From Methanobrevibacter sp. YE315 (GTDB taxonomy: Archaea > Methanobacteriota > Methanobacteria > Methanobacteriales > Methanobacteriaceae): 64,000 bases of DNA. A program made the translations under genes and the position numbers. Shown piece after piece: positions 1 to 64,000 of the stretch. The stretch lies in assembly GCF_001548675.1 (NCBI RefSeq), contig NZ_CP010834.1, positions 1,957,501 through 2,021,500 of the forward strand, given 5' to 3'. Position 1 is the first letter of the stretch, and each line of letters begins with the position of its first letter. Under the pieces are notes generated by a model. The model did not search any database. It was not told where the DNA came from and saw only the letters and a program-made list of their open reading frames with translations.

Positions 1-165
1 CTCAGCAAAGGATTGACTGGAAGGGACATTAAAGAAAAGATACTTAAGACTGCCCTTCACAATGCAATTGCTAATGATAATGAAATAATCACAATGCAAA
101 ATATAGATTATGCAATCAAATCAACAAAAATCAAAAATAAAGATGTTAAAGGAATGTTTGAATAA
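1..165 (+). CDS. C-terminal end of an AAA+ ATPase (partial)
   Basis: The window opens inside a rightward reading frame of 54 codons that stops with TAA at 163-165. The readable tail begins with a Leu-Ser-Lys-Gly-Leu-Thr-Gly-Arg-Asp-Ile-Lys pattern. This is typical of the helical lid of AAA+ ATPases, where the SGRDIK arginine is sensor 2. The ATPase core lies outside the window, so the substrate cannot be told. It is convergent with hemA, 10 nt away, and the two ends share a 7-bp inverted repeat. The family call rests on the lid motif only. Confidence 0.55.
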   Translation, partial: LSKGLTGRDIKEKILKTALHNAIANDNEIITMQNIDYAIKSTKIKNKDVKGMFE

Positions 166-174
166 AACAAACAT
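154..174. terminator. Inverted repeat between convergent genes
   Basis: A perfect 7-bp inverted repeat (ATGTTTG at 154-160, CAAACAT at 168-174) flanks a 7-nt A-rich loop that contains the stop codon of the AAA+ gene. It sits between two convergent genes and may act on both strands. There is no clear T-tract after it on the plus strand, so the terminator role is tentative. Confidence 0.35.
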
Positions 175-175
175 C

Positions 176-1378
176 CTACTTATCTGAATTAAAAATATAC
201 TCACAAGCTGCAATTATATCCTCATTGTCTTCTTTTGCAGCCTTTTTAACTTTTTTAGAAATATCATAAAATATTTTATTTACAATGGAATTTGTTAAAT
301 TATCCAATATTTTTACGCTACCATCTACATCAGCCAACTTAACACTAGCTTTTTGAGTTTCACGTTGCCTTATCTCTTCCATAGATGCTCTTAAATTACC
401 AAGTAATTCATCAACTTCCATTATCTTAAAGGATTCTTTAAGTAAAATGAACTCATCATTGATGATATTTTCTGCCTCGCCAAATTCTTTTTTTCTGAGA
501 TTTGTATTAATTTCGGCAATTTCCCTTAAATCGTCAATATTAAATGATTTGACACCAAGTTCACGAACATCATCAGAAATGTCACGAGGATTAGCAATGT
601 CTACCATCATTAAATTTTCATAATCCATATCGATGCCTAAAAGACGTTCTTTTGTTATTATGGCATGAGGAGCACTAGTTGCACTAATCACCACATCAGC
701 AGTAGCCAGATATTTTTCTAAATCGTTGAAAAGGATTGCTTCTCCACCCAAATCCTTTGCAAGGTCAACAGCAACATAATATGTCCTGTTTGCAACAAAA
801 ATAGCATTCAAATCTTTTTCTGCAAGCGCCTTAGCAACCAATTTACCCATTTTTCCAGCGCCAATTACCAGAACGGATTTATCATCAAGACTGCCTATGT
901 GCTTTTCAGCCAAATCAATTGCTGCAGAGCCGATAGAAACAGATCCCTTATTAATGTTTGTTTTATTTCTGACAACCTGTCCAACATGAATTGCTTTTGT
1001 AAAAACAGCATCCAAAACCTTTCCGCAATGATGATTTTTCATTGCTTTGTTTTTTGCATCCTTGACTTGGCCTAGAATCTGGTCTTCACCAACAATCATG
1101 GATTCCAATCCGGATGTCATTCTCAACAAATGCATTATAGCAGACTGGCCATATTCAATTACAATGCTTTGGTTTTCATGGGAAAGTAATTCCTCATCTT
1201 CAGGAATATAATCATTATTAATATAATACTCTTTCCTATTGCAAGTAGAAATCTCAATATATTCTCCTATTGAATATTTTTCCTGCAATTTCCAGAATAG
1301 TTCATCTATATCCTTTGAAATAATTTCCATTGACTGAATATCTGCAATTTTATGGTCAACTCTTAAATTAAGTATCAC
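176..1378 (-). CDS. hemA: Glutamyl-tRNA reductase
   Basis: HemA reduces glutamyl-tRNA(Glu) to glutamate-1-semialdehyde with NADPH. This is the committed step of tetrapyrrole synthesis (F430, corrinoids, siroheme) in archaea using the C5 pathway. The 400-residue protein has the catalytic-cysteine motif STCNR (Cys46), the GLESMIVGEDQILGQ block near residue 90, a Rossmann NADPH site VIGAGKMGK near 170, and the C-terminal dimerisation helices. The start is GTG at 1378, overlapping the upstream dehydrogenase stop as GTGA, which suggests translational coupling. It is last in the mmp9-precorrin-2 dehydrogenase-hemA operon. Very secure. Confidence 0.97.
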   Translation of the reverse strand: MILNLRVDHKIADIQSMEIISKDIDELFWKLQEKYSIGEYIEISTCNRKEYYINNDYIPEDEELLSHENQSIVIEYGQSAIMHLLRMTSGLESMIVGEDQILGQVKDAKNKAMKNHHCGKVLDAVFTKAIHVGQVVRNKTNINKGSVSIGSAAIDLAEKHIGSLDDKSVLVIGAGKMGKLVAKALAEKDLNAIFVANRTYYVAVDLAKDLGGEAILFNDLEKYLATADVVISATSAPHAIITKERLLGIDMDYENLMMVDIANPRDISDDVRELGVKSFNIDDLREIAEINTNLRKKEFGEAENIINDEFILLKESFKIMEVDELLGNLRASMEEIRQRETQKASVKLADVDGSVKILDNLTNSIVNKIFYDISKKVKKAAKEDNEDIIAACEYIFNSDK

Positions 1379-1995
1379 ATTAATCCCCTTATTAAGTTAT
1401 CAATATAATTTTTAGCTCCGCCAATATCACCCTTTTTAATGAAATTATTGACATTGTCATCTTCAAAAATCTCATAAAGAAAGTTTCTACGGTCCTTTTG
1501 GTCTTCAACAATTTCTTTTAATTTATTGCGAGCATAATCTTGAAGTTCGATTTCTAAAATATCCTCTTCAGTAATAATTGATTGAATTTTTTTTCTAAGT
1601 TGGCGAGCCATTAATGGACTTTTTCCATTTGTAAAAATAGATATTTCAATTTCTCCAATATTAAAGCTTGTAGGAACAATTATATCCCCTTTTTGTGGAA
1701 AATCTGCCCTATTAACCAATTTATCTTGAGCAATTCCACAAACATATTCTGACAACTCTTCATCGCCACTGGCTACAACAACCAAATCAGCCCACTTAAC
1801 CAACTCATCAACATCATCAGTGGAACATAAGACAGCCCCCTTACATTCCAATTCATCTGTTAAATGATTTCCAGCTAATTTTACATTAGCTCCATGAGTT
1901 AAAAATTTATTCGCTCTTCTAGTTGCAACTTCGCCGGTGCCTAAAATAAAAACATTCAAATCAGTTGTTTTTAAATAAAGAGAAGTCCAATCCAT
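1375..1995 (-). CDS. Precorrin-2 dehydrogenase / sirohydrochlorin ferrochelatase-like protein
   Basis: The NAD-dependent dehydrogenase oxidises precorrin-2 to sirohydrochlorin, the branch compound for siroheme, cobamides and F430. The first ~100 residues are a Rossmann domain with the FILGTGEVATRRANKF dinucleotide motif. A middle segment carries the family's NRADFPQKGDI and SPLMARQLRKKI patterns. I chose ATG at 1995, which leaves one base after the mmp9 stop. An in-frame start at 2025 would add ten residues and overlap mmp9. The length (206 aa) fits the archaeal single-function form without the methyltransferase domain of CysG. Chelatase activity is not shown by the sequence. Confidence 0.9.
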   Translation of the reverse strand: MDWTSLYLKTTDLNVFILGTGEVATRRANKFLTHGANVKLAGNHLTDELECKGAVLCSTDDVDELVKWADLVVVASGDEELSEYVCGIAQDKLVNRADFPQKGDIIVPTSFNIGEIEISIFTNGKSPLMARQLRKKIQSIITEEDILEIELQDYARNKLKEIVEDQKDRRNFLYEIFEDDNVNNFIKKGDIGGAKNYIDNLIRGLM

Positions 1996-1996
1996 T

Positions 1997-2479
1997 TTAA
2001 TCAGAATTTTCAAGAGATCTGGCATGTAAAACTTTTACAGCAGCTCTCAAATCATTATCACATTCAGTTAAAACATTCATCGCTTCTAGTTTTGTAACAT
2101 GGAATGTTTCAGCCAATGCTTCAGCTCTTTCATCAGGATTAGGTTTATTAACACCAACTAACCTTTCTGATAATTCTTTTTTTAAGTCTAAATACTCTTC
2201 ATGACTCATTCCCATATTCCTTAAAGTCATGTCTCTTAATGGGCAAGGTTTAGATGGTTTACAACACCATACAAGTGATCCAAAACAAGTTCCTGCTCCT
2301 TCACCTAATCTAGTTTCTTTCCCAAATTGAATTTTAATGTTAATAAACTCTTGAGGAGTTAAATTAACTTCTTGTAATGCATTTAACACTGGACATGGTT
2401 TTACTGGAGGACAACAAAAAGCAAGTCCCCTGACGTCTCCTCCTCTACAAATGTGAGATGGTGCATCTTCCCAAGTCAT
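1997..2479 (-). CDS. Methanogenesis marker protein 9 (Mmp9)
   Basis: This is a small protein found in methanogens, with no assigned activity that I know of. It carries two related cysteine blocks. The first has Cys11, then CCPPVKPCP with Cys22, 23 and 29. The second has Cys65, then CCKPSKPCP with Cys72, 73 and 79. This looks like an internal duplication that could bind one or two metal or Fe-S centres (inference). Residues 117-155 resemble a UBA-like three-helix module. A GGAGG ribosome site precedes ATG 2479. It is the first gene of an operon with precorrin-2 dehydrogenase (one-base gap) and hemA, which links it by context to F430 or corrinoid tetrapyrrole supply. Confidence 0.85.
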
Positions 2480-2567
2480 AATAAACCTCCAAATTCATTC
2501 ATCTATGTGAATTAATAATCATTAATTATAAAATAATAATATAATTTATTTGAAGAATGAATATATA

Positions 2568-2585
2568 ATCTTTTTTATAAAAGAT
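2568..2585. other. Inverted repeat in the mmp9/metallopeptidase divergent region
   Basis: The 171-bp gap between the two divergent genes is AT-rich. It contains a perfect 7-bp inverted repeat (ATCTTTT at 2568-2574, AAAAGAT at 2579-2585) with a 4-nt spacer. It could be a regulator site or part of a promoter. AT-rich composition makes chance occurrence possible. Confidence 0.3.
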
Positions 2586-2650
2586 ATATAATCCAAATAA
2601 TTGATGAAAATATTTTTAAAAGCTCCTATACAATTTTTATATAGAAAATC

Positions 2651-3343
2651 ATGACACCGGAAAAAATAATAATTGAAGATTTGACAATTATCCTAGAGAG
2701 AAAAAACATTAAAAACATGTATCTTCGCGTTTTACCACCGAATGGAGATATAAAAGTATCAGCCCCATTATTCATATCCGATAAAGATATCCAAAATTTC
2801 ATAAAATCCCGTAAAGATTGGATTTTAGAAAAGCAAAAGCTAATTTTGGAAAATGACATCAAAATGCCATTGAAATACAAAAGTGGAGAAACTCATTACT
2901 TATGGGGAAAAGCATACAGATTACAATTGATTCAAAATGACAAGATAAAGCGCGTATTTATTGATGAAGATAAATCAATTATTTACTTGCCGGTGCCAAA
3001 AAGAAGTACAATCGAAAAAAGAGAGAAAATAATAACTGATTTTTATAGAACAGAACTTCAAAAGGCGATTCCTCCAGTTTTAGATAAATGCTGCAAAATT
3101 GTTGGAAAAACCCCTTCAGAAGTTAAAGTTAGAAAAATGAAAAATTGGGGTAATTGCAGATGGCAGGATAAGATAATAACACTAAATTTGAATTTGGCAA
3201 AAAAAGACCCAATATGTTTGGAATATGTCATGATACATGAATTATGTCATCTGATAGAATTTAATCATGGAAAAAAATTTAAAAAATTAATGGACAAGTT
3301 TTGTCCAAATTGGAAAGAAATAAAAAAAATATTAAATGAATAA
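2651..3343 (+). CDS. YgjP/SprT-type zinc metallopeptidase (DUF45 family)
   Basis: This is a predicted cytoplasmic zinc-dependent hydrolase of the YgjP family; physiological substrates are unknown. The C-terminal half carries the family motif WGNCRW (near 165), then the zinc site HELCH (His196, Glu197, His200) and a third ligand His206 in NHGKKF. The N-terminal half shows the all-beta pattern LRVLPPNGDIKVSAP seen before the catalytic domain. The length of 230 aa is normal. It is a single gene that runs convergently into atwA with a 6-nt gap. Confidence 0.88.
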   Translation: MTPEKIIIEDLTIILERKNIKNMYLRVLPPNGDIKVSAPLFISDKDIQNFIKSRKDWILEKQKLILENDIKMPLKYKSGETHYLWGKAYRLQLIQNDKIKRVFIDEDKSIIYLPVPKRSTIEKREKIITDFYRTELQKAIPPVLDKCCKIVGKTPSEVKVRKMKNWGNCRWQDKIITLNLNLAKKDPICLEYVMIHELCHLIEFNHGKKFKKLMDKFCPNWKEIKKILNE

Positions 3344-3349
3344 GAAGAA

Positions 3350-4951
3350 TTATCTATTGTCTTTAAGCATGTCTTCTTTTTCATCTACTGTTAATTTTTC
3401 AACGATCTCTTCAGGAGTACCAATATCAAGGAGTTTACCTCCTCTCATTAAAGCAGCCCTGTCACAAACATCTAAAACGAAGTCCATATCGTGGGAAACT
3501 ATGATAAATGTTTGTTCTAATTCAGTACGAGCTTTTAATATAGAATCTGATACGATAACACGAGTAACAGGATCCATAGTACCTGTTGGTTCATCTAAAA
3601 GAATCAAATTAGGTTCTTTAATTAAAACTTGTGCCAAAGCGACCCTATGTTTTTCACCCACACTTAATTGGTCAGGGTATTTGTCAAGGATACTTACTGC
3701 AACATCATCACTAAATCCAACAGTAGTCAATGCATGAATAGCCTTAATTTTACCAAATTCCGCAGGTAAATTTAAACTGATTGCATCAGTTAAATTTCCA
3801 AGGATAGTTCTGTGAGGATATAATGAATATTCTTGGTGCAATAAACCGATATAAGGCATGATACGTCCACGATTAAGAGGACCTACTTTAGTCATGTCAA
3901 TCCATTCGTCACCAAGCTTGATTTGGATATTACCTCCACTTGGTTCTGTTAAACCAATTAACATCCGGGTAGTGGTTGTCTTACCAGAACCGCTTAACCC
4001 TACAATACCGAAGATTTCTTCTTTATTAATTGTTAAGTTAACACCGTCTACAGCTTTAACTACCCCACGTTCAATGGAATAATAGTGTTTTTTAACATCT
4101 TCAAGAACAACTTCCGGTTCTCCGAATTCAGGAATTTCAGGTTTTTTAGGAACAGGAACAGTAGCCATGAATTCTTCAACTACTTTATGAGGATCTCCTT
4201 CTTCTTTAATTTGGCCATCCTCTAACCAAATAACATTATCGGCAAGTTCAGTCATTACTTCAGGCCAATGAGAAGTGATTAACATGGTGATTCCTTCATC
4301 TTTAACACCTTCTTTTAAGGTATTGTGAAGTTTTACTGCAGTTTGTGGATCTAAAGTACCGGTAGGTTCATCAGCTAGGAACATCATAGGAGATTTAGCT
4401 AATTGTCTTGCAAGTACGACTCTCTGTTTTTCACCACCACTTAAATCACGAGCAATGTGAGTAACCCTATGGTTCATCTGAACCATTTCTAATAATTCTA
4501 AAGCATCATAAATGCCTTCTTCATATTCTTTACCTTCAGGCATTGCCCTCATTACATTTTCAATTACGGTTTCTTCATCATATAATGCGAAGTTACGTTG
4601 TAACATGATGGAAATTCTTCTTTTAATACTTGCAAATAATTTTCTTTCAGCATTAAAGAAATCTACTTCTCTAAGTTCTAAAGTTCCCCCACAATTACAT
4701 TTTTCGCCTGCATGTGATGGGGAATCCACTGCCAAACATTTAGGACAAACGGCCACATTGAATATAATCTGACCATCATCAGGCTTATAATCCAATGTAC
4801 CTCTTAACATGTTGATTAAAACAGATTTTCCACTTCCACTACGTCCCAAAATACCTAAAGTCTCTCCTTCACTAATCTTCAAATTAATATCTTTAAGAAT
4901 ATCAACACCATCAAAAGTTTTTCTAATATTCTTAAGTGTTATAAAATCCAT
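3350..4951 (-). CDS. atwA: Methyl-coenzyme M reductase activation component A2
   Basis: Component A2 is a double ABC-type ATPase that supports the ATP-dependent reductive activation of Ni(II) F430 to Ni(I) in methyl-CoM reductase. Both nucleotide-binding halves are complete. The first has Walker A GRSGSGKS near 36-43 and signature LSGGEKQR near 168. The second has Walker A GLSGSGKT and a variant signature LSVGEKHR. An insertion in the first half contains four cysteines (69, 72, 85, 87) in a CxxC...CxC pattern, probably a metal or Fe-S site. There is no membrane segment, so it is a soluble ABC protein. It is encoded about 33 kb from mcr but on the same strand. Confidence 0.95.
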
Positions 4952-5023
4952 GAAATCACCTATTGAAATAATTTATATTTTAAACTATTAATATAAGTTT
5001 CTAATAACAATTGTTTTAAAAAA

Positions 5024-5755
5024 TTAAAAATTAGTAATATTAAAATCCAAATTGCCTGAAATAATTGAACGTGCTATTGAAAAACCATAAACTCCTGTAT
5101 CAATCATTTTTTTGACGTTTTCCTGTGAGTTTACAGAATTATTTCCAATAACTTTAATTGAAACATTATTACAAATTTCTCTCAAAAGTTCCCAGTCAGC
5201 TTCAAAGACACCTTTCTTCATTGCATCAATATGCAAATAATCAGCACCGGCATCTTCAATCAGATTAGCAATATTTAGAGTATCAATACCCTCGACATTT
5301 GCTCTGATTTTAACTGAAACTTCACTATCAACATTATCAACAATTTGAGAGATGAAATCACTTAAATCATCTCTTTTCAACATTTCCTGGCCACAACCTA
5401 TATCTAAAATTTCGTTTTGGCGACAATGACAGTTAATCTCAACAATATCTAAATCTTTAATATTGCCTATTTCAATAATTGGTTGCGGAGTTGTTGATCT
5501 AACATTTGCTGAAACTTTCACATTGCTGTGAACTTTTTTGATTGAAGCAACTTCATTTTCTATATGATTAAAAATCACATCCTCAGGAAAATGGAATTCT
5601 TTTCTTCCTCTTTCAATGATTTTTTTGCTTGCTTCAATTGTGGGGCGGTCTAAACTGTATCCACCCAAAGTAGCTACATTAAAACCATAGGGAATAACTT
5701 TATTTAAAAAATCAGCGTCAGTTATTCCCGCCATTGGGGCAACTACTTTAAGCAT
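5024..5755 (-). CDS. TIM-barrel protein of the DUS-like (nifR3-related archaeal) family
   Basis: This is a flavin-type TIM barrel related to tRNA-dihydrouridine synthases; the archaeal subfamily has no proven role that I know of. It begins LKVVAPMAGITDADF, matching the DUS N-terminal strand. It has INCHCRQ where DUS enzymes have an N-x-x-C-P site, so the catalytic cysteine position is kept but the flanking Gly and Pro are replaced. A late barrel strand carries the KVIGNNSV pattern. I chose ATG 5755 because GAGG lies six bases upstream; a TTG at 5767 would overlap the previous stop. It follows GTP cyclohydrolase III directly, and the same pair is adjacent in Methanocaldococcus (MJ0144/MJ0145). 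Confidence 0.8.
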   Translation of the reverse strand: MLKVVAPMAGITDADFLNKVIPYGFNVATLGGYSLDRPTIEASKKIIERGRKEFHFPEDVIFNHIENEVASIKKVHSNVKVSANVRSTTPQPIIEIGNIKDLDIVEINCHCRQNEILDIGCGQEMLKRDDLSDFISQIVDNVDSEVSVKIRANVEGIDTLNIANLIEDAGADYLHIDAMKKGVFEADWELLREICNNVSIKVIGNNSVNSQENVKKMIDTGVYGFSIARSIISGNLDFNITNF

Positions 5756-5763
5756 GATTATCC

Positions 5764-6525
5764 TCAATATTCTTTTTCAATGACCCATGTCCACATTTCA
5801 TTATTGTGAGCGCGGATTTCTTCAAGCCCGATATCAGCCATATATGCGGCATCTTCAGCATTTTTACCTCTACCGATTCCAGCTTTGAGTTTGATACCTA
5901 TCTCATTATCAATTTCGACCATTATATCTTCGATTTCTTTTTCGGATAACCCGTTACATGGAGACATGAAATTATCTCCACCAATGAAGAACAATAATGC
6001 TCCTTTTTTGATTAATTTAGTCATTAAATAATGTTGAGCTTTATTTACCATGAAGCTTGTATCAAAAGCAGATTCTATATCAGTTAAGGTTTCTGTAACA
6101 CTATTAATATCAATGTGAGCTGCTTGGACAAAACTATCTTCTTCACTTACTAAACTATCTACAGCCAATATCTCTTTTCTTTCTCCAGATTGAGCACTTC
6201 CCGCCTTTTGTAATGCTATTGTTGCTAGTTTTTGAGCTTCATGAGGTGTTTCAGCAGCACCTACACCCATACTTATAGTTATTGGATATCTGTTTCTAAT
6301 AGATCTTTGAATTCTTAAATGGTCCTCTTCATTAAGACCATTTGAAATTGCAAGTAAGTTATCAAATCTGGTAAAGAAAACTAAACCTTTTTTATTTCCA
6401 AAATGATTATTTAAATCAGCGAACAAACTCGCTTGAAGCATTTGCAAATCAGATTCAGTTCTTGGCCTTGGAGTAACAGTCCAAGGACCATAATTGTCAA
6501 TTTGTATTAAAGTCATTTGTATCAT
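5764..6525 (-). CDS. gch3: GTP cyclohydrolase III
   Basis: GTP cyclohydrolase III hydrolyses GTP to 2-amino-5-formylamino-6-ribosylamino-4(3H)-pyrimidinone 5'-phosphate. This is the archaeal entry to riboflavin and hence to the deazaflavin of F420. The protein starts [21 protein letters not shown], matching characterised MJ0145. It shows two related halves with the GGDNF (position near 175) and FFTRFDN motifs of this palm/nucleotidyl-cyclase-like fold. A GGCGG ribosome site fits the ATG at 6525. It is cotranscribed with cofE and cofD upstream, consistent with F420 supply. Confidence 0.94.
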
Positions 6526-6545
6526 TGAATAACCGCCTCTTCCTA

Positions 6546-7451
6546 TTAAGGAATATCATCAATAATAATTTTAGCTAAATTTTTCTTAGCATCTAAATTA
6601 TTCATTATAGTATTTGTAACTATTACCTTATTAATTATTTGGTTTACCAAAACTTTTTTATCCTCATCTTTATTATCGATTACTATTGTGTCTAAGAAAT
6701 CCTCATACAATGATGCGACACCTACTGATGAAACATCAATACCTAACGCTTTCATAAATTTGCTGGCAGGACCTGAAACAGAGTCCGAACCAATAATTGG
6801 AGATACAGCAATTACATGAGTGTCTTTTAGAGCCTCACGAACACCCTCTAATGATAAAATAGGTGAAATTGAAGTAATTGGATTTGACGGACCGATAATC
6901 ACCGCCTGAGAATTTTTTATAGCGTCAATAATTCCATCTGTTGGATTGACATCAGAAAATTTGATGTCCAATACTTCAGGCTGAGATTGATGTTTAATTA
7001 AAAAATCATGAAATTCCAATTCACCGATATCTGTGAAGATTTTTATATCAGAATTCTCTTCACTCATTGGAATGATTCTTGAAGCAATGCCCATATTTTT
7101 TGATTGAATCTCACATGCCTTGCTTAAACCATACTTTTTCATTAATTGTGTCTTTTGTATTTTGGTTGCACGGTCAATATCACCAATCCTAAGTAATTCC
7201 GGACATCCGATCTCTTCAAGTCTTTCATGAGTGATAAAGGTATCGCCCTTAACACCATACCACAATTCATCATTAATCAAGTCAGACATTGTGTATAATA
7301 CAGTATCAATATCTGCAGAAACATAAACACCGGAAAAATAATCGTTTTCCAAGGTATTTACAACTATAGTCAAATTTGCAGGATCGATAATCTCTTTTAA
7401 ACCTTGCAACAACTTAGGAGTACCAGTTCCGCCAGAAAAAACAGTAATCAT
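6546..7451 (-). CDS. cofD: 2-phospho-L-lactate transferase
   Basis: CofD joins the activated lactyl phosphate group to the deazaflavin FO to give F420-0. The N-terminal strand [17 protein letters not shown] is the family nucleotide/phosphate loop. [22 protein letters not shown] and the [14 protein letters not shown] segment near 190 are also diagnostic. The chosen ATG at 7451 is preceded by GTGAT. An upstream ATG at 7463 overlaps the cofE stop as ATGA, so the start may be four residues earlier. It sits between cofE and GTP cyclohydrolase III. Confidence 0.95.
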
Positions 7452-7459
7452 AATATCAC

Positions 7460-8224
7460 TCATTTCCTAAATACATCGAATTCCTTTGGCATGAGGACAG
7501 GTTTGATATTTGAATTTACATCCCTTAATTTATCAAAACTATCAAATCCTCTAATAATAACTACCGGGAGACCTTCATCAGCTTGACCCATTATAAGAGA
7601 TGCTGCAGAAGACAGTTCATCACATGTTGCAATTTCGGTAGTTTCAAGCTCCCTACCATATAAATCCTTTTCACCAACTCTTCTCCAAATAGGAGATATT
7701 CCAGAACATCCAATTGCAGTACCTATTGCACCGAATCTGAATGCTCTTCCCTGAGTATCTGTAATAATAACTGCAATTTCTTCGCCAAATTCCTTTTCTA
7801 AGAATTCGCGAATTTGAGATGCTGATTTATCCGCATCTTTAGGCATTGGAGTAGCTAAACCATCACCCACATTGGATTCATCAATACCTGCATTAGCGCA
7901 AACAAAACCTTGAATTGTTTCGGTAATGATGAAACTTGGCCCCACTTCAACAATTTCATTGGACTGTTGAATAATAGCTTCAACTAATTTAGGGTCTTTT
8001 CCGGATTTTTCAGCTAATTCAATAGCTTGTTGTGATGGAACTAATTCATTTAATTTTATGAAGTTCTCTTCAGCTTTTGAAATTAAAGTTTCAGCAATCA
8101 ATACAATATCCCCATGATTAAGGCCACAACCTTGTTCTTCAATTGCTTCTTTAATAATTTTTGAAATATCGCTGCTGCCATCAACAATAGGAATATTCTC
8201 TAAACCAAATAATTCAATTCTCAT
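7460..8224 (-). CDS. cofE: F420-0:gamma-glutamyl ligase
   Basis: CofE adds glutamate residues to F420-0 with GTP to make F420-2. The protein has the N-terminal [13 protein letters not shown] strand, the [15 protein letters not shown] block, and the metal/GTP region with [21 protein letters not shown] and [13 protein letters not shown]. About 254 aa from ATG 8224, which is preferred because it gives the usual family N-terminus. ATG 8233 is also possible, and no strong ribosome site separates them. It is directly upstream of cofD, so the two last F420 steps are coupled. Confidence 0.95.
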
Positions 8225-8237
8225 AATAACCATCTGA

Positions 8238-8258
8238 AAAAATTAAAAAAAAGAAAAA
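8238..8258 (-). terminator. Oligo-T stretch after purO
   Basis: The 35-nt gap between purO and cofE reads as interrupted runs of T on the minus strand (A-runs on plus at 8240-8257). That is the classic archaeal oligo-T terminator, without a hairpin. Read-through into cofE is possible. Confidence 0.4.
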
Positions 8259-8259
8259 A

Positions 8260-8886
8260 TTATGGATTATAGACATCAATAGTCCATTCTCCATCAAAAA
8301 CAGCTGCTGAAGAAGTTACAGGCTTTTCATATTCTGCAAAAGTACCTTCATCAAAAATAAATTTGGCTGCATCAGCAGATGTTTTCGCATCAAATTCAAC
8401 AACATCATATACTTGACTACCATATGTTGAAATAAATCCTGCCTTACCGTATGGGACTTGTTCAACTAAAATCTTATTATCGTTGACAATTCCAATATAA
8501 CACTCATAGTCTTCTTCATTGTCGGCATATTTGACAACGGCTGCGATTCTAGGAGTATTATAATCATCTTTCTCGTAATCCATTGTAAGTAATGAATATG
8601 CAAGTGCATCTTTAATATTCATTCCTAAAGCAAGTTTATCTGCTATAACATCAGTTTGAGAACCGTTGGATACGATAGCCATATTTTCTACAATGCGAAT
8701 ACAATTGTAAGCGATATAAGTATTCACATAAAAATCTTTCTCAAATCCTTCTTTTGGCACAACAGCTGCACGTTCATCAAATTTTAGACATTGCCTATTA
8801 GGAAATGACCTGCTTGAAACTCTGTATGCGACAAAAGGTTTGCCTTCACTATTCATTCCTGTTGATAAAATTCTTCCAGTATACAT
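8260..8886 (-). CDS. purO: Archaeal IMP cyclohydrolase
   Basis: PurO closes the purine ring, converting FAICAR to IMP, in archaea lacking PurH. The N-terminal block [30 protein letters not shown] is diagnostic. The start is placed at ATG 8886 because GAGGG lies exactly six bases upstream. The in-frame ATG at 8892 abuts that ribosome site, and the upstream extension to 8943 would run into exbD. About 208 aa, as usual for the family. The four-layered alpha-beta-beta-alpha fold cannot be seen from sequence alone. Confidence 0.94.
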
Positions 8887-8899
8887 TTTCATCCCTCGA

Positions 8900-9316
8900 T
8901 TAAAGTTGCGGCTTTTGAACTGCCTTTTCCGGTGAAATTCCATTAGGTGTGATAATATTAATTTCTCCAGGTTTAATGATTATTTGACCTTCATCCATTA
9001 CTTTTGCTTGCACTCCAACGGCACTGCCCGATATTGCATCGGAACGGTCTTGACCGTTAACGGTCACTTTATGCAAATTGGCTACAGGCACTATATAATA
9101 TTCTTGATCACCTGAAACATCAGTCACATTAGGTTTTCCACTTGCATCTTGCGCAACATCAGAAGCATCATTTGTTTGAACATCTGTAGCTGAAAAATTA
9201 CTAGTTACAACTAAAAATATCATTATTGTGAATAGAATATCAATAAACGGGACTAAATTGATACTTGGGGTTTGATCTGAAATTTTCTTTTTATGTTTTC
9301 CAACATCAATTGCCAT
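8900..9316 (-). CDS. ExbD/TolR-family proton-channel component
   Basis: This is a single-pass membrane protein that would pair with the ExbB/TolQ protein encoded just upstream. One N-terminal transmembrane segment (about residues 18-40) carries the conserved membrane aspartate in [15 protein letters not shown]. The rest is predicted outside the cytoplasm and ends in a Pro-rich tail, VQKPQL. Compared with bacterial ExbD the extracytoplasmic domain is similar in size. There is no TonB or TolA gene nearby, so the driven process is unknown. Confidence 0.85.
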
Positions 9317-9324
9317 CTTATCAC

Positions 9325-10164
9325 CTATTGTTTTAGTTTACTTTCGGTAATTTCAGCATTAACATTACATTTTTCTAATATAATATTTGATATACTTTTA
9401 TCAAGCATACTTGGCTTAAAGGAAACTTTTATATTCGCATAAGGATCGGAAATTAACCTTGTGTTAACAACACCTTCAGCTTCCTGCAATGCATCAAGAG
9501 CGCATTCGACATTAGAATCCACCCTAACTTTAACAACCGCGTAACCCCAGTTGGTCATTTTTGTAGCAAGCTCAATCTTATCCATCTCTGCTTCAATAAG
9601 CCCTTGGATATATGTATACAACGGCAATAATACAATAGCAACTAAAAGACCCATAATGGTGGTTGTTAAAGCCACATAAATACCTTCCGCCATTGCAGCA
9701 GAATCAGGATGAACGCCTAAAGATTTAAAAGTCATCCAAATACCAATAACAGTACCGATTAAACCTAAAAAAGGAGCCAATTCGGTTAAAGTTTTTATTG
9801 TACTCATTCCTTTAGTCATTTTAGCAACTTCAACAATGAAGATTTGCTCCATACTCTCTTCCACTTCGGTTTTGTTTTTATAACCGATTTTTAAAGTTTC
9901 GGAAATAATCCTAGAAATAGGATTCTTAAAACCATTAATTTGTTTTAAAGCTTCAACAGCACCACCCCTTTCCATTGAGGCTGTAACTACACCAAATATT
10001 TCAGTTGTATCCACTTTACTAATTTTTCTAAGATATGCAATCTTTCTTAATGCAATAATGAGACCATATATACCAACGAATAAAATTATATATGTAATTA
10101 TTCCACCTTGGGTAAAAATCTCCACTATTCCATCAATAATAGGCATAATAAACTCAATAATCAT
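9325..10164 (-). CDS. MotA/TolQ/ExbB-family proton-channel protein
   Basis: This is the channel-forming partner of the adjacent ExbD-like protein. The first transmembrane helix is near residues 15-40 (IITYIILFVGIYGLIIAL). A cytoplasmic helical stretch follows, then two C-terminal helices: the family signature LAPFLGLIGTVIGIWMTF near 128-145 and the TTIMGLLVAIVLLPLYTY helix. The C-terminal ~80 residues form an extra soluble domain with VKVRVDSNVECALDALQEAEGV, which resembles a small alpha-beta (ACT-like) unit and is not typical of bacterial ExbB. It is first in the pair, with an 8-nt gap. Confidence 0.88.
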   Translation of the reverse strand: MIIEFIMPIIDGIVEIFTQGGIITYIILFVGIYGLIIALRKIAYLRKISKVDTTEIFGVVTASMERGGAVEALKQINGFKNPISRIISETLKIGYKNKTEVEESMEQIFIVEVAKMTKGMSTIKTLTELAPFLGLIGTVIGIWMTFKSLGVHPDSAAMAEGIYVALTTTIMGLLVAIVLLPLYTYIQGLIEAEMDKIELATKMTNWGYAVVKVRVDSNVECALDALQEAEGVVNTRLISDPYANIKVSFKPSMLDKSISNIILEKCNVNAEITESKLKQ

Positions 10165-10256
10165 TTTAATCCTCTATATAAAATTACATTGAAAAACCAT
10201 TTATGAAAATAGATTTATTAATTCCCATACTTAAAATTATTTAAAAAAGAAAAGAA

Positions 10257-10871
10257 TTATTTCATTTTAGAAACGGTTGCCCAAGACCTTCTTACAAAAT
10301 CAGGCATTTCATCATAAGTGTAATTTGATAAAAATTTTTTTGTTGTTGGATCTGAAGGATAGCCCGAACCTATTCCACCGGATTTAATGTATTCCTTATT
10401 AAGTTCAGAAATATAGGAATCCCTTTCAGCTTTAGCAATAATTGAAGCAGCACTCACCTCAATATATTTATCATCAGCCTTATGTTCAGCTATAACATTT
10501 AGACCAGTGTCATTACGTAAATTTTCTTGAAATCTTTCTGCTTTTACATCTACAGCATCAACAATAGCTTTTTCGGGTTTTAATTTTAAAAGAATACTCT
10601 CCATAGCATTTTTCTCAATTTCATTAAGATTCACGCCATCAGCCCTTAACTCATCGATTTCACGGGCTGAAATTACAACAATTTCATACTCAAACATTTT
10701 TCGTAACTTTCTAGATAGAATAGTTCGTCTGTTTGGAGTAAGTCTTTTAGAATCTTTAACACCCATTCTTTCAAGGACCTTATCCATTTTTTCAGGAACA
10801 ATGACCCCTGCAATAACCATAGGCCCTAAAACAGATCCTCTACCAGCTTCATCAATGCCCAAAATGTCCAT
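10257..10871 (-). CDS. rnhB: Ribonuclease HII
   Basis: RNase HII removes single ribonucleotides and RNA primers from DNA. The active site is visible as GIDEAGRGSVLGPMV (Asp7, Glu8), the central IVDAVDVK segment (Asp near 100-103) and the later SIIAKAERD block with another acidic ligand. The C-terminal YPSDPTTKKFL and RRSW patterns complete the archaeal type. 204 aa is a normal length. It lies 44 nt after the mreB-like gene, across an A-rich (T-rich on minus) gap, so it may be only partly cotranscribed. Confidence 0.96.
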   Translation of the reverse strand: MDILGIDEAGRGSVLGPMVIAGVIVPEKMDKVLERMGVKDSKRLTPNRRTILSRKLRKMFEYEIVVISAREIDELRADGVNLNEIEKNAMESILLKLKPEKAIVDAVDVKAERFQENLRNDTGLNVIAEHKADDKYIEVSAASIIAKAERDSYISELNKEYIKSGGIGSGYPSDPTTKKFLSNYTYDEMPDFVRRSWATVSKMK

Positions 10872-10915
10872 AAAAATCAGTAAAAAAAGAAAAGAAAAGA
10901 AATAAATAAGATTAT

Positions 10916-11989
10916 TTATTTCATAGCTTTTAAACGAACTTCAGGTTCTAAAGCGAGAGGTTCAGCAGCAACAATAGCTGTACCTTTTGCTACAACAGTC
11001 ATAGGATCATCGGAAACTTCAATAGGAATGGAAATCTCATCGAAAATCCTAGTTTTCATACCGCGAAGTCTGGAAGATCCGCCTACAGCAACAGCGTTAT
11101 TATATACTCCCATCATCAATTCTGGAGATAATCTTTCTAAGATTAAGTTCAATCCAACAACAATTTGTTGCATGAACGGTTCTACAGCATCTGCAACAAG
11201 CATGGAATCAATTATAACTTTTTTAGGTCTGTTAGTCTCTAAGGATTTACCGATTACTTCAACACTTAAGTTTTCAAGTTGTTCTGAACTGTGCACCATA
11301 CCCACTTCAATTTTCGCGGATTCAGCATCATGAATACCAATAGCTACATCATATTTCTCTGCTACAAGTTCGACGATTCTATTATCAACATCGTCTCCAC
11401 CACATCTAACAGTTTCAATATCATTAATACCACCAAGAGAAATAATTACAATATCAGTTGATCCGGCACCTATATCCACAACCATAGTTCCGTTAGGTTC
11501 TGCAATAGGTAAACCTGCACCAATAGCGGCTGCTAATCCTTCACTAATTACTAAGATATTTTGTGCGCCAGCTTTTCTACCAATCTCTTCAGCAGCATTC
11601 TTTTCTACTTCGGAAGCATCCCCTGGAATACCAATGACAATTCTTCCAACACGTTCTCCTTCATTAATGCCTATTTGCATAGCTTTAATTAACAATGCTT
11701 GTGCTTGAACAACATTTTCAATAACACCTTTTTTCAAAGGCCTTACTGCGAGAATATCTTCAGGAGTTCTACCTAGCATTCTTTTAGCTTCTTCACCTAC
11801 AGCCAAAACTTCTGAAGGGTCGTCTTTTTTAACTGCGACAACAGAAGGAATTTGATATAAATCAAATTTATCGCCTGCAGGCTTTGCAATTACTGTGTTT
11901 AAAGTTCCTAAATCGATTCCTAAACTATTGCTAATAACTTTAGTGTCACTAACTTGTGGTTCTTCCTCTTCTCTTCCAAAAATATTCAT
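10916..11989 (-). CDS. mreB: MreB/Hsp70-type actin-fold ATPase
   Basis: This is an actin-superfamily ATPase resembling bacterial MreB. Phosphate-1 loop LGIDLGTLNTVIAKP is near residue 24. Phosphate-2 loop MVVDIGAGSTDIVIISLGGI is near 168-187. The adenosine motif AVAVGGSSRLRGM, preceded by ERLSPELMMGVYNN, is near 305. These MreB-specific flanks favour MreB over DnaK. MreB homologues are known in rod-shaped pseudomurein methanogens, where a role in cell shape is assumed. The N-terminal ~20 residues (NIFGREEEEPQ) are an acidic, probably flexible tail. It follows an unrecognised gene by 2 nt, which is therefore a likely functional partner. Confidence 0.85.
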   Translation of the reverse strand: MNIFGREEEEPQVSDTKVISNSLGIDLGTLNTVIAKPAGDKFDLYQIPSVVAVKKDDPSEVLAVGEEAKRMLGRTPEDILAVRPLKKGVIENVVQAQALLIKAMQIGINEGERVGRIVIGIPGDASEVEKNAAEEIGRKAGAQNILVISEGLAAAIGAGLPIAEPNGTMVVDIGAGSTDIVIISLGGINDIETVRCGGDDVDNRIVELVAEKYDVAIGIHDAESAKIEVGMVHSSEQLENLSVEVIGKSLETNRPKKVIIDSMLVADAVEPFMQQIVVGLNLILERLSPELMMGVYNNAVAVGGSSRLRGMKTRIFDEISIPIEVSDDPMTVVAKGTAIVAAEPLALEPEVRLKAMK

Positions 11990-11991
11990 GA

Positions 11992-12630
11992 TTAATCCTC
12001 CGTTACAATATCTTTAAAATCTATAACGAAAATTCGGTTAGATGTAGCTATACTTTGAACTTTTCTAATATCTTCATCGTTATCAACAGAAATTAAAATT
12101 GTTGATAAAACTACTTCATTTGCAGTATAAAATGGTTTTAAAGCAGATTTGATGAAGTTTGGTAGTTTGACTTGGTTACTTAAATCCATATCGATGAAAC
12201 CAGTAGTTTGTGATTCTTGTAAAATTGCAAAAGGTATTCTTGATTTTTCTATTTTAGATACAGAATCTTTAATTGCATCTTCTGGTGCTATGAATACCAT
12301 CAAATTTGATTCATCAGACAGGTATCCTCTTAAAATCCTAACATAAGCTCCGCCACATTGTTTTGAAAATGTTTTGAACTCATTAATAAGGATGGAATTA
12401 CCGTAAAGCATGATAAAATCAAATTTTTTATCCAAATTACCCTCAGTTAATATTACATGTTCCCTAAATAAGATTTTAACACTATGATTGGATGCAATAG
12501 CCTTATAAGCCATTTCATCTATTAAATCTGAATTTCCTGCAATTACACACCAGGTTTTTTCGATGGTATTTAGACCATCATGAGAAACCCTTGCCGCCTG
12601 CATAAGAACACGTATATTCTCTTCTATCAT
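11992..12630 (-). CDS. Unrecognised protein encoded upstream of mreB
   Basis: This is a 212-residue soluble protein with alternating hydrophobic strands and amphipathic helices. The stretch KTWCVIAGNSDLIDEMAYKAI, followed by KKFDFIMLYGN, suggests a Rossmann-like alpha-beta fold. However, the usual Gly-rich loop is missing and I do not recognise a family. There are no membrane segments and no signal peptide. Its stop is 2 nt from the mreB start, so the two are almost surely made together. It is the first gene of the long leftward run. A cell-shape or MreB-regulating role is a guess from position. Confidence 0.7.
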   Translation of the reverse strand: MIEENIRVLMQAARVSHDGLNTIEKTWCVIAGNSDLIDEMAYKAIASNHSVKILFREHVILTEGNLDKKFDFIMLYGNSILINEFKTFSKQCGGAYVRILRGYLSDESNLMVFIAPEDAIKDSVSKIEKSRIPFAILQESQTTGFIDMDLSNQVKLPNFIKSALKPFYTANEVVLSTILISVDNDEDIRKVQSIATSNRIFVIDFKDIVTED

Positions 12631-13059
12631 TTAATTACTCGCATCAATATTAATTTAAGTTTATTTAACTAAAACGAGCATAATATTTATTTAAAAATAT
12701 CAAATTTAATAAAATCACTATTAAATCTAACATTTAAAATTAAATAAATAATTAAATGCACGATAAAGTCTAACAATTAATATTTATTAAAAACATTATT
12801 ATATATATTTTATCGTTTATTGTGATTTTTTAAAATAATATGCAAATAGTTACTTAAAAAAGAAAAAAAAGAAAAAAAATAAATAAAAAATAAAAACATA
12901 ATTATTAATAGAACTGAATTGTTAAAAGATAAAATAATTTATTAATTAGAATAAAAATAACATGTTTTAATTAATAAATAAGGAAATGCATTAAAAATAA
13001 AACAAAAAAAAGATAAAATTAATAAGAAGTGAGATGAAAAGTATTACTGGAGTTTGAAT
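12631..13059. other. 429-bp AT-rich intergenic region (divergent)
   Basis: This gap separates the mreB-operon start from the rightward pssA gene and must hold both promoters. It has no ORF of note. It is very AT-rich, with several TATA-like boxes around 12795-12812 and a 40-nt purine-rich A tract at 12857-12898. An 8-bp inverted repeat (ACGATAAA at 12760-12767, TTTATCGT at 12809-12816) spans 41 nt. No tRNA-like or GC-rich RNA gene is visible. Confidence 0.5.
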
Positions 13060-13752
13060 ATGGAAATTAAAGACACTAGAATGAAAGAATTTATAGCAAT
13101 ATCAGACATTATTTCATTATTAAATATGAGTTCAGGATTTTTATCCATAATTTGTTCTATAAATCAAAATTTCCATTTGGCAGCTATCCTAATGATAATT
13201 GCAATCATATTCGACTCATCAGATGGTTGGGTAGCACGTAAAACCAATAGACATGATGAATTAGGTTTCGGGAAAAATATCGATTCATTGTCAGATATCG
13301 TTTCATTTGGAGTTGCTCCAGCAATATTTCTTTATACTTGCATTAACACCACCCCAAGCATTTTTCAAATAGTAGTAATATTAACTAGCTTATTTATTGT
13401 AATCTGTGGAGTTTTAAGATTGACACGCTACAATGTAATATCAGATAAGATTAAAACCAGCGGATTCATCGGATTTCCAATCCCTGGAATATCCTTAATC
13501 ATTGCTTCATTTTATCTAAGCGGATTGTTCAATCCCTATATTGCAATAATATTAAGCATCATAGTTTCACTGATTATGATAAGTAACATCAAATATCCTA
13601 AATTTGATAACATGCCATTAATAGCCATTTCTTGCATATTAATCCTGATATTAATTCTCCCAATTGACATTATCTTATTTAATATCAACATTCCTGCATT
13701 AATATTACTGTTATTCTGTCTATACTACCTAATAATTAATTTAATTAAATAA
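13060..13752 (+). CDS. pssA: CDP-alcohol phosphatidyltransferase, probable archaetidylserine synthase
   Basis: This is a membrane enzyme of the CDP-alcohol transferase family. It probably replaces CMP of CDP-archaeol with serine to make archaetidylserine. The catalytic signature DSSDGWVARKTNRHDELGFGKNIDSLSD (near residue 50-77) fits the D-G-x2-A-R-x8-G-x3-D-x3-D pattern. About six to eight hydrophobic helices fill the rest of the protein. ATG 13060 is preferred because GGAG lies seven bases upstream; a TTG at 13054 would leave only one base. Serine as the acceptor is inferred from similarity to archaeal PssA; inositol or glycerol cannot be excluded. Confidence 0.85.
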   Translation: MEIKDTRMKEFIAISDIISLLNMSSGFLSIICSINQNFHLAAILMIIAIIFDSSDGWVARKTNRHDELGFGKNIDSLSDIVSFGVAPAIFLYTCINTTPSIFQIVVILTSLFIVICGVLRLTRYNVISDKIKTSGFIGFPIPGISLIIASFYLSGLFNPYIAIILSIIVSLIMISNIKYPKFDNMPLIAISCILILILILPIDIILFNINIPALILLLFCLYYLIINLIK

Positions 13753-13763
13753 TTGAGCAATCA

Positions 13764-13814
13764 ATACTCCTATTAATTAAATTGCCATCTATACCCATTG
13801 AATATTAGGAGTAT
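13764..13814 (+). promoter_or_regulatory. Possible Shine-Dalgarno-masking hairpin
   Basis: A perfect 9-bp inverted repeat (ATACTCCTA at 13764-13772, TAGGAGTAT at 13806-13814) lies between the pssA stop and the next gene. The 3' arm contains the ribosome site AGGAG of the gene starting at 13820. The 5' arm is therefore an anti-Shine-Dalgarno sequence. In the pssA readthrough RNA the pair could hide the ribosome site. Confidence 0.5.
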
Positions 13815-13819
13815 GAATA

Positions 13820-14986
13820 ATGAATAATAAAAAACCAAGAGATCCATTATACCCCAAAGGTTTTGAAGAAACAAAAGAACTGAAAAAACAGATTAGTGAA
13901 AATTATCCAAAACCTAATAAAAAAGATGACGAACTTAATCTATTGAAGAAACTGAACCATAAAATCGGAGTATATTTGACTCCAAATTCCGTTGAGATAA
14001 CTGATGATGAAAAAAAGAAGAAGATTGGCGTTTTAATTACAACATTAATCCTAATAACAATCATCAGTTCAGCTTATTATTTCTTAATCTATGAACCCGC
14101 ACAAGAGGAATTGACACTTAAAAAGACAACAAAACTCAATGAATTACATGAGTTATACTGTGGAGCATTAACATCATCCCCCAATGAATATTATCTGGAA
14201 AAGAAAATAAAGGATGCTAATGACCCCCATGAAGTTGAACAGATAAACATTTTGACACCCGCAACCAAAGACTGGAAAACATTTCATAAAAAATCAATCT
14301 ATTCAAACCACGACAAATACAATAGAACAATGGCTATTTATTCAAATGAAAGTAAAAACATTATTCTGCCTATGAACAAAGCAATAAAGATTGTAAATGA
14401 AAATAATGCTGAAATACTATCAAAAATACGTTTTGAAGAACCTAACACAGTTTCCGTGCCAATCTTAATTTCAAGACTGCAGGCAGGGGCAGGGCTCATT
14501 AATGTAGGCAGCATTGTAGACATTTATACGAACAACAATTACACTAATCAAAGCAATCTGACCAATTCCAGCCCAGACATAAGCGGTTGTACAGTATTAT
14601 CTATAATGAGATATGAAGAAAACGGGGAAATTGATTCAGAATATTCTAAATCAAATACAATAGTTAAAGGCAATAACACAAATCCCAATGAGAATACGAA
14701 AAAATTCTCGTCAGATGTTTTGGAGCTTATAAAGGCATCAATAATAAACGGCTATGATGAAGAAGAAACATTTGGGCTACTCAAGGATTACGGTATAAAA
14801 TTATCCAATTATGAACGGCAGATAAATTTAGGAGATTTAAATGCTCAATATATGCTTTTAATTGAAACACCACAGGATAAAGTTGATTATCTATTGAACA
14901 ATATGGATAACATCGTATTGACAATACCTACATCAAATGCGCCTGATTGGATGATTTTAGAAATTAATTCAACATACAATAATTAA
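13820..14986 (+). CDS. Single-pass membrane protein, DUF515/CpaB-like
   Basis: This 388-residue protein has a charged cytoplasmic N-terminus (about 70 residues, Lys-rich) and one transmembrane helix near 73-95 (VLITTLILITIISSAYYFL). The rest is a large, probably extracytoplasmic domain. Residues ~208-235 (VSVPILISRLQAGAGLINVGSIVDIYTN) resemble the SAF/RcpC region of CpaB pilus-assembly proteins. The archaeal DUF515 family seems the best match, from memory only. AGGAG eight bases upstream sets the start at 13820. It lies between a lipid enzyme and a sortase, suggesting an envelope role. Confidence 0.6.
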   Translation: MNNKKPRDPLYPKGFEETKELKKQISENYPKPNKKDDELNLLKKLNHKIGVYLTPNSVEITDDEKKKKIGVLITTLILITIISSAYYFLIYEPAQEELTLKKTTKLNELHELYCGALTSSPNEYYLEKKIKDANDPHEVEQINILTPATKDWKTFHKKSIYSNHDKYNRTMAIYSNESKNIILPMNKAIKIVNENNAEILSKIRFEEPNTVSVPILISRLQAGAGLINVGSIVDIYTNNNYTNQSNLTNSSPDISGCTVLSIMRYEENGEIDSEYSKSNTIVKGNNTNPNENTKKFSSDVLELIKASIINGYDEEETFGLLKDYGIKLSNYERQINLGDLNAQYMLLIETPQDKVDYLLNNMDNIVLTIPTSNAPDWMILEINSTYNN

Positions 14987-15024
14987 GAAAAATTATTATA
15001 TATGTATAATACAAAATTGATAGT

Positions 15025-15741
15025 ATGAACAAACCGAGAATTTCAACAATAATCATTATTATTTGTATATTAATAGCAGGTTTATATGCAATGGGGGAAG
15101 TCAATTATTTTGCTTCAAAAATTCATATTGAGAACAATATTGAAGCACCAACCGTTGTAATACCTTCTATTGGAGTGAATGAAAAAATCAATACGGAATC
15201 ACTAAATCAAGGCGTTTTACAAGATCCTGCGGGAGTTACCCCTGGAGACGGCGCCATCGTATTATATGGGCATAGGACTTTGCAAGGATCACCATTCCTG
15301 AGATTAAATGAACTTAAGAGCGGAGATACCATACTATTAGAATGGCCCGGTGTTGGCGAAATAAAATATGCTGTTTCAGACAGTTATATTGTTCCTGCAT
15401 CATATTCTGCAGAATTTAGTGGAAATAAAGTATTCTTAATCACATGTGATCCAATCGGTTCAACAGAAAACAGGCTGATTATCGAAGGGGACATGGTGGA
15501 ACAAAATCCCATAAATGAGGAAATTATTAAAGATAATCCTCAAGAATCAAATGCATTTTTAATATCAGCTGCATTCCTTATCCTTGGACTTATCCTCACT
15601 TTTATTTATCCTAAGGACAACAGGGCATATATCTTTATTACAGTGATATTAGTTTCTGCTTTGTTATTCTTCTTCTGCTTTAGTCCAATCCCATCTGAAC
15701 TGATTTATGATAAGATAATATTCTTAAACGGAGGATTATAA
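15025..15741 (+). CDS. Sortase-family transpeptidase with C-terminal membrane helices
   Basis: Sortases cleave a C-terminal sorting signal and transfer the protein to a surface acceptor. The triad residues are visible: His83 in YGHRT, Cys141 in FLITCDP and Arg150 in ENRLIIEGD. An N-terminal membrane anchor spans residues ~7-24. Two further helices at ~175-194 and ~201-220 sit after the catalytic domain, an arrangement seen in archaeal and class E-like sortases. A TATA-like TTATATATG centred 25 nt before the ATG suggests a leaderless promoter of its own. Its substrate and acceptor are unknown; no obvious LPxTG-type protein is in the window. Confidence 0.88.
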   Translation: MNKPRISTIIIIICILIAGLYAMGEVNYFASKIHIENNIEAPTVVIPSIGVNEKINTESLNQGVLQDPAGVTPGDGAIVLYGHRTLQGSPFLRLNELKSGDTILLEWPGVGEIKYAVSDSYIVPASYSAEFSGNKVFLITCDPIGSTENRLIIEGDMVEQNPINEEIIKDNPQESNAFLISAAFLILGLILTFIYPKDNRAYIFITVILVSALLFFFCFSPIPSELIYDKIIFLNGGL

Positions 15742-16113
15742 TTGGACGTTGATGAAAAATACTTTTCAAACATAACTTCAAGAGAAAGGGCGATATTTGA
15801 AGGTGCAATAAGCATGGGCGCTCTTTTTCACCAATTTGTCGGAACACCAGTTAACAAAGATTCCAAAAATAGCCTAGAGAGATGTATGGAAGAATCTCTA
15901 AAACTACAGCCAGCAATTGAAAATGTGGAAGTTAAAATCAGATTTGATAAACTAGAAGAGTCAATGACCGAATTTGACTACACCTCCCTTAACGGAGATA
16001 TGCTGGATGTTAAAATCCATACAAAAGTAGATAACATAAAAGCAGTAATACGGATAGAGTTCATTGAAGAACTCAATTATCCTTTAATGTATGTTGAAAA
16101 TATAGAAGATTAG
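15742..16113 (+). CDS. mptD: Archaeal 7,8-dihydroneopterin aldolase
   Basis: MptD cleaves 7,8-dihydroneopterin to 6-hydroxymethyl-7,8-dihydropterin and glycolaldehyde in methanopterin synthesis. The 123-residue protein matches the archaeal (MJ1585-type) family, not bacterial FolB. Features are SRERAIFEGAISMGALFHQFVGTPV, the LERCMEES helix and a C-terminal ELNYPLMYVENIE. The start is TTG at 15742: GGAGG at 15730-15734 is seven bases upstream, and the sortase stop TAA abuts the start. So it is translated directly after the sortase, an odd functional pairing. Confidence 0.88.
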   Translation: MDVDEKYFSNITSRERAIFEGAISMGALFHQFVGTPVNKDSKNSLERCMEESLKLQPAIENVEVKIRFDKLEESMTEFDYTSLNGDMLDVKIHTKVDNIKAVIRIEFIEELNYPLMYVENIED

Positions 16114-16116
16114 AAG

Positions 16117-17274
16117 TTAAAATATTTCTTTTAAATCTTCTAATAATTCTTTTAAATGATTTAATTTTATATGATTCATTAAAACAATGCGTATAGCCAC
16201 CGGACATTTAGCAACAGAAACTTTCCAACCACGTGCTCCTAATTTTTCCGCCAGTTCATTAGTTTCAATACTTGGATGGTTAAAAGCAACGATGTTTAAT
16301 TCCGGCTCGCAGATAACCTCATAACCTAATTTTTCCAGTTCTTCCTTAAAGAATATTGTATTGTCCATTAAATTCCTAATAATATTACAATAGCCTTCTT
16401 TTCCAAAATATTTCATTATAGCATATGTTGCTGCTGATGAAGCACCTAGACGAGTACCTACGATTGTAGATTGTGTTTTGACAGTCAGATATGGTGAATC
16501 AACAGCCATCACTTCCAGATATTCTTCTTTTCTAAAAAGAATACCTCCAGCAGGAATTGGTGCCAAACCCATTTTATGAGGATCCACAGTAATAGAGCAA
16601 ACACCCGGAAGAGAAAAATCAAAAACAGGCAAATCAAAACCGATTTTTCTTAAAAATGGAATGGAAAAACCACCAAAAGCGGCATCAACATGGAAATAAA
16701 TATTATTCTCAAGAGCAATTTTGGAGATTTCATCAATCGGATCAACCAACCCCAGTTCAGTAGTGCCCGCAATTGCTACAATAGCTACAGTTTTATCAGA
16801 AATTAATTTCTTGACAGATTCAACATCAGTCTTATAATTTTCATCCAATTCTGCCTCTACAATTTTGAGGTTCAGCATGTCTGCAGCCTTCTTAAATGAA
16901 AAATGAGCAGATTCCGGGACAATAATCTCTCCATCAATAATACCCTTATATTTTCTGGCATGATTTCTTGCAGCACGAATTGCCATTAAATTAGCTTCAG
17001 TGCCCCCGGTTACAATATGCCCATAAGGATTATCAATAGACAACAGTTCACCAATAGACTTTATAACTTCACATTCAATTAATTTAGTTCCTTTAAAAAG
17101 TCCCGGGTCACCTAAATTGGTATCTAAAAATTTAAAATAAACTTCCTTTGCAAAAGGATGTGCTTCAGTGCACATTGATCCTAAAATCCTTCCATCGGAA
17201 TAATCATAATCTAATTTGTGAAACTCTGACAGTTCCTTTAGAATTTTTTCTTTATCAACGGGTTTATCATCCAT
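16117..17274 (-). CDS. mfnA: L-tyrosine/L-aspartate decarboxylase
   Basis: MfnA is a PLP enzyme that makes tyramine for methanofuran; archaeal homologues also make beta-alanine for CoA. It has the group II decarboxylase layout: [18 protein letters not shown] near 86, the PLP-ring HVDAAFGGF near 194 and the Schiff-base lysine in [11 protein letters not shown] (Lys234). 385 aa is normal. It is convergent with mptD (3-nt gap) and ends a leftward unit. Confidence 0.94.
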
Positions 17275-17324
17275 AAAATAACCTAATTCAACATAATTTA
17301 ATAAAAATAAAAAAGAAAAAAGAA

Positions 17325-17341
17325 AGAATAAAAATTATTCT
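17325..17341 (-). terminator. Hairpin with T-tract at the ppsA stop
   Basis: A 6-bp inverted repeat (AGAATA 17325-17330, TATTCT 17336-17341) brackets a 5-nt loop. The ppsA stop codon (17335-17337) falls inside the hairpin. On the minus strand it is followed by a long T-rich run (17299-17324). Confidence 0.5.
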
Positions 17342-19611
17342 ATACGTTTACGAGCAGCGTCAAGAATAATTTTTTGCTCAGCACGAGCAACAGTTTTTCT
17401 TACATCAGCGATAGCATCAGTGTTTGAAGATACGCTTGTAATTCCAAACTCAACAAGTTTTTCAACAATGTGAGGCACACTACCTGCTTGACCGCAGATA
17501 CTACATTTGACACCTGCTTCAGCACATTTTCTAATTGTTCTTTCAATCAATTTCATTACTGCAGGGTGTTCTTCTGAGTAGTGTTTTGCTACAAACTCAT
17601 TGTTCCTATCAACTGCAAGGGTGTATTGAGTCAAATCGTTAGTTCCTAAACTTACAAAGTCTATTCCAACTTTAATATACTCATCAATCATTATTGCAGC
17701 TGCTGGAATTTCAACCATCATTCCAAATTCAACATCTTTGTGTGGTTCAAAACCAACTTCAGAACAAAGCTCCTTAGCTTTTTTAAGCTCTTCAGGACTT
17801 TGGGATAAAGGAATCATAATACCGATGTTTGTGTATCCTTTTTCATGTAACTTTTTAATAGCTTTAAATTCACATTTAAGGATTTCAGGTTGGTCAAGTT
17901 CTCTTCTGATACCTCTCCAACCAAGCATTGGGTTGTGTTCCCTAGGTTCGTTTTCTCCACCTTCCAATGTAATGAATTCATCTGTTGGTGCATCCAAAGT
18001 TCTGTACCATACTGGTTTTGGATAGAATGCATCTGCTACAATCATAACATTGTCAGCAATTGTATCAATCAATTCATCTTCTTTTCCATCAGCAATGAAT
18101 TTGCCTGGGTGAATACCTGATGTCAACATTAAATGTTCTGTTCTTAAAAGACCGACACCATCAGCACCGGTTGCAGCTGCTCTTTCAGCTGCTTCAGGCA
18201 TACTTACATTAGCTTTAACTTCAGTTACAGTAATTATTGGAGCTGCTTCAGCAGTAGCGACAACAGTAGCCGCTTCCTCTTTAGTTTCAGAAATACCTTC
18301 AAATACCAAACCTTTTTTACCGTCTAAAGTAACACCATCATTTTCTTTTAAAGTGGTTGTTGCATCACCGGTTCCTACAACACAAGGAATACCGAGTTCA
18401 CGGGAAATAATTGATGCGTGGCAAGTAACCCCTCCTTCGTCAGTGACAATTCCGCTTGCCCTTCTCATGGCCGGAACCATATCAGGAGTGGTCATTGTGG
18501 TAACCATTATGTCACCATCTTCAATTTTATCCAATTCATCAATGTCTAAAACTATTTTGACTTTACCGGAAGCCATACCTGGGCTTGCTCCAAGACCTCT
18601 GACTAAAACATCACCGACATCTGCAGATGAGTCGCCGGATTCTTCTACAGCATCACCTAATGTGGTAATAGGTCTTGCTTGCAATAAGAATAGAGTGCCT
18701 TTTTCAAAGGCCCATTCTGTATCCATAGGTTCTCCGTAATGAGCTTGAACGGTTTTACCCATTTCAGTTAATTCAATGAGTTCTTCATCAGATAAAACTC
18801 TTTCATTTCTTAATTCATCAGGAACATCAACTTTTACACTGGTTCCATTTTCATCATTGGTATACATGACCTTTTTATCACTAACAGTCACATTGATAAT
18901 TTCATTATTCTTTTTATCAACTTGATAATTATCTGGAGTTACATCACCGGACACAACAGATTCACCAAGACCCCATGATCCTTCAATTAAAGCTATTTCT
19001 TCACCAGTGGATGGGTTAACTGTAAACATTACTCCAGCTTTATCAGCATTAGCCATTTTTTGAACAACAACAGCAATATATACTTTGGAATGTTCAAAAT
19101 TATTTTCTTCTCTGTAGAAAATAGCCCTAGCTTCAAATAAAGAAGCCCAACATTTTCTGATATACTCAATTACAGAATCATTACCAGAAACATGTAAAAA
19201 AGTATCTTGTTGACCTGCAAAAGAAGCTTCAGGCAAGTCTTCAGCAGTAGCGGAAGATCTAATAGCTACGTCAGTATCGTCTTCACCAACTCTTTGGCAA
19301 AGTTGATTGTAAGCTTCAGTAATAAATAAGATTAATTCTTCAGGAATAGGAGCCTCATTGATTATCGCTTTGATTTCTTCAGAAGCTTCTTGAAGAGCTT
19401 TAGTATCATTAATGTCAATTTCATCAAGAATATTCATGACTTGGCTATTAATTCCTGCATCATCCATAAATTTCTCATAAGCTTGAGCAGTTACTACAAA
19501 ACCTGGTGGTACTGGAATGCCCGCTTGGGTTAATTCACCCAAATTAGCACCTTTTCCACCTGCAATTCCGATATCGGATTTACTTAAATCCTCAAATTTT
19601 ACAACATACAT
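17335..19611 (-). CDS. ppsA: Phosphoenolpyruvate synthase
   Basis: PpsA converts pyruvate and ATP to PEP, AMP and Pi. This is the gluconeogenic step after acetyl-CoA fixation in autotrophic methanogens. The order is an N-terminal ATP-grasp domain (GGKGANLGEL near 19; ATAEDLPEASFAGQQDTFL near 123), a phosphohistidine domain with GGVTCHASI (His398), and a C-terminal PEP-binding barrel with GADGVGLLRTEHL and CSICGQAGS. 758 aa is full length. AGAGG precedes the ATG. It seems to be a single-gene unit with its own hairpin terminator. Confidence 0.97.
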   Translation of the reverse strand: MYVVKFEDLSKSDIGIAGGKGANLGELTQAGIPVPPGFVVTAQAYEKFMDDAGINSQVMNILDEIDINDTKALQEASEEIKAIINEAPIPEELILFITEAYNQLCQRVGEDDTDVAIRSSATAEDLPEASFAGQQDTFLHVSGNDSVIEYIRKCWASLFEARAIFYREENNFEHSKVYIAVVVQKMANADKAGVMFTVNPSTGEEIALIEGSWGLGESVVSGDVTPDNYQVDKKNNEIINVTVSDKKVMYTNDENGTSVKVDVPDELRNERVLSDEELIELTEMGKTVQAHYGEPMDTEWAFEKGTLFLLQARPITTLGDAVEESGDSSADVGDVLVRGLGASPGMASGKVKIVLDIDELDKIEDGDIMVTTMTTPDMVPAMRRASGIVTDEGGVTCHASIISRELGIPCVVGTGDATTTLKENDGVTLDGKKGLVFEGISETKEEAATVVATAEAAPIITVTEVKANVSMPEAAERAAATGADGVGLLRTEHLMLTSGIHPGKFIADGKEDELIDTIADNVMIVADAFYPKPVWYRTLDAPTDEFITLEGGENEPREHNPMLGWRGIRRELDQPEILKCEFKAIKKLHEKGYTNIGIMIPLSQSPEELKKAKELCSEVGFEPHKDVEFGMMVEIPAAAIMIDEYIKVGIDFVSLGTNDLTQYTLAVDRNNEFVAKHYSEEHPAVMKLIERTIRKCAEAGVKCSICGQAGSVPHIVEKLVEFGITSVSSNTDAIADVRKTVARAEQKIILDAARKRIE

Positions 19612-19739
19612 GAAATATAACCTCTTGGTTTTGAAAATATAAATACATTGACCATAGTATAGAAGAAAAAACTAGTCAATATTATATTTTAATATGAATT
19701 TCAATGTTTAAATATTTAATTATATAAAAGTAAAAAATC

Positions 19740-19798
19740 AGAAAAAAAATAGAAAATTAGAAAAAAAGTAAAAGAAGCAAAAGAAAATCAATTAAAAA
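19740..19798 (-). terminator. Oligo-T stretches after the L10e gene
   Basis: The 188-nt gap between the L10e stop and ppsA reads as repeated T-runs on the minus strand (A-runs on plus at 19742-19797). A weak all-A/T inverted repeat lies at the stop. This fits a standard archaeal oligo-T terminator for the ribosomal gene. Confidence 0.4.
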
Positions 19799-19799
19799 A

Positions 19800-20282
19800 T
19801 TATTTAATTAATTCTTCGCCTTTGTCAACAACTATTTTGCATGGAACTGGTAATTTCATACCTGCTCTTTTCAATGCAACTTTAGCTTGTTCGAAATGTC
19901 TTTCTTGACAGTCGATAGTGATTATTCTTTGATCTTTTTTAACAATAGCTTCAACACTAATAGGCTTACCGAAAGCGTTTCTCATACCACTTTGTACCCT
20001 ATCTGCTCCTGCACCAGTTGCCATTGGGTTTTCTCTTACAATTTGGTGAGGGTAAACTCTTAATTTTAAGTGGTAACCCATTCTACCAGCAGCCCTTTGC
20101 ATTAATCTGTTAGAAGCAATCCTTGCAGCTTCTAAAGAGTTATGTCTGATTTGAGCTGGTTTTTTGACAGCTAAACTCACAGCCACAGGGAATTCATCTC
20201 TTAAGTTACCCATATCGTATTGTACGATTCTTGAATTTGGGGTTTTTCTAATATAATCTCTTCTTGTATAAGCACGAACCAT
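19800..20282 (-). CDS. rpl10e: 50S ribosomal protein L10e (uL16)
   Basis: This is the archaeal uL16 protein of the large subunit, near the A-site tRNA corridor. Basic N-terminus [17 protein letters not shown], the central [29 protein letters not shown] loop and the C-terminal [12 protein letters not shown] are the family's marks. 160 aa is normal length. A GGAGG site precedes ATG. It stands alone, divergent from pcc1, outside any ribosomal operon, as is usual in Methanobacteriales. Confidence 0.97.
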
Positions 20283-20455
20283 TATTATTCCTCCGAAATA
20301 AAGATAACATGAAAATTCATGTTTTAATTAAAAATAGCTATAAATAATTTAATTTCCTACAATAGCTATATAAAAATTATATATCGTAATAGATAGAATA
20401 CTTAAATATATTAATTAAGTTATTAATAAAGGTTACCATAATCTGGAAAAAAAAT

Positions 20456-20740
20456 ATGGAAAAAAATACTAAAAATAAAAAAAGTGAAATAATGAAAATC
20501 AAAGGGAAAATATATTTGGATTATAAAAACGCCGAATCTGCCAAATTGGTGCATGATTCATTAGAAATAGACAATGAAAATTACCTACAATCAGAACTAA
20601 AAGAAAATAAAATCATCTATGAAATTAATAATGAAAAATTAGGCACATTTCTATCAACTGTTGATGACTTAATTGCATCAGAAATAGTTGTAGAAAAAAT
20701 TATTGAACATACTGATAAAGAAAAAGTTTTATATAAATAA
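20456..20740 (+). CDS. pcc1: KEOPS complex subunit Pcc1
   Basis: Pcc1 is the dimerising subunit of KEOPS, which makes t6A37 on ANN-decoding tRNAs. The 94-residue protein shows the family pattern: strand GKIYLDYKNAESAKLVHDSL, then EIDNENYLQSELKENKIIYEI, then the helix GTFLSTVDDLIASEIVVEKII. The Lys/Asn-rich first 12 residues may be untranslated if ATG 20492 is used; neither start has a strong ribosome site. A second gene for the zinc-finger protein follows after 51 nt. Confidence 0.8.
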   Translation: MEKNTKNKKSEIMKIKGKIYLDYKNAESAKLVHDSLEIDNENYLQSELKENKIIYEINNEKLGTFLSTVDDLIASEIVVEKIIEHTDKEKVLYK

Positions 20741-20791
20741 AAAAAGATATATTAACTTAAAATATTAATTAAATCATTAGATGGTGTAATT

Positions 20792-21802
20792 ATGGAATGC
20801 TATTATCATCCCGATAGGGAAAGTACAGATAAATGTGCTATATGTGGAAAATCTATTTGTAAAGAATGTGGATTAGAAATCTCAAAAAAAGTTTACTGTA
20901 AAGAATGTCTAGAAAAAATCATTGGTCTCGAAATAGATAAAAGCCAAACCGATGAAACAATTTCACAAGATTCAATACAAACAGAAGAACCTGATGTAAC
21001 TCTTCAAGATTTAGATGATAACATTTACCAACCACAAAGTGAAGACATCGATTTTGAAGAACCATATGCTCCTCAAGAGGACGTTCCATCAAAAAGCTTT
21101 AGTGGAATCAGTGAAGATTCCCCATACAACATCAGAAGCAATATCGAATATAGCGGGGGTCTCGAATCTTCCTATCCAGATGAACTTTATGAAAAAGTTG
21201 AAGAACCAGCACAAGTTACACCAGATGAAATTAATGTTCCTAATGAAATCCCTGCCCAAGAAGCTGAAGATGATGCTATTTATCCAGACCATGACTACGA
21301 ACCTCCATTGATAAATGAAGAGGAAAGTTTGGAGGATAAATATGCAAGATACCTTGATGATTTATATTTCGATGAAGTTGATGTTCCATTAAATGAACAG
21401 CTGGCAAAAGATGAAGCTCAATACGGATCTTTAACCAGAAGAGAATATGAACCTAAAAAAGAAGCACCAGTTGAACAAAGAGAACCTGGTCAAAAGAAAG
21501 CTCCAAAAGAGGAAATTCCTAAAGAGATGGAAACTAAACTCAAACCAGAAATATTAGATGATGAAAAGAATATCATTGCAGAAGATGATAAAAATATCCA
21601 TAATCTAAACTATAACTCTGGTAAAGAACCTATGGGTGTCATTGACATACTATTAACAATAATATTGATTATAGTCATTTTGATTGTTGTATACTACTTG
21701 ATTTATTTATTCATATTGAATACAAGTTACCCAACATTTTTAGATGCACTATTTGCTCTTAAAAATCCTCAAAATGTTATAAATAATATTTTAGCACGTT
21801 AA
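20792..21802 (+). CDS. Zinc-finger protein with acidic linker and C-terminal membrane anchor
   Basis: The first ~45 residues form a B-box-like cross-brace zinc finger (Cys3, His6, Cys15, Cys18, Cys23, Cys26, Cys36, Cys39). A ~230-residue acidic, Pro/Glu/Asp/Gln-rich, probably disordered linker follows. A hydrophobic helix near 282-308 (DILLTIILIIVILIVVYYLIY) is followed by a short amphipathic tail. The N-terminal domain is presumably cytoplasmic. No family function is known to me. It overlaps the convergent nucleotidyltransferase by 4 bp (stop codons share TTAA). It could be cotranscribed with pcc1. Confidence 0.8.
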   Translation: MECYYHPDRESTDKCAICGKSICKECGLEISKKVYCKECLEKIIGLEIDKSQTDETISQDSIQTEEPDVTLQDLDDNIYQPQSEDIDFEEPYAPQEDVPSKSFSGISEDSPYNIRSNIEYSGGLESSYPDELYEKVEEPAQVTPDEINVPNEIPAQEAEDDAIYPDHDYEPPLINEEESLEDKYARYLDDLYFDEVDVPLNEQLAKDEAQYGSLTRREYEPKKEAPVEQREPGQKKAPKEEIPKEMETKLKPEILDDEKNIIAEDDKNIHNLNYNSGKEPMGVIDILLTIILIIVILIVVYYLIYLFILNTSYPTFLDALFALKNPQNVINNILAR

Positions 21803-22881
21803 AATAATGAAATATTTTCATTATTTACTTTTTTTATAAATTTTTCCAATATCTCCTCATTTTTATAGCCCAATATTCTTAGATTGGATGGATATTTATC
21901 AATATAATGTGAGATGGTCTGTTTTTGTATAGGATTTTCTAAGATGCTTAAGATTCTTTGGCGGAAATGTGATGAAAATCCATGTAAAATTGATTTTTCC
22001 AATTCATCTAAATTGGTGTAAGGCCTATTGCCAATAATGTTTTCGGCTAATTTGTCATTGAACAAATTCAGGGATGACAACTCTTCAAAGGAATAATTGT
22101 TTGCAGCATCTAAAATTGACTCGACGTCCCTGATTCCATAAATTATCGATTCGTTTTGAATTTCCCTTTTTAAAATTTCAATAGTAGAAGAAGGCATCAT
22201 GTCCATTACACCATCAAAATCGTCATTAATAATGCTTTCACGAATCAGAGTTCCGCTCACTCCACCGATTCTTTCTACAAATATGAATTTATTCGTATAA
22301 TCAAAGCCGATTTTGCTTAAGGAATTTGAAAAAGAAGTGATGACATAATTATCCTCTTCAAGTTTGTTTTTCAAAATAATTTCATTGGTTGTTTTGTCTA
22401 CGATTTTATAAGGTTTTGGCGCGATATGGTGGCCTAAATTTATTCTTTTTAAGATTTCTTCAAAACCTGGCATGGGTTTATATCCGCGAGGAATATGGTC
22501 CGTATTTAGAGATTTAAACATCTTACAAAGGCATAGGGAATATTGGCCGGATCCCATTATTCCCATTGGAGGACCTTCAACAACAACATCAGCCCCAACA
22601 GAAATTGCCATTTCTGCCCTAAGTTCCCTTGGCAATATATATGGAATACCCCTACCGCTTCTTTCAAAAAGACCCGGTACAATAGCTACAAATAATGACT
22701 CAGGAAACATATGCTTTGCAGTTTTCATGCAATGAAAATGACCGTTATGCAAAGGATTATACTCTGTAAAATCTGCAACCAAATTAACATCTGAAGTGCC
22801 TGTGGAATTTACAGATTCCATATCCAAATCATTGAAAAATAATTTTTTATCTCTTCTAAGAATATCCAAAACTTTAGACAT
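21799..22881 (-). CDS. HIGH-superfamily nucleotidyltransferase, TmcAL/YlbM-like
   Basis: The N-terminal ~210 residues form a nucleotidyltransferase domain. It has the HIGH motif in FTEYNPLHNGH (38-49), then ELRAEMAISVGADVVVEGPP and the late SGTLIRESI motif in place of ISSTxIR. These blocks are the same as in bacterial TmcAL (YlbM), which activates acetate as acetyl-AMP to acetylate tRNA(Met) C34. The C-terminal ~110 residues differ and include helix-hairpin-like repeats (SSLNLFNDKLAENIIGN). The acceptor is therefore uncertain. 360 aa. Upstream is the divergent pyrC. A general cytidylyltransferase function is the alternative. Confidence 0.65.
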   Translation of the reverse strand: MSKVLDILRRDKKLFFNDLDMESVNSTGTSDVNLVADFTEYNPLHNGHFHCMKTAKHMFPESLFVAIVPGLFERSGRGIPYILPRELRAEMAISVGADVVVEGPPMGIMGSGQYSLCLCKMFKSLNTDHIPRGYKPMPGFEEILKRINLGHHIAPKPYKIVDKTTNEIILKNKLEEDNYVITSFSNSLSKIGFDYTNKFIFVERIGGVSGTLIRESIINDDFDGVMDMMPSSTIEILKREIQNESIIYGIRDVESILDAANNYSFEELSSLNLFNDKLAENIIGNRPYTNLDELEKSILHGFSSHFRQRILSILENPIQKQTISHYIDKYPSNLRILGYKNEEILEKFIKKVNNENISLF

Positions 22882-22971
22882 GAAAATAAATATAAATCTT
22901 AACTTAAAAAAAGCTTATGATTTAAGAATATAAAAAAACAAATATGGAAGTATAAACATAGGGGACTGACA

Positions 22972-24228
22972 ATGGATTTAGTAATTAAAAATTGCAGATT
23001 GGTTGATGAACTTGGCGAATATCACATCAAAGTAGAAAACGGAAAAATAGCAGACATCTCAAAAACACCTCTTAAAGGTGATGAAACAATAGATGCTAAA
23101 AACAACTATGTAATGCCCGGCTTCATCGATCCCCACATACATTTTAGAGATCCTGGATTAACTCAAAAGGAAGACTTTAAAACCGGAAGTTTGAGTGCTG
23201 CAAATGGAGGTTTTGCAACAGTAATCGATATGCCGAATACCCTTCCGAAAACAAATACCTATGATGCGCTAAAAGAAAAAATCAAAATTGCCAAAAATAA
23301 ATCCGTTGTTAATTTTGAACTTCAGGCAGGCCATAATGACCTTGAAGAAATGAAGAGGATGGTTGAATTAAACCCAATATCCTTTAAAATATTCATGGAC
23401 TTGGAAGATGATGAAAGTTTGGAGAAAATATTTAAAGACCTGTCCACATTAAAAGAAACAACACAATATAACGGTCTTGTTGCAACACATTGTGAAAAAA
23501 AATCCATTGTCGAAAGCAAAACCGCCAAATTGAAAGAAAAAAAGGAAAATGATGCAATTGACTACACATATGCTAGACCTTCACAAAGCGAAGACGAATC
23601 AGTGAAACAAGCCATTGAACTTGCAAGAAAGAACGGATTAAGATTGCATATCTGTCATTTGAGCTCTATTAAATCACTGGAAATGGCTAAAAACGCAAGC
23701 AAAAATATGCAGGTATCATGGGAATTTACACCGCACCATTTGCTGTTAGACAATACTGCATACAATATATATGGTACATTCATAAAAACCAATCCCCCAT
23801 TAAGACCAAAAAACGAAAGTGTGGACATAACCTGTCTAGATGAGCATTCCATTATAGGAACTGACCATGCACCACATACCATGGAAGATAAAACAAAAGG
23901 TGTCTGGGCATCATCACCGGGAATTCCGAATTTAGAAACAGTAGTTCCGCTAATGTTAACTGAAGTGAATAATGGAAATCTTGATTTGAAAATCATTCCA
24001 AAAATCTTTTCTGAAAATGCCGCTAAAGTTTATGGTCTTGAGAATAAAGGCAAAATAGCAATAGGGAAAGATGCCGATTTCACAATAATAGACCTAAAAC
24101 AAGAAGGAAAATTCAATATCGATGAATTTGAAACAAAAGCAGAATATTCTCCATTTGATAGTTGGAATTATATCGGAAAACCGGTAATGACAATAGTAAA
24201 TGGAAAAACAGTAATGAATAAATTATAA
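22972..24228 (+). CDS. pyrC: Dihydroorotase
   Basis: PyrC closes carbamoyl-aspartate to dihydroorotate in pyrimidine synthesis. Zinc ligands are visible in GFIDPHIHFRDPG (the H-x-H of the amidohydrolase barrel), ATHCEKK, LHICHLSS and GTDHAPH (catalytic Asp). 418 aa corresponds to the type I archaeal enzyme. In this type a later lysine can be a glutamine or similar; here the segment reads GLTQKEDFKTG. It is a monocistronic gene, convergent with mvhB. Confidence 0.95.
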   Translation: MDLVIKNCRLVDELGEYHIKVENGKIADISKTPLKGDETIDAKNNYVMPGFIDPHIHFRDPGLTQKEDFKTGSLSAANGGFATVIDMPNTLPKTNTYDALKEKIKIAKNKSVVNFELQAGHNDLEEMKRMVELNPISFKIFMDLEDDESLEKIFKDLSTLKETTQYNGLVATHCEKKSIVESKTAKLKEKKENDAIDYTYARPSQSEDESVKQAIELARKNGLRLHICHLSSIKSLEMAKNASKNMQVSWEFTPHHLLLDNTAYNIYGTFIKTNPPLRPKNESVDITCLDEHSIIGTDHAPHTMEDKTKGVWASSPGIPNLETVVPLMLTEVNNGNLDLKIIPKIFSENAAKVYGLENKGKIAIGKDADFTIIDLKQEGKFNIDEFETKAEYSPFDSWNYIGKPVMTIVNGKTVMNKL

Positions 24229-24253
24229 CTAATTTTAAAAAAAGAAAAAAATA

Positions 24254-24271
24254 AGGTGTGTTAACACACCT
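24254..24271 (-). terminator. Palindromic terminator at the mvh operon end
   Basis: A perfect 18-bp palindrome (AGGTGTGTTAACACACCT) overlaps the first bases of the mvhB stop region (stop at 24270-24272). On the minus strand it is followed by T-runs at 24235-24253. As RNA it folds into a 7-bp stem with a UUAA loop. It lies between convergent pyrC and mvhB but has T-runs only on the mvh side. Confidence 0.7.
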
Positions 24272-25505
24272 ATTTGTAGCATAATGCATCTTCCGGACAA
24301 GCCTCAAGACATTGACCACATAAAGTACAGAATCCTGCAATTGGTAATTTAGGATTGTCAGTTTTATGAATCATGTCATAAGGACAAGCTTCGATACAGT
24401 CACCACATTGATCACATTTAGATGGGTTAAATGCAATCCTATCTCTAGCAACTGGTTCGCCGTCAATAGTAATTTCATATTGTTCGACTTTTAATGCATC
24501 GTTAGAACATACAGATGCACAAGCTCCACATCTAATACAACTAGTGAAAGATGGTTCTGCATCAGTTTCTTCTAAAGCTGGGCATAACATGCCTGTTTTA
24601 GTAACTACACGAATAGCTTGTGTAGGACATTTGTTAGCACATGCACCAATAAAGTCACATTTTTCTGCGTCTCTTCCAATACCTTCTGCATCTACAGGTG
24701 AACCTTCACCCCATTCAACATCAATTTCTAATGCGTCAACAGGACAAAGTTTTACACATAAACCACATGCAGCACAGACACTAGGAATAGCAACAGTTAA
24801 ACTAGCACTGTTTGCAGCAATGAAATCACCAGGACATGCTTCTACACAAGTGTTACATCCAATACATTTAGCTGAATCGAAAGTAAATGATTTGATTTCT
24901 TTTGTACGTTTGATAGGTTTTTTCTCAGCAATGAAAATTGCATTCCAAGGACAAGTTTGGGAACATAAACCGCATCTGATACAATCATCGTTTACAGTAA
25001 CTGGGCTTCCTACTTCATCAAGAGTAATAGCACTTACAGGACAATCGTCGACACAAGTTCCACATCCAACACAACCGTCGATGTAAACAGGTCCTTTTCC
25101 TTTAAGATCTAATTCGCATACTGCAGGTTCTTTAAGACCTGGAATACCGATTACATCTACTGGGCAAATGTCAACACATTTTTGACACATTACACAGAAA
25201 CCTTCAACTTCTTTTAATTTTTCACCAGTGACTTTGAGAGTTTCTTGTGGACATACTTCTTCACATTTACCACAGGAGTCACATAAAATAGAGTTAAATA
25301 CTAATCTTGCTTGGGTAAATCCGTCAGCAATTTCGTATTCTTCTACTTTTAATGCTCCGTTAGGACAAACGTCAGCACATTTTGGTTCTTCGCCACAAGT
25401 GTCACAGTGAATAATAGCGTTAGGTGTTACTTCAATAGCTGATGTAGGACAAGTACCTTCACATGCACCACATTTTATACAGCCATCTTCGTTAAATACA
25501 ATCAT
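24270..25505 (-). CDS. mvhB: Polyferredoxin of the F420-non-reducing hydrogenase
   Basis: MvhB is a cytoplasmic electron carrier with many [4Fe-4S] clusters. I count twelve cysteine-rich cluster blocks, mostly CxxCxxCxxxCP (for example CIKCGACEGTCP, CVMCQKCVDICP, CTLCGQCLEACP). This equals six tandem 2[4Fe-4S] ferredoxin units, as described for Methanothermobacter MvhB. The second and ninth blocks are irregular (CDTCGEEPKCADVCP, CDFIGACANKCP). 411 aa. It is the last gene of mvhDGAB, 20 nt after mvhA. Confidence 0.96.
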   Translation of the reverse strand: MIVFNEDGCIKCGACEGTCPTSAIEVTPNAIIHCDTCGEEPKCADVCPNGALKVEEYEIADGFTQARLVFNSILCDSCGKCEEVCPQETLKVTGEKLKEVEGFCVMCQKCVDICPVDVIGIPGLKEPAVCELDLKGKGPVYIDGCVGCGTCVDDCPVSAITLDEVGSPVTVNDDCIRCGLCSQTCPWNAIFIAEKKPIKRTKEIKSFTFDSAKCIGCNTCVEACPGDFIAANSASLTVAIPSVCAACGLCVKLCPVDALEIDVEWGEGSPVDAEGIGRDAEKCDFIGACANKCPTQAIRVVTKTGMLCPALEETDAEPSFTSCIRCGACASVCSNDALKVEQYEITIDGEPVARDRIAFNPSKCDQCGDCIEACPYDMIHKTDNPKLPIAGFCTLCGQCLEACPEDALCYK

Positions 25506-25525
25506 TTATAAAAACCCCCTTAAAT

Positions 25526-26953
25526 TTAGAATTTTTTAATGAGGTTTCCTTCACTGTCTACAATATCTACTTCAGCTAATCTCATTTGACTATCCATTGA
25601 GTGGGTAGCACAAGATAAACATGGGTCGTATGCTCTGATAACCATTTCCATTAAGTTAAAGATTTTATCATCAACTTCTACACCAGGTTTGATGTAATCT
25701 TTAGCTACTTGGTGAATACCCATTTCCATAGCTGGGTTGTTTTGGATTGTAGCTACAACAATGTTAGCATAAGAAGTTTGTCCATTATCATCAGATTTAT
25801 AATGGTGGATTAAAGTACCACGAGGTGCTTCAACAATACCTACACCTTCACCTTCAGTTCTTTCTAATTCATCAGGGAATTTTTTACCAGATAAATCTTC
25901 TTCTAAAGCTGCTGCAGCACATTCAGCTGATGCTAACAATTCGATGAGTCTAGCATAGTTGAATAATAATGGTGCTTGAGCGTATCCAAATGCATCACGG
26001 AAAGCATTAAGAGCTTCTTGAGCAAGAGGTGCTTCTTTAGGCATTTGATCACAAACGTTAATCCTGGATAATGGTGCAACTCTGTAAATACCTTCTGGGT
26101 ATCCCATTTCTTTAATGTAAGGGAATTTTAACCAGGAGTAAGGTTTTACGTGTTCAGCAACATAGTCGGTGTACTCTTCGTTTCTGTATTCGAACATGTC
26201 ACTTCCGTCTTTGTCTCTGAATCTAATGTTACCATTATATACATCCCAAGTTCCATCAGGTTTTACAGTACCACAGTGTCTAGTGTCACCGAAGTTACCT
26301 AATGAAGCTACTAAGTCGATGTTTTCTTCAAATACAGGAATAGCTAAGTCTAAAGTAGCTTGTGCTAATTCTACATTTTGTTTTGCTCTTTCAAGTAAAT
26401 CTTTTTGAGTATCAGCATCTAATTCGGTAGAAATACCACCAGGAGTGGATGAGGTAGGGTGAATAGGACGACCACCTATTTTTCTAACCATTTCTAAACC
26501 GTTTCTTCTGATGTTAATTGCTTGAAGTGCAATTTCAGGCATATCTTTAATAACTTGGAAAACATTCCTAGTTTTTCTGGTTCCGTTAGGAATGATTAAA
26601 TCTGGTGCTGCTAAGAAGTAGAAATGAAGTGCGTGGGAGTGCATGTATGAACCCCAGTTCATAATTTCTCTCATTCTGTATGCAGTAGGTAAGATTTCAT
26701 AATCATCGAAACCGAAAATTTGGTCAACTGCTTTTGCAGCTGCTAAGTGGTGTTGTACATCACAAATACCACAGATTCTAGGTACGATTCTTGGTAATTC
26801 TTCTACAGGACGACCTTGTAAGAATTTTTCGAATCCTCTGAATTCCATAACATGTAATCTTGTTTCTTCAACATTTCCAGCATCGTCAAGATGCACGGTA
26901 ATTTTAGCGTGTCCTTCAATACGAGTAACAGGCTCCATAGTAAGTTTAACCAT
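25526..26953 (-). CDS. mvhA: F420-non-reducing [NiFe]-hydrogenase large subunit
   Basis: MvhA carries the NiFe site that oxidises H2 and feeds the heterodisulfide reductase complex for electron bifurcation. Both nickel-binding CxxC motifs are present: [11 protein letters not shown] near residue 60, and DPCLSCATH at 443-451. The 24 residues after His451 are the C-terminal extension removed by the maturation protease, so the nickel insertion and cleavage route should be intact. 475 aa. A strong AAAGGAGGAG site precedes the ATG. It sits between mvhG and mvhB. Confidence 0.97.
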
Positions 26954-26954
26954 T

Positions 26955-27881
<927 letters not shown>

Positions 27882-27896
27882 ATTCATTCCTCCAAT

Positions 27897-28322
27897 CTAT
27901 TCTTCAGCATCTAATTGTTGTTTTAATGGAGCTGGACCTAATTCTTTGATTCTGTTAACCATCATTTTAACAGATTCAGAGAATTTTTCACCTTCGGATG
28001 CGGAAATCCAATCGTGGTGAACTCTTTCTTTTCCAATTCCCATATCATCAACTAATTTGTAGATTAATCTCATTCTACGATCTAATTTGTAGTTACCAGC
28101 ATCATAGTGGCAGTCACCCATGTGACATCCAGCTACAAATACCCCATCAGCACCTTCTTTGAATGCTTTTAAAATAAATTGTGGGTCAATTCTTCCAGAA
28201 CACATTACACGAATAACTCTAATATTCGGTGGGTATTGCATACGTGCAGTACCAGCTGTGTCCGCTCCTCCATAGGAACACCAGTTGCAACAAAACATTA
28301 CAATTTTTACATCATCAGCCAT
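27897..28322 (-). CDS. mvhD: Hydrogenase delta subunit (MvhD)
   Basis: MvhD links hydrogenase MvhAG to HdrA of heterodisulfide reductase and carries a [2Fe-2S] cluster. The cysteine pattern is [40 protein letters not shown]. 141 aa is normal for the FrhD/MvhD family. A GAGGAGGAG site precedes ATG. It is first in mvhDGAB, after a 315-bp gap with leader features. Confidence 0.96.
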
Positions 28323-28463
28323 AGAGTTTCTCCTCCTCTATAAATATTTTTCCGATTTAGAAAAACATCAGTTTTTCCAAATTCAATTTTAAAGTTTTTT
28401 AAAAAATTTTAAAATCTTTTTTTAAGGAATACTGTTTAGGCATACCTTAAAAACACAATTTCT

Positions 28464-28499
28464 GTACGTAATGAGCTAGCTCAGCAATACATTATGTAC
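28464..28499 (-). promoter_or_regulatory. Nested inverted repeats in the mvh leader/promoter
   Basis: The outer arms GTACGTAATG (28464-28473) and CATTATGTAC (28490-28499) pair with one mismatch. Between them lies the perfect 12-bp palindrome TGAGCTAGCTCA (28472-28483). This is the most GC-containing part of the gap and stands out. It could be a protein operator or an RNA structure. Confidence 0.45.
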
Positions 28500-28523
28500 T
28501 GATTAATATATTTCATTAATAAT

Positions 28524-28534
28524 TAATATAAAGG
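28524..28534 (-). promoter_or_regulatory. Putative TATA box/BRE of the mvh operon
   Basis: On the minus strand the segment reads CCTTTATATTA, a good archaeal BRE/TATA match. It lies about 200 nt before mvhD. Initiation would be expected near 28500. A second TATA-like box lies 35 bp further upstream. Confidence 0.4.
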
Positions 28535-28630
28535 TTACTCGGAGATTAAAGTCAAAAGGTTTATATACTATGAAACAAGATTTTTGAAAACTAAATTATA
28601 CATTTTAAAATTAGAAAAAAAGAAAAAATA

Positions 28631-28649
28631 GATGGAATTACATTCCATC
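28631..28649 (-). terminator. Hairpin terminator at the sufB stop
   Basis: A perfect 8-bp inverted repeat (GATGGAAT 28631-28638, ATTCCATC 28642-28649) has a 3-nt loop overlapping the sufB stop codon (28638-28640). On the minus strand T-runs follow at 28612-28629. Confidence 0.65.
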
Positions 28650-29888
28650 AAGACTCATATCAATCATTCTTTGAGTTTGCTCGGCTAAATCATCAGGAAG
28701 CCCAGTGATATCCATGTTTAAAAATCCTCTAACAATCATGGATTCCGCATCCTCTTCAGCTATTCCACGAGAAGTCAAATAATTGATTTCATCTTCGGAA
28801 ATTTTACCCACAGCAGCTTCGTGAGACATTTCTAAGTTAGCTGAACTTGCTTCAAGCTCTGGAACTGCATAAATAAAACTATCATCAGACAATACCAGCC
28901 CATGACATTCCAAATGACCTTTAACATCAGGGACAGTACCTGCAAGATGTCCTCTAGCATATATTTGGGATTCATCCTGAGCAACGGCTCTAGAGATAAC
29001 TTCTCCCCTAGCGCCTTCAGCATTCAACAAAACTCTTGATCCGACATCAATAATTGAGTCTTTTTTACCTCCTTGAATACTTTGGAAAATTGCCCTGGAG
29101 TTTTTCCCATCACAATATGCAGTAGGGAATGATTGAATGGTGCTAACCGGACTGGTTAAGATATAATTATTTATATAAGTAGTATCATCCATTAACTTAA
29201 CACCAGTTCTTGGACGCACTTCAACCTGTTCAGCCCAATTATGAACCATAGTAAATGTGATTTTGGAACCCGGCTTTAAATACATCTCAGAAACACCTAC
29301 ATGCATTGCAGAAGCAACATCATCACCAGTTGCACATCCGGTAATCAAATGCAATTCTGAATTTTCCTCAGCAATAATTACATTATGAGCTGTTTGCATA
29401 ACATCTTCATCACTAATGAACATACAGGCTTGCACAGGCATAACTTCCTTAGTTCCAGGCAATGATCTTACAAAATAACCGCTTAAAACACCATTTTCTT
29501 TTTCATTTAATGCAGTTTTAGCAGTGTACTTATCAGCATCAGGCTTTACGACATTCCATAAATAATCATCTAACCAACTATATTTTTCCATTGCAATAGC
29601 CATATTCATTACTTCAATTGAATCAGACATTGAATTATTGGTAAAAATATTACTTTGGTCAACTTGTAAAAATGATCCAGACCTATTTTTCTCTTCAGTG
29701 TCAACACCCACTTTCAATAAATCCTCTTTGGTCTGTTTATTCAAATCATCTAAATCATCAATCATATCTAAAGCATTGACTGTTTCATCACTAAAATTTT
29801 CAATAGTAACATCAGCTCCAAGAGCTGCTTTTTTATTTATTGCCCTTTCAGCATCTTCATAAACATTGCGCACACTCAACACATCCAT
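28638..29888 (-). CDS. sufB: SufB/SufD-family Fe-S cluster assembly scaffold
   Basis: This is the SufBD scaffold on which [4Fe-4S] clusters are built with SufC; methanogens typically have only SufB and SufC. The C-terminal half forms the parallel beta-helix pattern, with RAIFQSIQGGKKDSIIDVGSRVLLNAEG and the terminal GKISEDEINYLTSRGIAEEDAESMIVRGFL helical cap. I prefer ATG 29888. In-frame GTG 29924 and ATG 29897 are possible, and all overlap the sufC 3' end. About 416 aa. It is encoded just upstream of the Fe-S-rich mvh operon. Confidence 0.92.
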   Translation of the reverse strand: MDVLSVRNVYEDAERAINKKAALGADVTIENFSDETVNALDMIDDLDDLNKQTKEDLLKVGVDTEEKNRSGSFLQVDQSNIFTNNSMSDSIEVMNMAIAMEKYSWLDDYLWNVVKPDADKYTAKTALNEKENGVLSGYFVRSLPGTKEVMPVQACMFISDEDVMQTAHNVIIAEENSELHLITGCATGDDVASAMHVGVSEMYLKPGSKITFTMVHNWAEQVEVRPRTGVKLMDDTTYINNYILTSPVSTIQSFPTAYCDGKNSRAIFQSIQGGKKDSIIDVGSRVLLNAEGARGEVISRAVAQDESQIYARGHLAGTVPDVKGHLECHGLVLSDDSFIYAVPELEASSANLEMSHEAAVGKISEDEINYLTSRGIAEEDAESMIVRGFLNMDITGLPDDLAEQTQRMIDMSLDGM

Positions 29889-30612
29889 TAAAACCATTTT
29901 TTCTAATATCTTCAAGAATTTCACTAGGGTTTCCAGAACAAGAAATCACACCATCGATTAAAACATGCGCTTTATCTGCACTGACAAAATTTAAAATATA
30001 ACCTAAATGAGTAATTAAAAGTCCGCTTCTTTTTCTACTGCGTTGTGGTTTATCCTTATCCAATAAAGTTCCGATTTCAGAAGCCAATAACTCTACATTT
30101 TCAATATCCACTCCTGAATCAGGTTCATCGAACATGGTGAAATCAGGCATTTGAGCCAATAACTGCAAAATTTCAGAACGTTTTACTTCACCACCTGAAA
30201 ATCCTAAATTAACATCCCTATCTAAAAACTCATCGCTAAACTTGAGTTGACTAGCTAAACCTTTCATTCTAGGATTCAATTCCTCATTTACATCTTGGTT
30301 AGATATGATTTTTAATAAATCCCCAACTGAAACTCCCCTAATTGATGGAGGAGTCTGGAAACTAACACCAATACCTAACTGAACTCTTTCAGCAGTAGTT
30401 AACTTAGTTATGTCCTGACCTTTAAATTTTATAGAACCTTCAACAACTTCATAATTCGGGAAACCTAAAATTGTTAAAAATAATGTACTTTTACCTGCAC
30501 CGTTAGGCCCTAAAAGAACATGAGTCTCCCCTTCGGCAATTGAAAGATTTACGCCTTTTAAAACTCTTTTACCGGCTACTTCCACAGCCAAATTTTCAAT
30601 TTCAAGTAACAT
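29857..30612 (-). CDS. sufC: Fe-S cluster assembly ATPase SufC
   Basis: SufC is the ABC-type ATPase that drives the SufB scaffold. It shows Walker A GPNGAGKS near 35-42, Q-loop, signature LGFSGGEVKRSE near 148-159, Walker B FTMFDEPDSGVDI and the H-loop LLITHLGY. The C-terminus NGFNGCVECAQCL adds three cysteines not found in bacterial SufC. 251 aa. Its end overlaps the sufB start by about 30 bp, indicating coupled translation. A GGTGAT site precedes the ATG. Confidence 0.96.
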   Translation of the reverse strand: MLLEIENLAVEVAGKRVLKGVNLSIAEGETHVLLGPNGAGKSTLFLTILGFPNYEVVEGSIKFKGQDITKLTTAERVQLGIGVSFQTPPSIRGVSVGDLLKIISNQDVNEELNPRMKGLASQLKFSDEFLDRDVNLGFSGGEVKRSEILQLLAQMPDFTMFDEPDSGVDIENVELLASEIGTLLDKDKPQRSRKRSGLLITHLGYILNFVSADKAHVLIDGVISCSGNPSEILEDIRKNGFNGCVECAQCL

Positions 30613-30743
30613 GTAATCACCTTTTTAATAAATATGAATTTTTTATACTAATATAAATATTAATTTACTAAATATAAATAGTTAACACATAACATAAAAA
30701 ATATCAAAAAGACAGTTAAAATTGAATAAATAAAAAAAGAGAA

Positions 30744-30763
30744 TAACTGAAATTATTCAGTTA
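30744..30763 (-). terminator. Hairpin terminator of the PRC-barrel gene
   Basis: A perfect 8-bp inverted repeat (TAACTGAA 30744-30751, TTCAGTTA 30756-30763) has a 4-nt loop that overlaps the stop codon (30753-30755). T-runs follow on the minus strand at 30731-30740. Confidence 0.65.
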
Positions 30764-31019
30764 CAATAATGAATTCGCCGACTTTTTCGACTTTAGCGAA
30801 AGGAACTAACAATAAGTCACCATTTCTTTTAGCTCCTTTAACATGAATATTACGATCGCTTTCAACTCTAATTGCAATATCCACGATTTTACCGGTTTTT
30901 TCGTTGATAATTAATTCATCTAACACACCAAGAATACGTGCATTGTTGGTAGCTACTTGATAGTTTTTGATTTCACTCCATAATTTTTCTTCTCTTCTAG
31001 GAACTTGTTTATTTTCCAT
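30753..31019 (-). CDS. PRC-barrel domain protein
   Basis: This is an 88-residue protein made almost wholly of one PRC-barrel. The core pattern is NARILGVLDELIINEKTGKIVDIAIRV, then DLLLVPFAKVEKVGEFIIV. PRC-barrels are small beta-barrels found in ribosome maturation (RimM) and photosynthetic reaction-centre proteins; the stand-alone archaeal type has no clear role. A GGTGAT site precedes ATG. It lies alone with its own terminator between cobY and the suf operon. Confidence 0.88.
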   Translation of the reverse strand: MENKQVPRREEKLWSEIKNYQVATNNARILGVLDELIINEKTGKIVDIAIRVESDRNIHVKGAKRNGDLLLVPFAKVEKVGEFIIVTE

Positions 31020-31074
31020 TAAATCACCTGATAAAAATTAATATTAGTTATATAAATATTTAACTTCATCATAT

Positions 31075-31683
31075 TTAAACATAATATTCATTATATAATT
31101 TTTCAGCAATTTTACTATCCGGAATAGTATTAATATTTAAAGCCAGTTCTACTTTTGGACAAATCAACTGGTCTTCATCTTGAACAATATTGATGCTTCT
31201 CAATACATTCAGTCCTGATGGGACATTACCATTAAACTCATAGGAGTAATCGAGGCCTAAGTCTTCATAAATTTCAACAGGGACAACAACCGATAATGCG
31301 TCTTTAGGAGATTTTAAATAATAATCCAAAACATAATCAATTGTTTTCGTAGATATGAATGGTAAATCCGCATTAATGAATAGTAAAATATCTTCTTTAG
31401 ATTTTTTTTCGAAATATTCCAAAATATAAGACAGATCAGTAAGATAATCATCTCCTGAAGTATCCAGAATAGTATAATCGCCATTAATGCTGTTTAGATA
31501 TTCAGTTGTTTCAATAGTATTCGGACTGACAGCAACAACTATTTCATCTATCAGTTTAGATTCCTTTAAATTTTCAAGCACAAAACTGATTAAGGGTTTA
31601 TCACGTAATTTGAAAAGAGGCTTTTCTTGGGGAACCTTAAGCCTGGTTCCCTTACCTCCTGCCATCAAAATTGCATAAATCAT
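31075..31683 (-). CDS. cobY: Adenosylcobinamide-phosphate guanylyltransferase
   Basis: CobY is the archaeal replacement for CobU. It transfers GMP to adenosylcobinamide phosphate in corrinoid assembly, which supplies the Mtr cobamide. The N-terminal loop IYAILMAGGKGTRL and EKPLFKLRDKPLI are the nucleotidyltransferase signature. Homology to MJ1117 continues through VAVSPNTIETTEYLNS and NGNVPSGLNVL. ATG 31683 is preferred over TTG 31695. About 202 aa. It follows mmp14 by 16 nt and is probably cotranscribed. Confidence 0.9.
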   Translation of the reverse strand: MIYAILMAGGKGTRLKVPQEKPLFKLRDKPLISFVLENLKESKLIDEIVVAVSPNTIETTEYLNSINGDYTILDTSGDDYLTDLSYILEYFEKKSKEDILLFINADLPFISTKTIDYVLDYYLKSPKDALSVVVPVEIYEDLGLDYSYEFNGNVPSGLNVLRSINIVQDEDQLICPKVELALNINTIPDSKIAEKLYNEYYV

Positions 31684-31699
31684 GATAAACCACAATTGT

Positions 31700-33169
31700 T
31701 TAAGCGAATTTTCCGCCCATCATTTTCATACGATCTTTAAGAATACATCTACCACCTTGTTTTCCTCCAATAGGAACTTTAGGAGTACCCATTGAATTCA
31801 TACAACGTGCCATAATCGCAGAACCTAAAGCAAGACCATCTTCAACAAAAACAACATTTTCAAATTTATCTTGAACAGCTTCCAATATAAGCTGTGGTTT
31901 GCGTCCTGTAATTCCAGCCCTTCCAGTAATACCTAAAGCTGAACCTGGAACAATGACATTTTCTTTGAATGCCACATCCAATACTCTTTTTACAATATTG
32001 GTACTTACATAATCCAAAGTTGAAAGTAAAGTTGGAAGACCATCGGCATCATAGAATTGTGCTCCCAATTCCATTAAATCATCGAGTTTATCACCATTGA
32101 ATCCAACATCACAACCAATTAATGTGGTACCTGCTTTTTCAGCAGCTTCCGGATTAACAGGTACGGTTCCGAACCTTTCAACATCCATTGGCACTTTAGT
32201 AATATTGACTAACTTATGGGCTTCAAGGGCATTGGCTTCAGCCTGTTTATGGTCAGCCTTTTTCATTGCTTTATCTGAATATAAATCTAAAGCTGCACCA
32301 TTTTTCTTATCAATCATGCCGGAACCTCTAGCTAAAGAGTCACTGACAACCCCTGCAAGACCTAAAAAGTTACCTACAGTATTTGCATAAGGCTCATTGT
32401 CATTAACAATACGTCCGGCCAATGTTGAACCAAAGTCCAAAGAAACACAAGGGTTTCTATAATCCACTTCAGTCCATTTAGCACCTAATTTGATTCCAGC
32501 AGTAACAAGTTCCCCTTCCATTTCGTTTGCAACGGTTTCTTTACCTTGAGGAGGAACTACACTTACAACAGCCCCATCAAACATGATATTTTCTAAAAGG
32601 GAATGCTTTTGCAATCTTTCTGGAAGTTGAGAAATAGTCATTGCAGGAGACATTTTCCTTGGAGGAATATCCGCTTCAAGACAACCATCAGCAAGAGCGA
32701 TGATTAATTGACCAGCTTCTTCAGCAGTTGCAAAACCTGCGGTTACCCCTGTGGATCTTACAACAAAATCCAAATCTTCATCCTTATCAACATTACATTT
32801 TCTTAAGGATTCTAAAACAGTATCTTTAATGAGTTCAGTTACAGATTCCTTAGAAAGCTCGATACCCCAAACAGTCTTACCGAACACCTCTTCATTAGCT
32901 TTAGGTGGGCGTATATCACGAGTCATTTTAACTGTTTTGTTTAATAGATAAGATTCACTAGTGTTTAAATTGGTAGCCATTACAATGGATTTTGTAGTAG
33001 TGTTACCTAATTCAACAGAAGCAGTTACATAAAAAGTATCTGGCTTTTGAACAGCGCCAGGACTTGCAGGACCTGCCTTTTGAGCTCTTAAAGTACCTAA
33101 ATTGCCGGTTTTAGAATGAGCAATAATAGGTTTAGGACCTTTATTAAAAATTCTACTTAGAAAAGACAT
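31700..33169 (-). CDS. Methanogenesis marker protein 14
   Basis: This is a conserved methanogen protein without a proven activity. It has an actin/Hsp70-like ATPase layout. The phosphate-1 strand is VTASVELGNTTTKSIVMATNL (near 50). A glycine-rich late strand is PGSALGITGRAGITGRKPQLI (near 420). A C-terminal block is GGKQGGRCILKDRMKMM. The DFGSTLAGRI segment may be phosphate-2. The fold suggests an activase-type ATPase (inference). 489 aa. It lies between cobY and the mtr operon, on the same strand, with a 161-nt gap after mtrH. Confidence 0.82.
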   Translation of the reverse strand: MSFLSRIFNKGPKPIIAHSKTGNLGTLRAQKAGPASPGAVQKPDTFYVTASVELGNTTTKSIVMATNLNTSESYLLNKTVKMTRDIRPPKANEEVFGKTVWGIELSKESVTELIKDTVLESLRKCNVDKDEDLDFVVRSTGVTAGFATAEEAGQLIIALADGCLEADIPPRKMSPAMTISQLPERLQKHSLLENIMFDGAVVSVVPPQGKETVANEMEGELVTAGIKLGAKWTEVDYRNPCVSLDFGSTLAGRIVNDNEPYANTVGNFLGLAGVVSDSLARGSGMIDKKNGAALDLYSDKAMKKADHKQAEANALEAHKLVNITKVPMDVERFGTVPVNPEAAEKAGTTLIGCDVGFNGDKLDDLMELGAQFYDADGLPTLLSTLDYVSTNIVKRVLDVAFKENVIVPGSALGITGRAGITGRKPQLILEAVQDKFENVVFVEDGLALGSAIMARCMNSMGTPKVPIGGKQGGRCILKDRMKMMGGKFA

Positions 33170-33291
33170 TTTATAACCTCAATTAAAACTTGATTATAAA
33201 TATCTTTTTATAATAATATAAATTTTATTAAAAAATCTTGAGAAAAAGTACTGAAAAGTTAATTAAAAAAAAGTAAAAAATAGAAAAAAAT

Positions 33292-33317
33292 GATTAGATG
33301 AAAGTAATCATCTAATC
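33292..33317 (-). terminator. Hairpin terminator of the mtr operon
   Basis: A perfect 9-bp inverted repeat (GATTAGATG 33292-33300, CATCTAATC 33309-33317) has an 8-nt loop and lies 13 nt past the mtrH stop. T-runs follow on the minus strand at 33266-33290. Confidence 0.7.
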
Positions 33318-33330
33318 GGGACCCTTTTAT

Positions 33331-34263
33331 CTATAATAAGTTGTTAATAGGGTGGTCTTCTACAGGTTCGGTACCGATATCTTTTGCTGCTTCAGCAATC
33401 ATAATATCAGCCATACCACATGCAGGGAATGCGAGTCTGGAGTTTTCAATAGGTCCGTAAAGAACGAAGTCTCCTCCAGCCATTTGTTGAACAATGTTTG
33501 AACCAATGTCACAAACAGGCCATGCTTCTTTGTGTTCTTTTTTGTATTGTCTTAACCAGTCCCATGCGGAAGGTACGTTGTGAATACCGGATCCTACTGG
33601 GTATCCCCATTTAGCTTTTACTGCGTAAGCGGTTCTTACAGCAGGTCCTGCACCTTGACCTAATGGAGTTACAGCTACGTCCATCCATGGTTTGGTAATT
33701 CCACATTCATCTGCCATTTCAAGAATACCTTTGTCGATTACAGCTCCACCAGTTTCCCAGATTTCGATTTTTCCTTCTACACCAGGAGTCATTGGGTTGA
33801 AACCTAAGAGAATGGATGCATCGATGTCTGAGTTTTTAATAGCTTCAATTTCACCAGGTTCTGCAGCCATACTTATAGAGTTGTAAACAGCTCTGTCAGC
33901 TAATCCTGCATCTTGAACGTATTCTACACCTGCAATTTTTGCAGCTGCTGCAGTTGAGTCGATAAGGAAAGGTTTGTCACAGACGTCTCCTACAAATTCT
34001 AAGTATTTTACCATAGCATCTGCAGTAGCACCGAAAGTTTGTACAACACAAGGGTTTCCGGTTACATCAGACATTTCTTCCATAGTTTTAATTAATCCGT
34101 CAGCAGCATCTTTATCAAAGTCACCTGCTTTTTCATCACTAATAATTTTGTGTCCACCGTAAAAGATTGTTCCTGCTAAAACGGTTGGGTATTCACCAGG
34201 TTGCCCACCCATTTTAACTCCAGCAATATCAATTACGAGTTGTTCTTTATCAAATCTAAACAT
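33331..34263 (-). CDS. mtrH: Tetrahydromethanopterin S-methyltransferase subunit H
   Basis: MtrH moves the methyl group from methyl-tetrahydromethanopterin to the cobamide on MtrA. It is a soluble TIM-barrel of the pterin-binding methyltransferase family: KMGGQPGEYPTVLAGTIFYGGHK at the start, NPCVVQTFGATADAMVKYL, and the LLGFNPMTPG motif near 150. 310 aa is full length. A GGAGGTTTATACTT site precedes ATG. It is last in mtrEDCBAFGH. Confidence 0.97.
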   Translation of the reverse strand: MFRFDKEQLVIDIAGVKMGGQPGEYPTVLAGTIFYGGHKIISDEKAGDFDKDAADGLIKTMEEMSDVTGNPCVVQTFGATADAMVKYLEFVGDVCDKPFLIDSTAAAAKIAGVEYVQDAGLADRAVYNSISMAAEPGEIEAIKNSDIDASILLGFNPMTPGVEGKIEIWETGGAVIDKGILEMADECGITKPWMDVAVTPLGQGAGPAVRTAYAVKAKWGYPVGSGIHNVPSAWDWLRQYKKEHKEAWPVCDIGSNIVQQMAGGDFVLYGPIENSRLAFPACGMADIMIAEAAKDIGTEPVEDHPINNLL

Positions 34264-34276
34264 AAGTATAAACCTC

Positions 34277-34513
34277 CTATAATAAGGTAGATAGCATTGT
34301 AGTTATTCCAAATTTAATAGCTACAACTAAAATAATTAATCCAAGTATAATACCATACAATATACCAACATCTCTACCAGTTTGTTGGCCTAAACGTTGA
34401 TAATATTCCCCAACAGTGAAATCAACTTTTTCTTCTGCTTCATCTAATTTAGCAACGAGAGCATTGAAATCATCAGGGGAAACCATTACTGAAGGTACTG
34501 ATTCATCACTCAT
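34277..34513 (-). CDS. mtrG: Tetrahydromethanopterin S-methyltransferase subunit G
   Basis: MtrG is a 78-residue subunit of the membrane Mtr complex. A helical N-terminal part ([40 protein letters not shown]) is followed by one C-terminal transmembrane helix near 54-76. Its order between mtrF and mtrH and its size both fit. Confidence 0.95.
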
Positions 34514-34523
34514 AATAACACCT

Positions 34524-34730
34524 CTATAATCCTAATGCTTTTGCAATGAAAGGAATAATTACAATAAAGAGTGTTGCTATACAAGCACCGATAGCAAATC
34601 CTTTAAATCTGGTTGCGAGTAAACCAGCGAATAATTTACCTTCTCTTGCAAGGAGTTTTGAACTGTATTCAGCATCATCAGCTGCAGTTCTCATTCCGCC
34701 TATATTTGGTTTATTTGAAATTTGTACCAT
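34524..34730 (-). CDS. mtrF: Tetrahydromethanopterin S-methyltransferase subunit F
   Basis: MtrF is a 68-residue subunit with one C-terminal transmembrane helix ([22 protein letters not shown]). The N-terminal part shows [27 protein letters not shown], similar to the MtrA C-terminal region with which it shares ancestry. It is encoded between mtrA and mtrG. Confidence 0.95.
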
Positions 34731-34742
34731 AATTTATCCTCC

Positions 34743-35459
34743 TTAGAACATCAAGAATAAAACTCCAATGATTAAAGTGAAAGCTAATCCGATCATTATA
34801 CCTTGGACTTTACCAGCATAATTACCGGCCATATTTCTTTGAATAGCTCCGACCATATCGATTTTAGTGTTAATATCCCTAATCCTTGCTTCAATGAGTC
34901 CGGTTTCAGCAGAAATAACTCTAATTGCTTCACCTTCTTCCTCATCTCCACCGTCGTCGTCAACAGAAATAACCATAGCTTCTTCTTCAAAAGCACCTGG
35001 ATCTTTTTCTACACATTCATTAATTTTTGATTGAATTGCTCCGATATCTTCAGTATCGATTAAGTCAACAATTTCTAATTGTTGCTGGAATCTTTCAATA
35101 CCTTCGAGAGGAACATTTTCTACGAAAGGAATAGCACCGGTTGCACCGATAATTTTCTTTTTATCTGGGTCTGCACCGTTGTCGTATAATGCTTGGATAC
35201 TTTGACCAGTAATGTGTCCTTGTACTTCAGCACCAGCTAATATTAAGAAACGAATATTAGGGTTTGAAATAATATTTGCGACAACTTTTTCTATTCCTAA
35301 GTTTTCTGTTTTACATGGACCTGCAATAGCTGCTCCAGAAAGTTCAGCTTCAATGTGTGAAGCTAAAGTTGTTACTGCAACAGGGCTTTCAGGATCACCT
35401 ACAATGTAATCCCCACTAATAACCGGCCAGCCATCTGCAGGAGCTTTTTTATCAGCCAT
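34743..35459 (-). CDS. mtrA: Tetrahydromethanopterin S-methyltransferase subunit A
   Basis: MtrA carries the cobamide prosthetic group that receives the methyl group before transfer to coenzyme M. The lower-axial histidine lies in [13 protein letters not shown] (His82). The N-terminal ~165 residues are the soluble corrinoid domain; an acidic linker ([11 protein letters not shown]) leads to one C-terminal transmembrane helix near 218-237. 238 aa. It abuts mtrB with no gap. Confidence 0.97.
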
Positions 35460-35789
35460 CTATAAAACCCCCATCGCTTGTAAGATTGGTAATGCAGCAA
35501 ATATAATGAATGATGCTAATAAGAAACCATATACCATGTTAGTTAATAATCCTGCAGTTACATATGAACCTTCCCTTCCTGGGAATGATCCTACAGGACT
35601 TGTGTATGGATCTAATGAAGCCATTAATTCATCAGCAGCCAATTCAACTTTTGCTACTTGTTCTTCCACTTCGTCCATAGATAAGAGTACAACTCCGGAA
35701 CCTAAAGATGAACCAATAACCCCAGTTGCAGGGTCTAATGCGAAGTTCATTTCAGGTATAATTTGTATCATAGGTAACATTTGAGCCAT
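35460..35789 (-). CDS. mtrB: Tetrahydromethanopterin S-methyltransferase subunit B
   Basis: MtrB is a 109-residue subunit. Features are the family segment GVIGSSLGSGVVLLSMDEVEEQVAKVE, the DPYTSPVGSFPGREGSYVTAGLLTNMVYGF block, and one C-terminal transmembrane helix. It overlaps or abuts its neighbours in the fixed mtr order. Confidence 0.96.
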   Translation of the reverse strand: MAQMLPMIQIIPEMNFALDPATGVIGSSLGSGVVLLSMDEVEEQVAKVELAADELMASLDPYTSPVGSFPGREGSYVTAGLLTNMVYGFLLASFIIFAALPILQAMGVL

Positions 35790-35806
35790 ATTTAATTCCT
35801 CCTAAT

Positions 35807-36622
35807 CTATTGCTCCACTTTAGGCCATAATCCAGCCCATTTGGTTGATGCTGCGTCATTCATGGAAGCTAATACGAATGCTCTGAATGAAATTACCCAA
35901 CCAATTAAACCAACGATGAATACGACAAACCAACCTAATCCACCAGTAGTGATGGACATGATACCAGTAATAGTCATAGCTAAGAATGCAGTAGAACATG
36001 CACATTTGAGAGTTCTTAGTTGATCTTCGTTAGGTCCTAAACATGCGTTGAATGGGTGTTGGATAGCCATAGTACACATAATAAATAATACAGCAATAAA
36101 ACCAGTTGCAACAACACTTTTCATAATAGCTGCTATTTCAAAACTGCCTGCAATTGCGACAGCAAATCCTAAAATAGCTAAAGCAGCTGCACCAGCAATT
36201 TCAATAGTACATTGAATCATAATAGGGATTTTCATACCTACAATTTTAATTGCAACTACAGCAATAACTGCACCAATGATACATGCAATAACTAATGCTG
36301 CAATAGGTCCAATTAATGCGATTTTTAACATTGCTGCTAAACTAAGACCTGCTAATGCAGAAATAACACCAACAGATAAAGACATATAACCAATAGATGG
36401 TACACCAGTACCTAAACCGTAACTTGCTACTCTACGGATTGCGTCAGCACCCCATACAATAGCACATACAGCACCAAGACCAGCTAATACTGGTCCGATG
36501 ACATCACCTAAGAAACTAGATAAATAGATACCAAGTAATCCACCAACAATACCTAAAATTAATAAATGCATTGAGTCAACTGCACCTGCAGCTGCACCGT
36601 CAGCACTTCCACCAGCAGACAT
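35807..36622 (-). CDS. mtrC: Tetrahydromethanopterin S-methyltransferase subunit C
   Basis: MtrC is one of three polytopic subunits (C, D, E) forming the sodium-translocating membrane part. It shows about seven to eight hydrophobic helices with small residues and the family segment PFNACLGPNEDQLRTLKCACSTAF near 195-218. 271 aa. It follows mtrD directly. Confidence 0.95.
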   Translation of the reverse strand: MSAGGSADGAAAGAVDSMHLLILGIVGGLLGIYLSSFLGDVIGPVLAGLGAVCAIVWGADAIRRVASYGLGTGVPSIGYMSLSVGVISALAGLSLAAMLKIALIGPIAALVIACIIGAVIAVVAIKIVGMKIPIMIQCTIEIAGAAALAILGFAVAIAGSFEIAAIMKSVVATGFIAVLFIMCTMAIQHPFNACLGPNEDQLRTLKCACSTAFLAMTITGIMSITTGGLGWFVVFIVGLIGWVISFRAFVLASMNDAASTKWAGLWPKVEQ

Positions 36623-37315
36623 TTAGATACCTCCAGTTAAAATAATACAAAAGATTCCAACAACAATAGATGCGATTGCACATGCAAGTGCTCCAGTTCC
36701 AATTCTTTTGAATTTTGGATCGTGCATACCTTCAATGGTACCACCGATGTTATAAGAAGCAATTACAGAGTTAATAAAGAACACACCTACACCTAAAATA
36801 GCAGCTAAACCAACAGCAGTAGCAGGGTCAAAAGAAGCTTTTACAGAATCATAAATACCGTAGTAGACTAATCCACCACCGAATCCACCAAGAAGTCCTC
36901 CAATAAGACCACTTACAAATGAAGTTACTGGTACACCGTGACCTTCGGTACCAGGGGTTTTGTATGCTTCTTGGTTACGTTTGGTAATCCAGTCAACAGG
37001 TACTTTGGATGCTGCAGGAACAATACCTACACCAAAGATGTAAATTAAGTTAGCAATGAGCATGGTAATACCCATCATGATCATAGCACCTATTGCTCCA
37101 CCTATACCTACTATATAGAATGGTTCACCTGTCATAGTTGCAGCAGTAATAAGTCCTGTTAAACCAGCACCAGCAGCTAACATAGCAGTACCTGTACCTA
37201 CACCAGTAGCTGTTGCCATAGCCGCAGGAGCTCCTCCTACAGGAATAAAGTGCACACCTGCACCAATCATAATACCGCCTATTGCGATGAATAAAATTAA
37301 ACTAATTGGATCCAT
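36623..37315 (-). CDS. mtrD: Tetrahydromethanopterin S-methyltransferase subunit D
   Basis: MtrD is a polytopic Mtr subunit with about six transmembrane helices. An intact GTEGHGVPVTSFVSGLIGGLLGG loop lies near 120. The start is set at ATG 37315, which has AAGGAGGT upstream. The longer frame up to 37366 would overlap mtrE and adds a charged, non-family tail. 230 aa. Confidence 0.94.
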   Translation of the reverse strand: MDPISLILFIAIGGIMIGAGVHFIPVGGAPAAMATATGVGTGTAMLAAGAGLTGLITAATMTGEPFYIVGIGGAIGAMIMMGITMLIANLIYIFGVGIVPAASKVPVDWITKRNQEAYKTPGTEGHGVPVTSFVSGLIGGLLGGFGGGLVYYGIYDSVKASFDPATAVGLAAILGVGVFFINSVIASYNIGGTIEGMHDPKFKRIGTGALACAIASIVVGIFCIILTGGI

Positions 37316-37328
37316 AATCGAAACCTCC

Positions 37329-38207
37329 TTATTCTTCCTCATATGGTCCATATTTGGTTCTTGCAAATACTTCTAAGTAGTTATCCATTATAACTAATAA
37401 GATAACAATGATAATACCTACAATAATACCACCATATACTCCAAATACTACTGTATTCCAGAAACTAAAGAATACAACGAGACCGAAACAGAAACCAGTT
37501 AATGGTCCACCAAATTTAGCACAGAAGTTTACTACATCCATAGAGTTTTTAGCACCCATTGGAGCTTTAGTAACAATATCCCCTTGAATAGCTACAGGGG
37601 TTCCTCCACCAAATTCAAATTTTTGATATTCACTTTCTGCACCATAGTGAACGTCCCCAGTTGAAGAACCGATAGCTCCAAGAGCAATACCCCAAAGCAT
37701 TGCTAAGAGTGGTAATGGGAATACGTGTAATGCAGTACCATTAATTGGAATAGTCATTAAGTATGAAATTCCAACTATACAAAAAGTAGTTATAAATCCG
37801 TGACCTGCGATAGGTCCTAAAGATTGAGTTAAAACATCCATAAATAATGGTTGTTCGAATTGAGATTGTCCGACAATCCTTCCCATGTGGGATGTAACAG
37901 TATAAATAGCGTGAACAAAAGCAGCGATACAAGCACCAATTGCAATAGCTACGATAGGTAACATACCTAAAGACATAATGATGTATGCAACAGCACCAGC
38001 AACACCACACCAAACACCATAAGCGACTGGTTCACCAGAAGTCGCCTTGTTTATCATACGGTGTAAATGTCCCATTTGTGGAGCAAGTTGAACTTGGGAG
38101 TTAGGGTTACTTTGAGAACCAATATCAGATTCTAAGTCCTCTGCAGCCCCTCCAATAGTAGCAACTGCACCCATTAATGCAACTACACCTAATGTTACAG
38201 GGTCCAT
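37329..38207 (-). CDS. mtrE: Tetrahydromethanopterin S-methyltransferase subunit E
   Basis: MtrE is the largest polytopic subunit and probably forms the Na+ path; a conserved membrane Asp/Glu has been proposed for this. The N-terminal helix GVVALMGAVATIGGAAEDLESDIGSQSNPNSQVQLAPQMGHLHRM is the family signature, with six more helices after it. 292 aa. It is first in mtrEDCBAFGH, after the leader described at 38208-38360. Confidence 0.96.
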   Translation of the reverse strand: MDPVTLGVVALMGAVATIGGAAEDLESDIGSQSNPNSQVQLAPQMGHLHRMINKATSGEPVAYGVWCGVAGAVAYIIMSLGMLPIVAIAIGACIAAFVHAIYTVTSHMGRIVGQSQFEQPLFMDVLTQSLGPIAGHGFITTFCIVGISYLMTIPINGTALHVFPLPLLAMLWGIALGAIGSSTGDVHYGAESEYQKFEFGGGTPVAIQGDIVTKAPMGAKNSMDVVNFCAKFGGPLTGFCFGLVVFFSFWNTVVFGVYGGIIVGIIIVILLVIMDNYLEVFARTKYGPYEEE

Positions 38208-38266
38208 AATTTTTTTCCTCCATATTTTTTATTAAATTGATCATTTAATAAACGTGAAACAACCTT

Positions 38267-38289
38267 GATTTTTGTTCCTTACAAAAATC
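38267..38289 (-). promoter_or_regulatory. Stem-loop in the mtr 5' leader
   Basis: A perfect 9-bp inverted repeat (GATTTTTGT 38267-38275, ACAAAAATC 38281-38289) with a 5-nt loop lies about 60 nt before the mtrE start. It would be in the leader RNA if transcription begins near the TATA box at 38346-38360. Confidence 0.45.
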
Positions 38290-38299
38290 ATTTATAATT

Positions 38300-38323
38300 G
38301 CAATAATGTCAAGTAATTATTGC
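38300..38323 (-). promoter_or_regulatory. Inverted repeat at the mtr promoter
   Basis: A perfect 8-bp inverted repeat (GCAATAAT 38300-38307, ATTATTGC 38316-38323) with an 8-nt spacer lies immediately downstream of a TATA-like segment (38323-38336 on the minus strand). Its place around the likely transcription start suits a repressor site or a leader hairpin. Confidence 0.45.
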
Positions 38324-38345
38324 TTAGTATATATTTCTTTAAATT

Positions 38346-38360
38346 ATTAATATAAAAGCT
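38346..38360 (-). promoter_or_regulatory. Putative TATA box of the mtr operon
   Basis: The minus strand reads AGCTTTTATATTAAT, a good archaeal TATA match about 145 nt before mtrE. A second box lies at 38323-38336. The 235-bp gap also ends with the mcr terminator, so mtr has its own promoter. Confidence 0.4.
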
Positions 38361-38403
38361 TTGTGAATACTTATTTAGGTTCGCTTAAATTTTTATAAAA
38401 AAA

Positions 38404-38429
38404 TAGATAGGTGAAAAGACACCTATCTA
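38404..38429 (-). terminator. Hairpin terminator of the mcr operon
   Basis: A perfect 10-bp inverted repeat (TAGATAGGTG 38404-38413, CACCTATCTA 38420-38429) with a 6-nt loop lies 13 nt past the mcrA stop. A T-rich run (38390-38403 read on minus) follows. This is the strongest terminator-like structure in the window. Confidence 0.75.
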
Positions 38430-38442
38430 TGTGTTTATCTAT

Positions 38443-40098
<1,656 letters not shown>

Positions 40099-40104
40099 GT
40101 TAAT

Positions 40105-40863
40105 CTACCATCCTGCTTCTGGATTGAATGCACCAAAGGATCTGGAAACGTGAATTCTTTGACAAACTTCCACAGCTTCTACGTCGTCTTTGTATGCTTC
40201 ACCATCTATTCTGTAAATAGTGGTTTTTGCTCTTAAAGTTTCTTCGTCTAATGGTTCACCTAAAATTACAGGTTCGTCTAATTCTTTACCAATTTGGTCT
40301 TTTACCATTTCGACTTTACCGGTTTCTTTGTTGAATACTTGTCTTCTGAGCATGTCGAACATTAAACCGTTTTCATCTAATCTTAAGGAGTGACCGTGTA
40401 CACTTCCACCTCTAATACCGGTTCTTGCGGTATCAAAGTATTCGGTTTCTAAGAGGTATTTGGAGATTCTTTCGATGTCTCTTTCTCTTGCTTCAACTAC
40501 TTGTCTTCCGGATAATGTACCAGTATCGATTCCTCTAAATCTGCATAAGTAAGATCTAGCTCTGATGAAAGGTTGAGCTGGAGCGAAGTACATGGAGTCT
40601 ACGAATTGGATGTATCTAATTCTGTCTCCTGCTTTTGCACCGTCGATTGGTGCTACTAATTCTCTTACACTGTCATCTGGCTCGTCCATTTCGTCTAATG
40701 GTGGGTGAACTGATTTGTATTCTTCACCTGGAGCTTTATGACCTAATATTTTTACTACGTCTTCGTCAGAAATTTCTCTTAACTTTTCTAACTCATATTC
40801 AGGGTTAGTGAAGTTTCTTCTGTTTTGAGCAACCTGAGAAGTACCTGGATAAATTTGTACCAT
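40105..40863 (-). CDS. mcrG: Methyl-coenzyme M reductase subunit gamma
   Basis: McrG is the structural gamma subunit, contributing residues near F430 and coenzyme B. It begins [17 protein letters not shown]. It carries the [17 protein letters not shown] and [26 protein letters not shown] blocks. 252 aa. It lies 6 nt before mcrA in the fixed mcrBDCGA order. Confidence 0.97.
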
Positions 40864-40865
40864 AA

Positions 40866-41465
40866 TTATGCATCTCCTAATGCTAATTTAACTTTTCTAA
40901 TTATTTCATCTAATTTTTCTTGTGAAATTGTTTCACCACGGATAACTCCTGTAACAATATCATCAATAGTACCTTCGGTTTTAATATCTTCATCTGCAGG
41001 CATTACTTTGGAAGTTTTTACACCAATTTTAGCAAAATCTTCACAATCTACTGGTGATTCGCATATAATTATACAGTGTTTATTGACATTCCTTAGAATT
41101 AATCTTGCTTTGTAAATTAAATGATTTGCAACTCCTCCTAAATGAATCACAATTAGTTTAAAATTACGTAATTGTTCAACTTCTTTATCAGTGAGACCAA
41201 ATAAGGTACCCCCTGCAGCAGGAGCGTCATGAGGAACACCAGCACCGGCATTTAAAACCATAGTACTTGTTAAAACATTTGCTTCACGTAATCCAAAAGT
41301 AATTTCGCAAACCGGCTTGGTAATGTGTCTGCGTCCTGGAGACATTGCTACTGCGCATACATCAGTACCGCATTCAGCGAAAGTGCCTCTTTGAGCAAGG
41401 CTTCCACCTTTACCCATACCACTTGCTTCCCTACAATCTACTACGTGAGTACAGCGTCCTATCAT
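40866..41465 (-). CDS. mcrC: Methyl-coenzyme M reductase operon protein C
   Basis: McrC is not part of the purified enzyme but belongs to the ATP-dependent activation complex with A2. It starts [56 protein letters not shown], giving a Cys/Gly-rich N-terminus. The second half is an alpha-beta region with [11 protein letters not shown]. 199 aa. mrt (isozyme II) operons lack this gene. Confidence 0.96.
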
Positions 41466-41466
41466 A

Positions 41467-41922
41467 TTAATCTAAGTCATCCTTTTTAATAATTTTCACA
41501 TGGTCATCAAATGATGAATATTGATCTGTCATTCCAATTAATTCATCTGGCAAATCTGAATTTCCATATTTAATCCTATCAGTAACAGTTTTTTCTTTTC
41601 TGATATAATTAGACCTATCTTGATTAATATCAAAACCATATGGAATGTAAGTTTCACAGATTTTTTCGATTTCCTTAATTGTTGATTCCATTGTTATTTC
41701 GAGGAATATTCTAGCAGTTTTAACTTGTAGAACAACATCCTCACCATTGATATTAATAACCCTACGTTCCCTGTATTTTGGAGGTAAAGTAGCTTCACCT
41801 TTTGGGAACCTTGGACCGTGGATAACAGTTCTTCTTACATCTTCTAGAGATTCTAGTTCATTCAACAACTTTTCTGTTGTATCACTTCCAAGAACTCTGT
41901 AAGGGAAAATCTCAATATCCAT
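41467..41922 (-). CDS. mcrD: Methyl-coenzyme M reductase operon protein D
   Basis: McrD associates with Mcr and is thought to help assembly or F430 handling. The 151-residue protein has [26 protein letters not shown], the GPRFPKG-x-PPKY-x-ERR loop and a ferredoxin-like alternation of strands and helices ([23 protein letters not shown]). It is second in mcrBDCGA. Confidence 0.96.
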
Positions 41923-41958
41923 ATTCTAACCTTCGAAAATTAGATATATTCAAATTAA

Positions 41959-43290
<1,332 letters not shown>

Positions 43291-43332
43291 TTTTTCCCTC
43301 CTAAATAAATAGAGTTTAACTAATATACCGCT

Positions 43333-43361
43333 CTCAATGGTAACTTTTTTACCAAATCGAG
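43333..43361 (-). promoter_or_regulatory. Leader hairpin 1 upstream of mcrB
   Basis: On the minus strand CTCGAT pairs with ATTGAG (one G-U), then after a 2-nt bulge GGTAA pairs with TTACC around a 5-nt A-rich loop. The 11-bp hairpin ends about 43 nt before mcrB. Confidence 0.45.
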
Positions 43362-43367
43362 CATATA

Positions 43368-43393
43368 GCTACAAAGCAAATCTTTGCAATAGC
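43368..43393 (-). promoter_or_regulatory. Leader hairpin 2 upstream of mcrB
   Basis: On the minus strand GCTA and CAAAG pair with CTTTG and TAGC around a 5-nt loop, with a 3-nt bulge on one side. It lies directly 5' of hairpin 1, so the leader may form two successive stems. Confidence 0.4.
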
Positions 43394-43428
43394 CAGCCAT
43401 ATGGTATACAAATTTTATTTTATAAAAG

Positions 43429-43443
43429 ATATAATATAAAGAT
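43429..43443 (-). promoter_or_regulatory. Putative TATA box of the mcr operon
   Basis: The minus strand reads TCTTTATATTATATC, an archaeal TATA match about 145 nt before mcrB. Initiation would be expected near 43410, giving a leader of about 120 nt. A weaker TATA-like box near 43322-43330 would give a much shorter leader. Confidence 0.4.
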
Positions 43444-43513
43444 TACCTATGGAATATTTTAGAAAAGTTTATAAAGTATAATAAAACATTTTTTATTTAA
43501 GAAAAATACTGCT

Positions 43514-43711
43514 AAAAGTAATACTTTTTAAAATTCTTTAAATTGATTTAAAATTAAAAAATTTAATTAAAACAAAATAAATATTGAATTTAAAACATTA
43601 ATTAAATTTAATTTAAAAAAAATAATTATTAAATACTTTTTTTATGAAATAAAGCAAAATAACAAATTATTACTTTTGAGCTTCAGAGTAATAAATAATA
43701 CTAAAAGTAAT
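43514..43711. repeat. Three copies of AAAAGTAAT between mcr and mmp10
   Basis: The 9-mer occurs at 43514-43522 (+), 43669-43677 (-) and 43703-43711 (+). The last two face each other as a perfect inverted repeat with 25 nt between. The first also forms its own 6-bp palindrome AAAAGT-AAT-ACTTTT. The set lies upstream of both divergent TATA boxes, a place expected for a shared regulator. Confidence 0.45.
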
Positions 43712-43775
43712 ACAAAAATTGATTTTAAAAATTACACTCAATTTATAAATAAAATGAAATAAAAAATAATAAATT

Positions 43776-45020
43776 ATGCAACTTGTAGCAGATGTTGGAG
43801 GAATACCTGGTAAAGACTGTAACGGTTTTTGTAAATACTGTTACTTCAGAAAGGTAAAAGAAGTTAAAAGTTTTGGCTGTGCTCATTGTTTACCTAATAA
43901 AATAGGCTGTGAAAGATGCAGTAAAGGAATTAGTGAAACACAAAGTGAATTCAAACCACCATTCCAAGTAATGAACGAAGTTCAAACTGCATTAATGATG
44001 AATATGAGACCTGGGAAAGTTACAGCCAATATCAGTGGCGGCGGAGACATTAGCTGCTATCCTCATCTTGAAACATTGACTGCAGGTTTAAATCAATATT
44101 CAATACCATCAGTATTAGGTTATACCTGTGGAAAAGGCATAACCGATGGAGAAATTGCTTCCAGATTAATAAATAATGGTGTTGAAGAAGTTTCATTTAC
44201 TATTTTTTCATCAGACCCGAAACTCAGAAAAGAATGGGTGAAAGATCCAAATCCTGAAGAAGCCCTTAAAGCATGCAAAACTTTCTGTGAAAATATTAAA
44301 CTGACCGGTGCTGCAGTAATCATTCCCGGAGTAAATGATGGGGACGTATTGCGCCAGACCTGCAATACCCTTGAAGAATGGGGTGCAAAAGGAATGTTAT
44401 TAATGAGATTTGCAAATACATTCAACGAAGGATTGATATTAGGAAATGAACCTATCATTAAAGGAATCGAATCACAGCCGGTTGAAGACTTTGCAGAATT
44501 AGTCAAACAGATCAATTCAGAATACAAGTTCAGAGTAAGCGGCACACCATTATGCGACCCCGAAACCGGCGGACCATTTGCAATTGCAAAAGATGAAAAT
44601 GAGATATTCTTACAGTTTATTAAACCGGTGACAGGTGAAGCAACAATCATAACTTCCAAAATCGCCGCACCATTCATTGCTAAAATATTTGATAAGTTAG
44701 AAGTTGATAGCGTCAATGTTGTTGCGGTTGAAAAGGAAATAGCTTGCTTGATTACAAAGGAAGACCTGGAAAAACTTGACTTGAGTGAAATAAAACAAGC
44801 CGTAATCATCCCTGGAAGATCATTCGTTCATCAACTGGATGCAGAAAGAATATTAAGTGCAGACGGTCTGGAAAGAATCGTTGGCCGTGGCCCAGACACC
44901 TTAACAGTTGATGGGGAACTAAGCATAGACATGACTGATGAAAATGTCATCGAAAGAGAATTAGAAGATTTCAACGATTTGGTGGATGCAATCAATTTCT
45001 TCGGAATGCGAATACTTTAA
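43776..45020 (+). CDS. mmp10: Mcr arginine methyltransferase Mmp10
   Basis: Mmp10 is a radical SAM, cobalamin-dependent enzyme that makes 5-methylarginine (Arg271 of McrA). The radical SAM cysteines lie in a spaced CNGFCKYCYF motif (Cys15, 19, 22), followed by a further cysteine cluster CAHC and CERC (35, 38, 45, 48). The barrel carries ISGGGDISCYPHLETL. A C-terminal domain of ~130 residues follows. 414 aa. It is divergent from mcrB, whose product alpha subunit is its substrate. A TATA-like box 26-37 nt upstream suggests an almost leaderless RNA. Confidence 0.93.
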   Translation: MQLVADVGGIPGKDCNGFCKYCYFRKVKEVKSFGCAHCLPNKIGCERCSKGISETQSEFKPPFQVMNEVQTALMMNMRPGKVTANISGGGDISCYPHLETLTAGLNQYSIPSVLGYTCGKGITDGEIASRLINNGVEEVSFTIFSSDPKLRKEWVKDPNPEEALKACKTFCENIKLTGAAVIIPGVNDGDVLRQTCNTLEEWGAKGMLLMRFANTFNEGLILGNEPIIKGIESQPVEDFAELVKQINSEYKFRVSGTPLCDPETGGPFAIAKDENEIFLQFIKPVTGEATIITSKIAAPFIAKIFDKLEVDSVNVVAVEKEIACLITKEDLEKLDLSEIKQAVIIPGRSFVHQLDAERILSADGLERIVGRGPDTLTVDGELSIDMTDENVIERELEDFNDLVDAINFFGMRIL

Positions 45021-45031
45021 AAAAAAGAAGA

Positions 45032-45955
45032 TTAGTTTGAATCCTCAACAAGAGAACTCTCACTATTGATTTTAACTAAAATATAATCATACATGAATGA
45101 TTTTTTAATTTCAGCAATTTCTGATAACTTTTTGCCGTCAATAACCACATCAGCGATTACATCGGCGTATTTATCATAATCCAACTTTACACGTACACCA
45201 TCCAATTGTGAAGTTACCGGTGTTGGAGAAATAACATCCTTAATCTCCCTAACTTGATTTTCAATTGCATTTTTTACAACAATGGAAGGTACTAACGGTG
45301 CATCAAGAGTCATTTCATGTTTTCTTTCGTTTAAAATCCTTTCTATAGTTTCAACCAGGTTATCTAAAGCACGTATATCAGGACCTCTCCTAAGCCTCCT
45401 TGGGATTCTTCCAAGTCCGCCAACATACGCATCAGCTCCAGGAAGTTCATCAACATCCATATAAGGAGAACCTGTAACAATTACTGGAATATCAATATCA
45501 TCATATAAGAATGCTTTTTCTTTAATACAGTTTTCAAAACTGCCTAAAGCAAAAACGGCAATATCATGCTCTTCAATTAGGCTTTTTTCTTCTTCAGTGA
45601 TTCCTGAAGTGCCTTTACCATCACCTCTAGCAAGACCGATCATGTTATCCTTAGCACCATATTCCCTTAAATACTCTGAAATGTCACATGCCGCATGAGG
45701 CAAATGGTGTCTTGCAAGTGTTGGGGAAATAATTGCTATTTCAGAACCTGCCATAGGAGCAACGGATATTTTTGCTAAAAGTTCATTAGATTTGGCTTCA
45801 ACTTTATCCACGTCTTCAATTGGAACTGCCATATTTAGAACTAGTTCCATCTGTTGGATGCTTTCTTGAAGAATAAATCCTCCCAAATCTTCAATTAATT
45901 CTTTAATTTCTTCACTTTTGTGAACTCCACCAGTAAATGTTAATGTTTCATACAT
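45032..45955 (-). CDS. Methanogenesis marker protein 7
   Basis: This is a conserved methanogen protein with no activity I can name; genetic links to Mcr are presumed. It begins [29 protein letters not shown]. An alpha-beta centre holds [32 protein letters not shown], then [12 protein letters not shown] and a conserved [18 protein letters not shown] 45955 is preferred over TTG 45970. About 307 aa. It is convergent with mmp10 (11-nt gap) and follows an unrecognised gene on the same strand. Confidence 0.85.
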
Positions 45956-46022
45956 ATTAACAACTCTCAAAAAAATGCAATAGTATAATAAATAAATATA
46001 TAGTAAAATATTAATTTCTATA

Positions 46023-46541
46023 TTATATTAAATTTTCTAAAATGGAATATCTCACTTCAACTCTTTCAAAAGGATTTTTAGAAATATTCTTATGGGAAGG
46101 TATTTCCACCAGATTATCCTGTTCCATGACTTTTTCCTTTAAATAATCCGGATAAATCACATAATCAAAGTTTTCATCAGTTGAATCGAAACCGAAATCC
46201 TTAATGATATCCTTTAGAAATTCGGAATATACTTTAACCTTAATATTGCTTTTGAAACTTGAATTCAAATACTTCTTGCAAAGCTCATAATCATTGAAAA
46301 ATTCAATGATTTCATCATCAGATAGCTCGTTTGAAGCGACTTTGGAAACTTTTTTGATACTTTCAAATATTTGTGAAGGAGTATTGAGCTTTATAGGCAA
46401 CGAATCCATTTTTACTTTGCTTTCAGATAGCAATATGGCCAAATCACCATCTTCTTCATCAGGATTTTTATTTACGGCATATTCTGTAATGCCTGCCAAT
46501 TTAACAATCTCTTCACACATAGGGGTTGTGATAATTTTCAT
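46023..46541 (-). CDS. Unrecognised protein next to mmp7, divergent from comB
   Basis: The 172-residue soluble protein starts [17 protein letters not shown]. Asp/Glu and Lys are abundant and there are no membrane helices. The first ~30 residues look like a beta-strand-loop with a cysteine. The rest is helical ([19 protein letters not shown]) with a later strand [15 protein letters not shown] do not recognise a family. ATG 46541 has a TATA box at -24 to -32, suggesting a leaderless RNA. It may be cotranscribed with mmp7 (67-nt gap) and shares its promoter region with comB, so a role in methanogenesis is likely. Confidence 0.65.
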
Positions 46542-46549
46542 AATCATAA

Positions 46550-46573
46550 TTATATATGAACATTCAATATAAA
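46550..46573. promoter_or_regulatory. Compact divergent promoter of comB and the unrecognised gene
   Basis: Only 33-39 nt separate the two divergent start codons. A plus-strand TATA (TTATATAT 46550-46557) is centred 27 nt before comB ATG 46581. A minus-strand TATA (TTTATATTG, 46573-46565) is centred 28 nt before ATG 46541. Both spacings fit leaderless transcripts from overlapping promoters. Confidence 0.55.
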
Positions 46574-46580
46574 TTAATTC

Positions 46581-47267
46581 ATGAAAGTAACATTAAGTTT
46601 TGAAAAAAGCAGTAGCTGCGACGTTTCAATAATGGTTGATGCACTTAGAGCAAGCACCACCATAACTATGGCTTTGAATTCATTTGAAAAAATAATACCC
46701 TGCTTCAGTCCTGAAGAAGCAATCGAATTAAAAAAAGAATTGGGCGGAGTTATTGCTGGTGAAAGAAATGGTGCAAAAATTGAAGGGTTTGACCTTGGAA
46801 ACTCCCCTACAGCCCTCAAAGATTATAAAACCGATGAAAATCTTCTCATATTAACCACAAGCAACGGCACTAGAATACTTGAAAATATGGACTCAAAAGT
46901 TCTTGTGGGTTCTATGGTAAATGCAAAATCTGTTGCCCTAAAAAGTATAGACCTGGCGAGAGAGCATATTGATGTGGTTATGGCAGGCGTTAAAGGAAGA
47001 TTTGCAATTGAAGATTTCCTTGCATCCGGAGAAATATTGTACTGGATTACACAATTTATTGATGATTGTGAATTAAGCGAATATGGTGAAGCTGCAATAC
47101 TGGCAAGCAGCGATTGTGATTTGGCTAAAAAATCATTTATGAATTCCAGAACATCAAAAAAGCTAATGGAACTTGGCTATCAGAAAGATGTTGAATTTTG
47201 TTGTATGAAAAATGTTACAGACAACGTCGCCATATATGAAAATAATGAATTAACTTTATATATTTAA
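46581..47267 (+). CDS. comB: 2-phosphosulfolactate phosphatase
   Basis: ComB removes phosphate from 2-phosphosulfolactate, the second step of coenzyme M synthesis from PEP and sulfite. The blocks VDALRASTTITMALNSF, GVIAGERNGAKIEGFDLGNSP and LILTTSNGTRILEN are the family marks. 228 aa. ComC, which acts next in the route, is encoded at 62733-63761 in the same window. Confidence 0.93.
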   Translation: MKVTLSFEKSSSCDVSIMVDALRASTTITMALNSFEKIIPCFSPEEAIELKKELGGVIAGERNGAKIEGFDLGNSPTALKDYKTDENLLILTTSNGTRILENMDSKVLVGSMVNAKSVALKSIDLAREHIDVVMAGVKGRFAIEDFLASGEILYWITQFIDDCELSEYGEAAILASSDCDLAKKSFMNSRTSKKLMELGYQKDVEFCCMKNVTDNVAIYENNELTLYI

Positions 47268-47315
47268 ATTTCATAAGTATAAGATGAATAAAAATTTACA
47301 AGATGTGTTTTTTTA

Positions 47316-48488
47316 ATGAAAAGAGAATGTTTAACAATAATTGGTACTGCCCATGTATCTGAAGAAAGTGTCAATGAAGTAAAAGACGCTATATATGAAC
47401 AACACCCAGAGGTTGTTGCAATTGAACTTGATCGAGGCCGATATACTAAATTAAAAAAACAGATGATGGGCATTGAAGAAGATGACACAATCTCAGTTAC
47501 AGATATTATTAAAGAAAATAAAGTAGGATTATTTGTTACAAGCACTCTTCTCGGATATTTTCAATCAAAAATTGGAGCAGATGTTGATGTAGCACCCGGT
47601 TCTGAGATGATAGGTGCAATTGAAGCAAGTGAAGATTTAGGAATACCAATTGCATTAATAGACAGAGAAATCAACACAACCTTGCAAAGAGCCTTGAACA
47701 AAATGGGCTTTAGGGAAAAAATTAAATTTCTATACGGATTATTAGCTTCAGTCTTTGGATTTGATGATGAAGATGAGGAAATAGACATTGAAGATTTGAA
47801 AAATCCGGATAATCTTGATGATTTAATGGAAATGTTTAAAGATGAAGCGCCAAGCGTTCATGAAGTTCTTGTGCACGAAAGAGATGCATATCTTGCAGGA
47901 AAAATTATGCAGATTCCTCAAGACCATGTTATTGCAGTAGTTGGTGCGGGACATAAACCTGGAATAGAAAAGTTTTTAGATAATCCCGAAACATTGCCAG
48001 ATTTGAATGAACTGGAAAAAATTAATGATAAAAAAGGAATTCCATGGCTTAAAATATTCTTAGCACTGATTCCTATATTGTTTATTGCGATATTTTTTCT
48101 GGCATATTTTAATGGGATAAATATCACTTGGAACATCTATGAATTTGTCGCAATCAGCGTAGGTATGGGATTTATTGGATCCATTCTTTCAGGTTCAAAA
48201 ATACAATCCGCAATAGTCGGAGGAGTAACCGCTCCTTTAACAATTATACACCCATTGCTTGCTGCAGGATGGTTTTCTGGCTTAACAGAAGCAAGATATA
48301 GGAAAGTAAGACAAAGCGATGTTCAGAATTTAGCCAATATTGAAAGTTTAAGAGATTTATGGGGAAATAACATATTTAGGATATTATTGGTAGTAGTTGG
48401 GACTAATCTTGGAGTCAGCATAGCTACTCTAGTAATTTTGCCTTCACAGGTTTTCATACCATTATTCATGAAAATATTTGGAGGATAA
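47316..48488 (+). CDS. TraB/PrgY-family membrane protein
   Basis: The N-terminal ~245 residues form a TraB domain with the motifs IGTAHVSEESV near 8, EVVAIELDRGRY near 36 and VVGAGHKPGIEKFL near 209, which carry paired His/Glu. The C-terminal ~140 residues hold about four transmembrane helices. Bacterial TraB/PrgY lowers pheromone activity, and a peptidase-like mechanism has been suggested; the archaeal role is unknown. 390 aa. It may start an operon with the next three genes. Confidence 0.85.
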   Translation: MKRECLTIIGTAHVSEESVNEVKDAIYEQHPEVVAIELDRGRYTKLKKQMMGIEEDDTISVTDIIKENKVGLFVTSTLLGYFQSKIGADVDVAPGSEMIGAIEASEDLGIPIALIDREINTTLQRALNKMGFREKIKFLYGLLASVFGFDDEDEEIDIEDLKNPDNLDDLMEMFKDEAPSVHEVLVHERDAYLAGKIMQIPQDHVIAVVGAGHKPGIEKFLDNPETLPDLNELEKINDKKGIPWLKIFLALIPILFIAIFFLAYFNGINITWNIYEFVAISVGMGFIGSILSGSKIQSAIVGGVTAPLTIIHPLLAAGWFSGLTEARYRKVRQSDVQNLANIESLRDLWGNNIFRILLVVVGTNLGVSIATLVILPSQVFIPLFMKIFGG

Positions 48489-48552
48489 TAATTAATTTTA
48501 AATAATATATTAATAATATTATTATTACTATTAATTTTAAATGGAAAAAATC

Positions 48553-48765
48553 ATGTATTTTATAATTCGTTGCGATTGTGGACGTGCACTCTATGCAAAA
48601 GAGGGAGTTGCTACACGTAAATGCGTTTGCGGAAAAACCCTAAAAGTTAAATCAAGACGCATTTTTAAAAAAGTGGCAACAAGAGAAGAAGCATCTGAGG
48701 CCGTTCAAGAAATGCAAGATAAGATATATGGAAACACCGGCTTTATGAGAGCCAGTGACTTATAA
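48553..48765 (+). CDS. DUF1922 zinc-ribbon protein
   Basis: This is a small protein of the MTH1184 type, whose structure is a zinc-ribbon-like beta sheet; no function is known. Cysteine pairs lie in RCDCGRALY and RKCVCGKTL (four zinc ligands). The C-terminal helix EEASEAVQEMQDKIYG is family typical. ATG 48553 gives the family N-terminus MYFIIRCDCG; ATG 48541 would add four residues. About 70 aa. Confidence 0.85.
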   Translation: MYFIIRCDCGRALYAKEGVATRKCVCGKTLKVKSRRIFKKVATREEASEAVQEMQDKIYGNTGFMRASDL

Positions 48766-48787
48766 TATTTTTAATGGTTTGTTAAAA

Positions 48788-50107
48788 ATGATTGGAACGA
48801 TACTTAAGATAATTATAATATTAATTTTAATAATCCTTACAGGTTATTTATCAATGGCGGAACTTGCTGTTGTATCTATAAGGAAAGCAAAAATGCAAAA
48901 ATACTTAGAAGAAGGAAATAAGAACGCACAAATTGTTTTTGATTTATTAGAAGATCCTAATGAATTTTTATCTACAGTTCAAATTGGAATTTCATTAATC
49001 GGTGTTTTAACTGGGGCATTTGGTGGAATAACTTTAGCAGAACCTCTTGCCAAATTAATCTCTTTTATACCATACAGCGATATGATAAGTGTGGCAATAG
49101 TCGTTATCGTAACCACCTATTTAACATTAGTGATAGGGGAAATCGTGCCAAAAGTAATTGCATTAAATGATCCTGAAAGAATATCCCTTAAAGTTGCCAA
49201 AAGTATGGTTATTCTTTCCAAAATTTCAAAACCTGTTAGTTTTATTCTTGCAAAATCCAGCAGTTTTCTTTTATGGTTAATGAGAATTGAAAATAAGAGT
49301 GATGAAGTAGTTACCGAAGAAGAAATTGAATTAATGATTAAAGAAGGAAGAGAAGACGGTACTATTGAAAAAGAAGAAGAAGACATCATCAAAAGAGTTT
49401 TCAAACTTGATGACCAGAAAGTTGAAAGCATAATGACCCCGCGTAATGAGATTATTTGGATTGACCTTGATGATGAAAGAGAAGTAAACAAAGTTAAGAT
49501 TATTGAAAGTAGAAGATCAATTTTTCCAATAGCTAAAGGAGAATTGGATGACTTCATTGGAGTTGTGCAGGCAAAGGATATTCTATCTGCAATGTTTAGT
49601 GAAGACGAGTTTGATGTTTACAAAATCGTGAAAGAGCCTTTGGTGGTTTCTGAGCATTTGGAAACACTGGAATTGCTTAAGGAATTTAAGGAAAATCAGG
49701 AATATGTGCACATGTCCCTTGTTGTTGATGAATTCGGAAGTGTTGAAGGTTTAATCACCTTAAACGATTTGCTTGAAGGTATTGTCGGAGATATCCCGGG
49801 TATTGATGAGGAAGATGAACCTGAAGCCATCCAAAGAGACGATGGAACCTGGTTAATCGATGGAAGATATCCTATTGACAAATTCAAAAAATTATTCGAC
49901 TTTAAGGATTCCTTGCCTGATGAAGAAGAGGATAACTATACTACTTTAGCAGGATTTATCCTCAGTATCAGCGGAACAATTCCCAATGAAGAGGACAAGT
50001 ATGAATGTGGAAGATTTATCTTTGAAATCATTGATATTGACGGACACCAAATCGATAAAGTTCTTGTAACCGATTTAGGTCCTGAAGAAGAAATTGTAGA
50101 GGAATAA
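48788..50107 (+). CDS. CNNM/CorC (HlyC)-family transport protein
   Basis: The order is an N-terminal DUF21/CNNM membrane domain with about four helices (first: TILKIIIILILIILTGYLSMAE), a pair of CBS domains, and a C-terminal CorC/HlyC domain. The CBS part includes VESIMTPRNEIIWIDLDDE and the DEFGSVEGLITLNDLLEGIVGDI motif; the end shows FKDSLPDEEEDNYTTLAGFILS. Members are linked to Mg2+ or other cation export. I chose ATG 48788; an in-frame GTG at 48755 overlaps the previous gene. About 439 aa. Confidence 0.9.
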   Translation: MIGTILKIIIILILIILTGYLSMAELAVVSIRKAKMQKYLEEGNKNAQIVFDLLEDPNEFLSTVQIGISLIGVLTGAFGGITLAEPLAKLISFIPYSDMISVAIVVIVTTYLTLVIGEIVPKVIALNDPERISLKVAKSMVILSKISKPVSFILAKSSSFLLWLMRIENKSDEVVTEEEIELMIKEGREDGTIEKEEEDIIKRVFKLDDQKVESIMTPRNEIIWIDLDDEREVNKVKIIESRRSIFPIAKGELDDFIGVVQAKDILSAMFSEDEFDVYKIVKEPLVVSEHLETLELLKEFKENQEYVHMSLVVDEFGSVEGLITLNDLLEGIVGDIPGIDEEDEPEAIQRDDGTWLIDGRYPIDKFKKLFDFKDSLPDEEEDNYTTLAGFILSISGTIPNEEDKYECGRFIFEIIDIDGHQIDKVLVTDLGPEEEIVEE

Positions 50108-50108
50108 T

Positions 50109-51053
50109 ATGGATGCTGGAATCATAATTCAAGTTGTTTTATTACTTGTAGGATTTGTATTTTTAATTAAAGGGTCTGACTTTTTTGTAGACGGCGCCAG
50201 CAGTATCGCTTCACTTTTAAAAATACCTACAATAATTGTGGGTTTGACTATTGTGGCATTAGGAACAAGCGCTCCCGAAGCTGCAGTTTCAATTACCTCC
50301 TCACTTACCGGAAGCAATGCGATGGCAGTGAGTAACGTTATCGGAAGTAATCTGTTTAACATATTGATGGTTATTGGAATTTCTGCATTAATGGGCGACC
50401 TGTTAATGGAAAAAAAAGTTTTAGATAAAGATTTGCCATTTCTTGTAGGAATTACTATATTATGGGCAATATTCATTATTATTGGCTGGGACATAACCAA
50501 CATTGAAGGAATCATCTTACTCATAATTTTAATTGCATATATTTTCTATTTGGTTCGTGACGCTAGAAAATCCAGTGAGGGAACTACTGTTGAAAAACCG
50601 AAATTAACACTTCAAAAAAGTATAATTTTCATTATTGTTGGGCTTGCAGGTATCATTATTGGTGGAGACTTAGTTGTAGACAGTGCTTCAGCTATAGCAA
50701 TTGCGCTTGGAATGAGTGAAACCTTGGTAGGTTTAACCATTGTGGCAATAGGTACCTCTTTACCAGAACTTGTAACATCAATTACTGCTTTAAAGAAAGG
50801 AGAAAATCAGTTAGTAATAGGTAATGTTATTGGATCAAACATCTTTAACATATTGTTTGTATTAGGTGCAAGTAGTGCCATAAGTGCAATACCTCTTGAT
50901 TCAAGTTTGCTAATAGATGTTATCTTCATGCTGTTCGTTACAGTATTATGTTTCATATTTGGTAAAACACAAGAAAAATATGATAAAAGAGAAGGATTTA
51001 TATTAGTTGCATTATTTTTCGTTTATATGGCCTTCGCAATTTTGAGAAATTAA
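50109..51053 (+). CDS. CaCA-family Na+/Ca2+ exchanger (YrbG-like)
   Basis: This is a membrane antiporter with about ten helices and the two inverted alpha repeats of the CaCA family. The first repeat is GTSAPEAAVSITSSLTGSNAMAVSNVIGSNLFNI (near 56-89) and the second GTSLPELVTSITALKKGENQLVIGNVIGSNIFNI (near 215-248). 314 aa is normal. It follows the CNNM gene by one base, so cation transport seems to be the shared theme. Its last 42 bp overlap the convergent thiolase gene. Confidence 0.93.
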   Translation: MDAGIIIQVVLLLVGFVFLIKGSDFFVDGASSIASLLKIPTIIVGLTIVALGTSAPEAAVSITSSLTGSNAMAVSNVIGSNLFNILMVIGISALMGDLLMEKKVLDKDLPFLVGITILWAIFIIIGWDITNIEGIILLIILIAYIFYLVRDARKSSEGTTVEKPKLTLQKSIIFIIVGLAGIIIGGDLVVDSASAIAIALGMSETLVGLTIVAIGTSLPELVTSITALKKGENQLVIGNVIGSNIFNILFVLGASSAISAIPLDSSLLIDVIFMLFVTVLCFIFGKTQEKYDKREGFILVALFFVYMAFAILRN

Positions 51054-51887
51054 TTCTTTCAGTTCACAAGCCTTGCAAATGTTGGATGAAGTCGGCTCAC
51101 CGCACACTTCACATTCATTAAGGTTTGTGGATATATCATTTTCAAATGTCAAGATTTTTTGGAATGATTCCATCACATTATTTTTTACACCAGGATATTT
51201 ATCTTCACTAACATTAAGAAATTCCTTGATTTTAGCTCTTAGTGACAAATGAGAATAGGGACATTCATCTAAATGAATATCAATATCATTGATTACAGCC
51301 CACATTCCAACTTCCTTTTCTGGAGTATTCCATAAAGGCTTAATCCTTGGAACAAGCTTAGGATGAATTACATCCAATTCTGGACCAAATTTGGAGAACT
51401 TTATGGTGTCTCCTCTAGCAAAACTCATTAAAAAAGATTGTATTTCATCATCCAGATTATGGCCAGTTGCTATTTTTGCAGCACCCAATTCATATGCGGT
51501 CTTATTTAGGATATTCCTTCTAAAAACACCACATGGAATACATGCACTTTTAAAATCCTGATAAATATCATCTAAGGCAAAGCCTTCTTCGACTTTAAAA
51601 GATTTCAGAACAAGTTCAACATTTAAATCCTTGGCATTGTTAATAGCTGAATCAACACCGTGCTGTCTATAACCTGCAATTCCTTCATCAACGCTGATAG
51701 CCACCAAATCAAAATCAAGATAATCCTGATAATTTTTTAATGCGTGAAGTGTCAAAACACTATCCTTTCCACCGGATAGCGCTACAGCTATTAGTTCCCC
51801 TTCCCTAATTAATTCATAATCGCGAATTAAATTATTTATTCTTGTAAAAATCTTTTCATTGAATTCATCTTTATCTAATTTGACCAT
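51012..51887 (-). CDS. tRNA 2-thiolation ATPase of the TtcA/Ncs6 family
   Basis: This is an ATP-pyrophosphatase that adenylates a tRNA base before sulfur insertion. The PP-loop SGGKDS is at 38-43. The later CIPCGVFRR (near 116) gives the active-site cysteines, and IATGHNLDDEIQSFLM is the family helix. The C-terminus has a zinc finger (CEVCG...CKACE). Unlike many TtuA/Ncs6 proteins it lacks the N-terminal CxxC zinc finger, so the target (U34 or U54) is uncertain. 291 aa. It overlaps the exchanger gene tail to tail. Confidence 0.88.
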   Translation of the reverse strand: MVKLDKDEFNEKIFTRINNLIRDYELIREGELIAVALSGGKDSVLTLHALKNYQDYLDFDLVAISVDEGIAGYRQHGVDSAINNAKDLNVELVLKSFKVEEGFALDDIYQDFKSACIPCGVFRRNILNKTAYELGAAKIATGHNLDDEIQSFLMSFARGDTIKFSKFGPELDVIHPKLVPRIKPLWNTPEKEVGMWAVINDIDIHLDECPYSHLSLRAKIKEFLNVSEDKYPGVKNNVMESFQKILTFENDISTNLNECEVCGEPTSSNICKACELKELISQNCEGHINEK

Positions 51888-51938
51888 TACTAAAATAATT
51901 TATAAAAGGATAAATAAATAATTTTACAAGGTGAAACA

Positions 51939-52244
51939 ATGATTACATGTGATTTTGCAATATTGCCTGTTGGAACAGAAACTACCGAATGTAAAGATTA
52001 TGTAACAGCAGCCGTCCAGTCAATTAAAGATTCTGGACTCAACTACCAATTAACAGGAATGGGAACACAAATAGAAGCGGATAATCTAGAAGAGCTATAC
52101 AAAGCAATAGCTGAAGCTCAAGAAGCTATTTTTAAACTTGGCATTGGAAGAGTCTACACTGTTATAAAAGTAGATGACAGAAGAGACTTGGAAAACAGAA
52201 CCCTTGATGCCAAAGTCGATACAGTAAATGAAATGTTAAAATAA
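51939..52244 (+). CDS. MTH1187-family thiamine-binding protein (YqgV/DUF77)
   Basis: This 101-residue ferredoxin-like protein of the MTH1187 family has a pattern ITCDFAILPVGTETTECKDYVTAAV, the GMGTQIEADNLEELYKAIAEAQEAIFK core and a final GRVYTVIKVDDRRD. The family is reported to bind thiamine or related ligands; no physiological role is fixed. A GGTGAAACA site precedes ATG. It is a single-gene unit. Confidence 0.9.
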   Translation: MITCDFAILPVGTETTECKDYVTAAVQSIKDSGLNYQLTGMGTQIEADNLEELYKAIAEAQEAIFKLGIGRVYTVIKVDDRRDLENRTLDAKVDTVNEMLK

Positions 52245-52263
52245 TAATAAAAAAAGTGAAAAT

Positions 52264-53370
52264 TTAATTTAATTCATCAGAAGCCTTTTTAACAGCTCCG
52301 ATGACTAAATCCAAATCTTCTTTTGTTAATGACGGGTGAACTGGAAGGGAAATTACATTGTCTGCGGCGATTTCCGCATTAGGACAGTTTCCAGAGACGC
52401 CCAATGCTTTATAAATCGGTTGATTGTACAATGGAATTGGATAATGGATACCGGTTCCTACACCACATTCATTAATGATATCTACCCAATCATCCCTATT
52501 TCCTTTTTCAATCCTAATTGTGTACTGGTGATATACATGTTTTGAGTCATATGCACAATAAGGAGTTATAACGCCGTCAACATCTTTCAATCCTTCATTC
52601 AAATACGCTGCATTTTCAATTCTTTTATCATTGAATTCATCAATTTTTTCTAATTGGGCAAGACCTATCGCAGCGGAAATATCTGTCATCCTAAAGTTAT
52701 ATCCAACTTCGTCGTGGTGATATCTCACGCTTGCCCCATGTGCCCTAAATATTTTTGCATTTTCAGCAAGATCTTCATCGTCAGTGGTGATTATTCCTCC
52801 TTCAGAGGTTGTCATGTTTTTAGTAGGATAAAAACTGAAACAGGACATGTCCCCTAAGCTACCTACTTTTCCCCCATTGCAAGTTGCACCATGAGCCTGT
52901 GCTGCATCTTCAATTACAATTAACCCATATTTTTCAGCGATTTCATTTATTTTGTCCATATTTGCAGATTGTCCATATAGTTGAACAGGTAAAATAGCCT
53001 TGGTATTTTCGGTTATTAATGGCTCGATTGAATCAGGATTCATGGTATATGTTTTCAAATCAATGTCTGCAAATACAGGTTTAGCACCAGTGTATAAAAT
53101 TGAGTTTCCACTTGCAATAAAAGTAAATGGGGTTGTGATTACCTCATCTCCTTCGCCAATACCGCAGGAAAGTAAAGCAACATGCAATGCAGCTGTTCCG
53201 GAATTTACAGCAATACCATATTTTGCTCCAACCCATTCAGCGAATTTCTTTTCGAACTCTTCGACTTTAGGGCCTTGAGCAATCATTCCAGATTTTAAAA
53301 CTTCAACTACATTTTCTATTTCTTTATCTCCAATTATGGGTTTTGCAATAGGAACTTTAATATTTGACAC
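52264..53370 (-). CDS. DegT/DnrJ/EryC1/StrS-family PLP aminotransferase
   Basis: This family transfers amino groups to keto-sugars for surface glycans or nucleotide sugars. Visible features are NSGTAALHVALLSCGIGEGDEV (near 56), VIEDAAQAHGATCNGGKVG (PLP Asp near 155), and FSFYPTKNMTTSEGG (internal-aldimine Lys near 182). GTG 53370 is preferred because GGTGA lies five bases upstream; the longer TTG start at 53382 lacks a site. About 368 aa. A lone gene in the window, so its sugar cannot be named. Confidence 0.92.
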   Translation of the reverse strand: MSNIKVPIAKPIIGDKEIENVVEVLKSGMIAQGPKVEEFEKKFAEWVGAKYGIAVNSGTAALHVALLSCGIGEGDEVITTPFTFIASGNSILYTGAKPVFADIDLKTYTMNPDSIEPLITENTKAILPVQLYGQSANMDKINEIAEKYGLIVIEDAAQAHGATCNGGKVGSLGDMSCFSFYPTKNMTTSEGGIITTDDEDLAENAKIFRAHGASVRYHHDEVGYNFRMTDISAAIGLAQLEKIDEFNDKRIENAAYLNEGLKDVDGVITPYCAYDSKHVYHQYTIRIEKGNRDDWVDIINECGVGTGIHYPIPLYNQPIYKALGVSGNCPNAEIAADNVISLPVHPSLTKEDLDLVIGAVKKASDELN

Positions 53371-53475
53371 AATAATCACCAATTTTATAAAATTAGATTA
53401 AATTTCTATACTAATATTTAAATCTAATAATATTTAAAACATTACTTAATCAAGAAAACAAAAGAGTGAGAACTG

Positions 53476-54648
53476 ATGGACGAATATAAAATTAAATGCA
53501 TTGAAGAAGGATTGACAAAAATAGAATTTCCGGAATTTGATAAAATTTCATCTGATGCACCCGTTTTTTATAACCCTCACATGGAACTTAACAGAGACCT
53601 ATCAATATTAGCGATTCAAGTATTTCAAAAGGAACAAGAAAGAGAGATTGACATATGCGACCTGTTTGGAGGCAGCGGCATTAGAGGCATTCGTTATAAG
53701 AACGAAATTGATGGAGTTAATGAAGTTTCAATTAACGATATAAGCGATGTGGCCAACCATTACGAAAGGCACAACATTGAATTGAATAATTTGGATGACG
53801 TTAATGTTTATCAGCATGATGCCAGCATGTTCTTAAGAATGAAACGCGGAAAATTCGATGTGATTGATATTGATCCGTTTGGAACACCTTCTCCATTTTT
53901 AGACTCTGCAGGATATTGTGCCCGTAGAGATTCCCTTTTATGCGTTACTGCAACCGATACATCTGCACTATGCGGAACATACCAGGAGCCTTGTATACGC
54001 AAGTATAACTCCAAACCATACAAAAGCGAATATTGTCATGAGACAGGCATTAGGATATTGGCCGGTTTTGTAGCACTCACTCTTGCCAAATATCAAAAAT
54101 ATATTGAAATAAAAATGTCTCATAGTACTGAACATTATATGAGATTATACATTGAAGTCAACAAAGGCTCTAAAAAAACTGATGAAACATTGAACAATAT
54201 AGGATATATTAGCCACTGCAAACATTGTCTGCACAGGCAATTAAGTTATGGATTGGCCAGCCCTATTGAAGATACCTGTCCAATTTGTGGTGAAAGATTA
54301 ACTCAGGCAGGCCCATTATGGTTAGGACCAATACAAAATAAGGAATTCATTGAAAAAATGATAAGGGAATCCGAAAATAAAAAAATCAACAGTGAAAAGC
54401 AAGCCTTGAAATTATTAAATAGCTGCCTTATAGAGTCCGAAGCACCTGCAACATTTTATGATGTTCACACAATTTGCAAATCATTGAAAATCAGCGCTCC
54501 GAAATTGGAATTAGTTTTCACCGAATTAAAAAATCAGGGTTTTACAGCAGTGAAAACACATTACAACCCACTTGGAATTAAAAGTGATGCCACAATCGAA
54601 GATGTTAAAAAAATTTTGATTAAGTTATCAAAATTACATTCCAATTAA
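53476..54648 (+). CDS. trm1: tRNA (guanine26-N2)-dimethyltransferase
   Basis: Trm1 dimethylates G26 of tRNA with SAM. The N-terminus has EGLTKIEFPEFD and MELNRDLSILA. The SAM motif I DLFGGSGIRGIRY is near 63-75, the catalytic DIDPFGTPSPFLD is near 131-143, and a C-terminal zinc-ribbon has CKHCLHRQ and CPICGERL. 390 aa. A GAGTGAG site precedes ATG. Monocistronic. Confidence 0.95.
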   Translation: MDEYKIKCIEEGLTKIEFPEFDKISSDAPVFYNPHMELNRDLSILAIQVFQKEQEREIDICDLFGGSGIRGIRYKNEIDGVNEVSINDISDVANHYERHNIELNNLDDVNVYQHDASMFLRMKRGKFDVIDIDPFGTPSPFLDSAGYCARRDSLLCVTATDTSALCGTYQEPCIRKYNSKPYKSEYCHETGIRILAGFVALTLAKYQKYIEIKMSHSTEHYMRLYIEVNKGSKKTDETLNNIGYISHCKHCLHRQLSYGLASPIEDTCPICGERLTQAGPLWLGPIQNKEFIEKMIRESENKKINSEKQALKLLNSCLIESEAPATFYDVHTICKSLKISAPKLELVFTELKNQGFTAVKTHYNPLGIKSDATIEDVKKILIKLSKLHSN

Positions 54649-54782
54649 AAAATAAGTATTAATTTTATTAAGATTATTCTAAAAAAAATTTAATAAAATA
54701 ATCCCTAAACAGTAAATATTTAAAAAGAGTCGCTAAAATATAAAAAAAATTTCAAAAACTTTTAAATATTATAACAAATATT

Positions 54783-54808
54783 AAATATAAATATAAACAT
54801 TTATATTT
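54783..54808. promoter_or_regulatory. Inverted repeat upstream of the Lrp-family gene
   Basis: A perfect 10-bp inverted repeat (AAATATAAAT 54783-54792, ATTTATATTT 54799-54808) with a 6-nt spacer lies 43 nt before the regulator's start, overlapping TATA-like sequence. Lrp-type regulators often bind their own promoters at such palindromes. Confidence 0.4.
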
Positions 54809-54850
54809 CAATCAATTAAAAAATAAATATTGTTTAAAGGGAGTTATTAT

Positions 54851-55327
54851 ATGGTAAAAACTAAAGATAATGTTATAAAATTAGACGATACAGACATCAA
54901 CATTCTTAAAATAATCAATGAAGATGTTAGAACTTCTTATAGGCAAATATCCCGTAGTTTAGATGTTTCTGTAGGAACTGTTCATAACCGTATCGATAAA
55001 ATGGTAAAATCCGGAGTTATTAAGAAATTTTCACCGGTTATTGACCATGAAAAGTTAGGTTTTGTCTTAACCACCATCATTGGTGTAAGAGTAAAAGGTG
55101 GAAAACTCAAAAATTGGGAAGAAAAAACATTCTTTAACAAAAATGTTGTAGGAATTTATGATGTTACTGGAGAATATGACGCATTTTTAATCGCTAAATT
55201 CAGAAACACCAACGAATTAAATGCATTTATTAAAGAATTATTAAAAGACCCAATTATAGAAAGGACCTATACCCAAACTGTTTTAGATGTTATTAAAGAA
55301 GACATGGGATCTTCAAACATTTTATAA
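54851..55327 (+). CDS. Lrp/AsnC-family transcriptional regulator
   Basis: This is a compact 158-residue regulator. The N-terminal winged helix-turn-helix has DDTDINILKIINEDVRTSYRQISRSLDVSVGTVHNRIDKMVKSGVI. The C-terminal RAM (effector) domain has LTTIIGVRVKGG, then VVGIYDVTGEYDAFLIAKF and the strand TYTQTVLDVIKED. ATG 54851 is chosen because GGGAG lies about seven bases upstream; the in-frame codons further upstream precede that site. Monocistronic, with a palindrome in its own promoter suggesting autoregulation. Confidence 0.93.
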   Translation: MVKTKDNVIKLDDTDINILKIINEDVRTSYRQISRSLDVSVGTVHNRIDKMVKSGVIKKFSPVIDHEKLGFVLTTIIGVRVKGGKLKNWEEKTFFNKNVVGIYDVTGEYDAFLIAKFRNTNELNAFIKELLKDPIIERTYTQTVLDVIKEDMGSSNIL

Positions 55328-55542
55328 ATTTTTTAAAAAAGTGGTTTATAAATTAAACTGCTTTTAATTAATTTTTATTTTGACCAATATTTTTTTTAAA
55401 AATACAATTATTTTCAATATTATGTAAAATATATATTACAAAGTAATACAAATTCCACTGCTTATCATAAAAAACCATTTAAATATATAAATGAAAAGCA
55501 ACTAAAATATATATATTTAACTAATTATCAGAGGTTATTAAA

Positions 55543-56484
55543 TTGGCAGTTTGCTTACCCGATACTCAAGACGACACTCCAAGCATACCTATAAAACTAA
55601 CCAGAGTAGGTGTAACCGGAGTAAAAAAATTATTACAATTAGAAAGAACACATAAAAGACCAATAATTTTATTACCTACATTTGATGCATTCGTAGATTT
55701 ACCGAATGATCAAAAAGGTGTCCACATGTCTAGGAACCCGGAAGCAATAAGTGAAGTTCTCGAAACTGTTGCTGAAGATTCCACAGTGGATGTTGAATCA
55801 TTGTGTGCACAAATTGTTGACAAAATGATGACCAAACATGAATATGCAAAACGTGTCGAAATATCAATGACAACAGATTTCATGTTCATGAGAGAGTCAC
55901 CTGTGACTAAAAACAAAACCCAAGAAATGGCAAAACTGAAAGCCAAAGCTGTGGGATTCAGAGATGACAACGGTAACGTTGAAATTAGAAAAAGTATTGG
56001 TGCTGAAGTTATTGGAATGACTGTTTGCCCATGCGCACAGGAATCCGTAAGAGAATCCGATAAAATTAAATTATTAGAATTCTTAGATGAGGAAACCACT
56101 CAAAAAGTATTAGACACAGTTACTTTTGCTTCACACAACCAAAGAGGAGTTGGAACCTTATTAATTGAAGTTCCTGAAGATAAAGTCATTAAAGCTGAAG
56201 ATTTAATTGAAATTATCGAAAGTTCCATGAGTTCACCAGTCTGTGAATTACTTAAAAGACCTGATGAAAATGCAACCGTGATGAATGCTCACAGGAGCCC
56301 TGTTTTTGTTGAAGATTGTGTCAGAAATATGATGGAAAAGATTGCTAACAAATATTCTGATTTCCCTGATGACACTTTAATTACTGCTCGTCAAGAAAAT
56401 CAAGAAAGTATCCATAGACACAACGCTTTTGCAGAAAAAGTAACAACATTTGGTGAATTGAAAGAAGAATTGGACATTCAATAG
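55543..56484 (+). CDS. mptA: GTP cyclohydrolase IV (methanopterin pathway)
   Basis: MptA converts GTP to 7,8-dihydroneopterin 2',3'-cyclic phosphate using Fe(II); this is the first step of methanopterin synthesis. The FolE2/MptA blocks are GVTGVKKLLQL, VDLPNDQKGVHMSRNPEAISE, EYAKRVEISMTTDFMF and the metal-site MTVCPCAQESVRES (Cys near 165). 313 aa. The start is TTG at 55543, with GAGGT seven bases upstream and no in-frame ATG near. A TATA-like AAATATATAAATG about 60 nt upstream may be its promoter. It heads an operon with an unknown gene and cofG. Confidence 0.94.
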   Translation: MAVCLPDTQDDTPSIPIKLTRVGVTGVKKLLQLERTHKRPIILLPTFDAFVDLPNDQKGVHMSRNPEAISEVLETVAEDSTVDVESLCAQIVDKMMTKHEYAKRVEISMTTDFMFMRESPVTKNKTQEMAKLKAKAVGFRDDNGNVEIRKSIGAEVIGMTVCPCAQESVRESDKIKLLEFLDEETTQKVLDTVTFASHNQRGVGTLLIEVPEDKVIKAEDLIEIIESSMSSPVCELLKRPDENATVMNAHRSPVFVEDCVRNMMEKIANKYSDFPDDTLITARQENQESIHRHNAFAEKVTTFGELKEELDIQ

Positions 56485-56495
56485 GAATTGATTTA

Positions 56496-56936
56496 ATGAA
56501 ACAGACTTATGAAATTGCAGGACAGGTAATGGGATTTTTTGACTCATTCAAAGGATCAAGACCTGCAATAAATAATGATAAAATACTGATTGTAAGAGGC
56601 AGATCCAGAAAGGTTATCCCTTTAGATGAATTCGAATCCAAATTAACTGAAATTGGGGAAATTCTAGGAGGAACCGAAATAGAACCAAATTCAGAAAAAA
56701 TGGGAGAAATCCTAAAATCTGGAGATAAACACATCAAAGAAAGTGAAAGAAGTACAACTTCTGTTGATGAACAGGGATTCATTAGAATGAAGGAAGAATT
56801 AGAATCAATGGGACTTGTAGTTGGATACAAAGTATTCGAATTACCTTCTTATGATGCTGTTATCGCTATTTGGGAAGATAAAAATGAGATACCTCCACTT
56901 TATGTAGAGGTTACTGTCTCAAAACGTGAAGGCTAA
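56496..56936 (+). CDS. Unrecognised protein between mptA and cofG
   Basis: This 146-residue soluble protein starts KQTYEIAGQVMGFFDSFKGSRPAINNDKILIVRGRSRKVIPLDEF. A helical, Glu/Ser-rich middle is followed by a C-terminal strand pattern GLVVGYKVFELPSYDAVIAIWEDKNEIPP. There is no cofactor motif. It may be one of the methanogen families of unknown function (DUF2120 comes to mind, unconfirmed). Gaps are 11 nt after mptA and 3 nt before cofG, so it is made with enzymes of methanopterin and F420 synthesis. Confidence 0.65.
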   Translation: MKQTYEIAGQVMGFFDSFKGSRPAINNDKILIVRGRSRKVIPLDEFESKLTEIGEILGGTEIEPNSEKMGEILKSGDKHIKESERSTTSVDEQGFIRMKEELESMGLVVGYKVFELPSYDAVIAIWEDKNEIPPLYVEVTVSKREG

Positions 56937-56939
56937 ATA

Positions 56940-58031
56940 ATGCACTCAAATTTAAATAAAGAAGATATTCTCCAAATATTAAATGCAACTGACAGAGACA
57001 TAATTAATTATATGGCAGAAACTGCAAAATATAGGGAGAATAATCTTATTACTTATTCTAAAAATATTTTTATACCATTGACTGAAATCTGCAGAAATGA
57101 TTGTGGCTATTGTAATTTCAAAAAAGACCCGAATGATCCAAAAGCCATAATTCTTAAAACCAAAGAAGAGATATTGGAAAGCTTGAAAGAAGCTGAAGAA
57201 TACGGATGCAAAGAAGCTCTTTTTACATTTGGTGAAGATGCAGATGAAGAGGAAATAGTCCAGTTAAAATTAAAGGAATACGGTTATGACAAAATGATTG
57301 ATTACATCATTGATGTATGCCAAATGACTTTAAATGAAACAAAACTGCTCCCCCATACAAATGGAGGAAATTTCAGTTTTGAAGATTTGAAAAGACTAAA
57401 AGAAGTGAATGCATCATTGGGATTGATGCTTGAAAATTCATCTGACCGTTTAATGGAATTGCCGGCACATGCAAAAAGTCCCGGTAAAGACCCTAAATTA
57501 AGGTTGGAAACAATATCCAATGCAGGAAAGCTTAAAATCCCTTACACTACAGGCATTTTAATAGGGATTGGCGAAACAAAAGAAGAAATTGCCGAATCAC
57601 TGCTGGCCATTAAGGAACTTTATGACGAATATGGTCATATACAAGAGGTGATTATCCAAAATTTCACACCAATACCTGGAATTGAAATGGAAGACTGGCC
57701 GGAACCTACTTTTCTGGATATGGTTAGAACAGTCATTGCAGGAACTCTCTTATTTAAAGATACTGATGTCAGCATTCAAGTTCCACCTAACCTGAACAAT
57801 GAAACTGCACAGATATTCTTATTATGCGGAGCAGATGACTGGGGAGGAGTCTCACCCGTAAGTCCTGATTTTGTAAACATTACATCCCCATGGCCGGGAA
57901 TCGATGAACTTAGAAAATTGACTGAAGATGCAGGATTTGAACTAACTGAAAGACTGTGCGTTTATGAAAAATACATGAACGAGGAATGGTTAAATGAATG
58001 CCTCCTAAATAAAATAGCTAATATATCCTAA
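56940..58031 (+). CDS. cofG: FO synthase subunit 1 (CofG)
   Basis: CofG is a radical SAM enzyme that, with CofH, forms the deazaflavin FO from tyrosine and a ribitylaminouracil. The cluster motif CRNDCGYCNF has Cys51, 55 and 58. The sequence continues with EALFTFGEDADEEE, LLPHTNGGNFSFEDL and GLMLENSSDRLM as in archaeal CofG. The late barrel shows PYTTGILIGIGETKEEIAESLLAI. 363 aa. It is third in the mptA operon and overlaps the convergent taw2 by 14 bp. Confidence 0.95.
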   Translation: MHSNLNKEDILQILNATDRDIINYMAETAKYRENNLITYSKNIFIPLTEICRNDCGYCNFKKDPNDPKAIILKTKEEILESLKEAEEYGCKEALFTFGEDADEEEIVQLKLKEYGYDKMIDYIIDVCQMTLNETKLLPHTNGGNFSFEDLKRLKEVNASLGLMLENSSDRLMELPAHAKSPGKDPKLRLETISNAGKLKIPYTTGILIGIGETKEEIAESLLAIKELYDEYGHIQEVIIQNFTPIPGIEMEDWPEPTFLDMVRTVIAGTLLFKDTDVSIQVPPNLNNETAQIFLLCGADDWGGVSPVSPDFVNITSPWPGIDELRKLTEDAGFELTERLCVYEKYMNEEWLNECLLNKIANIS

Positions 58032-58746
58032 CATCCAACACGACATGCTCTACTCCAGGAGAATATTTCTTAATTTTATTTAGCTTTAGTAGCTCAACAT
58101 CCCTATCCCCTGCCTGAGAGACTATTCTTTCAATAGGTCTTGTATCCATCAACTTTTCAGGGACTGTTTCATGATAGTGTAAAACACCGCCTTCGTTTAA
58201 ACTGTCAATTGCGACCTTCAGATAATGATGAGTGGTTTTGACATAACCCATTACAATACGGTCCGCCTTATATTTTGGTGTTTCTGCTTTACAATCGCCC
58301 AATATTGGAGTGACATTATCCAAATTATTCAGTTTGATATTTTCACATAGATAATGATATGAGTTCGGATTAATTTCAATGGCAAAAATCTCCTTTGCAT
58401 TAGAGTGAACGCCTATTGGAATTGTAAAATAACCAATTCCTGCAAACATATCAATGACAGTTTCATCATCCTCAACTAACTTAGCTATCCGCAACCTTTC
58501 ATTGTTATTCCCTTTAGACCACATCACTTTTGACAAATCTAGTTTAAACAAGCAGCCATTTTCCTTATTTATTGTTTCAGTCTCATTTCCAAAAAGAATT
58601 TTATAAATTGGTTCCCTTTTGGTTCCTTGGATATGGTTAATTTTCATGATGGTTTTTACATTATGCCTTTCGGATAAGCTTTCAAAATCATCGTTTGAAT
58701 AACTATTGTCTAAAATTAGAATGTCGCCAATCTTTTTGTATTTCAT
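58018..58746 (-). CDS. taw2: tRNA wybutosine-pathway aminocarboxypropyltransferase (Trm5/Taw2 family)
   Basis: This is a SAM-dependent enzyme acting on G37-derived base of tRNA(Phe). The SAM motif I is VIDMFAGIGYFTIPIGVHSNAKEIFAIEINP. The motif MGYVKTTHHYL lies where Trm5 methylases have an N-x-P-type loop, which favours Taw2 (transfer of an aminocarboxypropyl group) over Trm5. The N-terminal part has KINHIQGTKREPIYKILFG, the RNA-binding segment. 242 aa. The exact activity is inferred from the motif. Confidence 0.8.
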   Translation of the reverse strand: MKYKKIGDILILDNSYSNDDFESLSERHNVKTIMKINHIQGTKREPIYKILFGNETETINKENGCLFKLDLSKVMWSKGNNNERLRIAKLVEDDETVIDMFAGIGYFTIPIGVHSNAKEIFAIEINPNSYHYLCENIKLNNLDNVTPILGDCKAETPKYKADRIVMGYVKTTHHYLKVAIDSLNEGGVLHYHETVPEKLMDTRPIERIVSQAGDRDVELLKLNKIKKYSPGVEHVVLDVRIY

Positions 58747-58931
58747 CTATTCACCTTTTGAAAGAAAACTTTATATATTCAAATAGCTAATATTAATATT
58801 GTTAGTTTATACTAATTATTGATTCTGATTTTAAATAAAATTAATTTAACTAAATTAATTTATATTTTGTTATATTAACCTATGAGTAGTTGAAATAAGA
58901 TATTTTAAATACTTATATGAGGTGTATTTAA

Positions 58932-59546
58932 ATGGATGATAAAATACTAGAAGGTACAACAACCGTCGGAATTACTTGTAAAGATGGAGTTGTATTTGCA
59001 AGCGAAAGAAGAGCTAGTATGGGAAACTTAGTAGCTCACAAAGTAGCAGAAAAAATATTTAAAATTGACGATCACATTGTAACAACCATTGCTGGTTCTG
59101 TTGGTGATGCTCAAAGTTTAATGAAAGTCATTGAAGCTGAAGTATCATTATATCAAATGAGAAACAACGATTCAATTAGTGTTAAAGCTGCAGCATCCTT
59201 AACTGCAAACATTTTACGCTCAGGACCAATGTATGTTCAAACATTACTTGGTGGAATGGATGGGGACAAACCATCATTATACTCATTAGACCCAGCAGGC
59301 GGTATGATTGAAGACACTTACATCTCAACTGGATCCGGATCCATCGTAGCTTACGGAGTTCTTGAAGACAGATTCAGAGATGATTTGACAACTGATGAAG
59401 GAATTGAAATAGCCATAAGAGCTATCAGAGCTGCCGCTGAACGTGACACCTATTCTGGAAACGGATATTTAGTCGCTAAAGTAGATAAAGACGGCTTTGA
59501 AATGTTAGGTAATGAAAAAATTAAAGAAATTTTAGATAAGTTATAG
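58932..59546 (+). CDS. psmB: Proteasome beta subunit
   Basis: This is the proteolytic subunit of the archaeal 20S proteasome. An 8-residue propeptide precedes the nucleophile: the mature chain would start at Thr9 of GTTTVGITCKDGVVFASERRASMG. Active-site Asp and Lys are in KDGVVFASERR and AHKVAEKIFKI. 204 aa total. A GAGGTG site precedes ATG. Monocistronic, ending in an inverted repeat (59539-59544/59562-59567) and T7 run at 59572-59578. Confidence 0.97.
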   Translation: MDDKILEGTTTVGITCKDGVVFASERRASMGNLVAHKVAEKIFKIDDHIVTTIAGSVGDAQSLMKVIEAEVSLYQMRNNDSISVKAAASLTANILRSGPMYVQTLLGGMDGDKPSLYSLDPAGGMIEDTYISTGSGSIVAYGVLEDRFRDDLTTDEGIEIAIRAIRAAAERDTYSGNGYLVAKVDKDGFEMLGNEKIKEILDKL

Positions 59547-59578
59547 GCAGACTAATTTTTCATAACTAACTATTTTTT
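59539..59578 (+). terminator. Inverted repeat with T-run after psmB
   Basis: AGTTAT (59539-59544) can pair with ATAACT (59562-59567), and a T7 run follows at 59572-59578. The stop codon lies at the base of the first arm. The loop is 17 nt. Confidence 0.45.
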
Positions 59579-59673
59579 TATATAAATGGTGTACTAGTTT
59601 GTGAAATTTAACTAATTATAGCTTAAAGCTTTTCATAAACTATATATACACTAACTTTTTTTGAAGGGATTAT

Positions 59674-61587
59674 ATGACTTCAGATATTTTAGAAGATATT
59701 AAAAAAGAGATTTTGCAAAAGCTACCTAATGAAATTCAGGTTTCCAAAGTGGAATTTGAAGGTCCTGAAGTGGTAGTTTATACTAAAAATCCGGAAATTA
59801 TAACTGAAAATGGTGATCTTATCAGGTCACTTGCTAAAGAACTTAGAAAAAGAATTATCATTAGATCTGATAAAAGCGCCTTGCTTGAACCTGAACAGAC
59901 AATTGAAAAAATTCATGAAATAGTTCCTGAAGGTGCTGAAATTACAGACATTTATTTTGATACAGTTACCTGCGAAGTTGTAATTACTGCTAAAAAACCA
60001 GGTCTTGTAATTGGAAAATATGGTGTTACCTCAAGAAATATTGTTAAAAATACCGGATGGGCACCTAAGATTTTAAGAACACCTCCAATTAGTTCAGACA
60101 TTATCGGTAAAATTAGAACCATACAGAAAAACAGCAGTAAAGACAGGAAAAAATTATTGCAACGTCTTGGACGCCAAATTCACCAAGGAAGTAAATACCC
60201 AAATGATTGGGCAAGAGTTACTTCAATGGGAGGATTCAAAGAAGTTGGACGTTCATCAATGCTTTTACAAACACCAAACAGTCGTGTACTATTAGATTGT
60301 GGTGTTAATGTTGCTGCATCAGACAATAAAAACGCATTTCCTTTTTTAAATGCTCCTGAATTTTCAATTGAAGAATTGGATGCAGTCATCATATCTCACG
60401 CTCACTTAGATCATTGCGGATTTGTACCTTACCTTTACCATTATGGATATGATGGGCCGGTTTACTGTACAACCCCAACCAGAGACTTAACAACATTATT
60501 ACAATTTGATCACTTGGATATCGCTCACAGAGAGGGCAATCCTTTACCATTCACTTCAAAACATGTTAAACAACAAATCAAAAATACAATTACCTTGGAC
60601 TATGGGGAAGTGACCGATATCTCACCAGACATCAGATTAACTTTACATAATGCAGGACATATTTTAGGTTCAGCAATCTCCCATATGCATATTGGAGACG
60701 GAGCTCACAATCTAGTATATACTGGAGATTTCAAATATGAACCTTCAAGATTATTGGAACCTGCTACAATCAGATTCCCTAGAGCTGAAACCGTTATCAT
60801 GGAAAGTACTTATGGTGGAAGAGAAGATGTCCAACCTTCAAGAAACAATGCTGAAAAAGAAATGATGAAAACCATCTACAAAACACTTAAACGTGGCGGA
60901 AAAATCTTAGTGCCAGTATTTGCTGTAGGAAGGGCACAAGAGCTTATGGTTGTTCTAGAAGAATACATGAGACATGGTTTGATTGAAGAAGTGCCAATTT
61001 ACATTGATGGAATGATTTGGGAAGCTACTGCAATCCATACCGCAAGACCAGAGTACTTAAGTAAAGATTTACGAGACCAAATTTTCCACATGGGCAGAAA
61101 TCCATTCGTTTCAGACATGTTCAAAAAAGTTCAAAATCATGACCAAAGAAAAGAGATTGTTGAAAGCAGGCAACCTGCAATCATACTATCCACATCAGGT
61201 ATGCTGACTGGAGGAAACTCAGTAGAATACTTCAAATGGTTATGTGAAGATGGAAGAAACACTTTAATCTTCGTAGGATATCAATCTGAAGGTTCAATGG
61301 GTAGAAGAGTCCAAAAAGGATGGAAAGAAATACCTCTTGAAGATGACGATGGTAGAACAAGAGAATTCCATGTTAAAATGGAAATTAAAACAATCAATGG
61401 ATTTAGTGGACATTCAAATAGAAGACAATTGATGGAATATGTAAAAAGACTTAATCCTAGACCTGAAAAAGTTATTACCTGTCACGGTGACCCTTATAAA
61501 ACTGTTGACTTGGCATCTTCCATTCATAGAAGTTATAAAATTGAAACTAAAACCCCAATTAATTTAGATTGTGTGAGAATACATTAA
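59674..61587 (+). CDS. Beta-CASP ribonuclease aCPSF1
   Basis: This archaeal CPSF73-like nuclease acts in RNA 3'-end formation and transcription termination. The N-terminal ~145 residues hold two KH-type domains. The metallo-beta-lactamase part shows [19 protein letters not shown] (motif 2) and [19 protein letters not shown], followed by YTGDF (motif 4). The beta-CASP part includes [18 protein letters not shown] and the final [10 protein letters not shown] and ITCHGDP histidines. 637 aa is full length. Monocistronic. Confidence 0.96.
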
Positions 61588-61626
61588 TAATTAAATACTA
61601 ATTAAAACAAAGATATAATATGGAAA

Positions 61627-61649
61627 ATGTTGTAAAATACTTACAACAT
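61627..61649 (+). terminator. Hairpin terminator after aCPSF1
   Basis: A perfect 9-bp inverted repeat (ATGTTGTAA 61627-61635, TTACAACAT 61641-61649) with a 5-nt loop is followed by a T-rich run at 61652-61662. An extra AATAT/ATATT pair outside it can lengthen the stem. It lies 40 nt past the stop codon and just before purM. Confidence 0.7.
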
Positions 61650-61681
61650 CATATTTATTTTTAAAACAATAGGTGTAAAAC

Positions 61682-62701
61682 ATGGTTACATATTCAGAAT
61701 CCGGTGTTGATATAGATTTAGAAGCTGTCACTGTTTCAAAATTAGCTGATAAATTAAAATCAACATTAGCATGCAGAGATATCATTACTGACAGTGGTCA
61801 TTATGCTGCTTTAGTAAAATTAGGTGATAAAGCTATTGCAATGAGTACTGACGGTGTTGGAAGTAAAATTTTAATTGCTGAAATGATGAACAAATACGAT
61901 ACAGTTGGTATTGACTGTATTGCTATGGTTGTCAACGACATTTTATGTGTTGGAGCAGAACCAATTGCATTAGTAGATTACCTTGCGGTTGAAAAACCTG
62001 ATCCTGAAAGGGCTGCTGAAATTGCTGAAGGTCTTGTTAAAGGAGCAATTGAATCAAAAATTGCAATTATCGGTGGAGAAACTGCTTCACTTCCAGGAAT
62101 TATCAAAGACTTTGATTTAGCAGGAACTGGTATTGGATTTGTAGATATCGATAAAATCATTACCGGTGAAAATATCCAACCTGGAAATGTCTTGATTGGT
62201 ATCGAAAGTAATGGTATTCACTCTAATGGATATAGTTTAGCTAGAAAAGCATTATTTGATGATGCTGGCTATACTGTTGATGATAAAATGCCTAATGGAG
62301 AAACAACCCTCGGTGAAGAATTGATTAGGCCAACTGAACTTTACGTTAAACCTATTGTAGCATTATTTGAAAAAGAATATGATATTAATGGACTTGCCCA
62401 TATTACTGGAGGGGGATTCACCAACCTTAGACGTTTGAAAAAAGGAGTTGGATATGATATTAACGACCTTCCAGAAGTTCCGGAAATATTTAAACTTATC
62501 TACGAACAAAATGTTGACATCAAAGAAATGTACAGAGTTTTCAATATGGGTGTCGGTTTTGTCGTAATCTGTGATGAAAAAGAAGCTGAAAAAATTATGG
62601 CTACTTTGAAAGAATACTGTAATTGCCAAATCATTGGTAAAGTAACTGATGATGAAAAAATTACTGTAAAAGCTTTTGAAGGGTCTGAAATTGAATACTG
62701 A
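61682..62701 (+). CDS. purM: Phosphoribosylformylglycinamidine cyclo-ligase
   Basis: PurM makes aminoimidazole ribotide from FGAM with ATP in purine synthesis. It has [24 protein letters not shown] near 36-59, [29 protein letters not shown], and [16 protein letters not shown] near 180. The C-terminal half shows [16 protein letters not shown]. 339 aa. An AGGTG site precedes ATG. A short hairpin separates it from aCPSF1, so it likely has its own promoter. Confidence 0.96.
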
Positions 62702-62732
62702 TTTAACTGATAAATAGAAGGGGGAAAAATTA

Positions 62733-63761
62733 ATGAAAATAATGAAAGATAAAGAAATAGCTCTTGTAAAGGAAATATTAAAGAAACTGGGAGCTAGTGA
62801 AGAAGATCAAGAATTAGTAGCGGAAGCCACTATTGATGCAGATCTAAAAGGATTTACATCTCATGGGCTTGGTAGATTCCCACAATATTTAATTAGCATT
62901 AAATCAGGAACAATCAACTTAAAAGATAACATTACTATTGAAAAGGAAACACCTGCAATAGCATTAATTAATGGTAACAGCGGATTTGGACAAGCAGTAT
63001 CCTATAAAGCAATGCAAATTGCCATTAAAAAAGCTAAAGAAGTAGGTATTGCATGTGTAGGTGTTCACAATACCAATCACTTCGGAGTTACTGGATTTTA
63101 CTCCGATTTGGCATTAAGAGAAAATTGTATCGGATTAGTCCTTGCAAATACCGATCCTGCAATTGCACCATTAGGTGGTAAAGAACCATTAATTGGAACA
63201 AACCCTCTTGCATTAGGTATCCCATCTGATTCATACATTACCGTGGACATGGCAACTTCAGTTACTGCACGTGGAAAAATCATTGAATCAAAAAGAAAAG
63301 GTTTAGACTTGCCGGACGGATGGGCTTTAGATAAAGATGGAAACCCAACCAATGACCCTGAAGCTGCACTCGAAGGATCAATCTTGCCATTTGGTGGATT
63401 TAAAGGATATGCATTATCATTATTAATTGAAATCTTAACCGGACCATTAGTAAAAGCCGGATACGGTCATGGCGTAACTGGTACAGCATCTCCAGATAAA
63501 GACTGTACAAAAGGAGATTTATATGTTGTAATTGACCCTTCCAAATTTGGTGACTTTGATGAATTCAAAGCAGACACTGAAGACTTTATTTCACAAGTCA
63601 GAGCTACCGGTGAAACTGTTGCAATACCAGGTGATTTAGAAGTTAAAAGAATTGCTGAAGCTGAAGCTAATGGTGTTGCAATTGATGAAAAATTATACGA
63701 ACAATTAAAAGGAATCTGTGACGATTTGGATGTCGACCTTGATTCTTACTTAGAAGAATAA
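62733..63761 (+). CDS. comC: L-2-hydroxycarboxylate (sulfolactate) dehydrogenase
   Basis: This NAD-dependent Ldh2/malate-dehydrogenase-type enzyme oxidises L-sulfolactate to sulfopyruvate in coenzyme M synthesis; family members also act on malate. It has the type II LDH pattern ADLKGFTSHGLGRF, the catalytic HNTNHFGVTGFY (His near 113), LGGKEPLIGTNPLALGIP and GGFKGYALSLLIE. 342 aa. An AGGGGG site precedes ATG. It lies 31 nt after purM. The ComC assignment over a plain malate dehydrogenase is favoured by comB in the same window. Confidence 0.85.
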   Translation: MKIMKDKEIALVKEILKKLGASEEDQELVAEATIDADLKGFTSHGLGRFPQYLISIKSGTINLKDNITIEKETPAIALINGNSGFGQAVSYKAMQIAIKKAKEVGIACVGVHNTNHFGVTGFYSDLALRENCIGLVLANTDPAIAPLGGKEPLIGTNPLALGIPSDSYITVDMATSVTARGKIIESKRKGLDLPDGWALDKDGNPTNDPEAALEGSILPFGGFKGYALSLLIEILTGPLVKAGYGHGVTGTASPDKDCTKGDLYVVIDPSKFGDFDEFKADTEDFISQVRATGETVAIPGDLEVKRIAEAEANGVAIDEKLYEQLKGICDDLDVDLDSYLEE

Positions 63762-63788
63762 TTTTATTCTTCACCTATTCTTTTTTTT
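63753..63788 (+). terminator. Hairpin and T-run after comC
   Basis: A perfect 7-bp inverted repeat (GAAGAAT 63753-63759, ATTCTTC 63766-63772) overlaps the comC stop codon (63759-63761). A T8 run follows at 63781-63788. The same hairpin lies 2 nt past the polB1 stop on the other strand. Confidence 0.6.
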
Positions 63789-64000
63789 GATATTTGGCAT
63801 AAAAACCATCAGTATCGGCATATATTGTGTAAAATCCGTATTCTTCTGCCATTTTAATAGATGATTTAATATACTGCCTTCCCCAGGAAGTAATTGCCTT
63901 TGCACATTCAAATGAATACCATCTAAATCTAGGAAAGCCATAAATCCCATACATTGTATTGGCCAGTCTTTTTATAGCTTGTTGTTGAACATCGAGCGCT
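63775..64000 (-). CDS. polB1: Family B DNA polymerase, large part of a split enzyme (3' end, partial)
   Basis: The minus-strand frame enters from the right edge and stops at TAG 63775-63777. The 75 visible residues contain the polymerase motif B region ([19 protein letters not shown]) and motif C YADTDGF, then end only nine residues after DTDG. An intact family B enzyme has a further thumb domain of 150 or more residues. In Methanothermobacter, PolB is encoded as two separate polypeptides, and this end point fits the larger one. The exonuclease part lies outside the window. The missing C-terminal piece is not in the window. Confidence 0.85.

Follow-up and report, generated by a model that had tools for sequence, protein, structure and literature searches.

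The gene at positions 56496–56936 of the window (the whole 64,000-nucleotide stretch of Methanobrevibacter sp. YE315 DNA analysed here) is, judged by its sequence, a real gene encoding a full-length member of DUF2120 (Pfam PF09893). As an orthologue it is unexceptional, its family being catalogued, uncharacterised and near-universal in the class I methanogens examined. The operon link of this family to mptA and cofG, the genes for GTP cyclohydrolase MptA and for FO synthase subunit 1, is real yet lineage-bound. DUF2120 may be a non-enzymatic accessory protein of class I methanogens, produced here together with MptA and CofG and most plausibly binding or regulating MptA. This reading is favoured tentatively; a housekeeping role that has nothing to do with either pathway is nearly as likely.

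The DUF2120 gene and its operon

A first-pass annotation of this DNA had described an unknown gene between mptA and cofG, separated from them by 11 and 3 nt. The position and the gaps are correct, mptA ending with its stop codon at 56484 and cofG starting at 56940, and the identities of both neighbours are borne out by family scores far above their cut-offs. 'Unknown' holds in the sense that the gene is without an assigned function, but not in the sense of a new family, DUF2120 having already been catalogued. The region is arranged as follows.

54830–55327, plus strand: regulator of the Lrp/AsnC family, ending 215 nt before mptA (PF13412, PF01037)
55543–56484, plus strand: mptA, GTP cyclohydrolase MptA, TTG start (TIGR00294, 421 bits, cut-off 220; PF02649)
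56485–56495, plus strand: 11-nt gap between mptA and the DUF2120 gene (from the sequence)
56496–56936, plus strand: gene for the DUF2120 protein, 146 aa (PF09893, E 9.6e-39, full length)
56937–56939, plus strand: 3-nt gap between the DUF2120 gene and cofG (from the sequence)
56940–58031, plus strand: cofG, FO synthase subunit 1, radical SAM (NF004884, 459 bits, cut-off 209; TIGR03550, 441 bits; PF04055)
58018–58746, minus strand: taw2-like tRNA wyosine transferase gene, convergent (PF02475, E 1.6e-65)

In the list of open reading frames of the window, the DUF2120 gene is a plus-strand frame of 146 codons' worth of protein with an ATG start. Its product matches PF09893 with 133 bits (cut-off 25.3) over model positions 1–136 of 136; this is its only Pfam match, and no NCBIfam model matched it at E ≤ 10. 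A GAGGT motif precedes the TTG start of mptA, and a ribosome-binding-like AGGA (56483–56486) overlaps the mptA stop codon. The motif GAAGG (56928–56932) lies within the 3′ end of the DUF2120 gene, ahead of cofG, for which it may act as the ribosome-binding site. The placement of AGGA and GAAGG is consistent with coupled translation. Downstream, the operon is bounded by the convergent taw2-like gene, whose coordinates overlap the end of cofG by 14 nt; the top NCBIfam match of this gene, NF047824, reached 312 bits, under its cut-off of 350. On the other side, the Lrp/AsnC-family regulator is an upstream neighbour of the operon and only a putative member of it.

Sequence conservation was assessed by aligning the window protein with 111 other distinct sequences, giving 112 rows. 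One residue, E138, is invariant in all 112 rows, followed by S21 (99%), V33 (98%), A17, G20, G94 and P134 (97% each), D91 and E103 (96%), D128 (92%) and R34 (88%, otherwise mostly K); Cys and His stay below 75% at every position. The window protein has G20, S21, V33, R34, D91, G94, E103, D128, P134 and E138, and departs from the conserved set only at residue 17, where it has S in place of the A found in 97% of rows. No feature was found that would distinguish the window copy in kind from the rest of the family; Methanopyri-like copies sit in longer open frames of 186–241 aa.

DUF2120 evolves faster than MptA and CofG. Mean pairwise identity is 58% for DUF2120, 66% for CofG and 79% for MptA at the 21 of 31 loci that have all three genes, a sample that is not random, as it was taken from the 30 best-scoring DUF2120 matches in the window's phylum plus the window. 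The distances among MptA, DUF2120 and CofG are correlated (r 0.94, 0.94 and 0.85), but this effect is inseparable from that of shared ancestry and was not used as evidence.

Distribution of DUF2120 among archaea

Methanobacteriota, Methanococci and Methanopyri are names given here to groups on the basis of named loci (L083–L085, L032–L082). PF02649 covers both MptA and FolE2, so that 'MptA' in the genome surveys stands for a PF02649 match, TIGR00294 having been applied to the window only. Within the window's phylum, DUF2120 is present in 143 of 151 genomes, PF02649 in 144 and CofG in 145. Five of the eight genomes without DUF2120 also miss PF02649 and CofG, a pattern suggestive of an absent contig and not of loss of the gene. 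The family was also found in 32 of 36 genomes of the Methanocaldococcus phylum (Methanococci) and in all five Methanopyri-like genomes, giving 180 of the 192 class I methanogen genomes examined. The idea that the gene is peculiar to this operon or genus was rejected, as the family spans these three groups.

In a set of 197 genomes around Methanopyrus, which can be read as a spread of archaea, DUF2120 is present in 24, each also carrying PF02649 and CofG, and the other 173 gave no match over the cut-off; a smaller run found the family in 10 of 61 genomes. PF02649 and CofG occur without DUF2120 in 21 of the 197. For 12 of these 21 the PF02649 match scores 237–279 bits, close to the 260–279 bits that this search gave for class I genomes; the remaining nine score lower and their match could be FolE2 or a fragment. 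The controls M. acetivorans and H. volcanii likewise have PF02649 and CofG, and no DUF2120. The absence of the family outside class I is based on the 173 genomes, 14 control genomes and one non-exhaustive, pattern-led scan of GTDB contigs. This distribution indicates that DUF2120 marks class I methanogens and is dispensable for MptA and CofG as such.

Three unusual matches were seen in these surveys. The Sulfolobus acidocaldarius control has a DUF2120 match at E ≤ 0.001, below the family cut-off, which is the sole hint of a relative outside class I. On contig C145 of genome G068 (1005–1392) the family matches in two parts, model positions 1–71 and 84–136, in the manner of a frameshift or assembly error. 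Genome G082 has a second, weak DUF2120-like match on contig C34 (3856–4188) which, at 25.3 bits, equals the cut-off and contains one internal TAG, with an open frame of 290 aa.

The first-pass annotation had raised the possibility that the protein performs a missing pathway step. As a general step this is not supported: 21 genomes have an MptA-family match and CofG yet no DUF2120, so that pterin or deazaflavin synthesis does not generally depend on DUF2120 as an enzyme, and no Cys or His reaches the level of conservation given above. An enzyme of methanopterin or F420 synthesis in a narrower sense, which might for example dephosphorylate dihydroneopterin phosphate, is quite improbable. It would agree with the position in the operon, the conserved polar residues S21, R34, D91, E103, D128 and E138 would permit an active site, and the table of a 2011 review estimated seven methanopterin proteins still unknown beside MptA, MptB and RFAP synthase (PMC3087415). 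However, since the family is missing from those 21 genomes, and from M. acetivorans and H. volcanii, which carry both markers, such an enzyme could only be a class-I-specific replacement. The faster evolution of DUF2120 relative to both neighbours also argues against it, as does the lack of any sequence match or convincing fold match to an enzyme. A helper protein is more likely than a missing enzyme.

Gene neighbourhood in the window's phylum

In the 143 DUF2120 genomes of the window's phylum, a gene was scored as a neighbour if it shared the strand of DUF2120 and lay no more than 450 nt from the ends of the model match. By this measure mptA lies upstream of DUF2120 in 127 genomes and cofG downstream in 131; the mptA–DUF2120–cofG trio is intact in 117, and at least one partner adjoins in 141. 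The earlier proposal that the protein is produced together with MptA and CofG is therefore well supported in this phylum. In the two genomes with neither neighbour, one or both partners are on another contig, and in one of the two (G025) a cofG fragment lies directly 3′ of DUF2120 at the contig end. The mptA gene is the only neighbour in 10 genomes, four of which owe this to a cofG gap of 527–588 nt. Genus g9 differs in that 13 of its 17 DUF2120 genomes keep cofG adjoining and mptA not, mptA being 1.1–12.6 kb away or, in one genome, not found; in one genome more, G131, mptA is 469 nt from DUF2120. At one of the g9 loci (L156; G024 contig C1, about 2508699–2521291), the stretch between mptA and DUF2120–cofG includes large ORFs, the starts of which presumably resemble those of secreted adhesin-like proteins.

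The wider surroundings were surveyed at 32 loci, taking in up to 6 kb of flanking DNA, with pairs of up to 700 nt counted from the gene nearer the centre of the trio and genes with less than 2.5 kb of contig on either side omitted; as the genomes are related, the counts are not independent trials. DUF2120–CofG was kept in 22 of 22 cases and MptA–DUF2120 in 15 of 22, compared with 7 of 18 for MptA–Lrp and 8 of 19 for CofG–Taw2. Counted in the reverse direction, Lrp–MptA was kept in 6 of 8 and Taw2–CofG in 9 of 15, and the pair PsmB–KH nuclease in 5 of 5. The three genes hold together better than they do with those directly flanking them, and the wider gene order is partly kept too. In the window, taw2, psmB and the KH nuclease gene come after cofG; at loci L063 and L064 taw2 is inverted and lies upstream of mptA, with the trio intact, and at L063 psmB and the KH nuclease gene are likewise inverted upstream of mptA.

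Gene neighbourhood in Methanopyri and Methanococci

In all five Methanopyri-like genomes mptA is directly 5′ of DUF2120 and cofG is elsewhere; at the one locus scanned, the next gene encodes a lysA-type PLP decarboxylase. In Methanococci, DUF2120 adjoins neither mptA nor cofG in any of the nine genomes in which all three were located. A survey of 31 of the 32 Methanococci loci (G160 was left out) placed the upstream neighbours in three clusters: lactate/malate dehydrogenase (12 loci), LPG_synthase_TM (17 loci), each identified by a scan of one member, and a cluster that we take to be MarC-like (2 loci). Whether the gene occurs mostly outside such operons, which would tell against the operon-based reading of the first-pass annotation, accordingly has a different answer in each group: it does in Methanococci, it does not in the window's phylum, and in Methanopyri half of the link remains, to mptA and not to cofG.

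Two loci of Methanococci showed further arrangements. At L132 (5033–6408, genome G166) the DUF2120 gene shares 10 nt with the start of hemB (ALAD, PF00490), a coenzyme-related neighbour. At L122 (4616–5139), from a Methanocaldococcus sp. and corresponding in place to L085, a pair of short ORFs that overlap each other lies between hcgC and the malate/lactate dehydrogenase gene; this pair presumably resembles a toxin–antitoxin system of the MazEF type.

These differing neighbourhoods bear on the alternative that DUF2120 is a housekeeping protein of class I methanogens unrelated to pterins or deazaflavins, its place in the operon reflecting an old rearrangement preserved by stable gene order. The different neighbours in Methanococci, the frequent conservation of wider gene order around the trio, and the 21 genomes with an MptA-family match and CofG alone all agree with this. 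Against it, the trio outlasts its immediate flanks, as the contrast between DUF2120–CofG and CofG–Taw2 and the inversions adjoining the trio at L063 and L064 indicate, and mptA adjoins DUF2120 in a second class, Methanopyri.

The presence of hcgC and mdh near DUF2120 in Methanocaldococcus-type loci raised another alternative, a role in the biosynthesis of the FeGP cofactor of [Fe]-hydrogenase. The HcgC cluster, identified as PF06690 from one member scanned, is two genes 5′ of DUF2120 in 8 of the 12 mdh loci and four genes 5′ in one of the 12. However, of the 143 DUF2120 genomes just 86 have an HcgC match above the cut-off, some of the other 57 being incomplete assemblies, and all 18 DUF2120 genomes of genus g12 are without it. 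A role in FeGP-cofactor synthesis is very unlikely, and was rejected because of these 57 genomes. For the window's phylum as a whole, 86 of 151 genomes have HcgC over its cut-off, while all 20 of genus g12 lack it, which points to a patchy loss of [Fe]-hydrogenase cofactor synthesis.

Predicted structure of DUF2120

The AlphaFold model of the window protein has a pLDDT of 85.0 and a pTM of 0.83, and that of a Methanocaldococcus relative a pLDDT of 81.1 and a pTM of 0.77. In both models an N-terminal helix is followed by two antiparallel strands, helices and three long C-terminal strands; they differ by one short strand and, as most alignment rows are common to both, are not independent. Structure prediction, which the first-pass annotation had proposed, thus gave a tentative lead without a firm relative: Foldseek returned no match at E ≤ 0.001 for either model, whereas in a second structural aligner DcrB (6e8a) ranked first for both the window model (Z 7.2, rmsd 3.1, 99 residues aligned) and the Methanocaldococcus model (Z 6.7, rmsd 3.4, 98 aligned). 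Further matches common to the two models are Eag chaperones (EagT6, SciW), PsbP, phage Dip and Mog1. Tentatively, then, DUF2120 is predicted to be one small alpha/beta domain resembling the Mog1p/PsbP/DcrB/Eag fold. The resemblance is a lead only, as all the Z-scores are below 8, in the usual background range, and such scores can be background. Thioesterases, which make up most of the Foldseek list for the second model, were dropped (TM about 0.2).

Mog1p/PsbP-like proteins (DcrB 6e8a, EagT6/SciW, PsbP and Mog1) give the best alignments and are like DUF2120 in predicted topology, but share no sequence similarity with it, and no signal peptide or lipobox was seen by eye in the window protein. 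Searches of PDB sequences with phmmer and with a profile gave no Mog1p/PsbP-like member at E ≤ 10 and no convincing relative of any kind, the best E being 0.06; matches to Rad50, NEMF and others, at 0.06 or worse, were dropped. Most Mog1p/PsbP members bind partners rather than catalyse. According to PMC7716261, DcrB belongs to the Mog1p/PsbP family, a group diverse in function, and is distantly related to PA1624 (DALI Z 8.5 over 101 residues, 7% identity). The scores between DUF2120 and DcrB are comparable to those of that relation.

Possible function of DUF2120

As an accessory protein, DUF2120 would be a soluble, non-enzymatic helper that binds a coenzyme-biosynthesis enzyme and either stabilises it or sets its activity. 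The likeliest partner would be MptA, because mptA is the neighbour common to two classes. In the window, mptA, DUF2120 and cofG would form one transcript with coupled translation, so that production of the helper would keep pace with that of the two enzymes. Methanococci would make this protein from a locus of its own, and the protein, being unlinked to mptA and cofG, would have to reach any partner in trans. Two observations stand against parts of this reading. Genomes with an MptA-family match and CofG manage without DUF2120 in the 21 cases described, and the genus g9 loci, together with the tighter link to cofG, point to CofG rather than MptA as the partner.

A more specific form of the accessory reading is rather unlikely. 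Here DUF2120 would be a subunit devoted to the regulation of MptA, corresponding in archaea to animal GFRP but with a Mog1/PsbP-like fold. It would have a single origin, in the ancestor that class I methanogens share, and would tune the supply of methanopterin; its placement in Methanobacteriota would make F420 synthesis follow.

The first-pass annotation had suggested a protein that balances the use of GTP between the two pathways. A sensor of this kind, which would act in the manner of GFRP, an animal feedback protein of GTP cyclohydrolase I, is unlikely. In two classes the DUF2120 gene accompanies that of a GTP cyclohydrolase, and the protein is small, fast-evolving and free of conserved Cys or His, all of which would suit this role. 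On the other hand, with DUF2120 as its sole family match the protein falls in no known nucleotide-binding family; it is unlinked in Methanococci; and CofG does not itself use GTP. The likeness to GFRP is one of idea only, that of a GTP cyclohydrolase with a small protein attached to it, as there is no sequence match between them and MptA is of a different cyclohydrolase class from GFRP's target. Neither GFRP nor a known pterin enzyme was among the structural matches listed, which carries no weight either way.

Significance

No paper naming DUF2120 was found in the open-access literature searched, which also contained no mention of PF09893, MTH1197, MTBMA_c15750, guessed Msm and MMP tags, or MJ0491, the last of which we take, from gene order, to be a DUF2120 gene. 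In PMC3087415, MTH1196 is MptA and MTH1198 is CofG, from which MTH1197 is presumably the DUF2120 gene. Excerpts of PMC1852104 and PMC4390880 held nothing on guessed MK tags and on the family, respectively.

DUF2120 is probably needed by class I methanogens, since it is kept in 180 of 192 genomes and has no match over the cut-off in the 173 others. In ruminants and in people, methane is made mainly by Methanobrevibacter species. A role assigned to a protein encoded beside the genes for two essential coenzymes could have practical use, and near-universality in class I, with no match over the cut-off elsewhere, makes DUF2120 a fair target, if not a surprising one.
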